64,000 nucleotides of DNA, taken from NCBI RefSeq assembly GCF_001295925.1, contig NZ_LJHQ01000037.1:124001-188000 (forward strand). The letters run 5' to 3'. Under the pieces are notes generated by a model. The model was given only the letters and a program-made list of their open reading frames with translations, ran no database searches and was not told the origin of the DNA. The DNA comes from Allobosea sp. AAP35. Lineage in GTDB: Bacteria > Pseudomonadota > Alphaproteobacteria > Rhizobiales > Beijerinckiaceae. Shown here piece by piece: positions 1 through 64,000 of this stretch; the first letter of the stretch is position 1; each line of letters opens with the position of its first letter. A program made the position numbers and the translations under genes.

Positions 1-712
1 GGCGCGAGAGGAGCTCCGCGCCGGGGCGACCTTCGTCAAAATCATGGCCAATGGCGGCGTCGCCTCGCCCAATGATCCGATCCACGCGCTCGGCTTCTCG
101 AGGGACGAGATTCGCGCCGCCGTCGAGGAGGCCGAGAATGCCGGCACCTATGTCGCCGCCCATCTTTACACCGACAAGGCGATCGCGCGGGCGGTGGATT
201 GCGGCGTGCATTCGCTCGAACATTGCAATCTGATCCAGTCGGAGACGGCGACAAAGGCGGCGGCGGCCGGCGCCTTCGCGGTGCCGACGCTTGCAGCCTA
301 TGAGGGGCTGGCGCTGGAAGGCGCGAGCTTCGGTCTGCAGCCGGAATCGGCTGCCAAGATCGAAACGGTGCGCAAGGGCGGGCTGGAATCGCTTGCGATC
401 ATGCGCGAGGCCGGCCTGCCGATGGGCTATGGCTCGGATCTGCTCGGCCAGCTCCAGAAATACCAGACGCTGGAGTTCGAGTTGCGCGCGCGCGTGCTGC
501 CGCTATCCGAAGTGCTCGCCTCGGCGACGAGCACGGCGGCAAAGCTCTGCCGGATGGAAGGCGAGATCGGCGCCCTGGTACCGGGGGCCTATGCCGATCT
601 GCTCGTGGTCGATGGCGACCCTCTGAGCGATCCGCAGCTGTTCCAGAACGATGGCCGGGCGCTGCGGGCGATCATGCGTGGCGGCAAGTTCTTCAAGAAC
701 GAGTTGAACTGA
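1..712 (+). CDS. Amidohydrolase family protein, C-terminal part (5' end outside window)
   Basis: The reading frame is open from base 2, so this is the last ~236 residues of a longer protein; the ATG at 44 is internal. Visible are a conserved early segment (FVKIMANGGV), an HLYT segment, HSLEHC, and a late YGSDLLG with the Asp expected as metal ligand in amidohydrolases. The C-terminus (GALVPGAYADLLVVDGDPL) is the usual beta-sandwich ending of imidazolonepropionase/Xaa-Pro-dipeptidase-like amidohydrolases. It probably hydrolyses a peptide or amide bond. The gamma-glutamyltransferase gene starts 25 bp downstream on the same strand, suggesting a shared peptide or amino-acid catabolic operon. The exact substrate cannot be told. 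Confidence 0.85.
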   Translation, partial: AREELRAGATFVKIMANGGVASPNDPIHALGFSRDEIRAAVEEAENAGTYVAAHLYTDKAIARAVDCGVHSLEHCNLIQSETATKAAAAGAFAVPTLAAYEGLALEGASFGLQPESAAKIETVRKGGLESLAIMREAGLPMGYGSDLLGQLQKYQTLEFELRARVLPLSEVLASATSTAAKLCRMEGEIGALVPGAYADLLVVDGDPLSDPQLFQNDGRALRAIMRGGKFFKNELN

Positions 713-737
713 AGCGGCCCAACCGGAGAGCGCTGCC

Positions 738-2345
738 ATGCGTGGAATGATCGTTGCCGCCCAGCCTGAAGCCGCGGAAGTCGGGGCCGACATCCTGCGG
801 CGGGGCGGCAATGCGGTCGATGCGGCCATCGCCTGCGCCTTCAGCCAGGGCGTGGTCGATCCGCAGATGTGCGGAATCGGGGGCTTCGGGGCGATGCAGA
901 TCTGCATGCCCGGGCGTGGAGTCCATACCGTTCTCGAGTTTCTCGCGCGGGCGCCGCTTTCGGCGACGCCCGATATGTGGGCTGACCGCTTCGTCGGGCA
1001 GACGCGCGACGGCTTCGTCTTCCTGATGAGCGACCATGCCAACGAACTGGGGCATCTCGCGGCGGGCACGCCGGGCAATGTCGCGGGCTATTGCGAAGCC
1101 TTGGCGCGTTTCGGCACGATGGCGTTGCCGGATGTGGTGGCGCCTGCGATCCGCCAGGCGCGCGAGGGGTTCATGGTGCGCCCCTACGTGCATTATTACT
1201 GGGCGATCGACCAGCGCGCGACGGGGCAGGTCAACACGCAAGACAAGCTGCGCTTGAGCGAAACCGGCCGGGCGATTTATTTCCATGCCGATGGCAGCCT
1301 GAAGAAGCCCGGCGACAGCGTCGCCAATCCCGATCTCGCTCGTACGCTGGAGCGCATCGCGGAAGCCGGGCCGGACATCTTCTATACCGGGGAGATCGCC
1401 CGGGAGATCGCCGCCGACATGGCGGCTGCCGGCGGGCTCATCACCATGGAGGACCTTGCCGCCTACAAGGTGCGCGAAAAGGCGCCGATCTGGGGCGAGT
1501 ATCGCGGCTTCCGGATCGCCGGCAATCCGCCGGCAGCGGGTGGCGCCTCGCTGATCGAATTGCTGCAGATCCTGGAGGGGTTCGATCTTTCGGCGCTCGA
1601 GCACAATGGGCCCGAGCATATCCGCATCCTCGCCGAGGCGATGAAGTGGATGACGATCGACAAGGACGCCCATATGGGCGATCCCGATTTCGTCGCTGTG
1701 CCGCTCGACATGCTGCTGTCGCCTGCCTACGCCGCCGACCGCGCCGCCCGCATCCGTGCGGGCGAGAAAGCCAGCGTGCCGCGCTCCGAACGGCCGAAGG
1801 ATCCGCCCGACACCACGGTCTGCTGCGTCATGGACGAGGAGGGCAATGCGGTCACCATCACGCATACGCTCGGCCAGCCATCGGGCGCGATCACGCCGGG
1901 GCTGGGCTTCATGTATAACGGCACGATGAGTGGTTTCGACCCGCGCCCCGGCCGGGCGGCCTCGATCGCGCCGGGCAAGGCGCGAGGCAGCGCCATGGCG
2001 CCGACCATCGTTTTCGAGGGCGATCGGCCGGTGATCGCGATCGGCGCGCCCGGCGGCACCTTCATCGTTCCGGCCATCGCGCAGGCGCTGAGCAACGTCA
2101 TCGATTTCAAAATGAGCATGGCGGACGCCGTCGCGGCGCCGCGCATCGTCTGCCTGAGCGATACGATCGACGTCTCCAACCGGGTGCAGCGGAGCGTGAC
2201 GGACGAACTCCAGGTGATGGGCTATGCCGTCGCGCGCTCGTACCAATCCTTCGCCTTCGGTGCGCCGCATGGCGTCATGGTCGAGGGCGACGCTTGGGCG
2301 GGCGGCGCCGATCCGCAGCGGGACGGGATGGCGATCGCAGTCTGA
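738..2345 (+). CDS. ggt: Gamma-glutamyltransferase (gamma-glutamyl hydrolase/transpeptidase)
   Basis: A 535-residue protein of the Ntn-hydrolase gamma-glutamyltranspeptidase family, which cleaves gamma-glutamyl bonds such as in glutathione. The N-terminal GGNAVDAAIA and the GIGGFG segment are family hallmarks. The autoprocessing/catalytic Thr is most likely T359 in PPDTTVCCVMDEEGNAV, which would give a small subunit of about 177 residues; the usual TTH is TTV here. A GGASLIEL-like stretch and late GAPGGTFI are also present. There is no obvious signal peptide, so it may be cytoplasmic, unlike E. coli Ggt. The ATG is preceded by GGAGAG. It follows the amidohydrolase gene by 25 bp and is probably co-transcribed. 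Confidence 0.9.
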   Translation: MRGMIVAAQPEAAEVGADILRRGGNAVDAAIACAFSQGVVDPQMCGIGGFGAMQICMPGRGVHTVLEFLARAPLSATPDMWADRFVGQTRDGFVFLMSDHANELGHLAAGTPGNVAGYCEALARFGTMALPDVVAPAIRQAREGFMVRPYVHYYWAIDQRATGQVNTQDKLRLSETGRAIYFHADGSLKKPGDSVANPDLARTLERIAEAGPDIFYTGEIAREIAADMAAAGGLITMEDLAAYKVREKAPIWGEYRGFRIAGNPPAAGGASLIELLQILEGFDLSALEHNGPEHIRILAEAMKWMTIDKDAHMGDPDFVAVPLDMLLSPAYAADRAARIRAGEKASVPRSERPKDPPDTTVCCVMDEEGNAVTITHTLGQPSGAITPGLGFMYNGTMSGFDPRPGRAASIAPGKARGSAMAPTIVFEGDRPVIAIGAPGGTFIVPAIAQALSNVIDFKMSMADAVAAPRIVCLSDTIDVSNRVQRSVTDELQVMGYAVARSYQSFAFGAPHGVMVEGDAWAGGADPQRDGMAIAV

Positions 2346-2396
2346 GCGACGTTCGGGCCGGCTCGCCGAAGGCGTTTTGATTTCAGTGGGACGGAT

Positions 2397-2421
2397 CGAA
2401 CCATCGCGCGCGGCAATTGTT
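2397..2421 (+). promoter_or_regulatory. Weak EcfG-like promoter for the 103-aa protein
   Basis: CGAAC (2397-2401), 16-bp spacer, TGTT (2418-2421), about 36 bp before the start codon. The -35 differs from GGAAC by one base, so this is a near match, supported mainly by similar, better sites upstream of neighbouring genes. Confidence 0.35.
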
Positions 2422-2457
2422 GATGCTTTTTGCCACGAGCGATGAGGAGCATCAGCC

Positions 2458-2769
2458 ATGAGCGCCAGCTTGACCGGACAATTCGATACGCGGCGCGACG
2501 CCGAAATGGCCGTCGAGCGGCTTGTTCAGGAGCATGGCATCGAGCGCGCTGACATTGTGGTCGCCCCGGTCGGCGCCGCCAACACCGCCGGCGAGCATGC
2601 TGCGGGGTCCGACCGCGCAACCGCCGAGCCGAGCACGCAGGGCCGGCAGGATGCCGCGTTGAACGGGCTTATCCAGGTTTCCGTCGATGTGGCGGACGAA
2701 ACGCTCGCAGGCGTGATCCGCAAGTCTTTTGCCGAGTTCGATGCCGAGAACGTCGTGCAGGACCGGTAA
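2458..2769 (+). CDS. Small conserved hypothetical protein, acidic
   Basis: A 103-residue protein with no signal peptide or membrane segment. It begins with a ferredoxin-like pattern (TGQFDTRRDAEMAVERLVQEHGI), then a low-complexity middle rich in Ala/Gly/Glu, then VSVDVADETLAGVIRKSF. The beta-alpha-beta pattern split by a variable linker resembles small rhizobial stress proteins of unknown function. A GAGGAG ribosome site lies before the ATG at 2458. It ends 13 bp from the convergent gene at 2783. A degenerate EcfG-like promoter upstream would fit stress induction. I do not recognise a defined function. Confidence 0.75.
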   Translation: MSASLTGQFDTRRDAEMAVERLVQEHGIERADIVVAPVGAANTAGEHAAGSDRATAEPSTQGRQDAALNGLIQVSVDVADETLAGVIRKSFAEFDAENVVQDR

Positions 2770-2782
2770 AGGCGGGCTGACC

Positions 2783-3031
2783 CTATTTGGGTCCATTCAC
2801 CGCTTGCGCCTCGAAATGCAGCCCGGCACGATAGATCTCCGTGCCGGCTTCATCCCGGATGGCGACCGCGAGGTTGGCTTCCTCGTTCTCGGGAAGCCTC
2901 TCCCGCGCCATTTCCGTCAAAGCGACCTTGGCATCCGCGGTGGCGGCCTTGGCGCTTGGAAAGTCCAGCGGCTGATCAAACGCGTCGGGGCCGTCGCCAG
3001 CGTCGGTGGTGATCGTGAATTTCGGCATCAT
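2783..3031 (-). CDS. DUF6894-like small protein
   Basis: An 82-residue protein starting MMPKF. Its pattern (beta strand, acidic loop, LDFPSAKAATADAKVALTEMARE helix, then LAVAIRDEAGTEIYR) matches the DUF6894 type common in Rhizobiales, whose role is unknown. I chose the ATG at 3031 because GAGG sits six bases upstream; the longer frame to 3064 has no such site and would overlap the likely promoter. It faces treZ divergently across 186 bp. A second DUF6894-like domain occurs at the N-terminus of the 19243-20163 protein. Confidence 0.75.
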   Translation of the reverse strand: MMPKFTITTDAGDGPDAFDQPLDFPSAKAATADAKVALTEMARERLPENEEANLAVAIRDEAGTEIYRAGLHFEAQAVNGPK

Positions 3032-3059
3032 CGTCGTCCTCTGTGCACGAGCAATTTGC

Positions 3060-3084
3060 AACAAAGCTAGCGCGCACCTGTTCC
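3060..3084 (-). promoter_or_regulatory. EcfG-like promoter for the DUF6894-like gene
   Basis: On the minus strand GGAAC (3084-3080), 16-bp spacer, TGTT (3063-3060). Transcription would begin near 3053, giving a leader of about 20 nt that holds the GAGG ribosome site. Confidence 0.55.
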
Positions 3085-3145
3085 CTCAGTTAACGGCCAA
3101 ACGGTCTGGATCGCTGCGTCAATTTCAGTCCGTTGCGCCCATTGA

Positions 3146-3170
3146 GGAACAGCAATCGGCAGCTTGCGTT
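3146..3170 (+). promoter_or_regulatory. EcfG-like promoter for treZ
   Basis: GGAAC (3146-3150), 16-bp spacer, CGTT (3167-3170), 47 bp before the treZ start. CC follows the -10, so the element is nearly symmetric and on the minus strand reads GGAAC, 16 bp, TGTT. Confidence 0.65.
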
Positions 3171-3217
3171 CCACATTCAGGGTTCCCGTGCCCGATCAGC
3201 CGGACAGGATTTGAACA

Positions 3218-5020
3218 ATGCACCGCGTCCATGCCATGCCTTTCGGCGCCGAATGCCTCGAGAAGGGTGTCCGATTTTCTCTTTGGGCGCCTTCGGCAAC
3301 CAGCGTCACGGTCTGCCTCGACGGGGCCGAGCAGGCCATGATCCACGAGGCCGATGGTTGGCATCACTTGGTCTGCCCAGGCATCGCGGCCGGGGCGCTC
3401 TATCGATATCGCATCGACGGTGAGACGCTGATTCCCGACCCGGCCTCGCGGTTTCAGCCGGAGGATGTCGACGGGCCCAGCATGGTCGTCGACCCTTGCG
3501 CCTTCGCCTGGAGCGACGCCGAATGGAACGGACGTCCCTGGGAAGAGACCGTCGTCTACGAGGCGCATGTCGGCACGGCGACGCCGGAGGGCACCTTCGC
3601 CGCCCTGGCGGCCAAGCTCGGGCATCTTCGCGAACTCGGCGTGACCGCGCTCGAACTGTTACCCCTCGCGGATTTTCCCGGCGACCGGAGTTGGGGTTAT
3701 GACGGGGTGCTGCATTTTGCCCCCGATCATGCCTATGGCACGCCGGAAGACTTGAAGCGGCTGATCGACGAGGCTCATCGCCACGAGATCATGGTGTTCC
3801 TGGACGTCGTTTATAATCACTTTGGTCCGGCGGGAAACTACCTCGCCAATTACGCAGCGACCTTTTTTACCGAACGTCATGAGACGCTATGGGGTGCAGG
3901 CATCAATTTCGACGGCGAAACCTCGTCCGTCGTGCGTGATTTCTTCGTTCACAATGCGCTCTACTGGCTGGAGGAGTATCATTTCGATGGGCTGCGCTTC
4001 GATGCGGTCCATGCGATTGCAGACGACAGCCGCAAGCATGTCATCGCCGAACTCGCGGAGCGGATCAGGGCAGGCCTGGCCGGCCGGCCGGTGCATCTCA
4101 TCCTCGAAAACAACGCCAATCAGGCCCGTTGGCTGGAGCGGGACGAGACGGGTGCGCCGCGCCTGCACACGGCGCAGTGGAACGACGACATCCATCACGC
4201 CTGGCACCGCCTCCTGACGGATGAGACGGATGGCTATTACGCCGATTATGACGACCCGATCGGGCATCTCGGCCGCTGTCTGGCGGAGGGCTTTGCCTAT
4301 CAGGGCGAGATTTCGGCGCATGACGGCGTGGCACGCGGCGAACCATCGGGACATCTGCCGCCGTCCGCGTTCATCGCCTTTCTCCAGAACCACGACCAGA
4401 TCGGCAACCGGGCTTTCGGAGAGCGTATCGGAGCCCTGGCTCCGCCGGCGAAGCTGGCGCTGGCGAGGGCGGGCTTCCTGCTCGCGCCGCAGATTCCGAT
4501 GCTGTTCATGGGCGAGGAGTGGGAGGCGTCCGCCCCCTTCCAGTACTTCGTCGATTTCGCCGATGACGAGTTGTCTCACGCGGTACGCGAGGGCCGGCAG
4601 CGCGAATTTGCCGGATTCGGGGCCTTCGGCGGTTCGGTCGACAAGCCGGTTCCCGACCCGACCTCGCCGCAGACATTGGAGCAATCGCGCCTGGACTGGT
4701 CCGAGGCGGTCAGGCCGCCCCATGCCGAGATCCTAAGGGAGACGCGCGATCTGCTGAGACTGCGGCAGATCGCGGTCCTGCCCCTGACCAAGAGCCGGTA
4801 TCTTGGCGCTCGCCGGCAGCGCCCAACGCCCGACACGCTCGATATCGGTTGGAATTTCGAGGCCGGCTCGATGCGGTTCGTGGCGCATTTCGGGGATGGC
4901 GAAACGCGATTGCCGATCGGCGCCGGCGAGGTGTCGCTCTGGTCGAGCCCCGGCGTCGAGATCGGCGACGAAATCCGACTGCCGTCCTGGACGGGGGCGA
5001 TGATGGTGGCCCGCCGCTGA
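3218..5020 (+). CDS. treZ: Malto-oligosyltrehalose trehalohydrolase
   Basis: A 600-residue GH13 enzyme that releases trehalose from maltooligosyl-trehalose. The N-terminal beta-sandwich (FSLWAPSATSVTVCL) is followed by the barrel with DVVYNHFGPAGNY, the nucleophile region GLRFDAVHAI (D262) and the acid/base in LILENN (E297); spacing and the HDQIGNRA motif fit TreZ. The partner TreY (maltooligosyltrehalose synthase) is not in this window, so the substrate-making step must be elsewhere. The gene converges on glgB, with a strong hairpin between. An EcfG-like promoter upstream suggests general stress control. Confidence 0.95.
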   Translation: MHRVHAMPFGAECLEKGVRFSLWAPSATSVTVCLDGAEQAMIHEADGWHHLVCPGIAAGALYRYRIDGETLIPDPASRFQPEDVDGPSMVVDPCAFAWSDAEWNGRPWEETVVYEAHVGTATPEGTFAALAAKLGHLRELGVTALELLPLADFPGDRSWGYDGVLHFAPDHAYGTPEDLKRLIDEAHRHEIMVFLDVVYNHFGPAGNYLANYAATFFTERHETLWGAGINFDGETSSVVRDFFVHNALYWLEEYHFDGLRFDAVHAIADDSRKHVIAELAERIRAGLAGRPVHLILENNANQARWLERDETGAPRLHTAQWNDDIHHAWHRLLTDETDGYYADYDDPIGHLGRCLAEGFAYQGEISAHDGVARGEPSGHLPPSAFIAFLQNHDQIGNRAFGERIGALAPPAKLALARAGFLLAPQIPMLFMGEEWEASAPFQYFVDFADDELSHAVREGRQREFAGFGAFGGSVDKPVPDPTSPQTLEQSRLDWSEAVRPPHAEILRETRDLLRLRQIAVLPLTKSRYLGARRQRPTPDTLDIGWNFEAGSMRFVAHFGDGETRLPIGAGEVSLWSSPGVEIGDEIRLPSWTGAMMVARR

Positions 5021-5038
5021 TTCAGCGCAGGCAACGCA

Positions 5039-5068
5039 GCGCGCCGCGACCAGCGGAACGCGGCGCGC
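5039..5068. terminator. Bidirectional terminator between treZ and glgB
   Basis: A 10-bp perfect GC-rich stem (5039-5048 with 5059-5068) encloses a 10-nt loop, in the 55-bp gap between convergent treZ and glgB. There is no T-run, as is common in GC-rich genomes. Confidence 0.6.
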
Positions 5069-5075
5069 GCGTCGA

Positions 5076-7268
5076 TCAGCTCTCGCCCGGGACAAACACC
5101 AGAACGGACAGGGGCGGCAGCACGATCTCGATGCAGGACGGCTCGTCGCCACAAGGCTCAGGCCTCGCCTGGGCCTGGCCGCCATTGCCGACATCCGATC
5201 CGCCATAGACGCCGGCGTCGCTGTTGAAGATTTCGCGCCATGTCCCGCCATGGGGAACGCCGACATGGTAGTTCCAGCGGGGAACGGGCGTCATATTGGC
5301 AACGATCAGCACCGGTTTCTCGCCGGGCGCGATGCGCAAAAAGGCAAAGACGCTGTGGTCCCGGTCGTCCGAGACGATCCAGCGGAACCCGTCTGCGACA
5401 CCGTCACCGACATGCAGCGCCGGCCAGGCGCTGTAGATCCGGTTCAGATCGCCAACCAATGCCTGGATGCCGCGGTGCAGCGGTTCCTGAAGGAGATCCC
5501 AATCGATCTCGCCATCATGGTTCCATTCGCGGCGCTGGGCGATCTCGCCGCCCATGAACAGCAGCTTCTTGCCCGGGTGCATCCACATGAAGGCGAGATA
5601 GGCGCGCAAGCCCGCAAATTTCTGCCAGTGGTCGCCGGGCATCTTCTCCAGCAGCGACCCTTTCCCGTGCACGACCTCATCATGGGACAAAGGCAACATG
5701 AACTGTTCGGAAAAGGCATAGACCAGCCCGAAGGTCATCTCGTCGTGGTGGTAGCGGCGATGGAGCGGGTCGCGCTGCTGGTAGTGCAGCGTGTCGTGCA
5801 TCCAGCCCATGTTCCATTTGAACGCAAAGCCGAGCCCGCCCTCGGCGACGCTGCGGGTCACGCCCGGCCAGGCGGTCGATTCCTCCGCGATCATGATGGC
5901 ACCGGGGTGGCGCTGGGCCACCAGCGTGTTGAGTTCGCGCAGGAAGGCGACGGCCTCGAGGTTTTCGCGCCCGCCCTCGATATTGGGGGTCCATTCGCCG
6001 GGCTCGCGGCTGTAGTCGCGATAGAGCATCGAGGCCACCGCATCGACCCGCAGACCATCGACATGAAAATGGTCGAGCCAGTGAAGCGCGCTGGCGATCA
6101 GGAAATTGGAGACCTCCCGGCGGCCGAAATTGTAGATCAGCGTGTTCCAGTCCTTGTGGAAGCCCTCGCGCGGATCCTCATGTTCGTAGAGCGCGGTGCC
6201 GTCGAACCGGGCCAGACCATGGGCGTCTGAGGGGAAATGCGCTGGTACCCAGTCGACGATGACGCCGATCCCGGCCTGATGGCAGGCATCGACGAAGAGC
6301 GCGAAATCCTCGGGCTCGCCGAACCGGCGGGTCGCCGCGAACAGGCCAAGCGGCTGGTAACCCCAGGAGCCGGTGAAGGGATGTTCGGCCACCGGCATCA
6401 ATTCGACATGGGTGAAGCCCATGGCGTTCGCGTAGGGCACAAGACGTTCGGCCAGCCCGCGCCAGTCGAGCATCTCGCCGCCGGGTCCGCGCACCCAGGA
6501 GCCGGGATGAAGTTCGTAGACCGAGATCGGGGCCGTCGTGGATTGCCGCTCCGCCCGCTCCGCCATCCAGGCTTCGTCGGCCCAGACATGCGAGGCTTGG
6601 TGCGGAACGATCGAGGCGGTGCCCGGCGGCAATTGGGCCGCGCGCGCGACGGGGTCGGCCTTCTGGGGCAGGAGATGACCGTCTCGATCGACGATCTCGT
6701 ATTTATAGAGTTCGCCGCTGGCCAGCCGCGGGACGAAGATCTCCCAGACGCCGCTCTCGCCGCGCCGGTGCATGGCATGGCGCCGTCCGTCCCAGCTGTT
6801 GAAGGTGCCAACGACCGAAACCCGTCTCGCATTGGGCGCCCAGACGGCGAAGCGTACGCCGCGTACATCCTCGACCGTGCAGGGATTGGCGCCGAGCGCG
6901 GTCGAAAGTTCGAGATGGCGACCCTCTGTGATCAGGTGCAGGTCGAGTTCGCCGAGGAGCGGTCCGAAACAATACGGATCTTCGGTGATCTGCTCACCGC
7001 CGGGCCAGCCGATCGCCAATTGGTAGGGGCCATCTCCCAGGTCGCCGACGAACAGCCCCGCCGGTTCGGCGGGACGCAGGCTGGCGGCTTCGCGTCCATC
7101 CTGATGGACCGCGACACCGATTGCGCCGGGCATGAAGACACGGAGATAGCGGCCATGGTCCCCCTGCTGGGGGCCGAGCACCGAGAAGGGCTCAGTCAGA
7201 TGTCCGGCTGCCAGCGCCGCGATGGCGTCCCCCGGCAGCGGCGCAACCCGATCAACGGAAACCTCCAT
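5076..7268 (-). CDS. glgB: 1,4-alpha-glucan branching enzyme
   Basis: A 730-residue GH13_9 enzyme that makes alpha-1,6 branches. It has the N-terminal CBM48-like modules ([31 protein letters not shown]), the catalytic Asp in [10 protein letters not shown] (D409) and Glu in MIAEEST (E462). The 53-residue spacing equals that of E. coli GlgB (405/458). I chose the ATG at 7268 because it overlaps the treS stop as ATGA; the longer frame to 7337 lies inside treS. Last gene of glgE-treS-glgB, so it branches the glucan made by GlgE. Confidence 0.95.
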
Positions 7269-10200
7269 CACATGGCGTCCTTTTCCAGCAATCGGTCCAG
7301 CAGCGCGGTCAGGCCGGCCAGCGGCACAGCCAACCATTCGGGACGGTTCGCCGCCTCGTAGCTGATCTCGTAGGCCGCCTTTTCGAGCATGAAGAGGTCC
7401 AACAGGCCCTCGTCCGCGGCGCTGTCGCTCGTCGCGTCCGTGCCGCTCGCCTCGCGATAACCCTCGAGCAGCGCCGCCGGCATGATCTGTCCGAAGGCTT
7501 CCGTCAGGGCGTCGTAGCGGCCGTCCTGAGAGGCGGAGGCGACGGTGCGCCGCCCGGCTGCGAGCGCGTAGTCGAGCGAGCGCAGGATGCCGGCGACGTC
7601 GCGCCAGCCGCTATCCTTGCCCCGGCGTTCCGCCAGGGGTTGGGCAGGTTCGCCCTCGAAGTCGATGATCATGACGTCGCCGCTGGCGACCAGCACCTGG
7701 CCGAGGTGGAAATCACCATGGACACGGTGAAGTCGGGTGCCCTTGCCGCCCTGGCAGAGGCGTTCCGCCAGATCGAGCCAGGCGTCGCGCCGTGCCAGGA
7801 TGCCGTCGGCGAAGGCTCGCTCGCCGTCCGGCAACTTGTCGAGCGCACGTTCCAGATGCGCGCAGGCGGTTTCGATGCGGCCGCGAATGCGGTGGCGCCA
7901 GCGTTCCACCTGCTCGTCGCCTGCGGGCAGGGGCGCAAACGCCTCGTCGTCGCTGTCCTGCGCCAGCACGACATGCATCTCGCCCAGGCGCTGGCCGAGC
8001 GTCCGTGCGAATGTCGCGTAGGTGGCCAGCTGGTTTTGCAGATCGACGTCCTCGCGCGACATCTCGTCGACGACGCGGCCGAGATAGGAGGCGGTCCATT
8101 CCCAGGCGTCGCCTTCGCCGGGGATGAAGGCCTGGATCACCGCCATGACCTCCTGCTCGCCTTCGGCGGGGACATGGACGATCTCGCCGAGCAGTGCCGG
8201 CGCGTTGCGGAAGCCGCGCTGCGTCAGCATGCGCGACATTTCCGCTTCGGGGTGCTGGCCCGGCGCCAGGCGCCGGAACAGCTTGAGCATCACCTTGTGG
8301 TCGACGATGACCGAAGAGTTGGACTGCTCTGCCGAGAGCCAGCGGACCGGATCCTCCGGCTTCACCTCGATCGCCTCGAAGGCCTCCGTCGGCCGGAAGG
8401 ACACCTCGCCGACAGCGCTCTTGATCGTGGCGCCGGCCTTCAGCAGGGCCAGCAATTCGTGGATGAAGCCCGGCAGTGCAAAGGCATCGGTCAGGAAGCC
8501 CATGCGGCGACCGCGCCTGACCCGAGCGAGGGCCAGTTGCTGAGGCAATGCCGCGACCACCTCATCGTCCCAGCCGATGCCCAGCGGCAGGAGATAGCGC
8601 TCCGTGCCGCCGGCATGGGTTGCCTCCACCGCCATCAGCGCCGCCTCGCGGCCGCTGCCGATGCGCGCGGTATAGGCAATGCGGGCGCTTTCGAGCTTTT
8701 GATCCTTGGCGGCAAACCAGCGGCGCTTGGCGAGATAGGACGGCAGGATGGCGGTCTCGAACTCGCGGCGCGATTGCGGCGTGATCATCTCGTCCGCGCT
8801 GCCCTTGAGCACGAAGGTCGTGTAGTCGGGCATCGGCTCGGGGGTCTGCGCCAGCCAGGAGGGGGCACGGGCGTCCTCGGCGAGAACGAACCAGTAGAAG
8901 CCGTAAGGCGGCAGCGTCATCAGATAGGTCAGCTGGCCGATGGCGGGGAAGACGGAGTTGCCGAGCATCTCCACTGGGTGGCGGCCGGCAAACTCCGACA
9001 GGTCCAGCTCGAAGGCCTGGGCCGAGCGCGACAGGTTGGCGACGCAGAGAATGGTCTCACCCTCATATTCGCGCAGATAGGCGAATGCCTTGCGGTTCTT
9101 CGGGTAGAGGAAGCGCAGCCCGCCCCGCCCGAAGGCCTTGTGCTCCTTGCGCGCCGCCAGGATGCGCCGCGTCCAGTTCAGCAGCGAATGGGGGTCGCGC
9201 GTCTGAGCCTCGACGTTGACGGCGTCAAAACCATAGAGCGGGTCCATGACTGGCGGCAGCACGAGGCTTGCCGGATCGGCCTTGGAGAAGCCGCCATTGC
9301 GATCGGGGGACCACTGCATCGGCGTGCGCACGCCGTCGCGGTCGCCGAGGAAGATGTTGTCGCCCATGCCGAGCTCGTCGCCGTAATAGATCACCGGCGT
9401 GCCGGGCATCGACAACAGCAGGCTGTTCATCAGCTCGATGCGGCGGCGGTCGCGCTCCAGCAGCGGTGCCAGCCGGCGGCGGATGCCGAGATTGATGCGG
9501 GCGCGCTTGTCGGTGGCGTAGAAGTTCCAGAGATAGTCGCGCTCCTTGTCGGTCACCATTTCGAGCGTCAGCTCGTCATGGTTGCGCAGGAAGATCGCCC
9601 ATTGGCAGCCCTCGGGAATGTCGGGGGTCTGGCGCATGATGTCGGTGATCGGGAAGCGGTCTTCCTGCGCGATCGCCATGTACATGCGCGGCATCAGCGG
9701 GAAGTGGAACGCCATGTGGCACTCGTCGCCCTCGCCGAAATAGGCCTGCGTGTCCTCGGGCCACATATTCGCTTCCGCCAGCAGCATGCGATCGGGGAAG
9801 GAGGCATCGAGCTCCGCCCGGATGCGCTTCAGCACCGCATGGGTCTCGGGCAGGTTTTCGTTGGAGGTGCCGTCGCGCTCGATCAGATAGGGCACCGCAT
9901 CGAGCCGCAGGCCATCGACGCCGAGCTCCAGCCAAAAGCGCATCACGCCGAGGATCGCCTTGATCACTGCCGGATTGTCGAAGTTCAGATCCGGCTGATG
10001 CGAATAGAACCGGTGCCAGAAATAGGCGCCCGCAGTGGCATCCCAGGTCCAGTTCGAGCGTTCGGTGTCGAGGAAGATGATCCGCGTGCCGGAGTAGAGC
10101 TGGTCGTTGTCGGACCAGACGTAGAAATTGCGCTGGGGCGAGCCAGGCTTGGCGAGGCGCGCCTTCTGGAACCAGGGGTGCTGGTCCGAGGTGTGGTTGA

Positions 10201-10543
10201 TCACCAGTTCGGTGATGATGCGGATGCCGCGATCATGGGCGGCCTTGATGAAGCGCTTGACGTCGCCGGCCGTGCCGTAATCGGGGTGGACGCCCTTGTA
10301 TTCGGAGATGTCGTAGCCGTCGTCGAGCCGCGGCGACGGGTAAAACGGCAGGAGCCAGATGACGTTGACGCCCAGCGAGACGATGTAGTCGAGCTTGGCG
10401 ATCAGGCCTGGAAAATCGCCGATGCCGTCGCCATTGGCGTCGAAGAACGATTTCACATGCAGCTGATAGATGATCGCATCCCGATACCATTGCGGGTCGC
10501 GCGCGTCGGTTTCGGGGGTGACGAGGCCGTCGGTCGCAATCAT
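7268..10543 (-). CDS. treS: Trehalose synthase / maltokinase fusion protein
   Basis: A 1091-residue fusion. Residues ~15-560 are TreS (GH13), which interconverts trehalose and maltose: [22 protein letters not shown], nucleophile D215 in [10 protein letters not shown], acid/base E257 in [11 protein letters not shown], and FLRNHDELT. The C-terminal ~450 residues are a maltokinase with an aminoglycoside-kinase-like fold, seen in [10 protein letters not shown] (D944) and MIIDFEGEP. Together they turn trehalose into maltose-1-phosphate, the GlgE substrate. The ATG at 10543 overlaps the glgE stop by 4 bp; the frame extends further upstream but only inside glgE. Confidence 0.95.
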
Positions 10544-13500
10544 TGAGAACCTGCAGGGGCGCTGATGCGCCAAATCGAGAAAGGAAGCGCGTTGGGGTCG
10601 AGATGGATCGTTTGTGACTTGCCGTGCCAGGCGAAGCGCTCGCCGGTCATGAGATCCTCGACAGCCACCGAGGCGTCGTCGGGCAGGCCGAATTCCCAGA
10701 GCGGCAGCTCGATCCCGGCGCCATGTGCCTGGAAGGGGTCGAGATTGACGGCGACGAGGATGATATCGCCGCCACCGGGTGCACGCTTGCCGAAATAGAG
10801 GATGTTGTCGTCGAAGGCGTTGTAGAAGGTCAGGCCGAGATGGCTCTGCAGCGCGCGATGGCTGCGGCGGATCTGGTTGAGCCTGGTGATCTCGGCGATG
10901 ATGTTGCCGGGCGCCTGCCAGTCGCGCGGCTTGATCTCGTATTTCTCGCTGTCGAGATACTCTTCCTTGCCGGGTACCGGATCGGATTCGCACAATTCGA
11001 AGCCGGAATAGACGCCCCAGAGCCCCGATAAGGTCGCCGCCAGCGCTGCGCGGATCAGGAAGCCCGGGCGACCCGAATTCTGCAGGAAGACGGGGTTGAT
11101 GTCGGGGGTGTTGACGAAGAAATGCGGGCGGAAGACATCGCGCGCCGGCGCCTGGTTCAGCTCGCTCAGATAAGCGGTCAGCTCCGCCTTCGTGTTGCGC
11201 CAGGTGAAGTAGGTGTAGGATTGCGAGAAGCCGACCTTGCCGAGCCGGTACATCACCTTGGGCCGCGTGAAGGCCTCGGCCAGGAACAGGACACCGGGAT
11301 CGCGCGACCGGATATCGGCGATCAGCCACTCCCAGAACGGGAAAGGTTTGGTGTGGGGGTTATCGACGCGGAAGATCCGGACACCCTCGTCGACCCAGCC
11401 CTGGACGACGTCGCGCAAGGCCAGCCATAGCCCCGGGATCGCATCGCCGGCATAGAAATCGACGTTGACGATGTCCTGGTATTTTTTCGGTGGGTTTTCG
11501 GCATAGCGCATCGATCCGTCGGGACGCCACTGGAACCAGCCCGGATGATCTTTCAGCCAGGGATGGTCGGGCGCGCACTGGATCGCGAAGTCGAGCGCGA
11601 TTTCGAGCCCATGCGCAGCAGCTTCGCGCACCAAAGCGCGAAAATCCTCGCGGCTGCCGAGTTCGGGATGGATGGCTTCATGGCCGCCATCCGCCGACCC
11701 TATCGCATAGGGGCTGCCGGGATCGTCCGGGCCGGGGGTCAGCGTGTTGTTGCGGCCCTTGCGGTTGGTCTTGCCGATCGGGTGGATCGGCGGGAAATAG
11801 AGCACGTCGAAGCCCATCGCCTGGACCGCCGGCAGCCGCCCGATGACATCCCGGAACGTGCCGTGCCGCGCGGGATCATCGGTGATCGAGCGCGGAAACA
11901 GCTCGTACCAGCTTGAAAACGCGGCCCCCTCGCGATCGGCCTCGATCGGGAAGTGCATGTCCGCGCCGGTCGCATGCGGGCGCGGATCGGCGCGCGTCAT
12001 CGCGATCGCAAGCGCGTCCGACAGGAGGATGGCCGCGTTCTCGGCCTGGGACGCGCCCATGCGGGCCAGGTGGGCGTCGATGACCGCCTTGTCTTCGGGC
12101 GCTGCCACGGCCGCGAATTTTTCGAGGATCAGGCGCCCCTCGGTGTTCTCGAGAGCAATGTCGAGGCCGGCGTCGAACTTCTTGCCGAGATCGCGCCGAA
12201 AGGTGCCGTATTCGCTCCACCATGCCTCGACGGCAAAGAGATAGCGGCCGGTCCGTAGCAGCGGAAACTCGCCCTGCCAGCGATCGTTGACGACGGGCGC
12301 CATCGGCGCGCGCGACCAGCCCGTCTCGTCCTCGGCGCGCCACAGCACATCGGCCGCGAGCACCTCATGGCCGTCGCTGAAAATGTCGGCCGTGACGACG
12401 ACAAGATCGCCGACGCTGCGCTTGGCTGCGAAACGGCCGCCATCAACGCTGGGGCTGACCGCCTCGATGGCGATACGCTGCGAGGCCAGGTCCGCACGAT
12501 CATCAGGTGCCGCGGGCGTGGCGCTGCGGATTGGCGCGCCCTCTTCCAGAGCGACCACCGCGCCCCAGGCCGGGGGCAGCCGATCAACGGACTGGTCCGC
12601 CGGCACTTTGCCGAACGCACCTGCCAGGCGCGCGACATCGACTGGTGCGCTGTTGATCGGATCGCGGTTGAGCAGGACGAGGCGACCCGTCTTGCCGTGC
12701 GTCCTGAGGATGATCGCGAGATCAGCGCCGTCTTCGAGCACGCGCAGGGTGCCGCCGGCGCCCTCCAGTGTCGCTGCGGCTACATTTGCGGCAATGATTG
12801 CCTCGCCGAGATCGCCGCCTGACTGCGCTGCGGCCAGATCATCTTCGTCTCTTGCATGCAGGAAAGGGATCTCCAGCCCGAATTCACATCCTTGCGGCAG
12901 CAGCCAGCCATTCGCCAGCAGCGCGGCCGTCATGATCGCGGATTGCTTTGTCGGGATGGGGTTGGGCGGTGCATTCGCGGGTGGACGGGCCGCGAACGGG
13001 TCCTCCGGACAGGCGATGAGGGCCGCCGTGTTGTCGAGGGTTGCATGGTCCTCGGCCAAGCGACGCAGACCGGCGTGAACCGGGCTTGCGCTGATGTAGT
13101 CGAAAACAGCCGCCATGGTGATGCGGTCCCCCGGGGACGCGTCCTGCATCCAGGCCAGAGCCTTGAAACCCGGCGAAGCGTCGCGACCCGCCGCGAGGAT
13201 GTCCTGCCAGATGTCGGCTGGGACGGCCTGCACTTCGTGGCAGCGCACCCCGTCGATGCCCAGCGCGCACCAGCCGCGAAGCTGGTCGCGCCAGAAGTCG
13301 ATCAGACGCCTTCTTGCAGGTTCATCGGCAAAATTCGCCTCGACGACATTGTGGCGAAGGTCCTGGCGCGGATCGATGCCGACACGCCGCGGCGCCACCC
13401 AGCAGAAGGGCAACTCAGCAGCCAGCATGCCCTCGGCGTCGGTGCGGGTGATCGCTAGGTCGATCCAGAGGATGAGGCCGGCCTTTCGGCAGGCCTCGAC

Positions 13501-13791
13501 CAGGCTGCGCAGCGACGAAGCCGCTTCTTGGGTGCCGATGCGCGCGACATCCCAAGTCAAAAACAAATCCGAGGATGACGAGAACGGCCAGGCCAGGAGA
13601 AGATGGGTGAAACCCAGAGCCTTGGCGCGCTCGATATGGGGATCCCAGAGGTTGTCGGCCCCGCCCGATCTCGCATGCAGATAATAAATCCGGGGTGCGG
13701 ACAGTGCGGCGGCGCCGATATCTGAAGCGCGTTGATCTCGATGCGAGCTTTTCTGGGTGGTGCCAGCCACTGAGTTTACCGTCCCTGCCAA
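10540..13791 (-). CDS. glgE: Alpha-1,4-glucan:maltose-1-phosphate maltosyltransferase, with N-terminal extension
   Basis: A 1083-residue protein. The C-terminal ~670 residues are GlgE (GH13_3): a DUF3416-type beta domain ([18 protein letters not shown]), nucleophile D810 in [10 protein letters not shown] and acid/base E839 in FLAEAFTRP. The 29-residue spacing equals D394/E423 of Streptomyces GlgE. The first ~400 residues look like a second, degenerate GH13 barrel ([22 protein letters not shown]) with no obvious catalytic set; proteobacterial GlgEs of this length are known. The start is TTG at 13791 with GGAGG four bases upstream. It extends glucan with maltosyl units and leads the operon. Confidence 0.93.
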
Positions 13792-13805
13792 TGACCTCCA
13801 AGATC

Positions 13806-13830
13806 AACGGCGCAGGGATGGGAGGGTTCC
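13806..13830 (-). promoter_or_regulatory. EcfG-like promoter of the glgE-treS-glgB operon
   Basis: Minus-strand GGAAC (13830-13826), 16-bp spacer, CGTT (13809-13806). It is so close to the TTG start at 13791 that the transcript would begin almost at the GGAGG ribosome site (13799-13795), a near-leaderless arrangement. Confidence 0.6.
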
Positions 13831-13918
13831 ATGATTGGCGACGATCGTCGAACGGCTCGGCCCGGTTGCCGGCAGTGGAGGCCGCCGCGATTTTGGCTCC
13901 TGGCGCCGTTCGAGCGGT

Positions 13919-13943
13919 GGAACAGGAGATCGGCCCGTTGGTT
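13919..13943 (+). promoter_or_regulatory. Possible EcfG-like promoter for the DUF4142 gene
   Basis: GGAAC (13919-13923), 16-bp spacer, GGTT (13940-13943), 51 bp before the start codon. A CGTT at 13936-13939 is at the wrong spacing (12 bp), so this call is less certain than its neighbours. Confidence 0.4.
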
Positions 13944-13994
13944 CACGCCCTGACGCCGGCATCACGCCAAAGGCGCGACATAGGGAGGCCTACA

Positions 13995-14576
13995 ATGAAC
14001 AGACGACAAACTTTCGGCGCAGTAGCGCTCGTCGCGATGACGGGGCCGGCGCTGGCGCAAGGCACTGCTCAGCAAGGCACTGCTCAGCCAGGCACCGCCC
14101 AGCCAGGCGCAACCCAGCAAGGCGCGGCCCAGGCCGCTCTGGCGGGCCCGGAGCAGGCTCACGCCGTGCAGACGCTGGAGGCCGGCTCGGCCTCCCTCGA
14201 AACCAGCCGCGTCGCGATCTCGAAGGGCACGGCCGCGGCGGTCAAGCGGTTCGCGCAGGCCGAATCCGCCGAGCAGCAGACATTGGCCACCATCCTGAAG
14301 GCGCATGCAGGACTGGCAGAGAACGCGCAAGCCTCGATATCGGCGAAGGGCAAGGCCGCGATCGACAAGACCCACGACGTCAAGACCGGCCCTGAGTTCG
14401 ACCGGTCTTATATCGCCGCGCAGATCGAGGGACATCAGGCCCTGCTGCGGATCCAGGAGACCTATCTCAAGGATGGGCGGGATCCGACCTCGCGTGCCAT
14501 CGCCTTGATGGCAAGCGGCCACATCAACGAGCACCTGAGCGTTCTTGCCATGATCCAGAAGGATCTGGCTGCGTGA
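13995..14576 (+). CDS. Exported DUF4142 protein with N-terminal pentapeptide repeats
   Basis: A 193-residue protein with a signal peptide ([20 protein letters not shown]), then about five copies of a GTAQQ-like pentapeptide, then a mostly helical DUF4142 domain (ferritin-like bundle, periplasmic, function unknown). The domain ends with [17 protein letters not shown]. The start is the ATG at 13995 behind GGGAGG; the longer frame back to 13695 runs into the glgE start region. It stands between the divergent glgE operon and ligD, with a plausible stress promoter. Such proteins are often in stress regulons, but no biochemical role is established. Confidence 0.85.
14061..14135 (+). repeat. Five tandem 15-bp coding repeats
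   Basis: Five consecutive 15-bp units (starts 14061, 14076, 14091, 14106, 14121) encode [20 protein letters not shown] and GAAQA. The first two differ at a single base. They lie directly after the predicted signal peptide cleavage region of the DUF4142 protein. Confidence 0.85.
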
Positions 14577-14598
14577 TGGAGCCCTTCACGGCGCCTGT

Positions 14599-14623
14599 GG
14601 AACAGACGTCGTCCAGCCCGGTT
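14599..14623 (+). promoter_or_regulatory. EcfG-like promoter for ligD
   Basis: GGAAC (14599-14603), 16-bp spacer, GGTT (14620-14623), 35 bp before the TTG start of ligD. Confidence 0.55.
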
Positions 14624-14658
14624 TTTCGCTCCTGCGGCGCGGATGGTGGGAGCGAGCC

Positions 14659-17379
14659 TTGGAAAAGCTGAAGGCATACCGGCAGAAGCGCGATTTCGAG
14701 AAGACGCGCGAGCCCGATGGCGCGGCAGAGGTGGCGCCATCGGATCAGCTGCGTTTTGTCATCCAGAAGCATGACGCAACGCGCCTGCACTATGATCTCA
14801 GACTCGAACTGGACGGCGTGTTCCGGTCCTGGGCCGTGACAAGGGGGCCATCGCTCGATCCCGCTGACAAGCGGCTCGCTGTCGAGGTCGAGGACCACCC
14901 GCTGCCCTATGGCGATTTCGAAGGCACCATCCCGAAGGGCCAGTATGGCGGCGGCACCGTCCAGCTCTGGGATCGCGGCCATTGGAGCCCTGAAGGCAAG
15001 CTCAGCGCCGCGCGGCAGCTCGAGAAGGGCGAACTCAAATTCGCACTCGACGGTGATCGCATCAAGGGCAGCTTCGTGCTGGTGCGCATGCGGCATGATC
15101 GCGATGGCGGCAAGCGGACCAATTGGCTCCTGATCAAGCATCGCGACGCCCATGCTGTCGAGAGCCAGGGCGATGCGGTCCTGCGCCAGGACAAATCCGT
15201 CGCGTCAGGCCGCAACATGGCGAGCATCGCCGCCGGCAAGGGTCGGTCGCCCGCGCCCTTCATGCTGAAGGAGACCGTGCTGACGCCCGATGCCGAGTGG
15301 GACAGCCGCAAGGGGCTGGCCGGCGAGGAGCGGCATGGCACAGTTGCGCCCGTATCCCGCCGCCGCAGGAGCGCGGGCGACGACGAAGTGGCTGCCAGCA
15401 GCAAGGCTGCACCAAGAAAGAAGGCCGGCCCGAAGAAGACTGCCCCTGAGAAGACCTCCAACAAGGCCATACCCGCGCCACTGCCCGGCTTCATCGCGCC
15501 GCAACTCTGCCGGATCGTCGAGCGTCCCGCCAGCGGCGAGAACTGGGTGCATGAGATCAAATTCGACGGCTACCGCATGCAGATGCGGATCGAAGCCGGC
15601 AAGGTCACGCTGAAGACGCGCAAGGGCCTGGACTGGACCGCGAAATTCGCAGGGATCGCGAAGGCCGCCAAGGGCCTGCCCGATGCCATCATCGACGGAG
15701 AGATCGTCGCGCTCGACGGCGACGGTGCGCCCGATTTTGCGGCGCTGCAGGCCGCCCTTTCGGAAGAGAAGACGGACAAGCTCGTCTTCTTCGCCTTCGA
15801 CATGCTGTTCGACGAGGCGGTTGACCTGCGCGAACTGCCGCTGCTCCAGCGCAAGGAGCGGCTGAAGACCTATCTCGACGAGAAGGCCGACGGCGTCATC
15901 CTGCGCTATGTCGCGCATTTCGAGACCGGCGGGGACGCGGTGCTGAAATCGGCCTGCAGGCTCTCGCTGGAAGGGATCGTCTCGAAGGCGACCGACGCGC
16001 TTTACGTCTCGGGCCGCAGCGACAGCTGGACCAAGGCCAAGTGCCGCGCCGGCCATGAGGTCGTGATCGGCGGCTGGTCGACCACCGGTGGCCAGTTCCG
16101 CTCGCTGCTGGTCGGCGTCAATCGCGGCTCGCAATTCGTCTATGTTGGCCGCGTCGGCACTGGCTACAGCGCCGCCAAGGTCGCGGCCATCATGCCGAGG
16201 CTCAAGGCGGCCGCCGCGTCATCCTCGCCATTCACGGGAGCCAACGCGCCCAAGCGCGAGCCCGGCGTGACCTGGTTGAAGCCGGAGCTCGTCGCCGAGA
16301 TCGCGTTTGCCGGCTGGACCGGTGACGGCATGGTCAGACAGGCCTCGTTCAAGGGCCTGCGCGAGGACAAGCCGGCGGAGGAGGTCGTGGCCGAGCGGCC
16401 CGCTGACCCCGCCGAGGTCGAGACGCCGGAGCCGAAGCCCGCCCGGTCGGGCGCGCGCGGCGGCCGCGCCGAGGTGATGGGCGTCAGCCTCAGCCATCCC
16501 GACAAGGCCCTGTGGCCGGATGCAGAGGATGGCCGACCGGTCTCCAAACAGGACCTCGCTGAATATTTCGAAGCGGTCGGCAACTGGATGCTGCCGCATC
16601 TCAAGGGTCGGCCCTGCTCGCTGGTGCGCGCGCCCGACGGGATCGGCGGCGAGACCTTCTTTCAGCGCCATGCCGGCATGGGCACGTCGAACCTGTTCGA
16701 GCTGGTGCGCATCTTCGGCGACAAGAAGCCCTATCTCCAGATCGACCGGATCGAGGCGCTGGTGGCGGCCGCCCAGGTCGGGGGGATCGAGCTGCATCCC
16801 TGGAACTGTCTGCCCGGCGATCCGGAAGTGCCCGGGCGGCTGGTCTTCGACCTCGATCCCGGCCCGGGCCTGGGCTTTGGCGAGGTGATTGCTGCGGCCA
16901 AGCTGGTGCGCGAGCGGCTGGAGGCGCTGGGGCTGACCAGCTTCTGCAAGACGACCGGCGGCAAGGGCCTGCATATCGTGGTGCCGCTGGCTGCGGGCAA
17001 GCGCGCGGCCGTCGACTGGCCGCAGGCCAAGGAATTCGCGCGCAGCGTCTGTGCCGAGATCGCGCGGGAGGAGCCGTCCCGCTATGTCGTCAACATGGCC
17101 AAGCGTTTGAGAAACGGCCGGATCTTCCTCGACTATCTGCGCAACGACCGGATGGCGACGGCGGTCGCGCACTTGTCCCCCCGGGCCCGGCCCGGTGCCC
17201 ATGCCTCGATGCCGCTGACTTGGTCGCAGGTGAAGACCGGCCTCGATCCGAGCCGCTACACGGTCAGGACTGTGCCGGGGCTGCTGAAAAAGACGGATGC
17301 CTGGGACGGCTATGACGACGCGGCAGGCTCGATCAAGGACGCGATCCGAAAGCTCGGGTCGCGCGCCGAGGCGGCCTGA
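14659..17379 (+). CDS. ligD: Multifunctional DNA ligase D (NHEJ)
   Basis: A 906-residue ATP-dependent ligase for non-homologous end joining. Domain order is 3'-phosphoesterase (about 30-160, with [16 protein letters not shown]), ligase (about 250-530, adenylation Lys K301 in EIKFDGYR) and polymerase/primase (about 610-900, metal Asps D731 and D733 in [10 protein letters not shown]). A charged Lys/Ala-rich linker (residues ~235-275) separates the first two. The start is TTG at 14659 behind GGGAG. All three enzymatic domains look intact. The first ku gene starts 65 bp downstream, so end binding and ligation are encoded side by side. Confidence 0.96.
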
Positions 17380-17393
17380 GCCCCGACGGTCTG

Positions 17394-17419
17394 GGAACGA
17401 AGGGCGGCGATGCCGCGTT
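17394..17419 (+). promoter_or_regulatory. EcfG-like promoter for the first ku gene
   Basis: GGAAC (17394-17398), 17-bp spacer, CGTT (17416-17419), 25 bp before the ATG, with GGAGG in between. Confidence 0.6.
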
Positions 17420-17444
17420 TGAGCGGCGGTTGGAGGATTTGTGA

Positions 17445-18233
17445 ATGGCGCCGCGGACGTTCTGGAAGGGTTATCTGAAGCTGTCGCTCGTGACCTGCCC
17501 GGTCGCGATGATGCCGGCGCGCTCGGAAAGCGAGAAGGTCCGCTTCCACACGCTCAACCGCAAGACCGGAAACCGCATTCAAAGCCGCTATATCGACGCG
17601 GTGACGGGCAAGCCGGTGGCCGACGAGGACGAGGTCAAGGGTTACCCCAAAGGCGACGACGACTATGTCGTCCTGGAGGATGACGAGCTGGATTCGGTTT
17701 CGCTCGAAAGCACGCGGACCATCGACATCCAGACCTTCGCGCCGCGCTCCTCGGTCGGCTGGGTCTGGTATGATGCGCCGCATTATCTCGTGCCCGATTC
17801 CAAGGTCGGCGAGGAGGCCTTCTCCGTTATCCGCGAGGCGATGAAGCGGACGAAGACCGTGGGGATCTCGCGCGTCGTGCTGTATCGCCGCGAGCGGGCG
17901 GTGCTGCTGGACGCCCGCGACAACGGCATCGTGCTGTGGACTTTGCGCTATGGCGACGAGGTCCGGCCGGAGAAGGACTATTTCGCTGGCATCAAGGCGT
18001 CCGATCCCGACGAGGATCTGCTGCCTCTAATGGACAAGCTGATCACGACGCGCACCAAGGACTGGTCGCCGGATCTGGCGCAGGACCCGGTCCAGGCTGA
18101 ACTGCTCGCCATCATCAAGGCGAAGCAGAAGGGCCGCAAGCCGGCCAAGGCCGCGAAGCCTCAGCCCTCGGAAGGCAATGTGGTCAGCATCATGGATGCG
18201 CTGAAGAAGAGCCTCGAGCCGCGCCGGAGCTGA
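17445..18233 (+). CDS. ku: Ku protein, first copy
   Basis: A 262-residue prokaryotic Ku core (MAPRTFWKGYLKLSLVTCPV at the start, then FHTLNRKTGNRI and KGYPKGDDDYVVLEDDEL). Homodimeric Ku rings bind double-strand ends and recruit LigD. The C-terminus carries a short Lys-rich tail (AKQKGRKPAKAAK) before VVSIMDALKKSLE, a typical LigD-interacting/DNA-bridging end. It starts at an ATG after GGAGG, just behind ligD, and has its own EcfG-like promoter. It ends exactly abutting the stop codon of the oppositely oriented second ku gene. Confidence 0.95.
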   Translation: MAPRTFWKGYLKLSLVTCPVAMMPARSESEKVRFHTLNRKTGNRIQSRYIDAVTGKPVADEDEVKGYPKGDDDYVVLEDDELDSVSLESTRTIDIQTFAPRSSVGWVWYDAPHYLVPDSKVGEEAFSVIREAMKRTKTVGISRVVLYRRERAVLLDARDNGIVLWTLRYGDEVRPEKDYFAGIKASDPDEDLLPLMDKLITTRTKDWSPDLAQDPVQAELLAIIKAKQKGRKPAKAAKPQPSEGNVVSIMDALKKSLEPRRS

Positions 18234-18240
18234 TCAGCTC
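18227..18240. repeat. 14-bp perfect palindrome over the two ku stop codons
   Basis: The sequence gagctgatcagctc is its own reverse complement and is centred exactly between the TGA stops of the two convergent ku genes (18231-18233 plus, 18236-18234 minus). A T-run (18243-18248) follows on the plus side. With no loop it is not a standard terminator hairpin. Confidence 0.7.
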
Positions 18241-19094
18241 GCTTTTTTGCGCGCGGCTGGTTCCTTCGCCGCAGGCGCCTTGCGCGTCTTGGCATCGGCC
18301 TTCTGTGCCTTGTCGGGCGCTCCAGGCCTGGCGCTTTCGCGCAGAGCATCCATCAGGCTGACGACCTTGGCGGACTCCGGGCGCTTCTGCGGCTTGAGCT
18401 TGCGGCCTTCGATCTTCGCCTGGACGAGTTCGGCAAGCGCGCTTTCATAGCGATCGTCGAACTGCTTGGGATCGAAATCGCCGGCCTTCGTCTTGATGAT
18501 GTGCTCGGCCAGCTGGAGCATCTCGTCGTCGATCTTGATTTCGGGAATATCGCTGAAGGCGTCCTGCGCCGAGCGAACCTCGTAGTCGAAGTTCAGTGTC
18601 GTCGCGATCAGCCCCTCGCCATGCGGCCGGATCAGGATCGAACGCATCCGGCGGAAGATCACCGTCCGGGCGAGCGCCGCGGATTGGCGCTCCTTCATGC
18701 CGTTGCGGATCAGCGCGAAGGCCTCGGCGGCGACGGGCGAGCTCGGCGAGACGTAATAGGGTTTGTCGAAGAAGATGTCGTCGATCTCGTCGCAGGGCAG
18801 GAAGGTCTCGACGGTCAGCGTCTTGTCGCTTTCGGGGATCGCGGCGGCGATCTCCTCGGGCTCTAGGATGACATAGTCGCCATCGCCCTTGTCGTAGCCC
18901 TTGACCTGGTCCTCGCTCTCCACGGGCTTGCCCGAGACCTCGTCGATGAACTGGCGCTCGACGCGGTTGCCGGTCTTGCGATTGATGGTGTGAAACGAGA
19001 TCCGCTCGGATGTCGAGGCGGCCGTGTAGAGCGACACCGGGCAGGTGACCTCGGCGATCTTGAGAGTGCCCTTCCAGACAGCACGCGGGGCCAT
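18234..19094 (-). CDS. ku: Ku protein, second copy with basic tail
   Basis: A 286-residue Ku paralogue of the first copy (MAPRAVWKGTLKIAEVTCPV, FHTINRKTGNRVERQF, KGYDKGDGDYVILEPEE). Its tail is longer and strongly basic and Ala-rich (KRPESAKVVSLMDALRES, then about 30 residues of Lys/Ala), as in Ku proteins that bind DNA through a C-terminal extension. I took the ATG at 19094, which has GGAGG seven bases upstream and makes the N-terminus match the paralogue; the open frame continues to 19934 only through the antisense of another gene. Paired Ku genes in rhizobia can form hetero- or homodimers. Confidence 0.95.
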   Translation of the reverse strand: MAPRAVWKGTLKIAEVTCPVSLYTAASTSERISFHTINRKTGNRVERQFIDEVSGKPVESEDQVKGYDKGDGDYVILEPEEIAAAIPESDKTLTVETFLPCDEIDDIFFDKPYYVSPSSPVAAEAFALIRNGMKERQSAALARTVIFRRMRSILIRPHGEGLIATTLNFDYEVRSAQDAFSDIPEIKIDDEMLQLAEHIIKTKAGDFDPKQFDDRYESALAELVQAKIEGRKLKPQKRPESAKVVSLMDALRESARPGAPDKAQKADAKTRKAPAAKEPAARKKAS

Positions 19095-19133
19095 CGACGT
19101 CCTCCAGCCGCGCCAAAGCGCTGGCGCTGGCGT

Positions 19134-19161
19134 GGAACGAGCCAGCGGTGGCGATGGTTCC
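19134..19161. promoter_or_regulatory. Bidirectional EcfG-like promoter between ku2 and the DUF6894/SHOCT-like gene
   Basis: Minus strand: GGAAC (19161-19157), 17 bp, CGTT (19139-19136), serving ku2. Plus strand: GGAAC (19134-19138), 17 bp, GGTT (19156-19159), serving the gene at 19243. The same 28 bp therefore reads as a promoter both ways. Confidence 0.6.
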
Positions 19162-19242
19162 CTGAACTCGCGGTGGCGCTTGGGTCGGGTTGCCCCCTGT
19201 CGCAGGCGTGGAACCAGTCGCCCTCCGCCGCATTGCTGTCGC

Positions 19243-20163
19243 ATGACAATCTTCTTCTTCGACATCGACGGATCCGCCGACCCGGGCGATGAGGGGCTCG
19301 ACCTGCCCGATGTCGAGACGGCCCTGGGCGCGGCCTTGCAGGCTTTCCCCGACATGCTGCGCGATCGCGAGCCCCTGTCGGGCCAGACCCGGTTCCAGCT
19401 TACGGTCCGGAATGCCAAGGGGCCCCTGTTCCAGATCACGCTCGATCTGGTCCCCGGCTCCTGCGCCAAGGCGAGCGTGGATGCCACCGCTATTCCGGTT
19501 GCCGCGATGACGCGGCAACCCGCCGCCCGTCCCGATGCCAAGCCCCATCCCGTTGCCGAAAGCGAGACCAGCATGACCTCCCAGGACGATGTGATCGCGT
19601 CGATCGCGAAGCGCCATGGCGTCGACCGCGAGGCCGTTGCCGCCGCCCATACCGCTTTGAAGCGGGGCGGCGGGACCATGGCGCAGTTCTCGCACGCGGC
19701 ATTCGGTGGCATGGCGCAATGGTCCCAAGGTGGCATGAGCATGATCGGCGACATGTTCAACCAAGGGCTGAAAGCCAAGTTCGATGCCGTGATGTCCGAT
19801 CTTGCGGCCGCGCTCGCGGAGGAACCCGAGGGCAGTGATGAGGCTGCGAGGGCGTCTTCGTCCGATGATGGGGCGCATTCGGCATCGTCCTCTCCCTCCG
19901 CGCAGGCAAGCTCCTGGCCGGCAGAGTTCGGCAAGCCCTCGTCGAGCGGGGGACAAAACCAGATGCGCTACGCTTATTTTCCGGAGAGCAGCCGGCTCGT
20001 CATCGACGAAGGCGGGACGCGCAAGATCTACGACACCGGGCACCACAAAATCTCGGGCGTCTCGCAGCAGCAGGCGGGCGAGCGATCGCTGCGATTCCAC
20101 AGCCAGGACGGCGATGTCCGTCTGGAAGATCTGAACTTAGCCGACGAACCGAAATCACGCTGA
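19243..20163 (+). CDS. DUF6894 domain fused to a SHOCT-family-like hypothetical protein
   Basis: A 306-residue protein. Residues 1-75 look like DUF6894 (MTIFFFDIDG, LDLPDVETALGAAL). From about 110 it resembles rhizobial proteins annotated as SHOCT-domain proteins: VIASIAKRHGVDREAV, GGGTMAQFSHAAFGGMAQW, MSMIGDMFN, then MRYAYFPESSRLVID and VSQQQ. A Ser/Ala/Glu-rich linker (~210-245) joins two parts. An internal ATG at 19574 could once have started a separate gene, but the frame is continuous. No catalytic motif is visible. It lies divergent to ku2 and shares the bidirectional promoter. Function unknown. Confidence 0.7.
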   Translation: MTIFFFDIDGSADPGDEGLDLPDVETALGAALQAFPDMLRDREPLSGQTRFQLTVRNAKGPLFQITLDLVPGSCAKASVDATAIPVAAMTRQPAARPDAKPHPVAESETSMTSQDDVIASIAKRHGVDREAVAAAHTALKRGGGTMAQFSHAAFGGMAQWSQGGMSMIGDMFNQGLKAKFDAVMSDLAAALAEEPEGSDEAARASSSDDGAHSASSSPSAQASSWPAEFGKPSSSGGQNQMRYAYFPESSRLVIDEGGTRKIYDTGHHKISGVSQQQAGERSLRFHSQDGDVRLEDLNLADEPKSR

Positions 20164-20256
20164 GACGGGTTTTTGCCCCTGCTGCTTGGCGAACAAGCCA
20201 GGCTGCAGCGCAGTACCCCCTCCGCATCGCCAAGACCCACCGTCAAAGAGGACATC

Positions 20257-20439
20257 ATGCTGAAGCTCGTACTGGGACAGGCGCTGGGCGCCTATCTGAC
20301 GAAACTCGCGGCAAGCGGTCGCTATCCGCGCGCCGTTTCTGCCGTGCTGGCGCTGGCCGCGACGCGCATGGGCGGTGCGAGCCGCGTCATCGGTATCTGG
20401 GGCCTGATATCGGCCCTGACGGGCCGTCGGGGGCGCTAA
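20257..20439 (+). CDS. Small hydrophobic membrane peptide
   Basis: A 60-residue, basic, hydrophobic protein (MLKLVLGQALGAYLTKLAAS, then AVSAVLALAATRMGG and VIGIWGLISALTGRRGR). It has one or two probable membrane segments and a positively charged end. AAAGAGGA precedes the ATG at 20257, which I prefer to the longer frame from 20173. It may be co-transcribed with the upstream DUF6894/SHOCT-like gene (93 bp gap). I do not recognise a family. Confidence 0.6.
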   Translation: MLKLVLGQALGAYLTKLAASGRYPRAVSAVLALAATRMGGASRVIGIWGLISALTGRRGR

Positions 20440-20500
20440 CTCGACTGTTCCGTCGATTCACACCAACGAGACGGCCACAGACGCTGGCCGCCTTCGCTTT

Positions 20501-20518
20501 CGCCGGAGCCATCCGGCG
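20501..20518 (+). terminator. Possible terminator hairpin
   Basis: A 7-bp stem (20501-20507 with 20512-20518) and 4-nt loop follow the small membrane protein gene and precede the hydrolase gene by 23 bp. No T-run. Confidence 0.35.
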
Positions 20519-20541
20519 CGCTGCCCAAACCGGAGCCCGCC

Positions 20542-21243
20542 GTGGATCGCCGAATAGTCCTTCAAGGCCTCGCTGGAGCGCTCACCGCCTCACCGCTGGG
20601 TGCCAACAGCGCGCCTGCGACGAGCGCACGCATCACCACCGACCGTAGCGATGGCATCGGTCCGGGGCGTCGCCCCGCTGTCCTGCTGCTGCATGGCGCT
20701 GACGGCCTGACGCGCCGCGCGCAATATCAACTCGTGTCGACAGCCCTCGCGTCGCAAGGATACACAGTCCTCTTCCCGCATTACTTCGAGCTTACCGATC
20801 AGCGCCGCGCCTCCTATGGCGAAATCGCAGCGAAATACCCGTTATGGCGCGATGGGCTGGGCGGCGTGATCGATGCCGCGCTCGCCGATCCACGGATCGA
20901 TCCGGCTCGTTTCGGCATCGTCGGCGTATCGCTGGGCGGGGCGCTTGCTTTGTCGATCGGCGCGAGGGACCCACGGGTTCAGGCGGTCGTCAGCTGCTTT
21001 GGATTTCGTCCGCAGGATCTCGATGAGGGTCGGCCGCAGGCGCCCACGCTGATCTTGCATGGCGATGCCGATCGTGTGGTGCCGGTCAGAAATGCCGACG
21101 CGATCGAAGCGACGCTTCAGGCCCGGGGCGTCACCGTCGAGAAGAAGATCTATGCCGGGGAAGGGCATGGCTTCAGCCAGGCCGTTCAGATCGACGCCGC
21201 CATGCGCAGCGCCGCATTTCTCGAGCGCCATCTGCGAGGATGA
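20542..21243 (+). CDS. Dienelactone-hydrolase-family alpha/beta hydrolase
   Basis: A 233-residue hydrolase. The nucleophile elbow is GVSLGG (S130; Ser rather than the Cys of true dienelactone hydrolase), with an acidic residue in HGDADRVVPV and His in GEGHGFS completing the triad. The N-terminus (MDRRIVLQGLAGALTASPLG) carries an RR followed by a hydrophobic stretch, so Tat export is possible. The start is GTG at 20542. The substrate is probably an ester, but cannot be specified. It ends 55 bp from the convergent DUF883-like gene. Confidence 0.85.
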   Translation: MDRRIVLQGLAGALTASPLGANSAPATSARITTDRSDGIGPGRRPAVLLLHGADGLTRRAQYQLVSTALASQGYTVLFPHYFELTDQRRASYGEIAAKYPLWRDGLGGVIDAALADPRIDPARFGIVGVSLGGALALSIGARDPRVQAVVSCFGFRPQDLDEGRPQAPTLILHGDADRVVPVRNADAIEATLQARGVTVEKKIYAGEGHGFSQAVQIDAAMRSAAFLERHLRG

Positions 21244-21298
21244 GATCGGGTTTCGCCGGCTGGCCCGGTTGGCGCGTCGACGCGCCAATCCGCAGCGC

Positions 21299-21529
21299 TC
21301 AGCGCGACGCCATGAAGCCGATCACCAAACCGGCGGCGGCGGCCCAGCCGATGGCGCGCAAGGGGCGGGCCCGGATTTCATCGACAAGCATTGTCTGCAG
21401 GTCGGATTGGCTGGTGCGGCTGCCGTTTGTGCCCGTATCGTCAGCGCGCTCTTCCAGCGCATCGGCATAATGCGACATGCCGACGAAGCCCGGCTCGGAG
21501 ATTTCGGTTTGGGTCGCGCCGTTGGTCAT
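21299..21529 (-). CDS. Small C-tail membrane protein (DUF883/ElaB-YqjD-like)
   Basis: A 76-residue protein with a polar N-terminal half (MTNGATQTEISEPGF) and a C-terminal PLRAIGWAAAAGLVIGFMASR. That end is the glycine-rich single membrane anchor typical of ElaB/YqjD/DUF883 proteins, which anchor ribosomes to the membrane in stationary-phase E. coli. It is shorter than the ~100-residue norm, so the family link rests on the anchor. I chose the ATG at 21529; the longer frame to 21907 runs antisense through the zinc-finger gene. An EcfG-like promoter fits stationary-phase expression. Confidence 0.7.
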   Translation of the reverse strand: MTNGATQTEISEPGFVGMSHYADALEERADDTGTNGSRTSQSDLQTMLVDEIRARPLRAIGWAAAAGLVIGFMASR

Positions 21530-21565
21530 GATGCACCTTTTTCGCCCGGGAACGGGTGAGGGCTG

Positions 21566-21590
21566 AACGCCGTGCGCCGCCACCTGTTCC
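21566..21590 (-). promoter_or_regulatory. EcfG-like promoter for the DUF883-like gene
   Basis: Minus-strand GGAAC (21590-21586), 16-bp spacer, CGTT (21569-21566), 36 bp before the start codon at 21529. Confidence 0.6.
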
Positions 21591-21697
21591 GCGCAACGGC
21601 GTCGGACGCAGAAGGGGGCCGGGGCAACCAAGACCCGCAGCGGATTGACATGGTGGTGAGCGTCGCCATCTCGGAAGCGGCAGAAAGGTGATTGTGC

Positions 21698-21943
21698 ATG
21701 GCCAGCGGCTGGGCGCCTGACGGCGCCGTTCAGGATCAGATCGACGACAGCATCAGCGATGCCGTGCGTCTGGCGCGTTCGCGCCTGCCGGCCGGGCCAA
21801 GCGAAATCCACTGTCAGGATTGTGGCCACGAAATTCCGCTGGCGCGGCGCGAAGCCATGCCGGGCGCGCGGACCTGCATCGTCTGCCAGGGTTTTCATGA
21901 CAGCCATCGCACTGGCGGCTCATCGGTTCGATCGACCCGATGA
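21698..21943 (+). CDS. DksA/TraR-type zinc finger protein
   Basis: An 81-residue protein with a short acidic helix (QDQIDDSISDAVRLARSRL) and a four-cysteine zinc finger (CQDCGHEIPLARREAMPGARTC plus VCQ). It resembles TraR/YbiI-size members lacking most of the DksA coiled coil. DksA-family proteins bind the RNA polymerase secondary channel; this short one may act without ppGpp, as TraR does. AGAAAGGTG precedes the ATG at 21698; a TTG at 21692 is the alternative start. It diverges from the DUF883-like gene across 168 bp. Confidence 0.85.
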   Translation: MASGWAPDGAVQDQIDDSISDAVRLARSRLPAGPSEIHCQDCGHEIPLARREAMPGARTCIVCQGFHDSHRTGGSSVRSTR

Positions 21944-21982
21944 GTTCTGATTGCGCCTATCGCGGCAGGCTCGGCGCTCGCG

Positions 21983-22342
21983 TCAATCGGAGCGTCGCGG
22001 GGCCTTCAGGCTAGCCGCCCAGCCCGCATAGGGCGTGTTCTTCGCCATCTTGCGGTTGCAGTCCGGCGCCCCGTCTGTCCACCAGACGGGGCCGCGTTCC
22101 CCCAGCCCTTGCTTGGCGGCATCGACGGCCCGTCGCGCCTCTGCCAGATCCCCTTCGCCGCGCTTGGCGTCCTTCACGGCCCGCCGCGCATTCATCAGGT
22201 CATCGACGAGGCTCTGACGCTGCTTGGCCGGCAGGGCGGGGTTGGTCGCGCGCCACAGCCGGCCCGCGATCAGGAGATAGCGTCCATCGGGCGTCATCAC
22301 GGGGGGCACGGGTTTCTCCCTGGCGGGTCGCCTGGCGGACAT
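21983..22342 (-). CDS. Conserved hypothetical protein
   Basis: A 119-residue basic protein: VMTPDGRYLLIAGRLWRATNPALPAKQRQ, a long Ala/Arg/Lys helix (LMNARRAVKDAKRGEGDLAEARRAVDAAK), then VWWTDGAPDCNRKMAKNTPYAGW. This looks like a small proteobacterial family of unknown function often found near DNA repair or Ku/LigD genes; I recall the pattern but cannot name it. No signal or membrane segment. It diverges from the exonuclease III gene (122 bp apart). Function unknown. Confidence 0.7.
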   Translation of the reverse strand: MSARRPAREKPVPPVMTPDGRYLLIAGRLWRATNPALPAKQRQSLVDDLMNARRAVKDAKRGEGDLAEARRAVDAAKQGLGERGPVWWTDGAPDCNRKMAKNTPYAGWAASLKAPRRSD

Positions 22343-22464
22343 CTGCCGTCCTCGTGATGATCCCCGCCGTCCGCTCCTGGTCCGACTGCCGGCGGATCAT
22401 TCGGCGCCGGGCGGCGTTGACCGAATGAACGAGACAGGCAGCCCTGACCAGACCTTCGAGCCCC

Positions 22465-23292
22465 ATGGCCGCGCCCGACCTGACGATTGCCACCTTCAAT
22501 ATCAACAACGTCAACAAGCGCCTGCCGAACCTGCTTGCCTGGCTTGCAGCCCGAAAGCCCGACATCGTCTGCTTGCAGGAGCTGAAGGCGGCCGACAATG
22601 CTTTTCCCGAAAAAGCCCTGGCGGATGCCGGCTATGGGGCCGTGTGGCAAGCGCAGAAAACCTGGAACGGCGTGGCGATCCTCGCCCGCGGTAGCGTGCC
22701 CGTGCTGACGCGAACCCGGTTGCCCGGCGACGTCTCCGATGACCAGGCCCGCTATGTCGAGGCCGCCGTCCAGGGCATTCTCGTCGCGTCGCTCTACCTG
22801 CCCAACGGCAATCCGCAGCCGGGCCCCAAATTTGACTACAAGATCGCCTGGTTCAAGCGGCTGCAGGCCCATGCGGCGACGCTGCTGGCGGCGAAAGTTC
22901 CGGTCGTGCTGGCCGGGGACTACAATGTCGCGCCCACCGATCTCGACATCTACCGCACCACCTCATGGACCAACGACGCCCTGCTGCATCCCCAGAGCCG
23001 GCTCGCCTTTGCCGAACTGGTCGCCCAGGGTTGGACCGATGCGCTGCGGGCAAGGCATGGCAGCCGAACCGTGTTCACCTTCTGGCACTACATGCGCCAG
23101 CGCTGGCCCCGCGACGCGGGCTTGCGGCTCGACCATCTCCTGCTGAGTCCGGAGCTCGCAGGTTGTCTTGCGGATGCCGGCGTCGATCGAGAAATCCGCG
23201 GACATGACAATGCCAGCGACCATGCGCCCGCCTGGATCCGGCTGGGCCCGGCGTCGGCGGCCGGTCGCGCGCGGCGGCGCGCCAAGGCTTGA
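22465..23292 (+). CDS. xth: Exodeoxyribonuclease III / AP endonuclease
   Basis: A 275-residue endonuclease/exonuclease/phosphatase fold enzyme for base excision repair. Landmarks: NINNVNKRL at the N-terminus, the metal Glu in CLQELK, ASLYLPNG, GDYNVAPTD, a WHYMRQRWPRDAGLRLDHLL stretch and the final catalytic SDHAP. It ends with a basic tail (GRARRRAKA). All active-site segments are present and the length is normal. Its start is the ATG at 22465. It stands alone, in a region rich in stress-repair functions (LigD, Ku). Confidence 0.95.
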   Translation: MAAPDLTIATFNINNVNKRLPNLLAWLAARKPDIVCLQELKAADNAFPEKALADAGYGAVWQAQKTWNGVAILARGSVPVLTRTRLPGDVSDDQARYVEAAVQGILVASLYLPNGNPQPGPKFDYKIAWFKRLQAHAATLLAAKVPVVLAGDYNVAPTDLDIYRTTSWTNDALLHPQSRLAFAELVAQGWTDALRARHGSRTVFTFWHYMRQRWPRDAGLRLDHLLLSPELAGCLADAGVDREIRGHDNASDHAPAWIRLGPASAAGRARRRAKA

Positions 23293-23487
23293 GCGTTGCT
23301 GTGAGGCCGCTGCGATGTTTGCGGGAAAGCTTTGCCGTTGCGCTCGGCGCTGGTGCCGACGCGGTCACAAAGCATGCGGGAACCAGATTGCACCCAAATG
23401 AATTGACATTGCGAGGACGGGTTCGTTCCGCGGAATCATCCAAACCGACGTGATCTCGTCGGCCAGAGCAGAAATCGGCGGCGGCAT

Positions 23488-24993
23488 ATGAAACGCAGCG
23501 AAGAGGTTGAGGACAAGGCTGCCATCGGGGTTCCAGGCCTCGATGATGTCCTCGGAGGCGGATTGACGCGAGACCATGTCTTTCTGCTCGAAGGCAGTCC
23601 CGGCACCGGCAAGACCACGGTCGGCCTCAAATTTCTGCTTGCAGGCGCGGAGCGGGGCGAGCGGGGGCTCTACATCACATTATCGGAAACCCAACGCGAG
23701 CTTCGGACGGGCGCGCGTTCGCATGGCTGGGAGATCGGTGAGCATATCACGATCTTCGAGGTGGTGCCGCCCGAGAGCCTGCTCGATTCCGAGCAGCAGC
23801 AGACGCTGCTCTATTCGTCCGATCTCGAGCTCGGTGAGACGGTCGCCGCCATTATCGGGATTTTCGAGAAGGCCCGGCCGCAGCGCGTCGTGGTCGACAG
23901 CCTGTCTGAAATCCGGCTCCTGGCCCAGAGTTCGCTGCGCTATCGCCGCCAGATCCTGGCGTTGAAGCATTACTTCGCGCGCCACAGCGCCACCGTCCTG
24001 CTTCTCGACGACCTCACCACCGAAAGCCTCGACAAGACCGTGCACAGCGTCGTGCATGGGGTGATCCAGCTCGAACAGCTGGCGCCGGATTATGGCGCCG
24101 AGCGGCGGCGCCTGCGGGTGAGCAAATATCGCGGGCAGCGTTATCGTGGCGGCTATCACGACTTCACCATCACGACCGGCGGCGTCGTCGTCTTCCCGCG
24201 CCTCGTCTCGGGCGAGCATCGCATCCCGTTCGAACGGGTCCAGCAGACCAGCGACATCCCAGAGCTCGATGCCCTGCTCGGCGGCGGCGTCGCACAGGGC
24301 TCGAGCACATTGCTGATCGGGCCTGCCGGCACGGGCAAGAGCCTGATCGCACTGCAGTTCCTCGTGTCCGCCATGGCGCGCGGGGAGAAGGCAGCCTTCT
24401 TCGTGTTCGACGAGGAGCTGGGGCTCCTGTTCGACCGAATGAAAAAGATCGGCATCGACCTCCAGGCTTGGGACGATGCCGGGATGCTCGTCATCGAACA
24501 GGTCGATGCGGCCGAGTTGTCGCCCGGCGAGTTCGCCACCCGCGTCAAGGACATCGTCGAGCGCGACCAGGTCAAAGCCGTCGCGATCGACAGTCTGAAC
24601 GGTTACCAATCGTCGATGCCGCAGGAGACTTCGCTGATCCTGCATATTCACGAATTGCTGCAATATCTGAACCGGCAGGGGTGCAGCTCCTATCTGACGG
24701 TCGCTCAGCATGGGCTGGTCGGCGACATGAAGTCGCCGGTCGATGTCACCTATCTTGCCGACACGGTGATCCTGCTGCGCTATTTCGAGGCCGCAGGCAA
24801 AGTGCGGCGGGCCATTTCGGTGATCAAGAAGCGAACCGGCCGGCATGAGGAGACGATCCGCGAATTCACGATCGGACCGTCTGGACTGGCCATTGGCGAG
24901 CCGCTAACCGGGTTTCAGGGTGTTCTGAGGGGCGTTCCTACGCTTGTTGACGTCGAGCTGTCGGTCGCAGGTGCGAATGGCGGCCATTCCTGA
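23488..24993 (+). CDS. KaiC-like double-domain ATPase
   Basis: A 501-residue protein with two RecA/KaiC domains. Walker A motifs are GSPGTGKT (36-43) and GPAGTGKS (278-285). Where cyanobacterial KaiC has the phosphorylated S431/T432 before ITDTIILLQ, this protein has T421/Y422 before LADTVILLR. No kaiA or kaiB is in the window, so clock function is unlikely; KaiC-like proteins in non-phototrophs are linked to stress signalling. The C-terminal end overlaps the next gene (a hybrid kinase) by 17 bp, implying they act together. No EcfG-like promoter is seen. Confidence 0.88.
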   Translation: MKRSEEVEDKAAIGVPGLDDVLGGGLTRDHVFLLEGSPGTGKTTVGLKFLLAGAERGERGLYITLSETQRELRTGARSHGWEIGEHITIFEVVPPESLLDSEQQQTLLYSSDLELGETVAAIIGIFEKARPQRVVVDSLSEIRLLAQSSLRYRRQILALKHYFARHSATVLLLDDLTTESLDKTVHSVVHGVIQLEQLAPDYGAERRRLRVSKYRGQRYRGGYHDFTITTGGVVVFPRLVSGEHRIPFERVQQTSDIPELDALLGGGVAQGSSTLLIGPAGTGKSLIALQFLVSAMARGEKAAFFVFDEELGLLFDRMKKIGIDLQAWDDAGMLVIEQVDAAELSPGEFATRVKDIVERDQVKAVAIDSLNGYQSSMPQETSLILHIHELLQYLNRQGCSSYLTVAQHGLVGDMKSPVDVTYLADTVILLRYFEAAGKVRRAISVIKKRTGRHEETIREFTIGPSGLAIGEPLTGFQGVLRGVPTLVDVELSVAGANGGHS

Positions 24994-27019
24994 CGAGCGA
25001 TCATTGCCGGTGGTGGTATGTACCCCGCGCGGGCGCGATGCGTCGGTGGCGGCCGCGCTACTGCGCGACGTGGGGACCGACGCCGTCATCGCCGAAAGCG
25101 CAGCGCAACTGGCCGTTCTGGTCGATGACGAGACCTGTTTTGTCGTCGTCACGGAAGAAACGCTGCGCGGTGCCGATCTCGGCCCACTGGAGGCAAAGCT
25201 TGCCGCGCAGCCGAGCTGGTCGGATCTGCCCTTCATCGTGCTGACGCAAACCGGCGGCGGACCGGAGCGCAATCCCGCGGCAGCGCGTCTGACCCAGGCG
25301 CTAGGCAATGTTAGCTTCGTCGAGCGCCCCTTCCACCCCATGACCTTCATCAGCCAGGCGAAAACGGCGCTGAAGAACCGGCATCGCCAGTATGAAGCCC
25401 GCGCCCGCATCCTCGAGCTGCATGAGGGCGAGGAAAAGCTGCAGACCGCGCTGGCGGCCGGCCGGCTCGGCGCGTGGGAACTGGATCTGGACACATATGA
25501 GCTGGTGGCTTCGGCGACCTTCAAGGCCGCCTTCGGGCGCGGGGCGGCCGAGCCGTTCGCCTATGTTGATCTGCTGGCGGCCATCCATCCCGACGACCGG
25601 TCCAAGGTCGAGGGGATTGCCGGGGCGGCAAGCCGGCAGGGCGGCGACGACACGGTCGTCTGCCGCGTGTCTTGGGAGGATGGCCTGCCGCACTGGATCG
25701 AGCTGCATGCGCGGCGCATGCGCAGCGATACGGGGGCCGGGCGTCTGGTCGGCGTCTCGAAGGATGTCACGGTGCGCAAGCAGGCCGAGCTGCAGCTCGA
25801 GACGTCGCGCGACCTATTGGAACAGCGCGTCGCCGAACGTACCGCCGAGCTGGAAACCGCTCATGCCCGGGTGCTCGCCGAGATCGCGCAGCGCGAGCGG
25901 ACCGAGCACCAGCTTCGCCAGGCCCAGAAGATGGAGATGATCGGCCAGCTGACGGGCGGCGTGGCGCATGACTTCAACAATCTGCTGATGGCGGTGATCG
26001 GCAACCTCGATTTGCTGCGCAAGCATGTGCCCGCCGATCCCCGCACGCTGCGGCTGATCGATGGCGCGATCCAGGGCGCGAGCCGGGGCGCTTCCCTGAC
26101 GCAGCGTCTGCTCGCCTTCGCGCGCCGGCAGGATCTGCAGCTCGTTCCCCGGAGCGTCAGCGACCTCGTTGCAGGCGTCGAGGACCTGCTCGCCAAATCC
26201 GTCGGCTCCGGGGTCGAGATCCGCTACGGGCTGGACGCGCAGGTGAGGCCGGCACTGATCGATGCCAATCAGGTCGAGCTCGCCTTGCTCAACCTTGTCG
26301 TCAATGCCCGCGACGCGATGCCCGAGGGCGGGGTGATCATGGTGACCACGGATCAGATCCGCGTCAGCCAGGACCTGCAGCTGGCGGATGGCGACTATGC
26401 GAGGCTGATGGTGAGCGATACCGGGCAGGGCATGGATGCAGCCACGCTCGCCAAGGCGACCGAACCGTTCTTCTCGACGAAGGAGCTGGGAAAAGGCACC
26501 GGTCTTGGGCTATCGATGATTCACGGTCTGGCGATCCAGCTGAAAGGCGCGCTGCGCCTGTCGAGCGAGCCCGGCCGGGGGACACGGGCGGAGCTGCTGC
26601 TTCCGGTTTCCGAAGCGAGCGTTCCCGTGCAAGAGGCCGTGCCGATGATTGCCGAACCCAACGCCGCCGCGAAAACTGTTCTGGTGGTCGATGACGATGT
26701 GCTGATCGCGATGAGCACGGTCGATCTGCTCGAGGATCTGGGCCATACGGTCATCGAGGCCAATTCCGGGGCGGCGGCTCTGGAGATCATCGCCAGCGAC
26801 CGTCCCATCGACATCATGATCACCGATTTCTCGATGCCGCGGATGAATGGCGGCGAGCTGGCCGTCGCCGCACGCCGGATCCGCCCCGATCTCCCGATCC
26901 TGCTGGCAACCGGCTATGCCGAGCTGCCGCCGGGCAGCGAACTCGATCTCCCGCGTCTGGCAAAACCCTATCACCAGCATCACCTCGCTGCTGCCATCGC
27001 CAAGCTCGTCGAGGGCTAG
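24977..27019 (+). CDS. Hybrid sensor histidine kinase with pseudo-receiver, PAS and receiver domains
   Basis: A 680-residue cytoplasmic hybrid kinase. Residues ~1-135 resemble a receiver lacking the phospho-Asp ([10 protein letters not shown] where Asp is expected, then [11 protein letters not shown] and VERPFHP). A PAS domain (~150-265, [26 protein letters not shown]) and a coiled coil ([19 protein letters not shown]) follow. HisKA has H331 in [11 protein letters not shown], HATPase has [14 protein letters not shown], and the C-terminal receiver has D617 in [12 protein letters not shown] chose the ATG at 24977, inside the kaiC-like gene's end. No membrane segment, so it senses a cytoplasmic cue, perhaps with its KaiC-like partner. 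Confidence 0.9.
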
Positions 27020-27176
27020 CTGGCGTCGATGCGCTGCGGTCGGCGCGGCGTGGCCGCATCGAGCGGTGCCCGCGGACATCTCTCGGCAATCGGATGTCGA
27101 TGCCGGCGCGCGCTAACGCAGGTGAGCTTGCAACATTTAAGCGCGATTGTGGTTGGGCTTCCCGAGGGAGGCTATC

Positions 27177-27932
27177 ATGACCGATGTCGAAGCGGGGTAT
27201 GGCCGCGCCGTCGATGAGCTTGTCATCGATCGCCTGTTGCCGATCGCGTCACGCGTGCGTCTGTCGCCCGGAGACCGCCTTCATGACGACGATGCCGTCT
27301 ATTTTCCGCTCGATGCCGTCATCACGCTGATCCTGTCGCGTGACGAAGCACGGTTCCAGATCGGCTTTGCCCGTCGCGGCGACGCGATAGGGCTTCCCGC
27401 TCTGTTTGTCCCTCAATTTCCCGTCGTCATAGCCTCGGTTCTGCGTGGCGGCACCTGCGGCCGTGTCACTTCGGACGTCCTGCGCCAGTTGATGGCCGAG
27501 GAGCCGGCTCTCAGGGAGCGTCTGACGACCTATGCGATGTTTGCCATGGGACGTTATCTGTCGGAAGCGGCCGGGGCGCTCGCCTTGTCGCTCGAGCAAA
27601 GGGTCGCGCGATGGATCATGCTGTGTCGGCGGGCGTTGGAAGACGATATCCTGCCAGTGACGCATGACGGCATCGCGGAGGCCCTGGGCGTGCGGCGCTC
27701 CGGCGTGACGGTCGCGCTGCATGTGCTCGAGGGACAAAGGCTCATCCAGTCCCGACGCGGGCGCATCGACGTTCTCGATCGGGACGGGCTGCGGTCCTTT
27801 GCGATGGCAGCACGGCGTGGGCCGCCGACGAACGCGTCGCTGTCGGAATTGATCAAGCCGCGCGATCAGCGGTCGCCGCCACGGCCGTTCGATGCACCCT
27901 TTCTGGGTAGTCGCGACGAGATCGGTCGGTAA
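27177..27932 (+). CDS. Crp/Fnr-family transcriptional regulator
   Basis: A 251-residue regulator. The N-terminal cyclic-nucleotide-like beta-roll (VYFPLDAVITLILS) is degenerate, without the cAMP-binding signature or Fnr cysteines. The C-terminal winged helix is typical (LPVTHDGIAEALGVRRSGVTVALHVLEGQRLIQSRRGRIDVLD). GGGAGG precedes the ATG at 27177. Such proteins often sit beside PAS-kinase genes in Rhizobiales and may answer to them. The ligand is not evident. Confidence 0.9.
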   Translation: MTDVEAGYGRAVDELVIDRLLPIASRVRLSPGDRLHDDDAVYFPLDAVITLILSRDEARFQIGFARRGDAIGLPALFVPQFPVVIASVLRGGTCGRVTSDVLRQLMAEEPALRERLTTYAMFAMGRYLSEAAGALALSLEQRVARWIMLCRRALEDDILPVTHDGIAEALGVRRSGVTVALHVLEGQRLIQSRRGRIDVLDRDGLRSFAMAARRGPPTNASLSELIKPRDQRSPPRPFDAPFLGSRDEIGR

Positions 27933-28051
27933 CGCGCCATCGTCGTCGACAAGGCGTCACAAACAGCATCATTTTGAAGGTCTTGACGCGAGCGGCCCGC
28001 GTGCGGATGGTCGGGGCGGGCAACCGGACCGCGCTGGCCTTGAGGAAGACC

Positions 28052-29515
28052 ATGCCATTCGCGCAATCGAGTGAAGACGTATCGGCTCAAGCCGGTGCCA
28101 TCGATCCGGAACAGAGCGCCATGCGCTCGCTCGCCTATCGCGCGCTGGTCGAGAGCGAGGCTTCCTACAAGGCGGCGCTTCAGGCCGGCAACATGGGCAG
28201 CTGGGAGACCGATCTTCGCCTGGGACACAGGATCTGGACCGATGAGGGCATGGCCCTGTTCGGCGTCGATCTTCCCGGAGGGCGCGGGCAGGTGGGCGGC
28301 CCCGACGACGAGTGGCTGGCGGCCGTCCACCCCGACGACCGCGATTTCGCCGTCGGGTTGAGGCAACACGCGTTCACGAGCGATTCCTTTCCAGCCGAAT
28401 ACAGGATCCTGCGGCCGTGCGGCCGTGTCGCCTGGCTGTCCGGGCGGGGACGCGTGCTGGAGCGGGACGCCGCCGGCCGGCCTGTCCGCCTGGTCAGCAT
28501 CATGGCCGATATCTCGGATCGCAAGGCGGCGGAACTGGCGTTGCGCCAGAGCGAAGCCCGATTTCGCAGCCTCTTCGAGAATATCGCTGTCGGCATGGCG
28601 TTCACCGATCTCGAAGGTGCCTGGCTGACCGTGAACCAGCGCCTTTGCGACTTGCTCCACGTCGCCGAGGCGGGTCTGATCGGCCGTCATGCCGAGGACT
28701 TTCTGGTACAGTCTGAACGGGGTCGCGAGCGCGAAGAGCTTGCGCGCCTTCTATCGGGCGAGGTTGCGCATGCCGCTTTTGAGATCCAGTTCCGGCGCGG
28801 CGATGGGTCTTCGGTCTGGATCGGCCGCACCGCCTCGCTGATCCTCGATGCAAAGGGTGTTCCCCAGCATGTCGTCTCCGTCTACCGTGACATCACCCAG
28901 CGCCGCCTGGCACAGGACCACCAGCGCTTCCTGCTGGCGGAACTGTCGCACCGGTCGAAGAACCTGCTGGCCGTGATCCAGGCGATCGCGGGTCAGACCA
29001 TCCGCTCGGTCGATACGCTCGACGAGTTCAAGGCCCGCTTCACGCAGCGGCTGCAGGGGATCGCGGCCACGCAGGATATCCTGGTGCGTCAGGACTGGGC
29101 GGGCGGCGACCTGCGCCAGCTGCTGTCGACACAGATCGAGATTTTCGACCTCGGCGCCGCGCGCATGAGCATGAGCGGGCCTGACGTCACCCTGTCGGCG
29201 GATGCCGTCCATGGCCTCGGGCTGGCTGTCCATGAACTTGCCACGAATGCTCTGAAATACGGCGCGCTATCGGTGCCTGCGGGCCTGGTCGTCGTGACCT
29301 GGGAGATCAGGGACGATGGCGCGCTGTCGATCTCCTGGGCTGAAGAGGGCGGCCCTCCCGTGGTGGCGCCGTCGCGGGCCGGTTTCGGCAGCACCGTGCT
29401 GGACAAGATGGCCGCCGCGAGCGTCGATGGCGTGGTCACGCTCGCCTATGCGCCGACCGGCGTGACCTGGACCTTGACCATGCCCGACAAGCATTTTGCC
29501 CTGCGCGAGGCATAG
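28052..29515 (+). CDS. Cytoplasmic PAS-PAS HWE-family histidine kinase
   Basis: A 487-residue kinase. Two PAS domains (~25-160, with VHPDDRDFAVGL, and ~160-285, with LFENIAVGMAFTDLEGAW) are followed by an HWE phosphotransfer domain: H300 in ELSHRSKNLLAVIQAIAGQT, N-box HELATNALKYGAL and the WAEEGGP block that names the family. No membrane segment. I chose the ATG at 28052 with GAGGAA five bases before it. HWE kinases commonly feed the PhyR/NepR/EcfG stress response in alphaproteobacteria, so this is a candidate upstream kinase, though phyR, nepR and ecfG are not in the window. Confidence 0.9.
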   Translation: MPFAQSSEDVSAQAGAIDPEQSAMRSLAYRALVESEASYKAALQAGNMGSWETDLRLGHRIWTDEGMALFGVDLPGGRGQVGGPDDEWLAAVHPDDRDFAVGLRQHAFTSDSFPAEYRILRPCGRVAWLSGRGRVLERDAAGRPVRLVSIMADISDRKAAELALRQSEARFRSLFENIAVGMAFTDLEGAWLTVNQRLCDLLHVAEAGLIGRHAEDFLVQSERGREREELARLLSGEVAHAAFEIQFRRGDGSSVWIGRTASLILDAKGVPQHVVSVYRDITQRRLAQDHQRFLLAELSHRSKNLLAVIQAIAGQTIRSVDTLDEFKARFTQRLQGIAATQDILVRQDWAGGDLRQLLSTQIEIFDLGAARMSMSGPDVTLSADAVHGLGLAVHELATNALKYGALSVPAGLVVVTWEIRDDGALSISWAEEGGPPVVAPSRAGFGSTVLDKMAAASVDGVVTLAYAPTGVTWTLTMPDKHFALREA

Positions 29516-29530
29516 CCCCTCGAAGTGCGG

Positions 29531-30382
29531 TCAAAATCGCGCCTCGCCGGGTTTTCGCGCGGCCTCGCATTCCTCATGCGTCGGCAACCTGAGCAACGCG
29601 ATCCCGTCCTCCCGAGAGTCGATCAGGCCAAGCGCATTGAACCGCGCCAGCCAGTCGCCCATCGGCCAGACTCCCCAGATTTCGCGAAACAGGCCGGCAT
29701 TGCGGACGATGTCGGCAACATGCTGAAGCGGGGGATCGTAGACGCCATGGTGCTGGTGAAAGGCACCGGCGCCCCCACCGAGGAACAGGAGCGGCAATCC
29801 CGCCGCCCGGGCGCGAAAGCCGAAATCGGTATCCTCGCCGCCATAGCCGGTGAAGCGTTCGTCGAAACCGCCCAGGGTGTCGAAGGCCATTTTGCGAACT
29901 CCAAAAGCCAGGGACCAGAACAGTCCCGGATTGGGCTCGGCCCGCAGGCCCTCATCCGGAAAGATGCGCGCGGGATGGGCGTGGCCTGCCTCATGCAAAG
30001 CGGCTTCTGACCAGCTGCTGTTGGCGGGATTGGCCGGGAGGTAGCGGACATCCGCGCAGATCAACGCGTTGATCCCGTCGAGTGCCATGCCCAGCCGCCC
30101 GATGAGATCGTTTGCCGGGATGCAATCGACGTCCAGGAAAATCAGATTGTCGGCTTGGGCGTGACGGGCCGCGCGGTTGCGCGCCTTGGCGAGGGGCAGG
30201 CCGGAATCGGGCAGCCGCAGCACGGTGATGGGCAACCCTGTGGTCGGGATGTCGAGCGGATGCAGTCCCATATCGACGATGACGACTTCGTCGGGAGCGC
30301 GGTCGCTGCGCGCGAGACCCGCAAGAACCTGTCGCAGATGCTCGCCCCGATCCTTGACGATCGTCAGGACCGCTACGCTCAT
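29531..30382 (-). CDS. GT2-family glycosyltransferase (last gene of the cluster)
   Basis: A 283-residue GT-A enzyme: MSVAVLTIVKDRGEHLRQVL, acidic metal-binding NLIFLDVDCIP, and GGFDERFTGYGGEDTDFGFRA near the acceptor site, as in galactosyltransferase-C-type GT2 proteins. It probably transfers a nucleotide-sugar to an unknown acceptor. It starts at 30382 with a 4-bp ATGA overlap with the methyltransferase gene, so it is the seventh gene of a coupled cluster. It ends 15 bp from the HWE kinase gene, convergent. Confidence 0.88.
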   Translation of the reverse strand: MSVAVLTIVKDRGEHLRQVLAGLARSDRAPDEVVIVDMGLHPLDIPTTGLPITVLRLPDSGLPLAKARNRAARHAQADNLIFLDVDCIPANDLIGRLGMALDGINALICADVRYLPANPANSSWSEAALHEAGHAHPARIFPDEGLRAEPNPGLFWSLAFGVRKMAFDTLGGFDERFTGYGGEDTDFGFRARAAGLPLLFLGGGAGAFHQHHGVYDPPLQHVADIVRNAGLFREIWGVWPMGDWLARFNALGLIDSREDGIALLRLPTHEECEAARKPGEARF

Positions 30383-30963
30383 GACCGGCGCCAGAGGTCG
30401 AGCCGGTAGTGCGGCGTTGTCGTCGCGGAGACCACCGTGGTCACGTTGGCCAGCGCTGAGCGCAAGGCTTCGGTGGCGGCATCCCCACTCTGGGGATAGT
30501 CGGTTGCGCCCGTCCAATGGACGAGGACGATGTCGCCTCCCGACTGCAGGAACTCGCGGATCCTCGCGGCGGCAGCGGCAAGGTCGGCGGCGTCCCAGTA
30601 ATAGGCCACCTCCGACACCACGATCAGGTCGAACCGGCGTTGATCATCGGTCCAGCGCGGAAAATTGCGTTCCTCGAAGCCGACGTTACCGAGATCACCG
30701 CAGCGCTGCCGCGCCTGGGCCAGTGCCGATGGGCTGATGTCGGTGGCCAGAAACGTCTCGCACCAGAATGCCAGCTTGCGCGTCAGGACGCCGCCCGCGC
30801 AGCCGATCTCCAGTCCGTGCCGATAGCGACGCCCGCCGAGCGCGGCGATGGTCGCGGTGTGCTTGGCGGCTTCGTAGCGACTCGATGCCAGGCTCCAGGG
30901 ATCGGAGTCTCGGCTGAATATGCCTTCGAAATAGCTCGCGGGAAGCGACTTGACGTCAGACAT
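30379..30963 (-). CDS. SAM-dependent methyltransferase (NodS-like)
   Basis: A 194-residue class I methyltransferase: SYFEGIFSRDSDPWSLASSRYE at the N-terminus and the SAM loop GLEIGCAGGVLTRKLA, then LATDISPSALAQAR and FDLIVVSEVAYYW. The size, N-terminus and WSLASSRYE are close to NodS, the N-methyltransferase that modifies de-acetylated chitooligosaccharides. In this cluster it follows a PIG-L deacetylase, so N-methylation of a freed amino sugar is plausible. The ATG at 30963 overlaps the deacetylase gene by 8 bp. Confidence 0.87.
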   Translation of the reverse strand: MSDVKSLPASYFEGIFSRDSDPWSLASSRYEAAKHTATIAALGGRRYRHGLEIGCAGGVLTRKLAFWCETFLATDISPSALAQARQRCGDLGNVGFEERNFPRWTDDQRRFDLIVVSEVAYYWDAADLAAAAARIREFLQSGGDIVLVHWTGATDYPQSGDAATEALRSALANVTTVVSATTTPHYRLDLWRRS

Positions 30964-31660
30964 GGCGCCTCCGGACGTAAAGGCGATCACGGGCCGCCAT
31001 CTTCGTCTGCCAGGCGGGCAGCGTGAAGCCGTCGCCGAAGGCGGGGCCGAGCTGGCTGCGATGGGCCATCAGAGCCCGGTGTCGCAGGCCTGTCGGAATA
31101 GGCGCCGTCGCAACGACGCTTCGTGCCGGCGGCGGCGCGTCCGCCCAGACGACGTACTCAAACAGGGTCACAAGGCCGAGGCCCGGCGAGGTCGAGACCG
31201 CCTGGGCCAGTTCGAAGGCGGCGGCATGATCGCAATGGGGTTCATGCCCAGCGGTGACCGCGATGGCGTCGATGCGATGCCGACGGCACAGGCCGGCAAG
31301 CCGTCGTCGCGAGGCTTCAAAATCAGCCGATCCGACCGGATGAGGGTGAGCATCCGGCCAGTCCAGGAAAGCGGGCTGGGGCGCGTCCTGCCCGGCCAGG
31401 CGCCGCAGCGACAGGGCCGCCTCGCGTCGACGCAATGCGGTCAGAGCCTGGCGCGAATGGCTGTCGGCATGGGAATGCGAGCCCGCGCCATCGGTCAGGT
31501 AGACCACCGCGCCCAGGCGCCGCATTCGCGCCGCGCGAGCGATCAGGGCTCCGACACCCAGCGTCTCGTCATCGGCATGCGGCGCGAGCACGAGCCAGCG
31601 CGCCCACGCCCAGGGGCTGCGCGCGAGATCGAGGCCGAGCGTTGACGTTCGGGCTACCAC
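30956..31660 (-). CDS. PIG-L/LmbE-family N-deacetylase
   Basis: A 234-residue zinc-dependent deacetylase: VLAPHADDETLGVGALIARAARM is the family signature, with a later EPHCDHAAAF supplying the third zinc ligand. Relatives (MshB, BshB, PIG-L) remove the acetyl group from GlcNAc-containing lipids or thiols. The start is GTG at 31660, overlapping the flavoprotein gene by 7 bp. Together with the GT4 enzyme the pairing resembles MshA/MshB and BshA/BshB, but no thiol-ligase (MshC/BshC) is present. Confidence 0.9.
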   Translation of the reverse strand: MVARTSTLGLDLARSPWAWARWLVLAPHADDETLGVGALIARAARMRRLGAVVYLTDGAGSHSHADSHSRQALTALRRREAALSLRRLAGQDAPQPAFLDWPDAHPHPVGSADFEASRRRLAGLCRRHRIDAIAVTAGHEPHCDHAAAFELAQAVSTSPGLGLVTLFEYVVWADAPPPARSVVATAPIPTGLRHRALMAHRSQLGPAFGDGFTLPAWQTKMAARDRLYVRRRHV

Positions 31661-32784
31661 AGCTCGTCTCCGTCGCCCCAGACGTCGCGGTCGAGCCAGG
31701 CGAGCGCGGCCTGGTCGCGGGCAAAGTCGGGCCCGGCCTGGCGCAGATACAGGCTGAGATCGCGGATGATCTTGTCGATGCGCTGGCCGTCGAAGGCGCT
31801 GCGCGTGCCGATCATGCGCGCGGCCAGTTCCATGACGTCGAGGCCGGCGCGCTCGACGACGCCGCGCGTCATCTGGGCGAAGGCAGGGGCGTCGGGGCTG
31901 TCGATCGCGGCGCGCTGGGCCGCTTCACGCACCCAGAGATAGGCGGTGCGGGCGGCGACCACGGCCTGCCCGAATTTGAGCCGCTGGAGCGGGTCCGATC
32001 GCGCGGCTTCCGACAGACCCCGACGGGTTTCCGCCAGGAGCGCCTCGATGCCGCCGAGATGAACTGCGGTGAAGCGCCAGGCACCGGCCGTGAAGCGCGG
32101 TTCGGTGCCATAGTCGTCAGGCTGCCCCAGCAGATTCATGGCGGTGCAGGGGAGGCCCGACAGGTCGTAGCTGCCGCTGACGGTCGCGCGCATGCCGCGT
32201 ACCCGCCAGCCGGTGAGGTCGGCCCGGGCGGGGTCGTCGGCCGGGGCGACCGCGAGCTGCGTGCGACCGTCCGCCATCCGCGCGGTGACCACGGCATGGC
32301 CGAGGCCGCCGGCGCCGCTGGCAAAAGACTTGTTCCCTTGCAGATGGGTCCCGCCGTCGCCTGCGACGAGCGTAACGCCGGGCGGCGGCTCCGTTGCCCA
32401 GACGCCGAAGAGCTGGCCCTCGTCGAGACGCTGGCCGAGCCAGGCCCGCTGGTCCGGGCCCCCATACCAGGCGAAGAGCTTCAGCGCGTTGACATGCCCT
32501 TCGAACAGACGACCCAGGCTGAGATCTGCGCGGCCGATGCCGCGCAGCACGTCGAGCAGGGCTGCATTCTCCGACAGCGCATCGTCGAAGGGTTGGCCAC
32601 CGCTTGCACCCGGTGCGAAGGTCTTGTGAAGCCCGGCCGCGACGATGGTGTCCACGCTTTCACGCGGAAACAGCGGGGCCGCATCATAGCGCATGCCCGA
32701 TGCGATGAGCTTGTCCGAGATGGCGGCCACGCGCTGGCGCAGCGTCTGGTCGGCCGGGATGGAGCGCCTTGCGTGATGGCTCAT
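31654..32784 (-). CDS. Acyl-CoA-dehydrogenase-like flavoprotein
   Basis: A 376-residue protein with the acyl-CoA dehydrogenase fold: an alpha N-domain (LRQRVAAISDKLIASGMRY), a beta middle domain (GVWATEPPPGVTLVAG, LQGNKSFASGAGGLGHAVVTAR) and a four-helix C-domain (RLKFGQAVVAARTAYLWVREA, LDVMELAARMIGTRSAF). I could not place a clear catalytic Glu, so it may be an N-hydroxylase or flavin-dependent oxidase rather than a true dehydrogenase. ATGA overlap with the upstream glycosyltransferase gene. Fatty-acid oxidation is an unlikely job in a saccharide cluster. Confidence 0.8.
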   Translation of the reverse strand: MSHHARRSIPADQTLRQRVAAISDKLIASGMRYDAAPLFPRESVDTIVAAGLHKTFAPGASGGQPFDDALSENAALLDVLRGIGRADLSLGRLFEGHVNALKLFAWYGGPDQRAWLGQRLDEGQLFGVWATEPPPGVTLVAGDGGTHLQGNKSFASGAGGLGHAVVTARMADGRTQLAVAPADDPARADLTGWRVRGMRATVSGSYDLSGLPCTAMNLLGQPDDYGTEPRFTAGAWRFTAVHLGGIEALLAETRRGLSEAARSDPLQRLKFGQAVVAARTAYLWVREAAQRAAIDSPDAPAFAQMTRGVVERAGLDVMELAARMIGTRSAFDGQRIDKIIRDLSLYLRQAGPDFARDQAALAWLDRDVWGDGDELW

Positions 32785-33833
32785 GAGGAGGGTCCGATCG
32801 TCTGGGGCACGGGGTGTTCCGCGGCGGTCGCGCAGTCGCGCAGGAAGGCCGCCGCGCTGGCGATGCCGTCTGGATCATGCAGGCGCTGGCGGGCTTCGGG
32901 GCGCAGCGATCGCGCGCGTCTCAGCAGGTCCGGCCAGGCGGACGGCTCCGGCCAGGCCTCGATCGCGACCGCTGCACCCAGCGCGTCGAGGCGACGGGCC
33001 TTGGACATCTGCTCGCCGTAAGGTCTCGGCTCGGCCAGGCAGATCAGCGGCCTGTCGGCGGCGAGGGCCGCCGTGACGAGCCCGTCGCCGGCTGCACCCA
33101 GAATGATGGCGGCGCGGGCGATCTCGTCCTGCGCATTTTCGACCCATCCCAGGAGGGTCAGGTTGGCGGGGACTTCACCGGTCGGCGGCGTGAAGGGCCC
33201 GATGACCCGCCAGCGCATCTGTGGCGTCGCGCGGGCGGCCTCGGCGATGGCGTCCGCGTTGCCAGGCTCGCCGCCCTTGCCAAAGACGACCAGCACGACA
33301 TTGGAGTGGACGTCGGCTGGACGCTGGCCGGTCAGCCCCGGCATATAGCGTGTCTTCTCGCCCACCCAGGGGGCGACGTTCGGCTCGTCGAGATCGCGGT
33401 GGAACGGGGCCAGGATCGCCCGCGCCCCTCGGAAGGCTTCGAGATGGGGCGGATCGGAGCGTTCGCCGCTCAACCTGACATAGACGGTCGGTGTCGATGC
33501 AAGCCGCGCCAGCATCGCGATCTCGACCGAGACATCGACGACCAGCAGCGACGGCCGGGCAGTAGCGATCCAGTCCGCGATTTTGGCCACGCGCTGGCGG
33601 ATGCCGTCATGCCCTGTGGGAACGTAGTGCAGGGACACAGGCCGCGTCGCCTCGTCGCCACGCTTTTCGGGTTCGAGGCGATCATCGGGCAGGTCGATGC
33701 AGGCCAGACCGCCGGTGCGGCCGGCCAGGCCCGTGCCGAGCAGGACGAACTCATCCGGGAAGTGCTGAGCGATGGCCACGGCACGCCGCCGATGACCATC
33801 GCCCTGATGATGAACATAATAGCCAATCGTCAT
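32781..33833 (-). CDS. Glycosyltransferase, MurG/GT28-like fold
   Basis: A 350-residue GT-B protein: YYVHHQGDGHRRRAVAIAQHFP at the N-terminus and a C-terminal donor-site half (ILGAAGDGLVTAALAADRPLICLAEPRPYGEQ). The arrangement resembles UDP-GlcNAc transferases of the MurG/GT28 group, though it is not MurG itself. It would add a nucleotide-activated sugar. The ATG at 33833 overlaps the upstream gene by 4 bp (ATGA). Length is normal for the fold. Donor and acceptor are unknown. Confidence 0.8.
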   Translation of the reverse strand: MTIGYYVHHQGDGHRRRAVAIAQHFPDEFVLLGTGLAGRTGGLACIDLPDDRLEPEKRGDEATRPVSLHYVPTGHDGIRQRVAKIADWIATARPSLLVVDVSVEIAMLARLASTPTVYVRLSGERSDPPHLEAFRGARAILAPFHRDLDEPNVAPWVGEKTRYMPGLTGQRPADVHSNVVLVVFGKGGEPGNADAIAEAARATPQMRWRVIGPFTPPTGEVPANLTLLGWVENAQDEIARAAIILGAAGDGLVTAALAADRPLICLAEPRPYGEQMSKARRLDALGAAVAIEAWPEPSAWPDLLRRARSLRPEARQRLHDPDGIASAAAFLRDCATAAEHPVPQTIGPSS

Positions 33834-34795
33834 CGTCCCGCACCCACGGTCCCCGGCGCGGGCGGGGACGCGACTAATTGCGAGGAATCCATCTGCGACA
33901 GATCCAGGGTCGAGAGATCCATGTCGCAGGGCATGGGAGCAAGCTGCGCTTCCGCACGCCAGACATCGGTGTCGCCGAACTGCAAGCGGTGGTGCCGCCG
34001 CCACTGCGCGCGCTGCCGCCAATGGGCGAAAGCCGGCAGCATCGGTGCGCCGCGAGCTTCCAGCGCCGACATCGCGGTGGCCATGCCGCCCGCCGCGCGC
34101 CCGTCGCGCCTGGCCGAAACCCGCGTCCAGACCTCCGGCGCGTGCCGAAGCCGGCCCCCGGCCATGACGGCGGCCGCCACCAGCGCCCGGTCCTCGCCGG
34201 TGGGAAGCAGGGGCACGCCGCCGCAAGCCTCGTAGAGGCGTCTCGTCATGGCCAAGCTTCCCCCGGTATGGTCGCCATGGCGCGGTGCGGGGTCCCAGGC
34301 CAGGGGATCGATGGCATCCTCGATCGCGCGCACGTGCTCCCAGTAGCGATCGCACAGCGCCCGGGCGGCCGCGAGCGGGCCGCTCAGCTCCTCGGCCTCA
34401 TCCAGCGCGAGCCTGCCGCCCACGATGTCGGCGCCCTGCTGGAATGCCGCCAGCGTGGTCGCGATCCAGTCCACCGGGGGGCGCGCATCGGCATCGGTGG
34501 TGATGAGAATGCCGTCGGGGCGCAGCAGTGCCGCGCCCATATCCATCGCCCTGCGTCGTGCCGTGCCGGCATGGGCCTGGCCGGGTGGGAAAATGCATTC
34601 ATCGACGATCAGGTCGAGCCGCGTCGAATGGATCGTATTCATCGCCTCGATCCGCTGGCGCGACCGGTCGGTCGTGTTGTTCAAGCAGATCACGACCGCA
34701 ATCCGGTCGGCGATCGTTTGCCGGGCCAGTGCATCGAGCAGGACGGGAAGGCGCGCCTCCTCGTCCTTGGCCGGGATGCAGACACAGAATTTCAT
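33830..34795 (-). CDS. GT2-family glycosyltransferase
   Basis: A 321-residue GT-A protein: MKFCVCIPAKDEEARLPVLL, ILITTDADARPPVDWIA (DxD-like) and late GGVPLLPTGEDRALVAAAVMAGG. It is likely an inverting transferase. It overlaps genes on both sides by 4 bp. The tail (~295-321) is Ser/Asp/Leu rich (DLSTLDLSQMDSSQL) and probably disordered. It lies second in a seven-gene coupled cluster that begins with a GT4 enzyme. Confidence 0.85.
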   Translation of the reverse strand: MKFCVCIPAKDEEARLPVLLDALARQTIADRIAVVICLNNTTDRSRQRIEAMNTIHSTRLDLIVDECIFPPGQAHAGTARRRAMDMGAALLRPDGILITTDADARPPVDWIATTLAAFQQGADIVGGRLALDEAEELSGPLAAARALCDRYWEHVRAIEDAIDPLAWDPAPRHGDHTGGSLAMTRRLYEACGGVPLLPTGEDRALVAAAVMAGGRLRHAPEVWTRVSARRDGRAAGGMATAMSALEARGAPMLPAFAHWRQRAQWRRHHRLQFGDTDVWRAEAQLAPMPCDMDLSTLDLSQMDSSQLVASPPAPGTVGAGR

Positions 34796-35970
34796 CGGGC
34801 CGTGATCTCGGACGAGAGCGGCGGCGAAGGCGCAGCCGGGACCTGGATCGGGGACGGCTGGATCAGCGGGGTGAGCCGGCGCGCGGTGCTCTTGAACTGT
34901 GTGATGGCGGTGGCGCGGGGATGGCTGGCGAGCCGGCGATAGAGCTCCTCGTAGCCATCGATCATCATCTCCGCATCGCAGCGTTGCTCGGCGCGCCGGC
35001 GGCAGGCGATACGTGACAAGGTCTGCGCCGCAAGCCCCGCCGCCGCGAGGTCGGCGGGATCGTCGGGCCGCGCCAGCACGCCGCTCTGCGCGTCGATGAT
35101 CTCGGGAATCGCACCGCGCGCGAAGGCCGCCACTGGCACACCGCAGGCCAGCGCCTCGGCCACGACAAGGCCGAACGGCTCCTCCCAGCAGGGCGTGCAA
35201 AGATAGGCGCTCGCCCCGCCGATTTCCCGGGCCAGATGGTCGTGATCGAGATGGCCGAGATAGGAGACCCCGTCATGCAGCCGTGGCGCAATCTCGCGAT
35301 CATAATAGGCGCGGTCGCACAAAGGGCCGGCAAATTTCAACGGAACGCCAGCCAGCTTGGCCGCGTCGATCGCGAAATGCAGCCCTTTTTCGGGTACGAC
35401 GCGGCCATACCAGATCCAGTAGCGCGACGCGTCCGGCTGCGGCTGGAACGCAAAGCGCTGCAGATCGATCCCGTTCGAGATGATGGCGCTGACGGGCGTG
35501 ATCGCGCTCCAGGCCCGTTCGACCGAGCGCGAGATCGGGACATAGGTGACGTTATTTTGCCGGCTTAGCCGAACGCCGCTTTCCAGCCAGGCAAAGGGTG
35601 GCGTGTGCAGCGTCGACACCATGGGCATCGGCAGGGCATCGGCCATGGTGACCGGCAGATAATGCAGCGAGTTGTCGTGGACGATGTCGAAGCGCCGATG
35701 ACGCAGATCGTTCATCAGCGAGAGATAGGCATGATGCTCCCGGAAGAAGGCCTCGTCATCGGCCTCGTCGGTGCCGCAGGCATCGAGCGCGGTCTCGTCG
35801 CAGATCGCCTCGGTTCCAAGGCTCGCGTCAGAGCGTGTCGAGGCGAAGACGGTGACCTCGTGGCCGCGAGTCCGCAGCGATCGCGCCAGGAAATGCGTAT
35901 ACATCTCCAGCCCGCCGGCGAAGGGTTCGCGGATGGGGTATTTCAGATGGGCGATGATCCCGATACGCAA
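34792..35970 (-). CDS. GT4-family glycosyltransferase (first gene of the cluster)
   Basis: A 392-residue GT-B retaining transferase: IGIIAHLKYPIREPFAGGLE, then YVPISRSVERAW and PCWEEPFGLVVAEALACGVPV with the EX7E motif of GT4. The fold and first step fit MshA/BshA-like sugar transfer. I chose a TTG start at 35970, preceded by AGGA at seven bases; the open frame runs to 36297 but would overlap the catalase gene. It begins the cluster 82 bp downstream of the manganese catalase gene, past strong hairpins, so a separate promoter or read-through is possible. Confidence 0.85.
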   Translation of the reverse strand: MRIGIIAHLKYPIREPFAGGLEMYTHFLARSLRTRGHEVTVFASTRSDASLGTEAICDETALDACGTDEADDEAFFREHHAYLSLMNDLRHRRFDIVHDNSLHYLPVTMADALPMPMVSTLHTPPFAWLESGVRLSRQNNVTYVPISRSVERAWSAITPVSAIISNGIDLQRFAFQPQPDASRYWIWYGRVVPEKGLHFAIDAAKLAGVPLKFAGPLCDRAYYDREIAPRLHDGVSYLGHLDHDHLAREIGGASAYLCTPCWEEPFGLVVAEALACGVPVAAFARGAIPEIIDAQSGVLARPDDPADLAAAGLAAQTLSRIACRRRAEQRCDAEMMIDGYEELYRRLASHPRATAITQFKSTARRLTPLIQPSPIQVPAAPSPPLSSEITAR

Positions 35971-36003
35971 AGCGCGATCCTGTGCCGATGGATGTGATGG
36001 GCT

Positions 36004-36043
36004 GCCGCCGGCCGGCGGCGGCAGCCGGCTCAAGGCCGGCTGC
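36004..36043 (-). terminator. Terminator-like hairpins after the manganese catalase gene
   Basis: A 16-bp perfect palindrome (36004-36019) and a 9-bp stem with a 5-nt loop (36021-36043) lie between the catalase stop and the glycosyltransferase start. A weaker 5-bp stem overlaps the catalase stop (36048-36060). Confidence 0.55.
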
Positions 36044-36052
36044 CTGACCCGC

Positions 36053-36976
36053 TCAGCGGGACTTTTTGTAGAGTTTCTCGGCGATCTCGAACATTTCTTC
36101 CGGGGCGTAGTCGGGCGTGAAGGCCGACGGAACACCGGTGAGCTGATGGATCTTGCCGCCCTCGGGCATGCCGTCGACGACTTCGAGCTCACCCTGCGGA
36201 TCGCCCGGCAAAGCCATCTCGCCGCCGCCCCAGATCCCCGACATCGACTTGTAGTCATTGGGGCTGAAGGTATAGAGGCGACGATGCGAGCCCTCATCCA
36301 GATACTTCTGGCATTCCGGGATCTTGCTCAGATTGATGTTGGGCGTCGGCAGCATCTTCTCGATCTCGACGCCGGTGATCTGCTTTAGCGCCAGCGCATA
36401 GGCATGGGCGTGGACCGAGCCGCGCACCAGAAGATAGCCGCAGACCTCGCGGCCAGTCGGGTCGGTCAGCGTCTCGTAGACGCGCAGCTTGTGAAGACGC
36501 GCGCCGCATTCGAGATGGAAATTGTGCAGCAGGTCGGTGACGACATTGCCGGTCGTGGTGATGAAGTCATTGTTCCACGGCGCGCCATTGCTGTTGACGG
36601 GCGTCGAGCCGCCGCCATTCGAATAGAAGCTCGCGGCGAGCCGGATGTCCTTCATCAGCTCATGGGGCGCATCCGAGATGTCGCCGCCATCGGTCTCGTC
36701 ACCATCATTGTCGGGGCCGTTGTTGAGCATGGCGACGCCATTGCTGACGAGCTCGACATGGCCCAGCTCTTCGGCCGTGATGCTGGCCACCAGATGATAG
36801 AATGGCTTCAGCTTGTCCTTGCTGCGGAAGTTGAAGCTCTGGAACATGTAGTTGCCGAGCGTGGACATCTCGCCATACTTGCCGCCCAGAAGTTCCTGCA
36901 GGGCTGCGGCAGCGTTGGGGTCTTTCTTCTTCGGAGCGGGCAGTTCGGCCTGCAGTTTATCGACTCGCATGAACAT
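36053..36976 (-). CDS. Manganese catalase
   Basis: A 307-residue non-haem catalase that dismutates hydrogen peroxide. Metal-ligand regions are visible: YGEMSTLGNYM, ITAEELGHVELVS, HLECGARLHKLRVYE and VRGSVHAHAYAL, which hold the dimanganese Glu/His ligands in a ferritin-like bundle. No signal peptide, so cytosolic. The ATG at 36976 is preceded by GGAGAG. An EcfG-like promoter lies just upstream, so it is probably part of the general stress response. Confidence 0.95.
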   Translation of the reverse strand: MFMRVDKLQAELPAPKKKDPNAAAALQELLGGKYGEMSTLGNYMFQSFNFRSKDKLKPFYHLVASITAEELGHVELVSNGVAMLNNGPDNDGDETDGGDISDAPHELMKDIRLAASFYSNGGGSTPVNSNGAPWNNDFITTTGNVVTDLLHNFHLECGARLHKLRVYETLTDPTGREVCGYLLVRGSVHAHAYALALKQITGVEIEKMLPTPNINLSKIPECQKYLDEGSHRRLYTFSPNDYKSMSGIWGGGEMALPGDPQGELEVVDGMPEGGKIHQLTGVPSAFTPDYAPEEMFEIAEKLYKKSR

Positions 36977-37005
36977 GGTGGCTCTCCTGTGATCCTGTGA
37001 AGCTC

Positions 37006-37030
37006 AACGGGTCGGTTCGGGGAGCGTTCC
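37006..37030 (-). promoter_or_regulatory. EcfG-like promoter for the manganese catalase
   Basis: Minus-strand GGAAC (37030-37026), 16-bp spacer, CGTT (37009-37006), 29 bp before the start codon, leaving room for the GGAGAG ribosome site. Confidence 0.65.
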
Positions 37031-37042
37031 GGGTAGGGGGGC

Positions 37043-37065
37043 GAACCGTCGAAAAGAGACGGTTC
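37043..37065. promoter_or_regulatory. Inverted repeat, possible operator
   Basis: An 8-bp perfect inverted repeat (gaaccgtc 37043-37050, gacggttc 37058-37065) with a 7-nt spacer sits 13 bp upstream of the catalase -35 element. It could bind a dimeric regulator or act as a hairpin. Confidence 0.45.
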
Positions 37066-37241
37066 TGGCTTTGGCTGCATTGCCGCCGCGATTTTGTGCA
37101 AACTTATGGAAAGAGCCGACGCCGCCCGGGGGCGCTCCAGGAGCGGCCTTGGTTGACATCGATCAAAGCCCGCCGGTAAGTCCGCGCCCCAGCCTCACGT
37201 CCAAGGCCGGCGAACTCGCGTCACAGCGAAAAGGTCAGATC

Positions 37242-37547
37242 ATGGACGACAACCACGCCGATGCGCGCGAGCATTTCTTTGCGGCCATGAGGGTGATGGC
37301 CACATCACCCGATAGCCTGCAAACGCGGCTTGCCCATGCGAATGTCAGTATCCTCAATGTCTCGATCGATGAATTCGCGGGGGATGCCGAGCTCAAGATC
37401 AAGTTCGCGCGGATACTCGACCGGCTCGCGATCGACCAGGACGACATTGCCGTCGTCGCGCTCGAAACCGCCGCGAATATGACCGATATCGAGGCGATGG
37501 CGACCGCCAGCCTGATCTGCGACTTCTATTACGATCTGGGCGGATAG
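37242..37547 (+). CDS. Small conserved hypothetical protein
   Basis: A 101-residue acidic helical protein (HADAREHFFAAMRVMATSPDS, NVSILNVSIDEFAGDAELKIKF, ASLICDFYYDLGG). No signal or membrane segment. I chose the ATG at 37242, with AAAAGG nearby, over the longer frame from 37071 which runs through the divergent intergenic region. It diverges from the manganese catalase (265 bp apart). I do not recognise a family. Confidence 0.6.
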   Translation: MDDNHADAREHFFAAMRVMATSPDSLQTRLAHANVSILNVSIDEFAGDAELKIKFARILDRLAIDQDDIAVVALETAANMTDIEAMATASLICDFYYDLGG

Positions 37548-37620
37548 GTCTTTTTCCGAACAGGCTGCCGGCCCGGTGCGGCCGCTGCGCGAGCGCGGCC
37601 ACAAGAAAACAAGACTCTTG

Positions 37621-37645
37621 GGAACCCGGCGCGCTCATCTTGGTT
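37621..37645 (+). promoter_or_regulatory. EcfG-like promoter for the FAD/NAD(P)-binding protein
   Basis: GGAAC (37621-37625), 16-bp spacer, GGTT (37642-37645), 29 bp before the ATG at 37675. Confidence 0.5.
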
Positions 37646-37674
37646 GGGTCTGCGCCGCCAGGAGTCGGCACTCC

Positions 37675-39396
37675 ATGACAAGCATCGCCATCGTCGGTAC
37701 CGGGCCCAGTGCGATCTACGCGCTCCAGGCGCTTCTGGCATGCCGCCGTCCGCTCACCGTCACGCTGTTCGAGGCAGGCGACATCGCCGGTGTCGGGACG
37801 CCGTACGATCCGCGCCAGAACACCATCGAGATGCTGGCCAATATCGCCAGCGTCGAGATCCCGCCGGTCGGCGTGACATTGCTCGACTACCTGCGGCAAT
37901 GCGATGCCGCTGCGCTGGCCCGGATCGGCGTCGATCCCGATGCTTTGGGCGAGCGCGAATTCTATCCGCGCATCGCGCTCGGCGCCTATTATCAGGACCG
38001 TCTTGAGGCGTTGGTCGCCTCAGCCGAGGAGGCTGGGCACGCTGTCCGAATCCTGACGCGGCATCGTGTCGTCGATGTGGTTCCGACGGGCGCCGGCATC
38101 GATATCCGCTATAGCGCGGCAGGCAGCGGGCCGCGCAGCATGCAGGCCGACAAGGTCATCCTGGCGACAGGGCATGTCGTGCCGGCGAGCGGCGCTGCCG
38201 CGTCCCTCCATGCCACGGGCGGGCTCGATAGCGCGCATGCCATCGGCATCTTCGGTTCGTCCTTGTCGGCAATCGATATCGCGGTGTCGGTCGCGACCGC
38301 ACGCGGCCGCTTCGTCGAGGATCGCTACATCCGCGATGCGGATATTCCCCCCTTCACGCTGACGATGATGTCGCGCGGCGGCAGGCTGCCCGAGGCAGAT
38401 TTCTTCTGTCCGCTTCCCGCCGAGGCCGCGGCTGGCTTCACTGAGGACGATGTGGCGGAACTGGTGCAGGCTGCCCGCCCTGGGACCGTTTTGGAAACGG
38501 TGTTTGCGCGTTTTGCCAGACTGCTTGCGCAGGCCGACCCTGACTATGCGACCCGTATCGGCCTCGACGGCCTGACGGCCGACAGCTTCGCGACGGCCTA
38601 TTTCGGCGAGCGTGATCGACATGCACCGTTTGCATGGGCGCGGCACAATCTCGCGGAGGCCGAACGGAATCAGTGCGGGGGCCATGTCGTGGCCTGGCGC
38701 TATGCGATCCTGCGCAGCCACGAGCCTTTCGCGCTGTGCCTCGATGCACTCACGCCCGACGAGCGCGACCGCTTCAATGCAGGTCTGAAGCGGGTTTTTG
38801 CGGATAATTACGCGGCCGTGCCGCCGCTCTCGATCAAGCGGCTGATCGCCCTGCATGACGCGGGCGTGCTGACGGTGGTCAAGCTGCCGGAGGGCTACAC
38901 CGTCGAGACCGACGAGCACACCGGGCTTTCCCGCATCGGCGGCGGGGAGAGCGACCTCGTTTTCGATCGCATCGTCGATGCACGCGGCCTTGCGCCCGCC
39001 GACGAAGACAAGTTCCCGTTCCCGACGCTGCGCATGGTGCTGATGGCCAATCGCGATCTCGATGAGGAGCGCGAGGGCGATGCGGTTCGCGTGGACGTCG
39101 ATTATAGGCTGACCCGGGGTATCAATCCGCTGCGCGAGGTCTGGTGCCTGAGCCTGCCGTTCCTGCTGGATCGGAAGCCGTTCATCCAGGGGCTGACCAG
39201 CGCAGCCGAAATGGGGCGAGCGGCCGCCGAAGCGATCATTGGCGATCTCGAAGGGCCAAAACCCGAGGATTCGAGCCAGCTCGACGATCTCATCGAGATC
39301 ATCGCGTCGACGCAGCCCATCATCCTCGCCGACAGCGCCGTGATGCTCGCGCCGCGGTCAGGTTCAGACGCCGCGTCCTCGCCGGGCAGCCGATAG
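37675..39396 (+). CDS. FAD/NAD(P)-binding protein (NAD_binding_9 type)
   Basis: A 573-residue flavoprotein. The N-terminal dinucleotide motif is IAIVGTGPSAIYAL, with FEAGDIAGVGTPYDP after it, and a central NAD-type Rossmann (AIGIFGSSLSAIDIAV). The family, often annotated as hydroxyacylglutathione-hydrolase-like or SidA-like oxidoreductase, is poorly characterised. CAGGAG precedes the ATG. It ends 32 bp from the convergent ethylene-receptor-like kinase gene. A stress promoter upstream puts it with the neighbouring stress genes. Substrate unknown. Confidence 0.8.
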   Translation: MTSIAIVGTGPSAIYALQALLACRRPLTVTLFEAGDIAGVGTPYDPRQNTIEMLANIASVEIPPVGVTLLDYLRQCDAAALARIGVDPDALGEREFYPRIALGAYYQDRLEALVASAEEAGHAVRILTRHRVVDVVPTGAGIDIRYSAAGSGPRSMQADKVILATGHVVPASGAAASLHATGGLDSAHAIGIFGSSLSAIDIAVSVATARGRFVEDRYIRDADIPPFTLTMMSRGGRLPEADFFCPLPAEAAAGFTEDDVAELVQAARPGTVLETVFARFARLLAQADPDYATRIGLDGLTADSFATAYFGERDRHAPFAWARHNLAEAERNQCGGHVVAWRYAILRSHEPFALCLDALTPDERDRFNAGLKRVFADNYAAVPPLSIKRLIALHDAGVLTVVKLPEGYTVETDEHTGLSRIGGGESDLVFDRIVDARGLAPADEDKFPFPTLRMVLMANRDLDEEREGDAVRVDVDYRLTRGINPLREVWCLSLPFLLDRKPFIQGLTSAAEMGRAAAEAIIGDLEGPKPEDSSQLDDLIEIIASTQPIILADSAVMLAPRSGSDAASSPGSR

Positions 39397-39428
39397 CCGC
39401 TCCCGGACGATCGTCGTATAGCCACCGG

Positions 39429-40472
39429 TCAGGCGAGCCGGTCGACGAGGTCCTGCTCGGCAAAGCGCAGCGTGAAGACCGTGCCTGTCCCGGCATCGGA
39501 GCGCCATTGCGTCTGCGCACCGAGCTGGATCGCCAATGTCCGGATCAGGGTGTCGCCGATGCCGCTGCGCCGATCGCTGGCGAAGCCTGTGCCGTTGTCG
39601 GACACGGTGATCGCCCGGTCGCCATCACTTGCATCCAGATGGATGGCGATCAGCCCGGGGCGGTCGTTGGGAAAGCCGTGGCGGAGGGCATTGGCCAGAA
39701 CCTCGTGGAGGATCAGGGCAAATGATGTGGCATGGTCCAGCGGAACGTCGAAATCGTCGCCTGTGACCTTCATCTCGATTCCGTCCCGGCCGAGCGAATG
39801 CGTCAGCGAGCGGATGAGCAGTTCGATGAACGGGCGGGCGCGCAAGGCCGAGGAGCCGACATCCTGCAGCTGCGCATGCACGGCCGCCATCGCCTCGACA
39901 CGATCCCGCAGCGACCGCAACTCCGCGACTGAACCGGGTGAGGCCCGGCGGATATGCAGGCTGACCAGACTGGCGGTCACCTGCAGGTTGTTCTTCACCC
40001 GGTGGTGGACCTCGCGCAGCAGGACGCGCTCATAGGACAACGCCCGCTGCAGATCCGCGGTCGCGGTTTCCACCGCCTCTTCGAGGCGCCGCTTGGTGTC
40101 GGCCGGCGAGGCGTGCTGCAGGATCCTGGGCAGGAGGAAGGTGAAGGCCGCGGCGGTGATCAGCGACACCACTGCCGTTCCCACCATGATCGAAAGCGCA
40201 AACCAGTTATGGGGCGACCTTGAGGTCACCGCATGCGCGGCATGAACGAGGTGGCTCAATCCGCAGGCGACGATGAACACGACGAAGCCGGCCCAGAGCC
40301 AGCGGAACGGCAGCTCGTTGCGCCAGCGAGCGAACACCACCGCCATGACGATGGGAATCCAGAAATAGGCGATCGCGACCCCGAGATTCGCAAGGATCGT
40401 GATCTCGCGCCAGTTGGCGGGAGCAGCATCGGACGTGCAGATCGCGTACAGGAACTGCAACCACTCGATCAT
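39429..40472 (-). CDS. Histidine kinase with an ethylene-receptor-like membrane domain
   Basis: A 347-residue kinase. Residues 20-120 hold three membrane helices that align with the Arabidopsis ETR1 ethylene-binding domain: AIAYFWIP, FRWLWAGFVVFIVACGLSH and GTAVVS. The copper ligands C65 and H69 correspond to C70 and H74, and Y32 and P36 to Y36 and P40, with one inserted residue between TM1 and TM2. D25 is N29 and K91 is M96. A linker leads to a HisKA_2 domain (phospho-His H157 in REVHHRVKNNLQV) and a HATPase_c domain (HEVLANALRHGF, DNGTGF). No receiver or partner regulator is adjacent. Binding of ethylene is inference. Confidence 0.85.
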   Translation of the reverse strand: MIEWLQFLYAICTSDAAPANWREITILANLGVAIAYFWIPIVMAVVFARWRNELPFRWLWAGFVVFIVACGLSHLVHAAHAVTSRSPHNWFALSIMVGTAVVSLITAAAFTFLLPRILQHASPADTKRRLEEAVETATADLQRALSYERVLLREVHHRVKNNLQVTASLVSLHIRRASPGSVAELRSLRDRVEAMAAVHAQLQDVGSSALRARPFIELLIRSLTHSLGRDGIEMKVTGDDFDVPLDHATSFALILHEVLANALRHGFPNDRPGLIAIHLDASDGDRAITVSDNGTGFASDRRSGIGDTLIRTLAIQLGAQTQWRSDAGTGTVFTLRFAEQDLVDRLA

Positions 40473-40842
40473 CTCGGGCTCCGCGGCCTTGACCGGCCCG
40501 CCATTGTGAATGTGAAGCTCGGGCGTCTCGTCGTCGCCATCTGCAAAAGTCGGCTCGCTTCAGTTTGGTTCCAGAAAGGAATGCGGCCAAAAGTCCGCCA
40601 GATCAAACGCATCCGCCAGGTTGGTCCTCCGGGAAGAGGGCCGACGGCGGCGCGCGGGTCGCCACACGCCTTGCCGCGCCTTCCTTCACGCGACCGCGGC
40701 GACAGGCTGCGGTCTGTGATGAACCATGTCGCAGCCGCTGCCAAGTCGGCACGTGCACCGCATGCGCGCCGAACCTTTTGCACCTCACCGGGTTTTTCCT
40801 TCCGGCCGTCTTTGGGCCAGGGAGACAAGGGAGACGCGCATC
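40473..40842. other. 370-bp divergent intergenic region
   Basis: This is the only gap over 300 bp. I see no convincing ORF; the open frames in it are extensions of antisense frames. It carries the upstream region of the ethylene-receptor-like kinase (minus) and, near its right end, a degenerate EcfG-like promoter for the SpoIIAA-like gene (plus). A GTTCC half-site at 40568-40572 lacks a matching -10. Confidence 0.6.
40770..40794 (+). promoter_or_regulatory. Weak EcfG-like promoter for the SpoIIAA-like gene
   Basis: CGAAC (40770-40774), 16-bp spacer, GGTT (40791-40794), 48 bp before the ATG. One mismatch in the -35. Confidence 0.35.
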
Positions 40843-41247
40843 ATGACGGATATCGCACCGAACCATTCGATCCAGCAGCAGCCTGGTGATCGGCCCGACC
40901 TGCTGATCTTCGAGATCGTCGCCAAGATCACGGAAGCCGACATCGAATGGATGGCCGCCCGGGTCCAGACCGCGTTCGATACGGTCGAGACGATCGATAT
41001 GCTGATCATCATGCGCCATTTCGAAGGGGCGGAGCTTGGCGCCATCTTCGACGCGGAGGCGATGAAGGCGCAGATGCGGTCGCTGCGCCATGTCCGCCGT
41101 TACGGCGTTGTGGGGGCGCCGTTCTGGGCGAAGGCGATGATCAATCTGTTCAGCCCGCTGACGCCGGTGGAGGAAAAGACCTTTTCGCTTGAGGAGGAGG
41201 CGCAGGCCCGCATCTGGATTTCGGCCCCTCACCCGGTGTCGCCGTAA
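40843..41247 (+). CDS. SpoIIAA-like (STAS/SEC14-type) protein
   Basis: A 134-residue protein: DLLIFEIVAKITEADIEWMAARVQTAFDTVETIDMLIIMRHFEGAELGAIF, then VGAPFWAKAMINLFSPL. This is the pattern of the SpoIIAA-like family (a STAS-like alpha/beta fold) widespread in proteobacteria, with no known ligand. I chose the ATG at 40843 preceded by GGAG; the frame from 40726 extends into an intergenic region. It lies 12 bp before the glycosylase gene, so the two may form an operon. Confidence 0.8.
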   Translation: MTDIAPNHSIQQQPGDRPDLLIFEIVAKITEADIEWMAARVQTAFDTVETIDMLIIMRHFEGAELGAIFDAEAMKAQMRSLRHVRRYGVVGAPFWAKAMINLFSPLTPVEEKTFSLEEEAQARIWISAPHPVSP

Positions 41248-41259
41248 TCGGGACAAGGC

Positions 41260-41922
41260 GTGCTCCTGATCGAGATGTCCGGTTCCAACGGTTTCACTTT
41301 GCCTGTCTTGACCGCTGCCGAGCCGGCGGACCGCCTGGACCGTCGCTTCTTCGCGCGGCCGGCCGATCTCGTCGCCCGCGAATTGATCGGATGCAGCCTG
41401 ATTTTCAAAGGTGTCGGCGGCGTCATCGTCGAAACCGAAGCTTATGACGACCAGGACCCGGCGTCCCACAGTGCCCGGGGGCCGACCGCGCGCAACCGCA
41501 GCATGTTCGGCCCGCCGGGCCATGCCTATCTCTACCGATCTTACGGGCTGCACTGGTGCTTCAACATCGTGTGCGGCGTCAGCCCAGGCGCTGGGGTTCT
41601 GGTACGCGCGCTGCATCCGGTCACCGGGATTATCGCGATGCGGCAGCGACGCGGCGACGGCCCCGACACGAAGCTCTGCGCGGGGCCGGGGCGGCTGTGC
41701 GCCGCGCTCGGCCTCGACGGTGCCTGGGACGGCCATGATTTGAGCCAGCCACCTTTCGCATTGCTGGCCGCCACCGAGAGACAGGATGTGCTGGCCGGCC
41801 CCCGTATCGGCATCTCGCGCGCGGTCGATGTGCCATGGCGCTTCGGGCTCGCCGGCTCGCCCTGTCTGAGCCGGCCGTTCGGCCGCTTCGTGAAACTGCC
41901 ACCGGGTGATCTTGCTCCCTGA
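41260..41922 (+). CDS. Alkyladenine (3-methyladenine) DNA glycosylase
   Basis: A 220-residue AAG/MPG-type glycosylase for excision of alkylated and deaminated purines. Marks: RRFFARPADLVARELIGCSL, the active-site Glu in VGGVIVETEAYDD, the intercalating Tyr region HAYLYRSYGLHWCFN and KLCAGPGRLCAALGL. The start could be GTG at 41260 (AAGG just before) or ATG at 41275; I give the longer. It is the second base excision repair enzyme in the window, besides exonuclease III. Confidence 0.93.
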   Translation: MLLIEMSGSNGFTLPVLTAAEPADRLDRRFFARPADLVARELIGCSLIFKGVGGVIVETEAYDDQDPASHSARGPTARNRSMFGPPGHAYLYRSYGLHWCFNIVCGVSPGAGVLVRALHPVTGIIAMRQRRGDGPDTKLCAGPGRLCAALGLDGAWDGHDLSQPPFALLAATERQDVLAGPRIGISRAVDVPWRFGLAGSPCLSRPFGRFVKLPPGDLAP

Positions 41923-41991
41923 ATGCCGAACGCCGCCGGCTTGGAGGCCGGCGGCGGACATGGTGGCGATCGGCGGTGGGCAAAAACCCGG

Positions 41992-43164
41992 TTACGGGGT
42001 CATCACAACCTTGATGCAGCCATCGGTCTTGTCGCGGAACTTCTCGTAGAGCCCCGGCCCCTCTTCGAGCGTCGCGCGATGCGTGATGACGAAGGTCGGA
42101 TCGATCTCGCCATCAAGGATCTTCTCGAGCAGCGGGGCGAGATAGCGGTGGGTGTGTGTCTGCCCGGTGCGGATGGTGATGCCCTTGTTCATCAGCGCGC
42201 CGAAGGGCAGCTTGTCGAGAAAGCCGACATAGACGCCCGGCACCGAAAGGGTGCCGCCCTTGCGGCAGGACATGATCGCCTCACGCAGGACATGGGGCCT
42301 GTCGGTGCCGAGGAACATCGCCGCCTTGACCTTGTCGACCACGGCATCGACCGACCCACCCGCATGGGCTTCGGCGCCGACCGCGTCGATGCAGCGATCG
42401 GGACCGCGGCCCTTGGTCATCTCCATCAACCGGTCATAGACATCGACCTCGTCGAAGTTGATGAGTTCGGCCTTGCCATAGGTCGCCGCCATCTGCAGCC
42501 GCTCGGGAACATTGTCGATCGCAATGACGCGGCCGGCCCCGAGCATCCAGGCGGATTGCATCGCGAACTGGCCGACCGGGCCGCAGCCCCAGACAGCGAC
42601 GGTGTCGCCAGGCTCGATCTCGGCGTTCTCGGCTGCCATGTAGCCGGTTGGGAAGATGTCCGACAGAAACAGGACCTGCTCGTCGGGAATGCCGTCGGGG
42701 ATCTTGATCGGTCCGACATCGGCGAAAGGCACGCGCAAAAACTCGGCCTGGCCGCCGGCATAGCCACCCAGCATATGGGAATAGCCGAACAGCCCGGATG
42801 GCGAATGGCCCATGGCCTTGCGGGCCATTTCGGCATTGGGGTTGGAGCGGTCGCAAAGCGAGAACATCGACTTCTTGCAGAAGAAGCATTCGCCGCAGGC
42901 AATGTTGAACGGCACCACAACGCGATCGCCGACCTTCAGCTTGGTGACGCCGGAGCCGACCTCGACGACTTCGCCCATGGTCTCGTGGCCAAGGATATCG
43001 CCGCTTTCCATGGTCGGCATGTAGCCGTCAAAGAGATGCAGGTCCGAACCGCAGATCGCGCAGGAGGTCACCTTGATGACGACGTCGCCCGCGTCCTGGA
43101 TGGTCGGATCGGGGACGGTGTCGCAGCGGATATCGCCTTTGCCGTGCCAGCAGAGAGCTTTCAT
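41992..43164 (-). CDS. Zinc-dependent alcohol dehydrogenase (formaldehyde-dehydrogenase-like)
   Basis: A 390-residue medium-chain dehydrogenase: catalytic zinc Cys in [26 protein letters not shown], the structural zinc four-Cys loop ([20 protein letters not shown]) and the NAD motif [13 protein letters not shown]. It resembles glutathione-independent formaldehyde dehydrogenases, with their long insertion near residue 110-140 and 260-300. The substrate is probably an aldehyde or alcohol. The ATG at 43164 has a Shine-Dalgarno-like GAAGGA upstream. An EcfG-like promoter is 35 bp upstream, so it is stress-linked. Confidence 0.92.
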
Positions 43165-43198
43165 ATGTTTGGGTCCTTCACGGGCCCCCCCAGCCGTG

Positions 43199-43223
43199 AA
43201 CGTGGCCGGCTTGCAGACGTTCC
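43199..43223 (-). promoter_or_regulatory. EcfG-like promoter for the zinc alcohol dehydrogenase
   Basis: Minus-strand GGAAC (43223-43219), 16-bp spacer, CGTT (43202-43199), 34 bp before the start codon. Confidence 0.6.
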
Positions 43224-43268
43224 GGTCGGATGGGGCTTTTGCACTGGCCCGTCACCGTCTGTCCTTGG

Positions 43269-43293
43269 GGAACATCTGTCATGGCTGGCCGTA
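43269..43293 (+). promoter_or_regulatory. Weak EcfG-like promoter for the L,D-transpeptidase
   Basis: GGAAC (43269-43273), 16-bp spacer, CGTA (43290-43293), 33 bp before the ATG at 43327. The -10 is one base off CGTT. Confidence 0.35.
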
Positions 43294-43326
43294 TAGTGGG
43301 CACCACGTCAGGCTGCCGGAGCATTC

Positions 43327-44325
43327 ATGAACATCGCGATGTCACCAAAGGCCAGCCTGCTGCTGTCGCTGATCGCCGCGATCTGGGCGGGATCGGCTCT
43401 GCCGGCGCTGGCGATCACGGCTGCCGAGATCAATGCCGTGACCTTTGCCGACCGGAACCGGCAACAGGCCGAGGGTCCCGATCCCTTCATCGTCAAGGCG
43501 CAGGTCCTCTTGAGCCGGCGCAGTGTCTCGCCCGGTGTCATCGATGGTCTCGACGGCGAGAACTTCCGCAAGGCGGTGGCTCAGTTCCGGCGCCAGCAGC
43601 GGCTGCCGGCGGGCGACGAACTCGACGAATTGGCCTGGCTCGGCCTCGGCGGCGAGACCTCCGTCGACGTCATCGCGACCTATGCGCTGACCGAGCAGGA
43701 TGTCGCCTATGACTATGTCGCCGAAGTCCCGCGCGATTACGCGGAGCAGGCGCAGATGAAGCGGCTGTCCTATACCAGCCCGCCGGAGATGCTGGGAGAG
43801 CGCTTTCACATGAGCGAGGCGCTGCTCGTCGCGCTCAATCCCGGTGAGGGCTTTGGGACTGCCGGGACCCCTATCCTTGTCGCCTCGGGGTTGCGCACGC
43901 CCGAAAAGGGCGTTGCGGCGCGGATCGATGCCGTGAAGAGCACGGGTATGGTGCTGGTCTTCGGAGCGGCGGGTCAGGTGCTCGCAAGTTATCCCGCTAC
44001 GATCGGCAGCGACGACACGCCTTCGCCCTCGGGCGAATTCACCATCGAGCGCGTCGTGCGCAATCCGAACTACACCTACAATCCCGAGAAGAACTTCCAG
44101 CAGGGTCGAAATACCAAAGTGCTGGTTCTGCCTCCCGGTCCTAACGGGCCTGTCGGCACGGTCTGGATCGCGCTGTCGAAGCCGACCTTCGGCATTCACG
44201 GCACTCCCGAGCCGGCGAAGGTCAGCAAGACCAATTCGCATGGTTGCGTCCGTCTGACCAATTGGGATGCGCAGGAACTGGCCGATCTGGTGACCGTCGG
44301 CGTGCCGGTTCGCTTCGTCGATTGA
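43327..44325 (+). CDS. Periplasmic L,D-transpeptidase (YkuD domain, peptidoglycan-binding)
   Basis: A 332-residue exported protein with a signal peptide (SLLLSLIAAIWAGSALPALA). Residues ~50-105 look like a peptidoglycan-binding module (AQVLLSRRSVSPGVIDGLDGENFRKAVAQFRRQ). The YkuD catalytic domain (~200-330) has the motif HGTPEPAKVSKTNSHGCVRL with the nucleophile Cys. It forms 3-3 cross-links in peptidoglycan or links proteins to it. The SemiSWEET gene starts 9 bp downstream. One of two L,D-transpeptidases in the window. Confidence 0.93.
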   Translation: MNIAMSPKASLLLSLIAAIWAGSALPALAITAAEINAVTFADRNRQQAEGPDPFIVKAQVLLSRRSVSPGVIDGLDGENFRKAVAQFRRQQRLPAGDELDELAWLGLGGETSVDVIATYALTEQDVAYDYVAEVPRDYAEQAQMKRLSYTSPPEMLGERFHMSEALLVALNPGEGFGTAGTPILVASGLRTPEKGVAARIDAVKSTGMVLVFGAAGQVLASYPATIGSDDTPSPSGEFTIERVVRNPNYTYNPEKNFQQGRNTKVLVLPPGPNGPVGTVWIALSKPTFGIHGTPEPAKVSKTNSHGCVRLTNWDAQELADLVTVGVPVRFVD

Positions 44326-44334
44326 AACGAGACC

Positions 44335-44631
44335 ATGGACGTCATCCCGCTGATCGGATACCTCGCGGCAGCCTGCTCGGTCACGAGCTTCGTGCCGCAG
44401 GCCTATAAGATCATCCGCACGCGCGACACTACAGCCCTGTCACCACCGATGTATGCCTTGACGACAACCGGCTTCCTGCTCTGGACCGTCTATGGCATCG
44501 GGCAGGGGCAATGGCCGCTGATCCTGACCAATGCGATCTGCTTCGTCCTGGCTGCCTTCATACTGGTGATGACGCTGCTCCCGGCAACGAAGAAGGATGC
44601 CGTAGCGGATGCGCTGACACCGCAGGACTGA
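44335..44631 (+). CDS. SemiSWEET sugar transporter
   Basis: A 98-residue membrane protein with a PQ-loop: IGYLAAACSVTSFVPQAYKIIRTRDTTALSPP, then TTTGFLLWTVYGIGQGQW and NAICFVLAAFILVMTLL. Three membrane helices and the PQ motif are diagnostic for SemiSWEET, which dimerises to carry sugars down a gradient. It starts 9 bp after the L,D-transpeptidase and is probably co-transcribed. The sugar is unknown. Confidence 0.93.
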   Translation: MDVIPLIGYLAAACSVTSFVPQAYKIIRTRDTTALSPPMYALTTTGFLLWTVYGIGQGQWPLILTNAICFVLAAFILVMTLLPATKKDAVADALTPQD

Positions 44632-44696
44632 TCGGCCGCACGATCGCGTGCTGGGCTCGCCCAAGCGTCTCAGCGCAAAAACGCGGCGATCCCGCC

Positions 44697-45854
44697 TTAT
44701 CGGGCTGGCGCGGGGCGCTGTGCCTCGACATCATCGGCGTCATCGCGTTCTGGCGGGGATAAAGTGCGGTCCGGCGTGCGGGGCGGCCGTCCCCGCATGA
44801 CATAGCTGTCGTGCCGTGGAGCCGTGGTCAGCTGCTCGACCCTGTCGTGGAAGGGTGAGAGCACGCAGACGGGGTCGGTGTTGCGGGCATCGCCGGTCAG
44901 CGCCATCGCCTGGCAGCGGCAGCCGCCGAAATCGATCTCGCGCCGGTCGCAGCTCCGGCAGGGCTCCACCATCCAGTCGGTGCCCCGAAAGGCGGCGAAG
45001 GCGGGCGAGCCGTGCCAGATCTCATCGAGGGCGTGTTCGCGAACGGACCAGAAGGACAGGCCCGGGATCGATTGCGCGGCATGGCAGGGCAGCACCAGCC
45101 CGCGCGGCGTGACGTTGAGCGATTGCCGGCCCCAGCCATTCATGCAGGGCTTCGGGTAGCGGGCAAAGTGATCGGGCGGGACATAGTCGATGGTGATGTC
45201 GCGTGCGGTGCGCTCGCGCAGGGCGGGGAGTTGTTCGCGCGCGGCCAGTGCGTCGGCGAGGTCGGGCATCAGCGCCTCGCGGTTGCGGGCAGCCCAGCCA
45301 TAATACTGCGCATGGGCAAGCTCGACCCGCCCCGCACCCATGGCGATCACCTCATCGACCAGGGCGCTCATGCTGGCGATATTGCCCCGGTGCAGCACGG
45401 CATTGACCGTGAGCGGCAGACCGGCGTCGATGACCCAGGCGGCAAAATCGCGCTTGCGCTGGTGCGAGCCGCGCAAGCCCGCAATGCGATCGGCGTTTGC
45501 GGCCCCGACATCCTGGACGGAGAGCTGGACATGGTCGAGGCCCGCTTGTGCCAGTTCCGACAGACGCGCCTTGTCGAGGCCGATGCCCGAGGTGATGAGG
45601 TTGGTGTAAAGGCCAAGCTGCGCTGCGGCTGCGACGAGTTCGACGAGATCATGTCGCGCCGCCGGTTCGCCGCCGGAGAGGTGCAGCTGCAGGATGCCCA
45701 GCGCCGCCGCCTGTTCGAAGACGCGAATCCAGTCGGCCGTCGCCAGTTCGTCGGCCTTGCGGTCGAGTTCGAGCGGGTTCGAGCAATAGGGACAGGCAAG
45801 CGGGCAGCGATGGGTGAGCTCGGCCAGCAATGCGAAGGGGGCTGGCGCGGTCAC
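44697..45854 (-). CDS. pqqE: PQQ biosynthesis radical SAM protein PqqE
   Basis: A 385-residue radical SAM enzyme that joins the Glu and Tyr side chains of PqqA. The SAM cluster Cys are C17, C21 and C24 ([11 protein letters not shown]), and the C-terminal SPASM region has cysteines in [29 protein letters not shown] and [22 protein letters not shown] chose GTG at 45854, which overlaps the pqqD stop as GTGA; the frame open to 46190 is antisense extension. The C-terminal ~35 residues (Arg/Asp/Pro-rich) look like a non-conserved tail. Confidence 0.95.
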
Positions 45855-46126
45855 GGTCGTTCCACCAGGCGGCGCGTCACGAGATCGTCGATCAGGGCGC
45901 TGGCCTCCCGCTCGATGCGGCCGCGATCGACCGCGTAGCGGGACGCGAGGACATCGACGATATCGGCAAGGCTGCGCTGCCCGTCGCAGAGTTCGAGAAT
46001 GGCCGCCGATGACGCGTTGACGCGCAGCACATGTTCGGGAGCAAGCAGATTGAACCCGCCCCGGACCCGGTCGATTTGCAGGCGAACCCCCCTGGCGAGT
46101 TTCGGGCGAGAGTCCGCCGTGATCAT
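45851..46126 (-). CDS. pqqD: PQQ biosynthesis peptide chaperone PqqD
   Basis: A 91-residue winged-helix protein that presents PqqA to Pqq[46 protein letters not shown], then [14 protein letters not shown]. It is separate from pqqC, unlike the PqqCD fusions of some methylotrophs. The ATG at 46126 overlaps the pqqC stop as ATGA. Normal length. Confidence 0.93.
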
Positions 46127-46851
46127 AACGCCGCCCGGAAGGCGCCCGGCGGCGTCTGGCCGCCTTCGCCATAGGCATGATCGAGCGCATCCAGCATCGC
46201 CCAGAGCACGTCGCATTTGAATTCGAGTGCCGCGATCACCGCCTGCTGGTCGGCCGGCGTCACGGCGTGGGCGGTGACATAGGCCAGGGCGCTTTCGACA
46301 TCGCGCGAGGCCTGTTGCGGCCGCTGCGTGAAATAGCTCAGGCTCTCGGCGCTGACGAAATCGTAATGCGCCAGCATCCCGGCGACGCGCGTCTTGATCA
46401 CCTGTGGCGAAAACAATTCGGTCAGGGACGACGCCACCGCCTCCAGCAAAGGGCGCTCTCGGACGAAGCCGATATAGGCACCGACCGCAAAGCGCGTCGC
46501 CGGCAGAACGCCCTTGAAGGCGATCACATCCGCCCGGGCGAAGCCCAGGCTCTCGCAGAGCCGCAGCCAGCGCTCGATTCCGCCCTCGCCATCGGCGCCC
46601 CCGTCATGATCGACGAGGCGCTGGCGCCAGTCGCGCCGCAGCGCCGGATCGTCAAGCCGCGCGATCAGGCTGGCGTCCTTGCGCGGGATCGCGGCCTGAT
46701 AGGCATAGCGATTCAAGGCCCAGGCCTGGACCTCGGTCCTGCTGCAGCGGCCGGCATGAAGCCGCAGATGAAATGGGTGCTTGTCGTGATAGCGCCGGGC
46801 TCCGACCTCGCGCAGCGCATCCAGCAGGGCTTCCGGCGACAGCAGGGTCAC
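46123..46851 (-). CDS. pqqC: Pyrroloquinoline-quinone synthase PqqC
   Basis: A 242-residue helical oxidase performing the last ring closure and oxidation in PQQ synthesis. Marks: [58 protein letters not shown] and [17 protein letters not shown]. It starts with GTG at 46851 as a GTGA overlap with pqqB. All active-site segments are present. Confidence 0.95.
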
Positions 46852-47732
46852 AGCGCGATCTCCAGCCCGTCATGGGCAATTTCGACCCCGGCACTCTGGA
46901 CCAGAGCGCGCTCGCGCGAGCCCTCGATCAGCACGGGGTTGCTGTTGTTGATATGGGTGTAGATCTTGCGGGAGGCGGGCAGGCTGGCAAGCCAGTCAAG
47001 CGAGCCGCCCGGGCCGGTCATCGGCATGTGACCCATCCGCCGGCCGGTCTTTTCGCCCAGGCCGCTGCGCCGCATTTCGTCGTCATCAAACAACGTGCCG
47101 TCGAAGAGGATGATATCGGCGCTCTCGGCATGGTGCCTCACGCTGTCGGTCAGCGCGGCGCAGCCAGGAATGTAGACGAGCCGGGCATGAGGCCCCGCGA
47201 CCGAAAGACCGGCGGTTTCGCCTGCCTCGCTCTCGGTGACGGGATTTGAATCTTCGAGATACAGCGGGGCTTTACCGGGCACGACGAAGAGCCTCATCGC
47301 GATTGCGTGTTTGCTGTGAAACAGCGCCTCGGGCTCCGGGCTTTTCCAATCCGCGCTCAGGGGCTGCAGCATCGGATTGGCCGCGATGGCCGAGCGGACC
47401 GGTTCGAGCGCCCAAATTTCAAATGCGTGCCGCTCCCGCAGCGACAGCAATCCAGCGACATGGTCGATCTCCGCGCTGGTCAGCACCACGCTGGTGATCG
47501 GCGAATGCCTGGTCTCCTGCGGCCAGAGTGCCGGCGTGGCGCGTAGCTGCTGGTTGATGTCGGGCGAGGCGTTGACGAGGACGCAGCCCTCCTCGTCGAT
47601 CAAGGCCAGCGAGGCTTGTGTTCGCCACGAAACACGCGGATCGCGCGCCCAGGCCAATTCGCACTGGGCGCAGCGACAATTCCATTGCGGAAAGCCGCCG
47701 CCCGCGGCGGAGCCGAGAACGACGGCCTTCAT
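46848..47732 (-). CDS. pqqB: PQQ biosynthesis protein PqqB
   Basis: A 294-residue metallo-beta-lactamase-fold protein: VVLGSAAGGGFPQWNCRCAQC at the N-terminus, VNASPDINQQL, TSAEIDHVAGLLSLRE (in place of the classic HxHxDH), then GHMPMTGPGGSLDWL and YTHINNSNPVL. It is thought to hydroxylate a tyrosine-derived intermediate. The pqqA stop lies 6 bp upstream, so translation is close-coupled. Second gene of pqqABCDE. Confidence 0.95.
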   Translation of the reverse strand: MKAVVLGSAAGGGFPQWNCRCAQCELAWARDPRVSWRTQASLALIDEEGCVLVNASPDINQQLRATPALWPQETRHSPITSVVLTSAEIDHVAGLLSLRERHAFEIWALEPVRSAIAANPMLQPLSADWKSPEPEALFHSKHAIAMRLFVVPGKAPLYLEDSNPVTESEAGETAGLSVAGPHARLVYIPGCAALTDSVRHHAESADIILFDGTLFDDDEMRRSGLGEKTGRRMGHMPMTGPGGSLDWLASLPASRKIYTHINNSNPVLIEGSRERALVQSAGVEIAHDGLEIAL

Positions 47733-47738
47733 CGATGG

Positions 47739-47870
47739 TCAGCGATCGGTATCGATTGCGGCTGTGACGGCCGGCACGGCGTGAAGGTCGTCGCCTTCGC
47801 TCGATGGTGCATAGGCGGTCACTTCCATGCCGCAGGCGATGTCTTCGATCGTCGGGGTTTCCCAGGTCAT
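47739..47870 (-). CDS. pqqA: PQQ precursor peptide PqqA
   Basis: A 43-residue peptide, MTWETPTIEDIACGMEVTAY and onward, with the Glu (E16) and Tyr (Y20) that become PQQ. The C-terminal extension after Y20 (23 residues, PSSEGDDLHAVPAV and so on) is longer than the common 23-30 residue PqqA. A first ATG at 47873 is possible, but the second fits the AAGGAG spacing better. It leads the operon. No promoter can be confidently named. Confidence 0.93.
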   Translation of the reverse strand: MTWETPTIEDIACGMEVTAYAPSSEGDDLHAVPAVTAAIDTDR

Positions 47871-48008
47871 CATCGTCTCCTTATGGCTGAGGTGAAGGAA
47901 CGTAACAGGCCAGCGATTGATCCGCGGTGGCTTGAAGGGTCGGGACACGAAATGTTGATCAGCGCATAGCCTGGCGCAATCTGGCCGTTTCGCCCTCCCC
48001 GAGGGGCG

Positions 48009-48461
48009 TCAAGCCGATGCGCTGCGTGCCAGACGCGAAAACACGAGGCCGCCGATCAGCCCCGTGGCCGACATCGTCAGAAGGCCGATCTCGCCGCGCA
48101 CGGCGGCGACCAGCGTCGGCATCGGGGTGAAATACCCCATCAGCGAGAAGGCCGCCCAGATTCCGAGGAACCCGGCCAGGGCATAGACCAGTGCCGCCGG
48201 CGCCGGCACGAAGCGCGATGCGACGAAGGCTGCAGCGAAGGCGGGCAGGAACGCCGCGGCGGCGATCGCGCCCATCACCGGGCCAAAGCCGAGGAGATCC
48301 TGGGCGGTCGTCCTGAGATGCAGCGCCCCGGTCACCGGGCCCCCCATCTGCGCAATCGCGGCCAGGTTGAATTGCGTCTGCGCGATGCTGCCGAGGATGG
48401 CGGTGATGACCACTGCGACGAGGAATGCGATCAGAAGCCGCACGGCACTTTTGGTCGTCAT
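48009..48461 (-). CDS. Four-helix membrane protein, hypothetical
   Basis: A 150-residue protein with about four hydrophobic segments (VRLLIAFLVAVVITAILGSIA, FGPVMGAIAAAAFLPAFAAAF, PAALVYALAGFLGIWAAFS, IGLLTMSATGLIGGLVFS). No family is recognised. I chose ATG at 48461 (an upstream ATG at 48473 is possible). It diverges from the PQQ-type dehydrogenase gene by 77 bp. It may be a small accessory membrane protein. Confidence 0.65.
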   Translation of the reverse strand: MTTKSAVRLLIAFLVAVVITAILGSIAQTQFNLAAIAQMGGPVTGALHLRTTAQDLLGFGPVMGAIAAAAFLPAFAAAFVASRFVPAPAALVYALAGFLGIWAAFSLMGYFTPMPTLVAAVRGEIGLLTMSATGLIGGLVFSRLARSASA

Positions 48462-48538
48462 CCGCGTTCTCATCCTCGGCCACAGCGCGTTGCAATCATC
48501 CGCACCGGTGCGGTCTTTCGGCATTTGGGAGAGATATC

Positions 48539-49645
48539 TTGAGGCGCAAGTGGACCGCATGGCTGACGGCCGCCGTTGTGATGGTCGCACCGGCCGTCCT
48601 GGCCGCCGATCCCGTGGCGCGGGTCGACCCTTCGCTCTACCGGGTCGAGACGATGGTGGCCGGGCTGGAGCGTCCGTGGTCGGTCGCCATCCTGCCCGAC
48701 GGGCGCATGCTGATCACGGAACTGCCCGGGCGGCTGCGGCCGGCGCCTCTCGACGGTCTGCCGCCGATCTATGTCGGCGGCCAGATGGGGCTGATGGATG
48801 TCGCGCCCGACCCCGATTTCGCCAGCAACAGCCTGATCTATCTGACGCTCGCTTATGGCACGCCGTCGGCCAACAATGCCCGGCTGGTCAGGGCGAAGCT
48901 CGATGGCGACCGCCTCTCGGACGTCACCATCCTGTTCAGCGCGACGCCCAAATCCGGCCATTCCAACAATGGCAGCCGCATCGCGTTTCTGCGTGACAAG
49001 ACGCTGATCATGACGCTTGGCGACGGGTTCGACAGACGCGAGGCGGCTCAGGACCCGTCCAACCATCTCGGCAAGATCGTGCGCCTGAACCGGGACGGCA
49101 GCGTGCCGGGGGACAACCCGCTGGCGGGGCGCCCCGGCACAGCGCCGGAGATCTTCAGCCTCGGCCACCGCAATGTGCAGGGCGTGGCGGTCGATCAGGC
49201 CACGGGCGCGCTTCTGGTGTCGGAGCACGGGCCGCGTGGCGGCGACGAGATCAACGACGTCCGGGCCGGGCTCAATTACGGTTGGCCGCTGATCACCGGC
49301 GGTCGCGACTACAGCTTCGCCCAGGTGACGCCGTTCCGGGCGCTGGCGGGTTTCGAGCCGCCGCTGCTCGAATGGACGCCCTCGATCGCGCCTGCCGGGC
49401 TTGCGATCTATGACGGTGCGCTGTTTGCCGGCTGGCGCGGCGACTTGCTGGTGCCCGCCCTGGTCGAGCGCGCGGTGCGGCGGGTGCGACGCGAGAAGGG
49501 CCGGATCACTGGCCAAGAACTGCTGCTGGCCGAACTTGGCGAGCGGATACGTGACGTCCGCGTCGCACGCGATGGCGCGCTGCTCGTGCTGACGGACGGG
49601 CCGAAAGGGAGTTTGCTGCGCGTGGTCCCGACAACCCCGCGGTAA
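48539..49645 (+). CDS. Exported PQQ-dependent aldose sugar dehydrogenase
   Basis: A 368-residue soluble sugar dehydrogenase of the YliI/Asd beta-propeller type. A signal peptide (RRKWTAWLTAAVVMVAPAVLA) is followed by ILPDGRMLITELPGRL, the catalytic-type GHSNNGSRIAF, LNRDGSVPGDNPL, IFSLGHRNVQGVA and SEHGPRGGDEIN. I chose the TTG at 48539, with GGGAGAG at the right spacing; the frame open to 48425 is the antisense of its neighbour. It needs PQQ in the periplasm, made by the adjacent operon, so it is a likely client enzyme. Confidence 0.88.
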   Translation: MRRKWTAWLTAAVVMVAPAVLAADPVARVDPSLYRVETMVAGLERPWSVAILPDGRMLITELPGRLRPAPLDGLPPIYVGGQMGLMDVAPDPDFASNSLIYLTLAYGTPSANNARLVRAKLDGDRLSDVTILFSATPKSGHSNNGSRIAFLRDKTLIMTLGDGFDRREAAQDPSNHLGKIVRLNRDGSVPGDNPLAGRPGTAPEIFSLGHRNVQGVAVDQATGALLVSEHGPRGGDEINDVRAGLNYGWPLITGGRDYSFAQVTPFRALAGFEPPLLEWTPSIAPAGLAIYDGALFAGWRGDLLVPALVERAVRRVRREKGRITGQELLLAELGERIRDVRVARDGALLVLTDGPKGSLLRVVPTTPR

Positions 49646-49660
49646 AGGCGCGTCTCCTCG

Positions 49661-50356
49661 TCAATCCGGCACTTTGAGATGGTGCAGGCGGGTCGGCTGC
49701 CGCAGCAGGTAGCCGCCGCCCTTCACATGCTCGGCGAGAATGTCGAAACGCTTCATCACCCTTCCGCGTTCCTCCAGCGCCCTGTCCTTGAGCGCGGGGT
49801 CGGCGCCGACAACGCGATCGATGAAGTGCGAGACCGTCGTATAGGTCTCCACTCTGTCATACTCACGGGAGGCGACGAGGTGCAGTGACCGGCTGCGCAA
49901 AGCGGCTGCGATGGCATCCTGCACAGCCAAACGAAACGGCGTTTTGTCCTCGATCGGCCGCATCGATTGAAAGAACGTCCCCTCGGGCAGCGGCTCGGCG
50001 ATGATGACGGCGCCGCCCGGCTCGACAATGCGGGCCGCCTCCGTGAGGGCTCCCGCCAGGCCTTCGAGAGGGACATGGCGCAGGCTGTCGATATAGATCG
50101 CCGCATGCACCGCGTTGTCGGTGAAGGGCAGGCGGGCTGCGGTTGCCTGCCGCAGGATCGCCGTCGGCGCCATCCTGCGTGCCTCGGCCAGGACCGTTTC
50201 GTCGGCATCGATGCCGGCGACCCTGGCTCCGCTCTCGGCCAGTGCCTTCAGCAGGATGCCGCGCCCGCAGCCGACCTCGACGATGCGCCGCTCCTCGAGG
50301 GGGGAGAGGATCGCCTTGATGACCCTGAGTGTATCATCGACGGGGCGTGCACGCAT
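49661..50356 (-). CDS. Class I SAM-dependent methyltransferase
   Basis: A 231-residue methyltransferase: IVEVGCGRGILLKALAESGARVAGIDAD is the SAM site, followed by ATAARLPFTDNAVHAAIYIDSL and EPGGAVIIAEPLPEGTFF. The fold resembles UbiE/COQ5-like enzymes but the substrate is unknown. It ends 15 bp from the convergent PQQ-type dehydrogenase gene. Length and motifs are normal. Confidence 0.85.
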   Translation of the reverse strand: MRARPVDDTLRVIKAILSPLEERRIVEVGCGRGILLKALAESGARVAGIDADETVLAEARRMAPTAILRQATAARLPFTDNAVHAAIYIDSLRHVPLEGLAGALTEAARIVEPGGAVIIAEPLPEGTFFQSMRPIEDKTPFRLAVQDAIAAALRSRSLHLVASREYDRVETYTTVSHFIDRVVGADPALKDRALEERGRVMKRFDILAEHVKGGGYLLRQPTRLHHLKVPD

Positions 50357-50470
50357 AGCGTTCGGGCCTGATGGAGACGCGCGAGCCTAACGCCAGACAA
50401 CTGCCGGTAGACAAGCCTTGCATGCTGCCGCTTCACAAATGCTGTGCATATCGGCGCCTGGGATGAGCAC

Positions 50471-50489
50471 AGCCTAGCCTAGCCTAGCC
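50471..50489. repeat. Short 5-bp tandem repeat across a stop codon
   Basis: The unit agcct occurs three times plus a partial copy (50471-50489), and covers the TAG stop (50486-50484) of the dehydratase gene. Slippage could shift the stop region. Confidence 0.7.
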
Positions 50490-51437
50490 GGTGAGCGCAG
50501 CAAGCTTGGACAGGTCTATATTTGCGCCGCAGACCAGTATGCCAAGCCGCTCGCCGGCTGCCGGCCGATAGGCGCCGCAGAGCAGGGCGCCGAGCGCGGC
50601 CGCGCCACCGGGCTCTACCGCCAGCCGGAAGTCGCGCCAAAGCGTGACCTGCGCTTGGGTGATGGCGGCATCGGGGATGAGGACGACGTGGTCGACGCTG
50701 TCCTTGCAGACCTCGTAGACCAGCGGGCCGACGTTGCGGGCGCCCAGCGAATCGGCGGCGAGCGAGGCAACCTTGACCTCGACCGGTCCCTTCGCCTCCA
50801 GCGCCGCCTGCAGGGCGCGCGAACCTTCCGGCTCGACGCCGACGACCTTGACCTTGGTGCCGGCAAACCAGGCGGCGATGCCGGAGATCAGCCCGCCGCC
50901 GCCGACCGCGACCAGCACGGTGTCGAGATCGGGTTCCTGATCCTGCCATTCCCGGCCGAGCGTGCCCTGGCCGGCGATGGTTTCCTTGGCCGCAAAGGGA
51001 TGGATCTTGAGCGCGCCGGTGTCGGCGACGAAGCGGTCGCAGGCCGCCTGCGCGTCGTCATACTGCGCGCCGCCGATGACGACCTGCGCGCCGAAGCGGC
51101 GGATCGCCTCGATCTTGGCGGCAGGCGAAATCTCGGGGACGAAGATCGTCGCCTTCACGCCGCGTGCCCTTGCGGCATAGGCGACGGCCGCGCCGTGATT
51201 GCCGCCCGACGCCGCTGAGACGCCGGCTGCCGGCACGTCGAGCGACAGCAGGTTGTTGAAGGCGCCGCGTGTCTTGAAGGAGCCGGCATGCTGCAGGCAT
51301 TCGAGCTTCAGCGAGATGTCGGCATCCGAGTCGAAAGCACCCGTTCCCAGCCGCATCACGGGTGTGACGCGGGCTTGGCCGGCAATGCGCTGCGCGGCAG
51401 CCTCGATCATGGCATGCGGCACGGGGCGGTCGGTCAT
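50484..51437 (-). CDS. PLP-dependent threonine/serine dehydratase
   Basis: A 317-residue fold-II PLP enzyme: Schiff-base Lys in HAGSFKTRGAFNN, ASGGNHGAAVAYAA and the phosphate loop VGGGGLISGIA. It lacks the C-terminal ACT regulatory domain of IlvA, like catabolic or racemase-like dehydratases. It likely makes a 2-oxo acid and ammonia from threonine or serine. It starts at ATG 51437, which overlaps the DUF429 gene stop as ATGA. Confidence 0.9.
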   Translation of the reverse strand: MTDRPVPHAMIEAAAQRIAGQARVTPVMRLGTGAFDSDADISLKLECLQHAGSFKTRGAFNNLLSLDVPAAGVSAASGGNHGAAVAYAARARGVKATIFVPEISPAAKIEAIRRFGAQVVIGGAQYDDAQAACDRFVADTGALKIHPFAAKETIAGQGTLGREWQDQEPDLDTVLVAVGGGGLISGIAAWFAGTKVKVVGVEPEGSRALQAALEAKGPVEVKVASLAADSLGARNVGPLVYEVCKDSVDHVVLIPDAAITQAQVTLWRDFRLAVEPGGAAALGALLCGAYRPAAGERLGILVCGANIDLSKLAALTG

Positions 51438-52219
51438 GACAGTGTCTCCTCAAGCATGCGGTCCGGCGTGAAGCTCCAGATCGCGATCTCGAGACCGTGC
51501 CTATCGTGTCCGATCTCGCGCGGGAAGGCGCGGCCGCGCCCGGCATGCATGTGCTTTGCGACCACGAGCCCGGCCAACGCATCGAGCAGATCGTCCGGCT
51601 GGGCTCCCCGGGGCGGGGGGCCTGCCAGCACGGCCTCCGGCAGCCCTTCCGCCCGCAACAAGGCTAGCCTTTCGGCGCGTCCCTCGGGGGCCCTCTTGGG
51701 AAAATCCAAAGGGCGGCCTCCATTCATCGACCAGAACGCAACCTCGGGGTGAACCTCCTTGACGCGGGCGGCGAGAGCAGGCGCGCCGACCAAGAGGCGG
51801 TCGATCTCGCGGATCTTGGGCAGGATCATGAAGGCCTGGCGGCTGAAACCGCGCCTGCCGTCACTGTCGCGGCGCGCGATCGCGCAGGCCTCGGCATGGG
51901 AGGCGGTGATGTCGGCCATACCGATCACGGGGCGATCGACGGCGTAGACCGCCGCGCGCGATGGCATGCTGAAGACGGAGCTTCGGCGCCGCCCCAGCAC
52001 GGCGCGTGCCGCCTGCTCGGGGCCGCGCCCATCCCCGATGATGCGGTCGGGCAATCCGATCGGCATGTCGATGGCAATCAGGCAGGGGGCATGAACGCTG
52101 TTCACGATGTCTTCGAAGCGAGCGAAACAGGCGATCACGGGGCTTGTTTCCAAGTTTGCATCGGCGATTGCCGCAATCCAGCCCGCCTTGCAGCCGTCCA
52201 CCCCCGCGATCCAAGCCAT
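51434..52219 (-). CDS. DUF429 protein (RNase-H-like fold)
   Basis: A 261-residue protein: AGVDGCKAGWIAAI at the N-terminus, then CLIAIDMPIGLPD, RRRSSVFSMPSRA, KEVHPEVAFWSMNGGRPL and DDLLDALAGLVVA. The scattered acidic residues suit the RNase-H-like DUF429 family, suggested to be nucleases, but not shown. It is translationally coupled to the dehydratase (ATGA). Function in this operon is unknown. Confidence 0.85.
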   Translation of the reverse strand: MAWIAGVDGCKAGWIAAIADANLETSPVIACFARFEDIVNSVHAPCLIAIDMPIGLPDRIIGDGRGPEQAARAVLGRRRSSVFSMPSRAAVYAVDRPVIGMADITASHAEACAIARRDSDGRRGFSRQAFMILPKIREIDRLLVGAPALAARVKEVHPEVAFWSMNGGRPLDFPKRAPEGRAERLALLRAEGLPEAVLAGPPPRGAQPDDLLDALAGLVVAKHMHAGRGRAFPREIGHDRHGLEIAIWSFTPDRMLEETLS

Positions 52220-52334
52220 GCACCTCCTCCTTCATCCGCCTTTCGCAGAACTGACGTTGCATGCGCGTCGCGTCTAGTGTGCAGTGCAGCGAACATCCGC
52301 CGCCGTCACGGCCGCTGGCGTCAGGAGATATCCC

Positions 52335-53207
52335 ATGCCGATCCGACCGCGCCGCAGTGCGCTTTATATGCCGGGCTCGAATGCGCGCGCGCTCGAGAAG
52401 GCCCGCGACATTGCAGCCGACGCGCTGATCCTCGATCTGGAGGATGCGGTGGCCCCCGAAGCGAAAGCGGCGGCCCGAGACCAGGTCTGCGCGGCGGTGA
52501 AAGCCGGCGGCTATGGCCGGCGCGAGTTGGTGATCCGCACCAACAGCGTCGACACGCCCTGGTTCATGGATGATCTCGCAGCGGCGGTGGAAGCCAATCC
52601 CGACGCCATCCTGATCCCGAAGGTCTCGGCGCCCGAGACCCTGCAGCAGATCGGCGCGCAGTTGAACGGGCTCTGGGCGCAGCCGACGCTGCGGGTCTGG
52701 GCGATGATCGAGACGCCGCTCGCCATCCTCGATGCGGAGAAGATCGCCCGCGCCGCCCGCGATCCCCGTGCGCGGCTGGCCTGTTTCGTGATGGGCACCA
52801 ACGACCTGGCGAAGGAAACGCGCGCTCGCTTCGTGCCGGGCCGCGCGCCGATGCTGCCCTGGCTGACCAGCGCGATCCTGGCGGCGCGGGCCTATGGCAT
52901 CGACATCCTCGACGGGGTCTATAACGATCTGAAGGATGAGGCCGGCTTCAAGGTCGAGTGCGAACAGGGCCGCGATCTCGGTTTCGACGGCAAAACGCTG
53001 ATCCATCCGGCACAGGTCGGGATCGCCAATACCGTGTTTGCACCCGATGCGGCGGAACTGGATCAGGCGCGGGCGATCATCGCCGCCTTCGCCGAGCCGG
53101 AAAATCAGGGCAAGGGCGCGATCCAGCTTGGTGGCCGCATGGTCGAATTGCTGCATGCCGAGATGGCGAAGCGGGTTGTGGCGCTCAGCCAGGCGATCGG
53201 GGGGTGA
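52335..53207 (+). CDS. HpcH/HpaI aldolase / citrate-lyase-beta-like CoA ester lyase
   Basis: A 290-residue TIM-barrel enzyme: RRSALYMPGSNARALEKARDIAAD, LILDLEDAV (metal Asp/Glu), VWAMIETPLAILDA, FVMGTNDLAKETRAR and GKTLIHPAQVGIAN. It resembles CitE-like and malyl-CoA lyase proteins that cleave or form C-C bonds of CoA esters. CAGGAG precedes the ATG. No partner subunits are near, so it is probably a standalone lyase. Substrate not determined. Confidence 0.9.
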   Translation: MPIRPRRSALYMPGSNARALEKARDIAADALILDLEDAVAPEAKAAARDQVCAAVKAGGYGRRELVIRTNSVDTPWFMDDLAAAVEANPDAILIPKVSAPETLQQIGAQLNGLWAQPTLRVWAMIETPLAILDAEKIARAARDPRARLACFVMGTNDLAKETRARFVPGRAPMLPWLTSAILAARAYGIDILDGVYNDLKDEAGFKVECEQGRDLGFDGKTLIHPAQVGIANTVFAPDAAELDQARAIIAAFAEPENQGKGAIQLGGRMVELLHAEMAKRVVALSQAIGG

Positions 53208-53221
53208 GGCCAGCGCGTCGT

Positions 53222-53319
53222 GGTCGGGCTTGACCCGACCAATTCAAGGCCATGACCGTGATGATGCTTCGTCCTGCGTGAGATTCCCGGGTCCACGCGG
53301 GCGCGGCCCGAGAATGACG
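53222..53319. repeat. Dispersed palindromic intergenic repeat, copy 1
   Basis: A 7-bp stem with a 5-nt loop (53222-53240) at one end and a cccgagaatgacg block (53307-53319) at the other. A related element, inverted, lies at 62601-62678. It sits between convergent genes and may also act as a terminator. Confidence 0.65.
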
Positions 53320-53327
53320 CAATATCG

Positions 53328-53873
53328 TTACGCCTTGCCCGCCTTCGCCGCCTTGGCCCGTTCCATCGCCTCGACGATAAGTTCCTTGGCCTTCTTGGCG
53401 TCGCCCCAGCCGGCGAGCTTGACCCATTTGCCGGGCTCCAGATCCTTGTAGTGCTCGAAGAAGTGCTGGATCTGGTCGAGCGTGATCTTGGGCAAATCGG
53501 TGTAGTTGTGGACGTTCTCGTAGCGCTTGGTCAGCTTGGGGACCGGGACCGCGATGATCTTCTCGTCGCCGCCACCCTCGTCCTCCATCAGCATCACGCC
53601 GATCGGGCGCACCGCGATGTAGGAGCCGGGTATCAGAGGGCGGGTGTTGGCGACCAGCACGTCGCAGGGGTCGCCGTCCTCGGAGAGCGTGTGCGGGATG
53701 AAGCCGTAGTTTCCGGGGTAGCGCATCGGCGTGTAGAGGAAGCGGTCGACGAAGAGCGTGCCGGCCTCCTTGTCCATCTCGTATTTGATCGGCTCGCCGC
53801 CGATCGCCACTTCGATCACGACATTGACTTCTTCGGGGGGATTCTTGCCGATTGAGATGGCATCGAGGCGCAT
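53328..53873 (-). CDS. ppa: Inorganic pyrophosphatase
   Basis: A 181-residue soluble pyrophosphatase that drives biosynthesis by hydrolysing PPi. Marks: [44 protein letters not shown] (the metal-binding DxDPxD) and KYEN-like [10 protein letters not shown]. All catalytic aspartates of the EDGDPCD loop are visible. Usual length for family I. The start at 53873 is supported by sequence length. A housekeeping gene. Confidence 0.97.
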
Positions 53874-54039
53874 GTCTGTGGACCTGTCAGGATTGGAAAC
53901 GGGCGTCTTATGAGGGCTTGAGTGGAAAACTCCAAGCCCGACGTTAGCACCAGGTTAACCGCGTCGATTTGCGCTTGTGCCGCTGCGCTGATATCGGGCA
54001 AGGCATGATATCTCATTCGAGCCGCGCCGGTCGCGCATC

Positions 54040-54777
54040 GTGCGGTTTGCGCTCGTGCTGAGCCGCCTGCGCCCAGATGAAGACCGCTATGCGCGGCGCA
54101 TGGCGCGCATAGCGCGCTGGGACCGGCCCATCGAAAGCGGCGGCCAGCGCCTGCGCGCCTGGGCCAACATGCTGCTGGTCGATCATGGAATCTTCCGGCT
54201 GGCCTATCTCAACGCCCATCAGGTGACGCCGCGGCTGTGGCGCGCGGCCCAGCCGGCGCCGGGGCAGATCGCGTGGTTTGCCCGTCAGGGCGTCAAGACC
54301 ATCGTCAATCTGCGCGGCGGGCGCGAGCACGGCTCCTGGCCGTTGCAGCGCGAAGCCTGCGAGCGGCATGGGATCGCGCTGGTCGATTTCGTGCTGCGCT
54401 CGCGCGGCGCGCCGGATCGCGAGACGATCCTGGCGGCGGGCGACTTCTTCGCCTCGCTGAAAGAGCCAGCGCTGGTTCATTGCAAATCGGGCGCGGACCG
54501 GGCCGGTTTCTTCTCGGCTCTCTATTTGCTCATTCACGAGGGGCGGTCATTGGACGAGGCCATGCGGCAATTGTCGCTGCGCTACGGCCATTTCCGTTTT
54601 GCCAAGACAGGCATCCTCGATGCGTTCTTCGACGCCTACCGTATCGAGGGGGCAGCCAAGGGCATCGCCTTCCTCGACTGGGCGCGCGACATCTACGATC
54701 CGGCCCGGCTCGAGAGCAGCTTCAGGCCAGGTTTGCTTTCGTCATTGCTGGCCGACCGCCTGATCCGCAGGGAGTAG
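54040..54777 (+). CDS. Tyrosine/dual-specificity-type protein phosphatase
   Basis: A 245-residue phosphatase with the P-loop HCKSGADRAG (Cys-X5-Arg) and an earlier RAAQPAPGQIAWFARQGVKTIVNLRG block. The general acid Asp is plausibly in a WPLQREACERHGI or DFVLRSRGAP loop. Such proteins resemble bacterial homologues of phosphoinositide or kinase phosphatases. A GTG start at 54040 is used. It ends 6 bp from the convergent flippase-like gene. Substrate unknown. Confidence 0.85.
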   Translation: MRFALVLSRLRPDEDRYARRMARIARWDRPIESGGQRLRAWANMLLVDHGIFRLAYLNAHQVTPRLWRAAQPAPGQIAWFARQGVKTIVNLRGGREHGSWPLQREACERHGIALVDFVLRSRGAPDRETILAAGDFFASLKEPALVHCKSGADRAGFFSALYLLIHEGRSLDEAMRQLSLRYGHFRFAKTGILDAFFDAYRIEGAAKGIAFLDWARDIYDPARLESSFRPGLLSSLLADRLIRRE

Positions 54778-54783
54778 TTCGGG

Positions 54784-56235
54784 TCAGGCCGCGGAACGTC
54801 CTTCGGGGACCTGCCCGGTGTCGTGTGCTTCGACCGGCTGGCTCCAGGCGAAGAGGATATGAGCCGCGGCGCGCGCTGCAGAGATCCAGCCCACGGCATA
54901 CAGCAGATCCAGGGACAATGAGCCGAACCACAGGATGGTCCCGATGATCGCCACCAGTGCAACGGCATGGGACGCCAATTGCCAGGGGGTCGTGCGCGAC
55001 AATGTGCTGACGTCATGCAACGTGTTGAACAAGGCCAAGCCGCCGTAGAACAGGGCCATGACGGCGATGACATGGCCGATGCCGGCCCATTTGCTGCCGT
55101 CGAAGACGAAACCGAACTGTTCCGCGCCGATCGCAATCGGCAGAAACATCCCGATCGCCGCCGCGATCAGACCGAGCGTAGCCCAGCGCACCCAGAATTG
55201 GCGCCGCTGGCCGCTGTGCTGGCGCAGTCCATTCATGACCAGCGGACCCGACACCATGCCGAACATCTGGGTCGGCATGTCGAGCAGGCGCATCGCCAGC
55301 GCGACCTGCGCCGCAAGCACGGGATCGGTGGCATAGGGAAGAGCCAGCAGCGGCGCCGTGGTGAAGCCGAAGGACAGCAGAGCGGCTGGCAGCAGAATGA
55401 AGGGCGCGTCGCTCCAGCGTCTCGCCCCCCAGGCAAGACCGCGCCGTGACCAGAGCCGGGGCTGGGCCAATGCGAACAAGCTGTCGCGACGCCGCCACAG
55501 GAGGTGGACGGCCGCCGCCACATGGCCGAGCGCATCCGCCAGAAACAGCGCCAGGGCTTTTGGCCCGAACAGGCCGATCAGCAGCAGCATGAGGACGGGC
55601 TGAACCAGCGCCTGCAGCACGTTGCTGTCACCGATGGCCTTGAAGTCGCCTTCGGCCGTCGCCTCGGCCCAGAGCAGACGAAGCACGGCGCGCGCGGAGA
55701 GCGACAGGAAGAAGATCAGGGCGACGAATGGCGCGATCCAGCCGAGTTGCACGACCACCGCCAGCGCGATCGCAACAAGGCACAGGAAAGCCACCCCACT
55801 CGTCACCGCGAGGCGAAAGGCGAGGCCAAGCTGGCTGCGATCGCCGCTGCGGAAGAAAACGGCTTCGAGCCGCATCAGGGCCGGAATGGAGACCAAGGTG
55901 GCCGCAGCCGAAAAGACCGCGAAGGCGGCGAAGACATGTGGCGGGCAGAAATAGGCGGCGACCAGCAGCCCCCAGACCGAGATCAGCCTTGCCTGCAGGA
56001 AGCGCAGGCCCAGCATCGCCGCCGAGCCCAGGCGCTGGCGCAGGAGGGGAACGCGGCTTGCGACGAAGCGACGCCCCTGCGCCAGGGCGAAGGCAGGCCG
56101 GCTGGGCGGAAAACTCGCCCTCTCCAAGATGACATGAGCGACCATGTCGATCCCTGTGGCTGGACCATCGGGCAGGTCGTCATCTCGTCTGTTGCCGCCT
56201 GGGACCGACGAAGCGGTGTCGGTACTGGCGTTCAC
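54784..56235 (-). CDS. Polysaccharide flippase-like membrane protein
   Basis: A 483-residue protein with about 12 hydrophobic segments (SVWGLLVAAYFCPPHVFAAF, LVAIALAVVVQLGWIAPFVALIFF, PVLMLLLIGLFGPKALALFLADAL, WATLGLIAAAIGMFLPIAIG). The organisation fits the Wzx/MATE/MVF-type flippase superfamily, possibly exporting a lipid-linked saccharide. I use GTG at 56235 (AGGA upstream); ATG at 56145 is nearly as good. Function is by fold only; no polysaccharide genes are adjacent. Confidence 0.7.
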   Translation of the reverse strand: MNASTDTASSVPGGNRRDDDLPDGPATGIDMVAHVILERASFPPSRPAFALAQGRRFVASRVPLLRQRLGSAAMLGLRFLQARLISVWGLLVAAYFCPPHVFAAFAVFSAAATLVSIPALMRLEAVFFRSGDRSQLGLAFRLAVTSGVAFLCLVAIALAVVVQLGWIAPFVALIFFLSLSARAVLRLLWAEATAEGDFKAIGDSNVLQALVQPVLMLLLIGLFGPKALALFLADALGHVAAAVHLLWRRRDSLFALAQPRLWSRRGLAWGARRWSDAPFILLPAALLSFGFTTAPLLALPYATDPVLAAQVALAMRLLDMPTQMFGMVSGPLVMNGLRQHSGQRRQFWVRWATLGLIAAAIGMFLPIAIGAEQFGFVFDGSKWAGIGHVIAVMALFYGGLALFNTLHDVSTLSRTTPWQLASHAVALVAIIGTILWFGSLSLDLLYAVGWISAARAAAHILFAWSQPVEAHDTGQVPEGRSAA

Positions 56236-56374
56236 GAAAACACGATCCTGAAGCCGCGATGCTGCGCCGTTATGGTTAAGAGCCGGTAAAGATCGGGCAT
56301 GACAAGCCAGTGAAGGGCCTGAGGCCCGGGAGAGGCGAGCACAGACCGCATGAATCGGGCGGCTGCGTGGCCGC

Positions 56375-56920
56375 TCAGGCAAATTGCGCCTTCAAGCCTT
56401 CGAAACGCGCCAGCTGATCGGACAGCAGCACACGCTGGCTGTCGCGGCGCACGAATACCTTGAACATCACCTCGCCGGCACCGTTGAAGAACTGAACCGA
56501 GCAGACCCGGCGGCTCGGCAACTGGCGATCGACGACATAGATCGCGGCGCAGTTGGAGGCTTTGATATGCCCGCCGATCGGGCTGTCGCCATGGATATTG
56601 TAATAGCCATGGCCGAAGGAGCCGACCGGCAACGAGCCCTCGCATTCCAGCACGATGTCGGGGGTGTTGACGAGAAGCATCACCGCGCCCCAAGCGGCCA
56701 GTTCCTGCCAGAGCGCCTCGAAGCGCTCCGGTGCGATCAGGATGCGTCCCTCGGGGGGCAGCAGTTCGAGCACGGCGCGGGTGGAGACGCCGGTTTCGCG
56801 CGCCACCGTCTCGACCATGGCATCGGGCTTCTCGGCCAGCATCGCCCGGGCGCGCGCCAGCCCATCCTCCGCCGGAGCGGTCTGATCGATCGCCTGCGTG
56901 TCCGACATGTCCCGACTCAT
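56375..56920 (-). CDS. hutX: Haem utilisation cytosolic carrier HutX
   Basis: A 181-residue protein of the HutX/HugX group that handles haem intracellularly: ARARAMLAEKPDAMVETVARETGVSTRAVLELLP, then GSFGHGYYNIHGDSPIGGHIKASNCAAIYVV. It starts with an ATGA overlap with the upstream IsdG-like gene. Together with that monooxygenase and the divergent hmuTUV it forms a haem uptake/breakdown locus. Normal length. Confidence 0.93.
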   Translation of the reverse strand: MSRDMSDTQAIDQTAPAEDGLARARAMLAEKPDAMVETVARETGVSTRAVLELLPPEGRILIAPERFEALWQELAAWGAVMLLVNTPDIVLECEGSLPVGSFGHGYYNIHGDSPIGGHIKASNCAAIYVVDRQLPSRRVCSVQFFNGAGEVMFKVFVRRDSQRVLLSDQLARFEGLKAQFA

Positions 56921-57264
56921 TCCGCCGCCTGGCGCGGCAGGTGTGGATTGATTTCGCTCAGCACGGTCTCGAAGCCCTCGAATTCCGGGTGGCCGAGGAA
57001 AAGCGGCTTTTCGCGCTTTTCACCGGCATTGCGATGCGAATCGCGGAACTGCTCCGACTTGGTCCAGGCGGTGAACTGGGCCTTCGAGGCCCAGGTGGTG
57101 TGGGAGGAGTAAAGGGTGTGATCCTCCTTCTCCGGGCCCTTCAGGAGATGGAAAGCCATGAAGCCCGGCATTTCGTCGAGTCGGGTCTTGCGCGTGGCCC
57201 AGACGGTTTCGAACGCGGTCTCCTCACCCTTGACGACCTTGAAGCGGTTCATGGCGATGAACAT
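56917..57264 (-). CDS. IsdG/HmuQ-like haem-degrading monooxygenase
   Basis: A 115-residue ferredoxin-like monooxygenase of the antibiotic-biosynthesis-monooxygenase fold: FIAMNRFKVVKGEETAFETVWATRKTR, GFMAFHLLKGPEKEDHTLY and SSHTTWASKAQFTAWTKSEQFRDSHRN. Rhizobial HmuQ/HmuD proteins of this kind degrade haem to free iron. A His near residue 80 (DSHRN) may be the axial haem ligand. It overlaps hutX and faces hmuTUV across an AT-rich operator region. Confidence 0.88.
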   Translation of the reverse strand: MFIAMNRFKVVKGEETAFETVWATRKTRLDEMPGFMAFHLLKGPEKEDHTLYSSHTTWASKAQFTAWTKSEQFRDSHRNAGEKREKPLFLGHPEFEGFETVLSEINPHLPRQAAE

Positions 57265-57422
57265 CGGGATTGTCCTGTTTTCTGGTTCCGATCAGCGGGC
57301 GGCCTGCGCCAGGGGCGTGCCGATACCGCATCGGCATCTTGCACGATGTCGCAGCCTTCGTCCCGCCCTTGACCGCTTCTAGTAAAGCTGAATATCAACG
57401 TCAACAACGCCATTGTCGTTTT

Positions 57423-57445
57423 CAGTTTTTAATAATTAAAAACTG
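57423..57445. promoter_or_regulatory. AT-rich 10-bp inverted repeat in the haem-locus divergent promoter
   Basis: cagtttttaa (57423-57432) and its exact reverse complement (57436-57445) are separated by 3 bp. The region is much more AT-rich than the window. It lies between the hutX operon and hmuTUV, where an iron-responsive regulator would be expected to bind. Confidence 0.65.
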
Positions 57446-57538
57446 CTGATTACTTGGTCATTGGCAATTGCGGTCGCGCTGATGCTGTCTTCGGATTTCG
57501 AGGAAGCTAGCGAGGCTGCCGATCGGGAGATTTGCGTC

Positions 57539-58492
57539 ATGCTCATGCGTATCGGCTTTCCGGCCGACCGGCCCCGTCAGCCCGACCGGCGCGAGCTCTG
57601 CGCGGCGATCGGCCTGACCCTGCTGGCGGCGCTGAGCCTTTGGCTGCCGGGGCTGTCGGGGCCGGCGCTGGGGCAGGCGCCGCAGCGCGTCGTGGCCATC
57701 GGAGGCGTGATCACCGAGGTGATCTATGCGCTAGGCCGGCAGGATCGCATCGTCGGAGTCGATTCGACGAGCCAGTTCCCGGCCGAGGCGCTGCGCGACA
57801 AGGCCAATATCGGCTATGTCCGGGCCGTCTCGGCGGAGGGCGTCCTGTCGCTCAATCCCACGCTCGTGATGACGATCGAGGGCGCGGGGCCGCCGGGCGC
57901 GCTGTCGCTGCTTGGCGAATCCGGCGTCGGCATGGCCCGCATCCCCGAGGACACCAGTGCCGAGGGGGTCGCGGCCAAGATCGAGGCGATCGGCGCGGCG
58001 CTCGACGCCGCCGAGCCGGCGCGCCGGCTGGCGGCGCAGACGCAAGCGCGCTTTGCCGAGCTGGCGACGCTGCGGGGCACCATCGGCAAGCCGCGGCGGG
58101 TGCTGTTCGTGCTGTCGCTGCAGAATGGCCGCGTCATGGTCGGCGGGCGCAACAGTTCGGCGGATGCGATCATCCGCCATGCCGGAGCCGTCAACGTCGC
58201 CGACGCGATCGAGGGCTACAAGACCATGACCGACGAGGCGATCATGGCGGGCGCTCCCGACCTGGTCCTGATGATGCGCAACACCGCCAACCATGTGACC
58301 ACGCCCGAGGAGCTGTTTGCGATGCCGGCCTTCGCCGAGACGCCGGCGGCCAGGCAGAAGCGGCTGGTCGCCATGGATGGGCTCTATCTGCTCGGCTTCG
58401 GGCCGCGCACGCCGCTGGCGGCGCGCGACCTGATGGCGGCGATCTACCCGGAAGCGGCGATCCCGCCACTGACAACCGCAAGCGCTCCGTGA
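57539..58492 (+). CDS. hmuT: Haem ABC transporter, periplasmic binding protein HmuT
   Basis: A 317-residue substrate-binding protein of the HmuT type: a hydrophobic leader (LCAAIGLTLLAALSLWLPGLSG), then APQRVVAIGGVITEVIYALGRQDRIVGVDSTSQFP and ALRDKANIGYVRAVSAEGVLSLNPTLVM. It delivers haem to HmuUV in the periplasm. I use ATG at 57539 with GGGAG nine bases upstream; ATG at 57545 is possible. The stop overlaps the next gene. The outer-membrane haem receptor is not in the window. Confidence 0.93.
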   Translation: MLMRIGFPADRPRQPDRRELCAAIGLTLLAALSLWLPGLSGPALGQAPQRVVAIGGVITEVIYALGRQDRIVGVDSTSQFPAEALRDKANIGYVRAVSAEGVLSLNPTLVMTIEGAGPPGALSLLGESGVGMARIPEDTSAEGVAAKIEAIGAALDAAEPARRLAAQTQARFAELATLRGTIGKPRRVLFVLSLQNGRVMVGGRNSSADAIIRHAGAVNVADAIEGYKTMTDEAIMAGAPDLVLMMRNTANHVTTPEELFAMPAFAETPAARQKRLVAMDGLYLLGFGPRTPLAARDLMAAIYPEAAIPPLTTASAP

Positions 58493-59595
58493 CGGTCGCC
58501 GCTTCCTCCGTCTCGCGCCTGCCGGCCGGTCTGGCTGCGCTCGTCGCCCGGCGGCGGCAGGTCGCGGGCCTGGCGGTCGGCGTCCTTGCGCTCGGCTGTC
58601 TCGTGCTGACCCTGGTGGCCATCGGGCAGGGCGCCATCACGATTGCCCCAGCGCGTGTCGCCGAGATCCTGTGGGCGCGGCTGGCCGGAAATGCGGCGCT
58701 GTTTGAGGGCCGCGACGTGCTCGTCGTCATGAACATCCGCCTGCCGCGGGTGCTGCTCGGCCTGCTGGTGGGCGCCGCGCTCGCGGTGTCGGGCGCGCTG
58801 ATGCAGGGGTTGTTTCGCAACCCGCTGGCCGATCCCGGCCTTGTCGGCGTCTCGGCCGGGGCGGGTCTGGCGGCTGCGGCGACGATCGTGCTGGGCGACC
58901 GTTTTGTCACCGGCACGCAAATGAAGCTGCCCTTCGCCATCCTGCCGCTGGGCGCGTTTTGCGGCGGGCTGATCTCGACGCTGGCGCTTTATCTGATCGC
59001 GACGCGCCGGGGCCGCACCTCGGTGGCGACCATGCTGCTGGCGGGGGTCGCGCTCGGCGCCCTGGCTGGGGCCATGACCGGGCTGCTCGCCTTCATCTCC
59101 GACGACCGGCAGCTGCGCGACCTGACTTTCTGGTCGATGGGAAGCCTCGGGGGCGCGAGTTGGACCAAGCTTGCCGCAATCGCGCCGATCGTGATTCCGC
59201 TGCTGCTGGCGATGCCGTTCCTGGCACGCGGCCTCAACGGGCTGATGCTGGGCGAGGCGGAAGCCTATCACCTCGGCATTCCGGTTCAGCGCATCAAGGC
59301 GCTGGCGATCCTGCTGGTGGCGCTTGCGGTCGGAGCCAGCGTGGCGGCGGCGGGGCTGATCGGCTTTGTCGGCATCGTCGTGCCTCATCTGATCCGGCTG
59401 GCGGTCGGGCCCGATCACCGCCTGCTTTTGCCGCTCTCGGCGCTGGGCGGGGCGATGCTTCTCGTCGGCGCCGATATCGTCGCCAGGCTGATCGTGGCGC
59501 CGGCCGAACTGCCGCTGGGCATCGTCACCGCCGCGATCGGCGCGCCGTTCTTCCTGTGGCTGCTGCTGCGTCGCGCGGGGCCGCTCGATGTCTGA
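58489..59595 (+). CDS. hmuU: Haem ABC transporter permease HmuU
   Basis: A 368-residue FecCD-type permease with about nine membrane helices: NIRLPRVLLGLLVGAALAVSGALMQGLFRNPLADPGLVGVSAGAG is the signature, followed by TFWSMGSLGGASW and LIGFVGIVVPHLIRLAVGPDHR. The GTG at 58489 overlaps the hmuT stop (GTGA); an open frame further upstream is not used. Normal length. Confidence 0.95.
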   Translation: MTVAASSVSRLPAGLAALVARRRQVAGLAVGVLALGCLVLTLVAIGQGAITIAPARVAEILWARLAGNAALFEGRDVLVVMNIRLPRVLLGLLVGAALAVSGALMQGLFRNPLADPGLVGVSAGAGLAAAATIVLGDRFVTGTQMKLPFAILPLGAFCGGLISTLALYLIATRRGRTSVATMLLAGVALGALAGAMTGLLAFISDDRQLRDLTFWSMGSLGGASWTKLAAIAPIVIPLLLAMPFLARGLNGLMLGEAEAYHLGIPVQRIKALAILLVALAVGASVAAAGLIGFVGIVVPHLIRLAVGPDHRLLLPLSALGGAMLLVGADIVARLIVAPAELPLGIVTAAIGAPFFLWLLLRRAGPLDV

Positions 59596-60421
59596 GCCGC
59601 TGACTCAAAACGCCCTTGTCTGCGCGCAGGGCCTCGGTTTCACCACCGGGGGCAAGACGCTGGTGCGCGACGCGACGCTCGATCTCGCTCCGGGCTCGAC
59701 GACCATCCTCATCGGTCCCAACGGGGCCGGCAAGTCGACGCTGCTGAAGCTGATGACCGGTGAGGTCAGGGCGTCCGCCGGCCATGTCGCGATCGACGGT
59801 GAGGCCCTCACGGCCATCCCCGCCTGGCGCCTCGCCTGCCAGCGGGCGGTGATGGCACAGCATGCGCGGCTGGTGTTTCCGTTCAGCGTCTACGAGGTGG
59901 CAAGCCTGGGCGTCGACGGGATCGGCCGGGCGATGCCGCGCACGCGCCGCGACGCACTGGTGGGTGAATGCCTGGCGGCGGCAGGCGTGCTCGATCTCGC
60001 CGCGCGCCCCTACCAGACGCTGTCGGGCGGCGAGCAGCAGCGCGTGCAGTTTGCCCGCACGCTCGGCCAGATCGAGGCCGGGCGCAGCATCGCGGAGCGC
60101 CAGGCGCTGTTTCTCGACGAGCCGATCGCCAGCCTCGATTTGTGCCATCAGCTGGCCTTGCTCGACATGGCGCGTGCCATCGCTGCACGCGGCGTCGCGG
60201 TGCTGATCGTGTTGCACGACCTCAACCTGGCGGTGACCTATGCCGACCATCTTGTGGTGATGGACCGGGGTGCGATCATCGCGCAGGGCGCGCCCGCGCA
60301 GACGCTCGACGACGCGCTGTTGCGCCAGGTCTTCCGGGTCGATCTCTCGCTCAGCCGGGCGCCGGCGCCGGGGTTGCCCTTCCTGCTGCCGCAGCAGCAT
60401 CGGGCGAATCCGGCCGCCTGA
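59588..60421 (+). CDS. hmuV: Haem ABC transporter ATPase HmuV
   Basis: A 277-residue ABC ATPase. Walker A GPNGAGKST, signature LSGGEQQRVQFARTLGQIE, Walker B QALFLDEPIASLD and the switch His in VLHDLNLA. An insertion (IEAGRSIAERQ) between signature and Walker B is typical of HmuV. It overlaps hmuU by 8 bp. Energises haem import with HmuTU. Confidence 0.96.
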   Translation: MSEPLTQNALVCAQGLGFTTGGKTLVRDATLDLAPGSTTILIGPNGAGKSTLLKLMTGEVRASAGHVAIDGEALTAIPAWRLACQRAVMAQHARLVFPFSVYEVASLGVDGIGRAMPRTRRDALVGECLAAAGVLDLAARPYQTLSGGEQQRVQFARTLGQIEAGRSIAERQALFLDEPIASLDLCHQLALLDMARAIAARGVAVLIVLHDLNLAVTYADHLVVMDRGAIIAQGAPAQTLDDALLRQVFRVDLSLSRAPAPGLPFLLPQQHRANPAA

Positions 60422-60443
60422 AGCGATTTGGGCAAATTGATCC

Positions 60444-60501
60444 GATTCAGGGCCGATTCATCCTGAATCACGGCTTCACCATATCGCTCAACCCGCGATT
60501 C
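60444..60501 (+). promoter_or_regulatory. Cluster of four CcrM-type GANTC sites
   Basis: GANTC sites at 60444-60448, 60455-60459, 60465-60469 and 60497-60501 lie 50-107 bp upstream of the L,D-transpeptidase start. The first and third are arms of an 8-bp inverted repeat (60444-60451 with 60462-60469). Methylation by CcrM could time this gene. Confidence 0.6.
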
Positions 60502-60550
60502 AGGGGATCGGCGCCACATCTGCCGCCGGTCTTTATTGCGGGAGATGTCC

Positions 60551-61081
60551 ATGGCTCGACACCACGCTTCGCTGGCGACGCTGCTCGCGCTGGTCATCGC
60601 CTGGCCGCTGGCTGGGCCGTTCGTCGGCGCGGCCTCAGCGCGCGAGGTGGTCCAGACGCCCGATCCGCGCTACCGGCCCGGCACGATCGTGATCCGGACC
60701 GGCGAGCGGCGGCTTTACCTGGTGACGGCGCCAGGCGAGGCGATTCGCTACACGGTCGCCGTCGGCAAGGCCGGCAAGCAGTGGCGCGGCGTCAAATATG
60801 TCGAGGAAATGCAGGTCGATCCCGCCTGGAGCCCGCCGGCCTCGGTCAAGCGCGACAATCCGCGCCTGCCCGACGTCATTCCCGGCGGCTCGCCCCGCAA
60901 CCCGATGGGCGCGCGCGTGATCGGGCTGGGGCCCGGCGGTGAATACGCCATCCACGGCACCAACATGCCCGGCAGCATCGGCACGGCGGCGTCCTATGGC
61001 TGCTTCCGCATGCACAACCACGATGTCGCCGATCTCTACGCCCGCGTCCGCATGGGCACGCCGGTGGTGGTGCTGCCCTGA
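60551..61081 (+). CDS. L,D-transpeptidase, small exported type
   Basis: A 176-residue exported protein: signal peptide ASLATLLALVIAWPLAGPFVGAASA, then IVIRTGERRLYLVTAPGEAIRYTVAVG and the YkuD catalytic stretch IHGTNMPGSIGTAASYGCFRM with the nucleophile Cys. I chose ATG 60551 (GGGAG six bases before). The GANTC cluster upstream suggests cell-cycle timing. It ends 12 bp from the convergent hydroxyacid dehydrogenase. Confidence 0.93.
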   Translation: MARHHASLATLLALVIAWPLAGPFVGAASAREVVQTPDPRYRPGTIVIRTGERRLYLVTAPGEAIRYTVAVGKAGKQWRGVKYVEEMQVDPAWSPPASVKRDNPRLPDVIPGGSPRNPMGARVIGLGPGGEYAIHGTNMPGSIGTAASYGCFRMHNHDVADLYARVRMGTPVVVLP

Positions 61082-61093
61082 GCGGCGCTCATC

Positions 61094-62041
61094 TTAAAGC
61101 GGCACACCCGAGGGCAGGGGCTCACCGGCGAAGAACGCGTCGAGATTGCGCAGCAGCAGGTCCTGCTGGGCCGCCTGGGCGCTGTCGGCCATCGCGGCGA
61201 TATGCGGGGTCAAGACGACATTGTCGATCGCCTTAAGGCGATCGGGGACGTTGGGCTCGTGCTCGAAGACGTCGAGGCCCGCCCCGGCGATCGTGCCGGT
61301 TTCGAGCGCCGCGCAGAGCGCCTCCTCGTCGACGGCGATGCCGCGCGAGATGTTGACGAGGTGGCCGCGCGGGCCCAGTGCCCGCAGCACCGGCGCGTTC
61401 ACGGCATGGCGGTTGTCCGCGCTGGCGCGGACGGCGACCATCAGCACGTCCGACCATTCCGCAAGGGCCAGCAAGCTGTCCTGGTAGAGATAGGGCAATT
61501 CCGGGCGCGGCGTGCGGTTGTGGTAGCCGATCTCCATGCCGAACACGGCCGCCATCGCCGCGATCCGGGCGCCAATGGCACCGAGCCCGTAGATGCCGAG
61601 CCGGCGGCCGCGCAGCCCGGGCACGATCGGCATGCGCTCGATGGCGTTGCCCTGCCAGCGACCGCCGCGAATGAAGCGGTCGCCCTTGCCGATCTGGCGG
61701 ACGCTGGCGATCATCAGACCGATGGCGAATTCAGCGACGGCGTCGGCATTGGCGTCGGCGGCATTGCTGAGCAGGATGCCGCGCGCCTTGGCGTGAGCCT
61801 GGTCGACGCCTTCGATCCCGGTGCCATAGCAGGCGATGAGGCCGAGCCCGGGAAGCGCATCGATCAGCGCGGCATCGGTGCGCCAGCCGCCGACGGTCAG
61901 CAGCACGCGCGCGGCTTCCGCGCCGGGCGGCAGGGCATCGGGCGTGGAGCGTTCCATCGGGCCGATCACGTCAAACGCAGCGCATAGTCGCGCCACGAGG
62001 GTCGCGGGCATCTTGGGGGCCATCAGAATGGTCGGCTTCAT
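61094..62041 (-). CDS. D-isomer 2-hydroxyacid dehydrogenase
   Basis: A 315-residue NAD(P)-dependent enzyme: GLIACYGTGIEGVDQAHAKARGI, the Rossmann GRRLGIYGLGAIGARIAAMA, catalytic Arg in NISRGIAVDE, the Glu in FEHEPNVP and the His in LTPHIAAM. It resembles glyoxylate/hydroxypyruvate or 2-ketogluconate reductases. The ATG at 62041 is chosen over the frame to 62080. Substrate uncertain. Confidence 0.92.
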   Translation of the reverse strand: MKPTILMAPKMPATLVARLCAAFDVIGPMERSTPDALPPGAEAARVLLTVGGWRTDAALIDALPGLGLIACYGTGIEGVDQAHAKARGILLSNAADANADAVAEFAIGLMIASVRQIGKGDRFIRGGRWQGNAIERMPIVPGLRGRRLGIYGLGAIGARIAAMAAVFGMEIGYHNRTPRPELPYLYQDSLLALAEWSDVLMVAVRASADNRHAVNAPVLRALGPRGHLVNISRGIAVDEEALCAALETGTIAGAGLDVFEHEPNVPDRLKAIDNVVLTPHIAAMADSAQAAQQDLLLRNLDAFFAGEPLPSGVPL

Positions 62042-62275
62042 CGGTCGCTGCGCTCCGTCACGGTTGCTGCATCGCAGCATCCGGCGGCGCCGGACTCAAC
62101 CCGCATCCGTGCCTTGGGCGCATCCGCCTTGTGCATCGCTTGCGCCGCGCGGTTTTCGCGAAAAGACGAAAAGCTGGGCTTCCTGCTCTCGCCCCAGTGC
62201 TGGAAGCGCGTTAACGTAAGGTCGCGGCAATGACAGACCGGACGCAGCGTCGTCCGGCGCAACAGGGGGCTAACG

Positions 62276-62593
62276 ATGGATCATCTGGCCGACGTCAAGA
62301 AATTCGCCAAGAAACCACTCAACGAAGCGGCTTTTGCCGGCATGTCGAAATCCTATGCGCTTGTCATGAGCAAGCCCGACACCCGCTATGTCGCTTGTTC
62401 GGACGCCACCGAATTGGAGCGCGTGCGCGACAATTTTTTGAAGAAGAAACTTGGTTTGACGTCCGATGATCTCGACGCCTCCGTGAAGGCGATCTGCGAA
62501 CACATGAAGGCCGACAGGACCAAGTCGCGGCTGACCTTCTATTATCTCCTCGCCGAACATTACGGGAAGCTCGATCTCTTCGTGAAGAAATAG
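62276..62593 (+). CDS. DUF2853 family protein
   Basis: A 105-residue Lys-rich helical protein: HLADVKKFAKKPLNEAAFAGMSKSYALVM, then TRYVACSDATELERVRDNFLKKKLGL and KSRLTFYYLLAEHYGKLDLF. DUF2853 structures are small helical domains of unknown function. The ATG lies 12 bases after an AGGGGG stretch. No signal or membrane segment. Followed by a dispersed palindromic repeat. Confidence 0.92.
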   Translation: MDHLADVKKFAKKPLNEAAFAGMSKSYALVMSKPDTRYVACSDATELERVRDNFLKKKLGLTSDDLDASVKAICEHMKADRTKSRLTFYYLLAEHYGKLDLFVKK

Positions 62594-62600
62594 GGCTGGA

Positions 62601-62678
62601 CGTCATTCTCGGGCGAAGCGAAGCGCAGAGCCTGAGACTCTCGATCAGGAGATGCTCGGGTCAAGCCCGAGCATGACG
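62601..62678. repeat. Dispersed palindromic intergenic repeat, copy 2
   Basis: The outer ends (cgtcattctcggg at 62601-62613 and cccgagcatgacg at 62666-62678) are inverted copies with one mismatch. An inner 7-bp stem with 5-nt loop lies at 62654-62672. It shares its ends and gggcttgaccc core with copy 1. It separates convergent genes. Confidence 0.65.
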
Positions 62679-62691
62679 CCAGCGGCGCCGA

Positions 62692-63996
62692 TCAACGATA
62701 CAGATCCGCCCGCGTCAGCGGCAGTCCCGAGGCGCCCTTGCGGCGCTTCGAGACCAGCGTCTGGTTGACGAGCGCGCCACCGCGCTCGAAGGCGAGCGAG
62801 CAGCCGGCGAGATAGAGCAGCCACATCCGGGTGCGCTCGGGGCCGATCTCGGCTTCGGCCTCGGCCTTGCGCGCGTCAAGCCGCTCCCACCACAGCCGCG
62901 TCGTGCGCTGGTAATGCTCGCGCCAGCCCTCGACATCGTGCACCTCGAAGCCATGGCGTTCGAGATTGGTGATCGACATGCCCAGATGGTCGAGTTCGCC
63001 GCCGGGGAAGATGTAGCGCACCAGGGCGCGGTACTCGGCCGGCATCCGGTTGAAGGCCTTGTCGGTCTTCTTGGCGCGGCGGGAAATGGTGTGGTGCAGA
63101 TAGAGGCCGCGCGGGCGCAGCAGCCGGTTCACTGCCCGGAAATAGTCGGGATGGTTGCGGATACCGACCTGCTCGAACATGCCGATGGACGAGATCTTGT
63201 CGAACTGCCCCTCCATCTGCGTGTAGTCCTGGAGGTGGAGCGTGACGCGGTCGGTGAGGCCGAGCCGCTCGACCTTCTCCCGCGCGAGCTTGAGCTGTTC
63301 CTCGGCCAGCGTGACGCCATGGGCCTCGACCCCGTAGTGCTGGGCGGCATGGCAGACCAGCGCGCCCCAGCCGCAGCCGATGTCGAGAAAGCGGTCGCCC
63401 GGTTTCAGGCGCAGCTTGCGGCAGATCATGTCGAGCTTGTCGCGCTGGGCGCGGCCGATGTCGCCATGGTCCTCGGTGAAATAGGCGCAGGTGTAGACCA
63501 TCTCCTCGTCGAGGAAGAGCCGGTAGAAGGCGTTCGAGACGTCGTAGTGATAGGCGACATTGGCCTTGTTGGTCGCCGGTGCGCCATCACGCGCGATTTC
63601 GTCGCCCTTGCGATGATCGATGGGGCTCGTGGCAGCGCCCGGCGCGAAGATGAAGCGGCGGAATACGTCGAAAACGGCGGCCTTCGGGATCGACCGGGCG
63701 AGACGGCCGATCTTGCCCTCGGGCCGCGCCGTGGCGAGATCGAAGATCGAGCCATTCAGCAGGGCGATCCGGTCGCTGATATGCAGGTTGAGCAGCGTGT
63801 CGAGTTTCGGCTTGCGGATCAGCGCCGCGACCGCGCCGGAATCGCGAATGGCGATGGCGAGCCCATCATCGGGCCAACCTGCCGGAACGCGACTGCCGTC
63901 CCAGAGCCGGAAGCCGAGTTTCAGCCCGAGCTTCTCATGCGCCTGGGTGAGGAGATGCCGCAAGGCTGCGACGCGCTTCTGCTCTGAGTCCATCAT
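62692..63996 (-). CDS. cfa: Cyclopropane-fatty-acyl-phospholipid synthase
   Basis: A 434-residue SAM-dependent enzyme that cyclopropanates unsaturated lipid chains in the inner membrane. Marks: an N-terminal lipid-binding-like part (LNLHISDRIALLNGSIFDL), then AYHYDVSNAFYRLFLDEEMVYTCAYF, the SAM motif FLDIGCGWGALVCHAA and the later SIGMFEQVG and YFRAVNRLLRPRGLYLHHTI. The start (ATG 63996, with a second ATG at 63993) is four bases from the window edge, so its upstream signals are not visible. CFA synthases are often stationary-phase induced. Confidence 0.95.
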   Translation of the reverse strand: MMDSEQKRVAALRHLLTQAHEKLGLKLGFRLWDGSRVPAGWPDDGLAIAIRDSGAVAALIRKPKLDTLLNLHISDRIALLNGSIFDLATARPEGKIGRLARSIPKAAVFDVFRRFIFAPGAATSPIDHRKGDEIARDGAPATNKANVAYHYDVSNAFYRLFLDEEMVYTCAYFTEDHGDIGRAQRDKLDMICRKLRLKPGDRFLDIGCGWGALVCHAAQHYGVEAHGVTLAEEQLKLAREKVERLGLTDRVTLHLQDYTQMEGQFDKISSIGMFEQVGIRNHPDYFRAVNRLLRPRGLYLHHTISRRAKKTDKAFNRMPAEYRALVRYIFPGGELDHLGMSITNLERHGFEVHDVEGWREHYQRTTRLWWERLDARKAEAEAEIGPERTRMWLLYLAGCSLAFERGGALVNQTLVSKRRKGASGLPLTRADLYR

Positions 63997-64000
63997 GATC

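Follow-up and report, generated by a model that had tools for sequence, protein, structure and literature searches.

How might an ethylene-receptor-like domain work when it has kept its copper ligands and lost both the acidic and the basic residue of its binding pocket? The question is raised by a sensor histidine kinase of 347 residues, encoded on the minus strand at positions 39429-40472 of the window, by which we mean the whole 64,000-nucleotide stretch of DNA that was analysed. A profile search assigns residues 24-119 (40116-40403) to the Pfam family ETR1_N (68.5 bits against a curated cut-off of 27, E 6e-19), residues 154-226 (39795-40013) to the dimerisation and phospho-acceptor domain HisKA_2 (E 4e-16), and residues 250-338 (39459-39725) to the catalytic domain HATPase_c (E 2e-8). 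The ETR1_N match is not a chance one, because its score is 2.5 times the cut-off and the same search returned zero matches in 14 control genomes; within the source genome it is the sole domain of its kind. The phospho-acceptor H157 lies inside the stretch H157-R-V-K-N, and the protein thus combines the HisKA_2 profile, the HRxxN motif and the ATPase domain of an HWE/HisKA_2 kinase. Helix 3 of the ethylene-binding domain (EBD) runs directly into HisKA_2, with no PAS or GAF domain between them. The first, sequence-only reading of this locus had proposed both the homology to ethylene receptors and a HisKA_2 output through H157, and the profile search bears it out on both counts.

Along with a profile score above the cut-off, the domain has the three transmembrane helices of an ETR1-type EBD. 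An AlphaFold2 model of residues 1-135, computed from a 66-row alignment (mean pLDDT 91.4, pTM 0.78), places these helices at residues 21-49, 57-83 and 90-119 (block pLDDT 87-98), and hydropathy agrees. Projected on helical wheels, N29, A33, Y36 and P40 share one face of the first helix, F63, I67, C70, H74 and H77 one face of the second, and M96, A100 and S103 one face of the third, a pattern that would fit a shared pocket and falls short of proof. The three helices over which the sequence-only reading had aligned the domain with ETR1 are present in the model, and it is the helix boundaries and the helical wheels that support a shared face of the pocket residues. Comparison with solved structures gave no Foldseek match at E 0.001, and the best VIA-align hits (Z up to 8.2) were to unrelated helical chains. 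We regard the fold of the EBD and the assignment of the kinase as all but certain.

Which parts of the ethylene-binding pocket have been kept? Aligned with Arabidopsis ETR1, the kinase places N29 (40386-40388) at D25, Y36 at Y32, P40 at P36, C70 (40263-40265) at C65, H74 (40251-40253) at H69 and M96 (40185-40187) at K91, and the two proteins share an identical TAVVS stretch; N29, Y36, I39, P40, I67, C70, H74, M96 and H157 were each confirmed in the kinase. The numbering of the ETR1 sequence used here (D25/C65/H69 and I35/P36/I62) matches published work (PMC12643061, PMC6586836). Both Cu(I) ligands of a functional receptor, Cys65 and His69, are present as C70 and H74 and are invariant across the clade described below. 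The full set of seven residues that ETR1 requires for ethylene binding (D25, Y32, I35, P36, I62, C65, H69) is incomplete, six of the seven being kept and D25 being replaced by N29, and the Lys91 partner of Asp25 is missing as well, with Met at this position here and Leu in Mesorhizobium. Two signatures of canonical EBDs, PHGxC and W-P-Y, have altered positions too. The retained tyrosine, proline, TAVVS stretch and copper ligands, and the absent Asp and Lys, are all as first read from the sequence. The EBD is likely, by analogy with its family, to bind Cu(I). We also considered a methionine at position 96 as a conserved copper ligand and rejected it: the position is not conserved in the clade (Met, Met and Leu, the last in the Mesorhizobium orthologue), which makes such a role unlikely.

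The exchange of Asp for Asn has a precedent. ETR1 D25N is a functional receptor with an approximately 100-fold lower affinity, natural substitutions of the Asp25 position have already been reported, and a salt bridge between Asp25 and a conserved Lys has been modelled and proposed (reviewed in PMC13012798). The pocket change is thus one of known likely effect, rather than a new discovery. The sequence-only reading had put forward an altered ethylene binding; the idea itself is supported, and in view of the D25N phenotype it is the expected outcome.

Might the domain have stopped sensing altogether and persist as a membrane anchor or a dimerisation module for the kinase? Such a role would be compatible with the loss of both the canonical pocket Asp and Lys, and there are sampled EBDs that have lost the copper ligands outright (L062/L063, L153, L157). 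The selection data argue otherwise. Between the Bosea orthologues (dS approximately 1.0), dN/dS comes to 0.083 for the EBD and to 0.141 for the kinase, which shows that the gene is real and maintained and that purifying selection on the EBD is strong; a constraint that is stronger on the sensor than on the kinase part argues against a decayed anchor, and we likewise consider a degenerate domain unlikely from the EBD value. Moreover, Y36, I39, P40, I67, C70 and H74 are invariant in all three clade members. We hold a non-sensing EBD to be quite improbable.

If the domain senses, the state of its Asp and Lys positions becomes the central issue. We compared EBDs from alphaproteobacteria, other Pseudomonadota, cyanobacteria, Melainabacteria, Acidobacteriota and a few plasmids. 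Asp25 is found in 118 of the 136 EBDs with intact Cys and His, and 116 of these 118 carry Lys or Arg at position 91. The remaining 18 have Asn (15), His (2) or Glu (1) in place of Asp, and 14 of them lack a basic residue at 91, against 2 of the 118 with Asp (Fisher p 8e-14, a value that ignores kinship). The best tree has nine changes of Asp25, four being the minimum on supported branches; a kin-corrected sign test of the association, underpowered with four independent pairs on supported branches, gives a median p of 0.5. An absolute link between the two positions, in which no Asp is lost without the Lys, held on 82 sequences and broke on 158, where four members of the cyanobacterial sample combine Asn25 with Lys91 (L132, L145) or with Arg91 (L167, L192). 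Judged from these sequences, loss of the pair is recurrent, though Asn with a retained Lys also exists, and the association speaks for the proposed bridge between Asp and Lys, as a tendency that is not absolute.

The same comparison yielded several observations in their own right. The four cyanobacterial-sample proteins with Asn25 and Lys/Arg91 (L132, L145, L167, L192) are natural counterparts of ETR1 D25N. Two others from that sample (L162, L163) have His for Asp25 and Ile/Leu at 91 with both copper ligands present, and share with the window protein a one-residue insertion in helix 1. Seven EBD paralogues lack one or both copper ligands (L062, L063, L153, L157, L158, L169, L170); the losses (H69R, C65G, C65W/H69K) possibly mark copper-independent domains. 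L035 (1366-1809) and L079 encode stand-alone EBDs of about 147 residues with Asn/Tyr at the Asp/Lys positions; in L035 a separate membrane histidine kinase, apparently of the CHASE3 type, follows shortly downstream. Two Melainabacteria EBD kinases (L073, L074) have Asn25 with Asp91 and are directly followed by a response-regulator gene, and a Novosphingobium conjugative plasmid (L195) carries an EBD kinase and a response regulator adjoining a type II Cas9 gene.

The kinase at our locus has few close relatives. Scanning one genome for each of 84,980 species with two short peptide patterns, which may miss others, we found two: a Bosea metagenome-assembled genome (84% identity over the EBD; its locus includes L013 of genome G027) and Mesorhizobium loti CJ3sym (59%). 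G027 belongs to the same genus as the source genome, which places the window in Bosea. Among 37 genomes of the genus that were searched, the domain occurs in two, the source genome and G027; the other genomes sampled in the order gave no close match, and plasmids gave no close EBD relative, their best matches reaching 32-40% identity. The kinase and its two relatives group in a single clade, which has full support and is reached by a long branch. All three members have an extension of helix 2, H77-A-A-H80 in the window protein (40233-40244), in which both histidines are conserved in the two Bosea species and in Mesorhizobium; it is absent from all 72 canonical rows of the alignment. These histidines had escaped the sequence-only reading.

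Do the two histidines point to a different ligand? The copper site may have been kept for CO, for another alkene or alkyne, or for copper itself, and not for ethylene. Such a change would accord with the alteration of both pocket residues, the clade-specific extension with its two conserved histidines, the altered PHGxC and W-P-Y positions and the long branch to the clade. ETR1 D25N nonetheless still binds ethylene and works (PMC13012798), every reported required residue except D25 is unchanged, and His77 and His80 are known from just three sequences. Weak sensing of ethylene or an olefin is the most parsimonious interpretation, and a changed ligand is a fair rival to it, albeit on the whole a rather unlikely one; for ethylene or an olefin as the ligand we see about an even chance. 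A bolder form of the rival, whereby the Bosea/Mesorhizobium clade would have rebuilt the pocket by losing the Asp-Lys pair and placing His77 and His80 near the Cys-His pair, so that Cu(I) would sense a non-ethylene ligand or copper and report straight to the general stress response, seems to us clearly unlikely.

Where, then, might the signal go? The surroundings of the gene suggest an answer which the sequence-only reading overlooked, namely the general stress response; its further suggestion of a plant association finds nothing in the sequence to indicate it. The EcfG-type promoter motif GGAAC-N16/17-CGTT occurs eight times in the window, where 0.72 occurrences would be expected. Genome-wide it is about as frequent as its reversed-pattern control (81 versus 76), and it is therefore informative only where it is clustered. 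Such a cluster is found here, where the window contains all eight motifs of the 203-kb contig C31 (Poisson p 3e-5 per 64-kb tile); seven further motifs lie within 9 kb around nepR. Two of the motifs, both on the minus strand, belong to genes that flank the kinase gene: one with an N16 spacer (37006-37030) stands 29 bp ahead of the start codon in an Mn-catalase gene (36053-36976), and one (43199-43223) 34 bp ahead of that in a Zn-alcohol dehydrogenase gene (41992-43164). The second Bosea species has retained the dehydrogenase site, though its spacer has diverged. Other sites precede an amylase-family gene and Ku. The island as a whole (3146-49772, eight motifs in 46.6 kb) includes amylase-family, GlgB, GlgE, LigD, Ku and Mn-catalase genes, and also holds a PAS-HWE kinase (27974-29515) and a KaiC-like ATPase (23488-24993).

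Next to the kinase gene, on the plus strand, lie a divergent gene for a SpoIIAA-like protein (40840-41247) and a gene for a methylpurine-DNA glycosylase (41260-41922). In the second Bosea species, too, the kinase gene has a reading frame homologous to the SpoIIAA-like one at its side, and the glycosylase gene adjoins the kinase in both species. In M. loti, the genes that go with a looser form of the motif, at a distance of 1-4 kb from the kinase gene, are a BrkB gene, a holin-family gene and small genes of unknown function. Whereas flanking genes in the window have a strict EcfG motif, none was found upstream of the kinase gene itself; a promoter of this type is a supportive, not strictly defining, feature of general-stress-response kinases, and given its absence the kinase may be a constitutive input to the response and not a member of the regulon.

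The genome does encode the pathway: PhyR, NepR and EcfG are found together with a HisKA_2 kinase on contig C15. Kinases of the general stress response are HRxxN proteins of the HWE/HisKA_2 type and often dispersed in the genome (PMC5898713, PMC8103513), and the best NCBIfam match to a region of our kinase is PhyK. From the HRxxN motif, the promoter island, the pathway in the genome and our finding no response regulator beside the gene, we infer that the kinase probably signals to PhyR. Coupling of an EBD to an HRxxN kinase is not particular to the variant pocket, since Asp/Lys-intact EBDs also occur on such kinases. Alternatively, the sensor may operate as proposed and address a dedicated response regulator encoded elsewhere in the genome. 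None of the neighbouring genes scanned around this orphan kinase encodes a receiver, HRxxN kinases need not all act on PhyR, and the kinase gene itself is without an EcfG motif, all of which would suit a dedicated partner; against this stand the surrounding EcfG-type island, the closeness to PhyK and the intact PhyR-NepR-EcfG system, and we consider such a partner decidedly unlikely.

How might an output to PhyR be coupled to a weak ethylene sensor? We envision a scenario whereby the three N-terminal helices, by analogy with the family, coordinate Cu(I) by means of C70 and H74, and whereby the metal binds a small ligand when this is present at high concentration, ethylene or an olefin like it being the most likely candidate. 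N29 and M96 would take the place of the Asp25-Lys91 pair, which in ETR1 is linked to high affinity and to the coupling of binding to output, and a low affinity as in ETR1 D25N would be expected; the conserved H77 and H80, where helix 2 ends, may alter the copper site or the coupling. Ligand binding would then shift helix 3 and change the phosphorylation of H157, and the kinase would most likely feed PhyR and thereby switch the NepR-EcfG general stress response. Taken as a whole, this Cu(I)-dependent, low-affinity sensor of ethylene (or olefins) feeding the general stress response is a tentative proposal, to which we give slightly less than an even chance.

For the question of how the Asp-Lys pair of plant ethylene receptors contributes to affinity and to signal transmission, natural test cases are offered by bacterial homologues which retain the copper residues and have lost Asp25, mostly together with Lys91; they would show whether the pair governs affinity, coupling or the choice of ligand. 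If the link to the general stress response is true, the pathway would receive a gas-type input in Bosea. Our literature search found no paper reporting an EBD on a general-stress-response kinase. We would describe the protein as an instructive variant within an established type of receptor, with a putative ligand and a putative output.

How does this variant compare with the systems already described? AzoEtr1 of Azospirillum brasilense and SynEtr1 of Synechocystis have, like our kinase, a three-helix N-terminal EBD with the Tyr, Ile, Pro, Ile, Cys and His residues, and AzoEtr1 is likewise alphaproteobacterial and likewise ends in a histidine kinase. None of the seven required residues is missing from AzoEtr1, which also has a PAS domain and a response-regulator gene next to its own (PMC11819568), whereas the kinase described here has Asn for Asp, no Lys91, no PAS domain, a HisKA_2 output and no adjacent regulator that we could find. 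ETR1 D25N belongs to the same domain family and its change is reproduced by N29; unlike that mutant, our kinase has also replaced Lys91 and extended helix 2 by His77 and His80, and it differs from ETR1 in the N-terminal segment with the cysteines of the interchain disulphide, where it has one Cys, C12. There are also alphaproteobacterial kinases of similar length (for example L022, L028, L031) in which an EBD closely precedes an HRVKN kinase and which, unlike ours, keep Asp25 and Lys91. The PhyK/Pak-type kinases of the general stress response, finally, share its HisKA_2 domain with the HRxxN motif and differ from it in the sensor part.
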